5,267 nucleotides of DNA from contig JAGBFE010000351.1 of the NCBI GenBank assembly GCA_018109965.1, forward strand, positions 1-5,267. The letters run 5' to 3'. The position numbers and the translations under genes were made by a program. The DNA comes from Oscillospiraceae bacterium (GTDB taxonomy: Bacteria; Bacillota_A; Clostridia; Oscillospirales; Ruminococcaceae). The notes under the pieces are model-generated. The model did not search any database. It had not been told where the DNA came from and saw only the letters and a list, made by a program, of their open reading frames with translations. Numbering within the stretch: position 1 is the first letter of the stretch; each line of letters begins with the position of its first letter. Below are positions 1 through 5,267 of the stretch, piece by piece.

Positions 1-52
1 CGTACATTTTGTGAAAAAATTTTAGCCAAAATGTTAAACCTTTCCTATTTAA

Positions 53-81
53 TTGATTTTTAACGGGATAATATGTATAAT
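53..81 (+). promoter_or_regulatory. Sigma-A promoter for the rpe/Rnf-like operon
   Basis: A -35 box TTGATT (53-58) is separated by exactly 17 bases from a perfect -10 box TATAAT (76-81). The region is strongly AT-rich. Transcription would start near 88, giving a leader of about 110 bases before the rpe start at 202. Both hexamers and the spacing fit a vegetative sigma-A promoter. It is the only strong promoter seen upstream of the five-gene run, so it probably drives the whole unit. Nothing else interpretable is visible in positions 1-52, and no end of an upstream gene can be recognised there. Confidence 0.75.
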
Positions 82-92
82 AAAATATTATA

Positions 93-160
93 GTATGGGT
101 TAATGTGCCCATACGCCGCAAACAGTCTGTACAGACGGACAAAATGCGGCTGTAACACAG
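93..160 (+). promoter_or_regulatory. Structured 5' leader of the rpe operon (consecutive hairpins)
   Basis: Directly after the predicted transcription start there are stacked inverted repeats. The first is GTATGGG (93-99) pairing with CCCATAC (108-114), 7 bp with an 8-base loop. Immediately next is GCCGCA (115-120) pairing with TGCGGC (145-150). This encloses the perfect 12-base palindrome GTCTGTACAGAC (125-136), which can form an inner 4-bp stem with a GTAC loop. A minor CTGT/ACAG stem (150-153/157-160) shares base 150 with the previous stem. No U-tract follows, so this is not a simple terminator. I do not recognise a known riboswitch class. It could be a regulatory RNA, an operator (the palindrome) or an mRNA-stabilising structure. 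The repeats are seen directly; the function is inferred. Confidence 0.5.
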
Positions 161-201
161 ATTTGAACAATGATTTTTACATAGAAGAAAGAGGTAACAA
201 A

Positions 202-846
202 ATGACAAAGGTATCACCTTCAATTCTTTCGGCAGACTTTGCAAACCTGGAGCGTGACTGCAAAAAGGTTATGGAAAACGGTGCGGATATGCTGCACATT
301 GACGTTATGGACGGCGTTTTTGTGCCAAACATTTCTTACGGTATCCCTGTGGTAAAAAGTCTGCGCAAAGTTACCGATGCATTTTTTGATGTGCATCTTA
401 TGATTATAAAACCTCACCTTTATATAAAACAGTTCTGCGACGCAGGGGCTGACCTTATCTCCTTCCACATCGAAAGCGAAAGCGATGTTAAGGAAACAGT
501 TGACCTTATCAAATCCTGCGGCAAAAAAGCGGGGCTGGTTATCAAGCCTGCAACACCTGCCGAAGCAGTATTTCCGTATCTTGACGATCTGGACCTTGTG
601 CTTGTTATGAGCGTGGAGCCTGGTTTTGGCGGTCAGGGTTTTATGGAAAACGCACCGGAAAAGCTCAAAGCTATCAGTGACGAGGCAAAACGCCGCGGCA
701 AAGAACTTTATATCGAGGTTGACGGCGGCATAAACGAAACAACAGGCAGACTGTGTGCTGAGCACGGCGCAAACCTTTTGGTTGCAGGCAGCTATGTTTT
801 TGGCGCACAGGATGTAAAAAAGGCAATTGACAGCCTTAAAATTTAA
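202..846 (+). CDS. rpe: Ribulose-phosphate 3-epimerase
   Basis: This cytosolic enzyme interconverts D-ribulose 5-phosphate and D-xylulose 5-phosphate in the pentose phosphate pathway. The 214-residue product is of typical length and forms one TIM barrel. Family motifs appear in order: SILSADFANL (7-16), LHIDVMDGVFVPN (31-43), DVHLMI (63-68), FHIE (88-91), MSVEPGFGGQGF (136-147) and EVDGGI (172-177). The expected metal ligands are present (His32, Asp34, His65, Asp174), with Asp34 and Asp174 as the acid/base pair. The phosphate-binding loop is VEPGFGGQ. The start at 202 is chosen because AAAGAGG (188-194) lies 7 bases upstream and the protein then begins MTKVSPSILSAD as in homologues. The frame stays open back to 103, but that ATG lies in a hairpin loop without a ribosome binding site. 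It is the first gene of the unit, 20 bases before the RnfD-like gene. Confidence 0.97.
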   Translation: MTKVSPSILSADFANLERDCKKVMENGADMLHIDVMDGVFVPNISYGIPVVKSLRKVTDAFFDVHLMIIKPHLYIKQFCDAGADLISFHIESESDVKETVDLIKSCGKKAGLVIKPATPAEAVFPYLDDLDLVLVMSVEPGFGGQGFMENAPEKLKAISDEAKRRGKELYIEVDGGINETTGRLCAEHGANLLVAGSYVFGAQDVKKAIDSLKI

Positions 847-866
847 AAGAAACCGAGAGATTTTTT

Positions 867-2048
867 ATGACTGATATTAAAAGAAAAAATCACGACAAAT
901 ATATGCTGATTGCAGTTGTGCCGCTGCTTTTGTGCGGTGCGGTACTGTATGGCCCAAGGGTGCTGCTGCTTAATGCAGTTGCGGTTATCACCGCAAGAAT
1001 AGTGGATGTTATTGTATCCATGGTGCGTCATCAGGAGTTTGACGGGCACGACAATTCCAGCATACTTGCAGCAATCATCTTTTGCCTTATGCTGCCGGTC
1101 AACATCCCTATATATGTGGTTGCGGCATCAGTATTTCTGACAATACTGGTGGGCAAGCATCTGTTTGGCGGCAAGGATGTTTATCCTTTCAACCTTGCGG
1201 CGCTGGCAATGTGCTGCGCGGCAGTTAACTGGCCTGACGCAGTTTTCAGTGCGGTAAAACCATTTACAAAGGTGGATTTGCTCACAGGCAAAACCGCATT
1301 TGCAACAGCATCAAATGCAAGTCTGCTCAAGGACGGCGCAATACCTGCATATGATACATTCCAGCTGCTGCTGGGCAACTATCCTGCATCAATGGGTGCT
1401 GACTTTGTAATTGTAATTATTGCAATAGGTATATTCCTGCTTATCAAAAAGCGCATCACCTGGCATATCCCTGTTACATTCCTGGCAACCTGCGCTGCAA
1501 TAGCATTTGCATTTCCGCGTATATACGGGTTTACACATTTTGACAGTCTCTTGCTGGAAATGCTCAACGGACAGGTGTTTTATATTGCACTGTTTATGCT
1601 CAGCGAACCTACCACAACACCACACACACCAAAAGCAAAATTTATTTTTGGTATTCTGTGCGGCGTTATGGGTATGCTGTTCCGCTATTTCGGCAGTTTT
1701 GAAATCGGCACCTGCTTTGCACTGCTTATTGTAAACACTCTTGAAGGCTACATCGAAAGACTGGTGGGCGGCAACAAACGTGTTAAGGTTAAAGCAAAAC
1801 CTGTGCAGACTGCGGCAGAAAACGGACAGGCAACAGAAGAAAAGACCGAAAAAGAAAATTCTTCTGTACAGGAAAAACCTGCACATACAAAACGCCGTGG
1901 CAGCACAATGGATATTATCAGCGAAGCAGAGGACAATCTGGACGATATTATCTATTCTACAAGAACCATCGATATAAACGAAGTGCTTAAACTTGAAGAA
2001 GAAAAGAAAAAACAGCAGAGAAAGGCAGGTAAAAACAATGAAAAATAA
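867..2048 (+). CDS. RnfD/NqrB-like membrane protein with long C-terminal tail
   Basis: The protein has 393 residues and belongs to the NQR2/RnfD family, whose members are flavin-carrying subunits of ion-translocating Rnf and Na+-NQR complexes in the cytoplasmic membrane. About ten hydrophobic segments lie between residues 13 and 292. Family landmarks are DNSSILAAIIFCLMLP (62-77, cf. the DGSA...LP region), KHLFGGKDVYPFNLAA (97-112, cf. GGxGxNxFNPA), FMLSEPTTTP (243-252, cf. FMxTDPxTxP) and FRYFGSFEIGTCFALLIVN (272-290). The covalent-FMN motif, usually DxxSGAT, appears as DLLTGKT (137-143), so the acceptor Thr143 and the leading Asp137 are kept but Ala is Lys. After the last helix there is a charged tail of about 95 residues (299-393): a K/E/Q-rich linker, an acidic stretch (349-360) and a Lys/Gln-rich end. 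RnfD proteins usually end soon after the last helix. The ribosome binding site is weak (GAGAG, 855-859), suggesting translation coupled to rpe. Family assignment is firm; electron-transfer activity is not. Confidence 0.85.
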   Translation: MTDIKRKNHDKYMLIAVVPLLLCGAVLYGPRVLLLNAVAVITARIVDVIVSMVRHQEFDGHDNSSILAAIIFCLMLPVNIPIYVVAASVFLTILVGKHLFGGKDVYPFNLAALAMCCAAVNWPDAVFSAVKPFTKVDLLTGKTAFATASNASLLKDGAIPAYDTFQLLLGNYPASMGADFVIVIIAIGIFLLIKKRITWHIPVTFLATCAAIAFAFPRIYGFTHFDSLLLEMLNGQVFYIALFMLSEPTTTPHTPKAKFIFGILCGVMGMLFRYFGSFEIGTCFALLIVNTLEGYIERLVGGNKRVKVKAKPVQTAAENGQATEEKTEKENSSVQEKPAHTKRRGSTMDIISEAEDNLDDIIYSTRTIDINEVLKLEEEKKKQQRKAGKNNEK

Positions 2049-2709
2049 AGACTATGCCTACCTTTTCTCCAACTGGGAGGACACAGTCAGACGCCGCAAG
2101 GTGTTTTTGTCCAACCCTGTTTTTGTAAAAGGCCTTGCCCTTGCACCGCTGGCTGTTGCGGCAACCACAGTGCAAAATGGCATACTGCTTTGCATTGCGG
2201 TAACATTTCTGCTTACACCAACCCGCGTGGTTACAAGCGTGATTACCAAAAGAATGAGTATGCCGCTCAAAACCTTTTTCTATCCTTTTATTTCAGCAGT
2301 TGTGTTTTTGTTTGTGTATTATTATATGTACAAGCTTCTCGGCGCAAGCGTGCTGATGCTGGGCGTTTATCTGCCTATTATGGTTGTTGACCCGCTCATT
2401 GTAAAAAACTTTGAAAAAACCCGTAAGGAATCGGTTTTGTATTCCATCATCAACGGTTTGAGAAATACAGCAGGCTTTATAGTTGCCTGCCTTATCATCA
2501 GCACAATAAGAGAATTCCTTGGCTACGGCAGCATACTGGGCATAAAACTTATCGGTTTTGCACCGCTGCCAATGGCACACAACACATTTGGCGGGTTCCT
2601 TATCATTGCTTTGCTCTGTGCTTTGTGGGCACAGCTGGTTAAAAACTATAAATATAAAGTAGAAGTGGAGGCTATGCACGATGAACGATATAATCGAGAT
2701 GCTGATTAG
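2038..2709 (+). CDS. RnfE/NqrD-like integral membrane protein lacking [2Fe-2S] cysteines
   Basis: The 223-residue protein belongs to the Rnf-Nqr family (RnfA/RnfE/NqrD/NqrE) and has about six membrane segments. RnfE-like order is clear: FLSNPVFVKGLALAPLAVAA (23-42, cf. NPVxVQLLGLCPLLAVT in RnfE), YLPIMVVDPLIV (111-122, cf. FIPLIVVNCxI), SIINGLRNTAGF (136-147, cf. SxxDGLGMGLGF) and IREFLGYGSILG (157-168, cf. IRELLGxGT). The two cysteines that in characterised homologues bind half of an intramembrane [2Fe-2S] cluster are Ala36 and Pro119 here. The remaining cysteines (52, 151, 194) are not at ligand positions. The start at 2038 overlaps the end of the RnfD-like gene by 11 bases, with an AGGCAGG ribosome binding site at 2023-2029. 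An upstream in-frame start at 1993 would add only a Lys/Arg-rich stretch and is disfavoured. Assignment to E rather than A rests on motifs and gene order. Confidence 0.83.
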   Translation: MKNKDYAYLFSNWEDTVRRRKVFLSNPVFVKGLALAPLAVAATTVQNGILLCIAVTFLLTPTRVVTSVITKRMSMPLKTFFYPFISAVVFLFVYYYMYKLLGASVLMLGVYLPIMVVDPLIVKNFEKTRKESVLYSIINGLRNTAGFIVACLIISTIREFLGYGSILGIKLIGFAPLPMAHNTFGGFLIIALLCALWAQLVKNYKYKVEVEAMHDERYNRDAD

Positions 2710-3298
2710 TTATTTTGGCCTTGCACTTGTGGCAGCGGGGGCACAGAATGCGGTGTTCACCCGTGCACTTGGCATCAGCAGCGGTCTGCGAATGCTTCAC
2801 GACTCCAAAAAAAGCACAGGTTATTTCTGTGCGGCACTCACAGTGTTTCAGCTTATGTCGGTGGTGATAGTTTATTTTGCACTGCCGCTGGTTGATGTGC
2901 TTGGCTTTGGTCAGTACCGCCGTTTTGTGCTGCCTGCAATTGTTGTTGCAGCCTGCACAGTAAGCTATGTTGTAATCATTGTACTGCTCAGTATGATTAT
3001 GGGGGATAAATTCAAGGATGTTGTCCGCTCGGTAACAAGCGCCAGCATCAACAGTGCAATTGTTGGCACAGTTATCCTCACAGTTTATCAGGGCCTGGAT
3101 TTTGGCGAAAGTATTGCTTTTGCCCTGGGCAGCAGCGTTGGTTATTTTCTGGCCATCATCCTTATCAGTGAGGGCGAGCGCAAAATCGTACACGACAGAG
3201 TGCCCGAGGCTTTCCGCGGATTGCCAATCACTCTTATCTACATTTCAATCCTGGCACTTGGCATCTACGGCCTTATCGGCCATATGATTGCGTTCTGA
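2681..3298 (+). CDS. RnfA/NqrE-like integral membrane protein lacking [2Fe-2S] cysteines
   Basis: The 205-residue protein is a second Rnf-Nqr family member with about six membrane segments, close to the usual RnfA length. RnfA-like landmarks are QNAVFTRALGISSGL (22-36, cf. NNFVLxxFLGICPFLG), SASINSAIVGTVIL (120-133, cf. TTNCAVLGVAL) and EGERKIVHDRVPEAFRGLPI (164-183, cf. RERLELxDVPxxFRGxPI). The ligand cysteines of the GICP and TNC motifs are Ser33 and Ser125. Cys50 and Cys92 lie elsewhere. The start at 2681 overlaps the RnfE-like gene by 29 bases. A GTGGAG ribosome binding site (2665-2670) sits 10 bases upstream, so translation is probably coupled. Known Rnf pairs RnfA and RnfE as a pseudosymmetric heterodimer of opposite topology, and this pair likely does the same (inference). 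No rnfB follows, unlike canonical operons. Confidence 0.83.
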   Translation: MNDIIEMLISYFGLALVAAGAQNAVFTRALGISSGLRMLHDSKKSTGYFCAALTVFQLMSVVIVYFALPLVDVLGFGQYRRFVLPAIVVAACTVSYVVIIVLLSMIMGDKFKDVVRSVTSASINSAIVGTVILTVYQGLDFGESIAFALGSSVGYFLAIILISEGERKIVHDRVPEAFRGLPITLIYISILALGIYGLIGHMIAF

Positions 3299-3316
3299 TA
3301 AACGCAAAAACTTATC

Positions 3317-3322
3317 GGGAGG
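3317..3322 (+). promoter_or_regulatory. Strong ribosome binding site fixing the start at 3330
   Basis: GGGAGG lies 7 bases before ATG 3330. It is the best Shine-Dalgarno sequence within the operon. It decides between this start and the in-frame ATG at 3288, which lies inside the preceding gene with no such site. Confidence 0.75.
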
Positions 3323-3329
3323 TATTTTT

Positions 3330-4445
3330 ATGGGAAACAGACCTGTAAAAATAAAACGAAACACCAGCATTTCCGGCAAAAAATACAGCCGCAAGCGCAC
3401 GGCAAAAAAGGTGGTCAGCATCATTTTTGCTCTTGCAGCACTGCTTGCTCTGGGGTTTTTCGGCGCACCTGCAGTGGTGGAAATGCTTAACAATATGGGG
3501 GAAAAGCAGCAGCACGTTATCAGTGAGCCACCTGCCGAGCCTACACCTACACCGGGTGAAACTGTGGAGCCAACCACCAATCCCGGCGATGTGGAAAATG
3601 ACATAGTGGAAAAAACAAATATCTGCAGTATGGTTGATGTGTACAGCCTGACAAACGAAACTGCCATCACACAGCAGGCAGCGGCACTGAAGGAAAAAGG
3701 CGTAAGCTATGCTGTTGTTACCCTTAAAAATGCTGACGGCCTTATCCACTATGACAGCAAAACCGCAATCGGCTCCCAGGCAAAACACAGCCAGCAGATT
3801 GATGTGGCAAAGGTTGTGGAAATTTTTGGTCAGAACGACATCACCGTTGTGGCAGAAATATATACCTTCAAAGACAAAACCGCACCTAATATTGACCGCT
3901 CAACAGCAGTTAAATATACAGGCACCGATATGAACTGGTGGGACAGCTCCAAAGAACTGGGCGGCAAACCGTGGGCAAACCCTGCAAGCAGCACAATGCA
4001 GCAGTACATTGCCGACCTTGTGCAGGAAATCAAAACACAGTTTGGCATCAAAAACTTTATTTTCAGCGGTGTTCAGCTGCCTACAGGCTACAGCCTTGAC
4101 AAACGTGACTTCGGTGTGAGCGAAAGCGCACTGCAGGCACAGCTGCAGGGCTTTATTGACACAATGGAAAACAAGGTTGCTGCCTTTGGCGGCGATGCAT
4201 TATTTGCCTTTGATTTGGCAGCAGTCAACGGCGGCGATGTGGCAAAATACATTGTTGCACCACAGCGACTTGGCGCTGCAAATATGCTGCTTGAGGGCAC
4301 AGCGGAAGATTTTGCCGCAGCTGACCTTGCAGCAATCAGCGAAAAACTGAAAAATGACTATTCTGTTGAAATGCTTATCTACCGCAGCACAGAGGGCAGT
4401 GTGGACAATCCGGTACCCCGCGGCGACGATTATTTTGTGCAATAG
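3330..4445 (+). CDS. Membrane-anchored glycoside-hydrolase-like (DUF4015-type) protein
   Basis: The 371-residue protein has a very basic N-terminus (1-27), one hydrophobic segment (28-50) that likely anchors it with its C-terminus outside, and a Pro/Thr/Glu-rich linker (66-86, including PTPTPG). An extracellular alpha/beta domain follows from about 98. The pattern resembles the putative glycosyl hydrolase family DUF4015 (PF13200, from memory): VSYAVVTLKNADGLIHYDS (125-143), DITVVAEIYTFKDK (170-183), WWDSSKELGGKPWANP (203-218), a helix with Tyr226, and IKNFIFSGVQLP (240-251). Typical members have DEIQFDYxRFP at the last site; here the acidic residues are missing (FSGVQLP, 245-251), so hydrolytic activity is doubtful. 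It is the last gene, 31 bases after the RnfA-like gene. It may bind cell-wall or surface glycans or scaffold the membrane proteins (inference). The membrane anchor is clear; the fold assignment is moderate. Confidence 0.62.
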   Translation: MGNRPVKIKRNTSISGKKYSRKRTAKKVVSIIFALAALLALGFFGAPAVVEMLNNMGEKQQHVISEPPAEPTPTPGETVEPTTNPGDVENDIVEKTNICSMVDVYSLTNETAITQQAAALKEKGVSYAVVTLKNADGLIHYDSKTAIGSQAKHSQQIDVAKVVEIFGQNDITVVAEIYTFKDKTAPNIDRSTAVKYTGTDMNWWDSSKELGGKPWANPASSTMQQYIADLVQEIKTQFGIKNFIFSGVQLPTGYSLDKRDFGVSESALQAQLQGFIDTMENKVAAFGGDALFAFDLAAVNGGDVAKYIVAPQRLGAANMLLEGTAEDFAAADLAAISEKLKNDYSVEMLIYRSTEGSVDNPVPRGDDYFVQ

Positions 4446-4486
4446 GCAGAATAACAAAAAATGTCGGTTTTAAGCTGAAAAACATA

Positions 4487-4514
4487 TTGACTAAATATTA
4501 TTTTGTGATAAAAT
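4487..4514 (+). promoter_or_regulatory. Promoter-like element just upstream of the terminator
   Basis: TTGACT (4487-4492) is followed after 16 bases by TAAAAT (4509-4514), which is preceded by TGA (4506-4508), an extended -10 arrangement. Transcription would start near 4521, only 16 bases before the terminator stem. It therefore yields a roughly 48-base RNA unless the terminator is read through into pyrC. AT-rich sequence makes chance matches common, so this is a candidate only. Confidence 0.4.
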
Positions 4515-4536
4515 AAACTGAACGTCACAAAGACAC

Positions 4537-4568
4537 AAAAAGCGTACCAAAACCGGTACGCTTTTTTT
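4537..4568 (+). terminator. Intrinsic terminator closing the rpe/Rnf-like operon
   Basis: The GC-containing stem GCGTACC (4542-4548) pairs perfectly with GGTACGC (4555-4561). It extends by five A-T pairs (4537-4541 with 4562-4566) around a 6-base loop AAAACC, and a run of seven T follows (4562-4568). This is a textbook Rho-independent terminator, 91 bases after the stop at 4445. On the opposite strand the structure is followed by five T, so it could also work in the other direction. Confidence 0.92.
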
Positions 4569-4609
4569 AAGAAAAAACTGAAAAATATAAAAAAATATGT
4601 GTTTGCATC

Positions 4610-4638
4610 TTGGATATATTATAAAAATAATGTATAAT
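4610..4638 (+). promoter_or_regulatory. Sigma-A promoter for pyrC
   Basis: TTGGAT (4610-4615) and a perfect TATAAT (4633-4638) are 17 bases apart. The predicted transcription start is near 4645, giving a leader of about 57 bases. It lies directly after the terminator and has an AT-rich upstream region (4569-4600) that could act as an UP-like element. Confidence 0.72.
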
Positions 4639-4657
4639 ATATTGAGAACGCATAAAA

Positions 4658-4675
4658 ACGGCACCTGTGTGCCGT
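4658..4675 (+). promoter_or_regulatory. Hairpin in the pyrC leader
   Basis: ACGGCAC (4658-4664) pairs perfectly with GTGCCGT (4669-4675) around a CTGT tetraloop. It lies about 13 bases after the predicted transcription start and 15 bases before the AGGAG site. There is no U-tract, so it is not a terminator, and no PyrR-type binding loop is evident. It may stabilise the 5' end or affect ribosome access. Confidence 0.5.
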
Positions 4676-4701
4676 ATAGCAATAAACTAAAGGAGAAAAC
4701 T

Positions 4702-5267
4702 ATGCTGAACGTATTGATTAAGAACGCTAAAGTGTACCACGAAAATACATTGAAGCAAGCTGATATGTTGGTTTTAAACGGCACAGTTTCTTCTGTTGGT
4801 GCTGATATTGCTGCCTCTGAAAATGTTCCTGTTGTTGACGCACAGGATTTGTTTATATTGCCGGGTTTCGCAGATGTACATGTGCATTTGCGTGAGCCTG
4901 GTTTTTTTTATAAGGAAACCATTGCAACAGGCACACAGGCAGCAGCAAAAGGCGGTTTTACACTTGTGTGCAGTATGCCAAACCTGAACCCTGTGCCTGA
5001 CAGTGCAGAAAATATGGCACTTCAGCAGGAAATTATTGACAGGGATGCTGTTATCAGGGTGTTGCCTTATGCTTCCATCACCAAAGGGGAAAAAGGCGCA
5101 GAACTTGTAAACTTCCGAGAACTTTATGATAAATGCTTTGCGTTTTCCGATGACGGCAAAGGCGTGCAGATCGATGCAATGATGCTGGCTGCAATGGAAA
5201 AGGCAAAGGCTTTGGGCAAACCGATTGTTGCCCACTGCGAAGATGAAAGCCTGCTGTTTGGCGGCTA
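4702..5267 (+). CDS. pyrC: Dihydroorotase, class I (partial, runs off right edge)
   Basis: This zinc amidohydrolase cyclises N-carbamoyl-L-aspartate to dihydroorotate, the third step of pyrimidine synthesis. The first 188 codons are present, of an expected total of about 430, and the reading frame is open at the window end. Visible motifs are LPGFADVHVHLREPG (53-67) with zinc ligands His60 and His62 and substrate-binding Arg64; KETIATGTQAAAKGGFT (71-87); SMPNLNPVPD (91-100), with the substrate-binding Asn94; FSDDGKG (148-154), with Asp151 bridging the metals in Bacillus-type enzymes; and IVAHCED (175-181), with His178. This pattern indicates the class I (Bacillus-like) enzyme, not the E. coli class II type. 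The start at 4702 has AAAGGAG (4689-4695) 6 bases upstream and is preceded by its own promoter, so it is a separate transcription unit from the Rnf-like operon. Other pyr genes may follow outside the window. Confidence 0.95.
   Translation, partial: MLNVLIKNAKVYHENTLKQADMLVLNGTVSSVGADIAASENVPVVDAQDLFILPGFADVHVHLREPGFFYKETIATGTQAAAKGGFTLVCSMPNLNPVPDSAENMALQQEIIDRDAVIRVLPYASITKGEKGAELVNFRELYDKCFAFSDDGKGVQIDAMMLAAMEKAKALGKPIVAHCEDESLLFGG

Follow-up and report, generated by a model that had tools for sequence, protein, structure and literature searches.

Does a membrane module with the gene content of the Rnf/Nqr core still carry electrons when the ligands of its intramembrane cluster are missing? 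This question is raised by a locus of an Oscillospiraceae bacterium of the gut (GenBank assembly GCA_018109965.1, contig JAGBFE010000351.1), here called the window, by which we mean the whole stretch of 5,267 nucleotides that was analyzed. The original prediction held that all four [2Fe-2S] ligand cysteines of the RnfE/RnfA-like pair are replaced in the window, and that this coordinated loss in two intact genes points to selection for a function without the cluster rather than to decay.

The gene locus

The window consists of six genes on the + strand, namely the following five and the start of a dihydroorotase gene.

202..846, + strand: rpe, ribulose-phosphate 3-epimerase (PF00834 and TIGR01163, over cut-off)
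867..2048, + strand: D-like subunit of 393 aa, RnfD/NqrB family (PF03116, Pfam match)
2038..2709, + strand: E-like subunit of 223 aa, RnfE/NqrD-type, both ligand cysteines replaced (Pfam, alignment)
2681..3298, + strand: A-like subunit of 205 aa, RnfA/NqrE-type, both ligand cysteines replaced (Pfam, alignment)
3330..4445, + strand: DUF4015-type putative glycosyl-hydrolase protein (PF13200, 52.9 bits against a cut-off of 27)

By their coordinates, the E-like gene overlaps the D-like gene by 11 bases and the A-like gene overlaps the E-like gene by 29 bases, which suggests that D, E and A form one translationally coupled unit. The D-like protein ends in a charged C-terminal tail of about 90 residues, and the DUF4015 protein begins with a basic N-terminus and a single hydrophobic N-terminal segment.

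The Pfam scores of the trio (PF02508, PF03116) are 88.7, 52.3 and 208.1 bits, each above the gathering cut-off, and all three proteins fall below the respective NCBIfam cut-offs (rnfD, 143.3 against 207.05 bits; rnfE, 66.1 against 213.4; rnfA, 56.1 against 229.3), as do D, E and A of the related locus L083. The AlphaFold model of the E-like protein (pLDDT 77, with residues 118-122 under 50) has its best Foldseek match in 9eri_E, the RnfE of A. woodii (TM 0.76/0.86, rmsd 2.0 A). For the A-like protein, the model is of lower confidence (pLDDT 70, residues 1-37 poor), and the TM values against NqrE and RnfA reach only 0.50-0.59, with a modest 0.54/0.55 for the best match, 8a1t_E. Pfam scores and folds together place the trio in the Rnf/Nqr superfamily.

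Cluster ligands in the window and its relatives

The four ligands of the [2Fe-2S] cluster in A. woodii are reported to be C25 and C108 of RnfE and C25 and C113 of RnfA (PMC11889175). The ligand columns were set by HMMER alignment to solved Rnf/Nqr PDB chains, three for each protein (7zc6_E, 9eri_E and 8ahx_E for the E-like; 7zc6_A, 7xk3_E and 9eri_A for the A-like), and the A. woodii residue numbering was taken from the 9eri chain set. The following codons, read directly from the window, lie on these columns.

2143..2145, + strand: Ala36 of the E-like protein, codon GCA, aligned with the ligand C25 of A. woodii RnfE
2392..2394, + strand: Pro119 of the E-like protein, codon CCG, aligned with the ligand C108 of A. 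woodii RnfE
2777..2779, + strand: Ser33 of the A-like protein, codon AGC, aligned with the ligand C25 of A. woodii RnfA
3053..3055, + strand: Ser125 of the A-like protein, codon AGT, aligned with the ligand C113 of A. woodii RnfA

Cysteine thus occupies none of the four ligand positions that mark an Rnf complex, and the alignment with RnfA, RnfE, NqrD and NqrE of known structure puts on the ligand columns exactly the four residues that had been predicted from motifs. No other cysteine of either protein aligns there, which rules out that the ligand columns are filled by alternative cysteines.

The original prediction also called for a survey of homologs. Among the best-scoring listed homologs (the best 120 of 150 E-like matches together with the window, and the best 120 of 1009 A-like matches including the window), E-like column 36 holds 119 Ala and 2 Thr with no Cys, and column 119 holds Pro in 121/121 rows; of the A-like columns, 33 holds 118 Ser, 1 Arg and 1 gap, and 125 holds 98 Ser, 21 Gly and 1 Arg, again with no Cys. 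In the search for deeper members, the best 120 of 1584 E-like matches (E<=1e-10, a count from which canonical proteins were not removed) were without cysteine at both E sites.

Two sets of trio loci, 59 in total, were fetched. The first comprises 41 loci from genomes related to L001, the nearest metagenome-assembled genome found (Oscillospiraceae bacterium SIG523, genome handle G001); three of the 44 genomes (G082, G093, G101) were left out, their loci matching canonical RnfE coordinates. E and A are present in all 41 loci (A of L102 is cut by the contig end) and D in 40 (L072 ends before D). Deeper E-like genes, missed at E<=1e-20 in 120 genomes, were sampled via the second set, 18 loci centered on D genes of another class and chosen among the matches listed, with an E-like gene in 16 and an A-like gene in 14. 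Over both sets, cysteine is found at either E site in 0/57 E-like proteins and at the first A site in 0/55 A-like proteins, and is kept at the second A site in 20/55; every locus read has lost at least three of the four ligand cysteines, and the window all four. The canonical copies in 30 loci of relatives, a non-random sample of the 30 best PF02508 loci, have both cysteines in 30/30 RnfE and 28/28 RnfA proteins. The loss of ligand cysteines is therefore a family trait, beyond chance; a recent loss in one genome is ruled out because the loss spans an old clade.

Other redox sites and subunits

The strict pattern of the covalent-FMN motif of RnfD is matched by 0/41 D-like proteins (window included) versus 17/23 canonical RnfD pieces, the six others differing slightly in the motif; a loose pattern is matched by 2/41 (L066 and L069), and the motif is found in 0/17 D-like proteins of the further loci. 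The D-like protein of the window does have a threonine, T143, at the aligned flavinylation column, outside the motif. The position of the riboflavin-binding acid D249 of A. woodii is D/E in 38/40 D-like proteins, which leaves room for a flavin in this subunit.

Among the subunits, RnfG gave 0 matches in the 41 + 18 trio loci with a profile built from nine RnfG candidates, which found RnfG in 21/21 canonical loci outside its building set. Pfam detected neither RnfB nor RnfC among the proteins of the window. In 20 deeper loci (L097, L100, L102-L104, L133-L136, L138-L147, L149), an RnfC-like gene directly precedes D; L150, with a canonical RnfC, and L148, with C-D but no E/A, were left out of this number. 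These RnfC-like proteins have two [4Fe-4S] motifs in 20/20 cases, and the NAD/FMN glycine loop, searched as a regular expression, in 0/20 versus 7/8 canonical RnfC, the eighth being a near match (GMGGATFP). The SLBB domain is present in the three RnfC-like proteins checked for it, and three checked against the rnfC NCBIfam profile (L133, L136, L100) fall under its cut-off.

The loss evidently extends past the cluster, to the FMN site of RnfD, to subunits G and B and, in the operon of the window's lineage, to C. Because the cluster, the shuttle, the covalent FMN and the output are all absent from the complex, the Rnf electron chain cannot run as known, and we consider it almost certain that no canonical Rnf electron chain passes through the window's trio.

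Gene neighborhood

An rpe-like gene lies upstream in 33/41 trio loci, adjoining D in 28 of those 33, and rpe is present in 16/18 further loci. The DUF4015 sequence cluster is found at position +1 in 26/41 trio loci and is the last gene in 13/18 further loci; these neighbors were counted by sequence cluster, with PF13200 itself confirmed in five of the relatives. All six genes, arranged as rpe - RnfC-like - D - E - A - DUF4015, are seen in 13/18 further loci. The DUF4015 neighbor is absent in 15/41 loci, e.g., L080-L083 and L091-L096, with unrelated genes downstream of the trio in L094 and L096; some neighbors were missed at contig ends (L072, L102, L137, L145), and some others through a contig end or gene calling. 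The order rpe-(RnfC-like)-D-E-A-DUF4015 is recurrent. DUF4015 was also considered as a clue to a substrate and dropped, the accessible literature giving only a domain fusion in a supplementary figure legend.

Descent and selection

In a tree of E and A with the ligand columns removed, and without L102, in which A is truncated, the 41 trio rows group in a single clade, separate from the nine canonical rows, with support of 100/100. A wider tree separates the E-like clade (SH-aLRT 99) from that of NqrD, and NqrF is not found among the six proteins of the window; on both counts the trio differs from Na+-NQR. The branching point of the E-like clade is unsure because of long branches. Judged from the sequences, the D-E-A module clearly descends from the Rnf/Nqr membrane core, without the conserved residues that bind electron carriers.

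The second A-like cysteine requires nine changes on the tree. It is labile, as would be expected for a residue that no longer has a purpose, and, given these changes and its retention in 20/55 proteins, the loss of the ligand cysteines was stepwise. Accordingly, the predicted four-cysteine loss holds across the clade, in genes under selection, and needs refinement in two respects: the FMN site of RnfD and whole subunits were lost as well, and the second RnfA cysteine did not go in step with the others. An origin of the trio from a branch that never had the cluster is disfavored, because the RnfE and RnfA paralogs both carry homologous cysteines and part of the A-like proteins keep the second one, although the wider tree, with its long branches, leaves the branching point unsettled in this regard.

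The trio is held by purifying selection. Between the window and L001, the dN/dS values (NG86/YN00) are 0.145/0.099 for D, 0.105/0.079 for E and 0.068/0.071 for A, that is, about 0.07-0.15, and resemble those of the housekeeping neighbor rpe (0.112/0.107), with 0.159/0.124 for the DUF4015 gene; all these values are rough because dS is 0.6 to 1.3. For L080 and L083, which are more distant from each other, NG86 yields 0.35-0.46. These values, the open, overlapping and conserved frames and the clade-wide loss bear out the view that the coordinated loss in both intact genes reflects selection and not decay.

Residues of the cation path

In A. woodii, Na+ binding is reported to involve an RnfE ion pair, R67-E115, and positions close to the cluster (T110, T111 and N112 of RnfA; N107, L103 and V106 of RnfE), with Na+ being attracted once the cluster is reduced (PMC11889175). 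According to the same source, growth is abolished in the mutants R67A, E115K, L103G, V106G and T110G, is like that of the wild type in E115A, and recovers partially in N107A (PMC11889175). Three of these RnfE positions correspond to the following codons of the window.

2269..2271, + strand: Lys78 of the E-like protein, aligned with RnfE R67 of the Na+-path ion pair
2389..2391, + strand: Asp118 of the E-like protein, in the column of RnfE N107, adjacent to the lost ligand
2413..2415, + strand: Glu126 of the E-like protein, aligned with RnfE E115 of the Na+-path ion pair

Further correspondences are L22 to L33 and V106 to V117 in the E-like protein, and T110 to S122 and N112 to N124 in the A-like protein; the A-like protein of the window departs from RnfA at E88 (V98) and at the gating L108 (S120).

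Position 118 of the E-like protein is D/E in 33/41 of the first loci and in 34/57 overall, and Asn in 30/30 canonical proteins. R/K is found at position 78 in 37/41 and 45/57, and Glu at position 126 in 33/41 and 35/57, respectively. In the deeper, RnfC-bearing loci, position 118 is mostly Asn and the ion pair is often broken. The acid at 118 is present in 33/37 RnfC-less versus 1/20 RnfC-bearing loci; however, it arose by one change on the tree, at a node of 34 rows (100/98), and RnfC adjacency requires two changes, so the association is not independent evidence. A test of independence between RnfC loss and the acid at 118 gave no support, there being too few pairs.

Proposed function and alternatives

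The trio is best read as a redox-dead derivative of Rnf, and the chance that this derivative is an ion-coupled transporter falls, in our estimate, a little short of even. A redox-free transporter of this kind is favored because the scaffold and part of the cation path are kept and a new carboxylate has appeared beside a lost ligand. The half-helices of the A/E pair have been likened to ion/solute symporters, and RnfD is described as related to ammonium/urea transporters (PMC12174285). The trio would no longer move electrons across the membrane; the A/E dimer, with half-helices and alternating access, would act as the ion-coupled transporter, and the D subunit, with an ammonium/urea-channel-type fold, as its partner or pore. 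The fixed Asp/Glu118 would sit where reduction of the cluster once made a negative charge attracting Na+, and the K/R78-Glu126 pair together with Ser122-Asn124 may form part of the route for the cation. For the DUF4015 protein, a role outside the membrane in the same envelope- or glycan-related process is probable. As the best explanation overall, with about even chances of being right, we would regard redox-free D-E-A as an ion-coupled transporter whose extracytosolic partner is the DUF4015 protein. Several findings weigh against it: E88 and the gating L108 of RnfA are changed, the ion pair is often broken in the deeper loci, the A. woodii mutant E115A grows like the wild type and N107A recovers partially (PMC11889175), the models are weak at E-like residues 118-122 and A-like residues 1-37, D may still bind a flavin, and a canonical Rnf very likely coexists in G001.

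A more specific version, which we put forward tentatively and hold to be somewhat unlikely, is that a redox sodium pump turned into a secondary transporter, in which carboxylate 118 keeps the cation site permanently 'reduced' and the ion gradient drives alternating access, moving a solute of the envelope or of the DUF4015 pathway.

It is unlikely, if still worth serious attention, that the trio carries neither solute nor ion and is a redox-inert membrane platform (for anchoring, assembly or signaling) of the DUF4015 protein. That protein, which has conserved acids and aromatics, is the commonest downstream neighbor in both sets of loci, and the D tail in the window's clade bears a conserved cytosolic motif, both of which a platform would account for; against it stand the 15/41 loci without the DUF4015 neighbor and the conservation inside E, where P61, R63, K78, D118 and E126 are invariant in 60 rows.

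Electron transfer might also persist by other means, with riboflavin as the carrier in D, and Cys50 and Cys92 of A and Cys151 of E holding a metal or cluster at a new place; we regard this as improbable. Within the window's own clade (best-scoring listed homologs), these cysteines are almost invariant (119/120 rows for each of the two in A, 121/121 for the one in E), but over the 41 loci of the wider family they are found in only 23/41 (A-like 50), 16/41 (A-like 92) and 16/41 (E-like 151). The retained riboflavin acid of D and the paired [4Fe-4S] motifs of the RnfC-bearing relatives are in line with such a route, whereas those RnfC-like proteins are devoid of the NAD/FMN glycine loop and genes for RnfB and RnfG are absent from the operon. 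The ApbE gene of G001 would fit as well, but it lies on a different contig from the trio and may serve a canonical Rnf.

The trio might instead take a place in the cell's own canonical Rnf, or bind to that complex, and so provide it with an alternative, uncoupled or regulatory core; we hold this to be distinctly improbable, although the two systems occur together in many relatives. PF02508 genes are present in 110/120 relatives, many with four (the canonical and a second pair), and an RnfC_N match is found in 106/120. G001 has one PF03116, two PF02508 and one ApbE gene and no RnfC_N match; this null of PF13375 for RnfC is that of an incomplete draft, and the same profile also missed the RnfC-like gene of G017 (L149). 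At the start of contig C18, however, G001 has a cut-off RnfB frame of 227 residues that scores 88.6 bits against an NCBIfam cut-off of 68.7. A canonical rnf operon is thus very likely present in G001, its remainder having been lost from the assembly; because of this RnfB, the nearest genome, at first a candidate for a trio-only organism, provides no evidence for one and was dropped as such, and the odds of a joint complex rise slightly. Three RnfA residues described as contacts of the RnfB cluster (K32, R154 and E158) are changed in the window, to H40, E166 and V170, which speaks against a joint complex. So do G059 and G068, each with two PF02508 and one PF03116 gene and neither RnfC_N nor an RnfB over the cut-off, both of them drafts that may be incomplete; FMN_bind is matched by no frame in G059 and by one frame of 160 residues in G068.

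Finally, we give practically no probability to the view that what is left of an Rnf operon is decaying here, for although the known redox sites are gone, decay is rejected by the low dN/dS and by the conservation of open frames, overlaps and gene order in a single old clade with many members (150 E-like proteins; 1584 at E<=1e-10, canonical ones not removed).

Relation to known systems

The trio shares with Rnf (RnfABCDGE of A. woodii and C. tetanomorphum) the families PF03116 and PF02508 and the order D...E-A, and keeps the predicted E fold (9eri_E), R67-E115 as K78-E126, and N112 of RnfA as N124. Unlike Rnf, it lacks the [2Fe-2S] cysteines and the covalent-FMN motif, its operon contains neither G nor B nor, in the window's lineage, C, and the NCBIfam scores of the three proteins are far under the cut-offs. 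Na+-NQR, of which NqrB, NqrD and NqrE are homologous to the D, E and A subunits, is proposed to have arisen through duplication of an rnf operon and loss of its rnfB, and so offers a precedent for rewiring after subunit loss (PMC4014512); in contrast to the trio, Nqr is described as retaining the cluster and the FMNs (PMC12174285). The two-gene Nqr/Rnf-like systems are likewise reduced relatives of Rnf, with an NqrB/RnfD-like subunit that has no flavinylation Thr (PMC8238504, PMC11334425). They differ from the trio in that one polypeptide combines the NqrB/RnfD domain with an NAD-binding domain and has an FMN-bind protein as its partner, and the accessible parts of these papers mention no RnfA/E pair and still propose electron transfer (PMC8238504, PMC11334425). 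In the open literature searched, we found no paper describing the cluster-free trio as such.

The same gene trio in the same order as in the window occurs in Faecalibacterium duncaniae, which we take to belong to the same bacterial order as the window's relatives. Strain A2-165 has an 'rnfDEA' (CG447_09840-830) beside a separate rnfCDGEAB operon, and the accessible text describes both as putative rnf operons for NADH:ferredoxin oxidoreductase (PMC10781979); this partly accessible paper was the sole match for 'rnfDEA' in the open literature searched. From gene set and order alone, we infer that the F. duncaniae rnfDEA belongs to the cluster-free trio family.

At the level of Pfam, annotation labels the genes of the trio as Rnf electron transport, and at least one paper includes the rnfDEA of an important butyrate producer in an energy-conserving NADH:ferredoxin oxidoreductase; such maps of bioenergetics would have to be revised if no electrons can pass through the trio. 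The trio also amounts to a naturally occurring Rnf A/E dimer without a cluster, and this renders testable the dispute over the route of Na+, via A/E (PMC11889175) or via NqrB/RnfD (PMC12174285), as presented in the accessible parts of these papers, and it bears on whether this fold moves ions without redox chemistry. Genes usually labeled 'electron transport' probably do something else here, perhaps plain transport.

Operon organization in relatives of the window

Among the related loci, the gene order rpe, RnfC-like, D, E, A, DUF4015 is found in L133-L136, L138-L144, L147 and L149, where the RnfC-like proteins have kept two 4Fe-4S motifs and lost the NAD/FMN loop. The RnfC-like-bearing operon type is basal on the tree where it was sampled (L100 and L103). 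A further reduced arrangement is represented by L148 (genome G113), in which an RnfC-like/D-like pair is present and no gene labelled E or A occurs within the stretch read. In L097, L099, L100 and L102, rpe is separated from the C/D genes by a divergently oriented gene, which we take to encode a MecA-like adaptor.

In the window, the transcription unit of the trio probably ends after the DUF4015 gene, given the hairpin located there (fold of -16.7 kcal/mol). A truncated RnfB frame in G001, the genome nearest to the window, was taken as a sign of a canonical rnf operon that was lost from the assembly.

Window 4537-4566: strong terminator-like hairpin with a T run, between the DUF4015 and dihydroorotase genes
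L159 1-684 (G001 contig C18): incomplete RnfB frame, truncated by the contig start

Clade-specific features of the trio proteins

The D-like protein carries the following region.

C-terminal third of window 867-2048, + strand: charged cytosolic tail of the D-like protein

A tail motif, roughly AED.xD.V.YSTRTI.I.E.LK, is conserved within the window's clade (D-like proteins of the window, L001, L066-L071 and L073-L079) and is absent from the D-like tails of the six other trio rows compared; this motif may be involved in partner binding. Among the E-like homologues, P0243 is a 386-residue entry with most of the domain duplicated internally, possibly an assembly artefact. Near-invariance of E-like Cys151 and of A-like Cys50 and Cys92, all outside the four positions of the [2Fe-2S] ligands, is limited to the window's clade; these residues could form a clade-specific metal or disulfide site.
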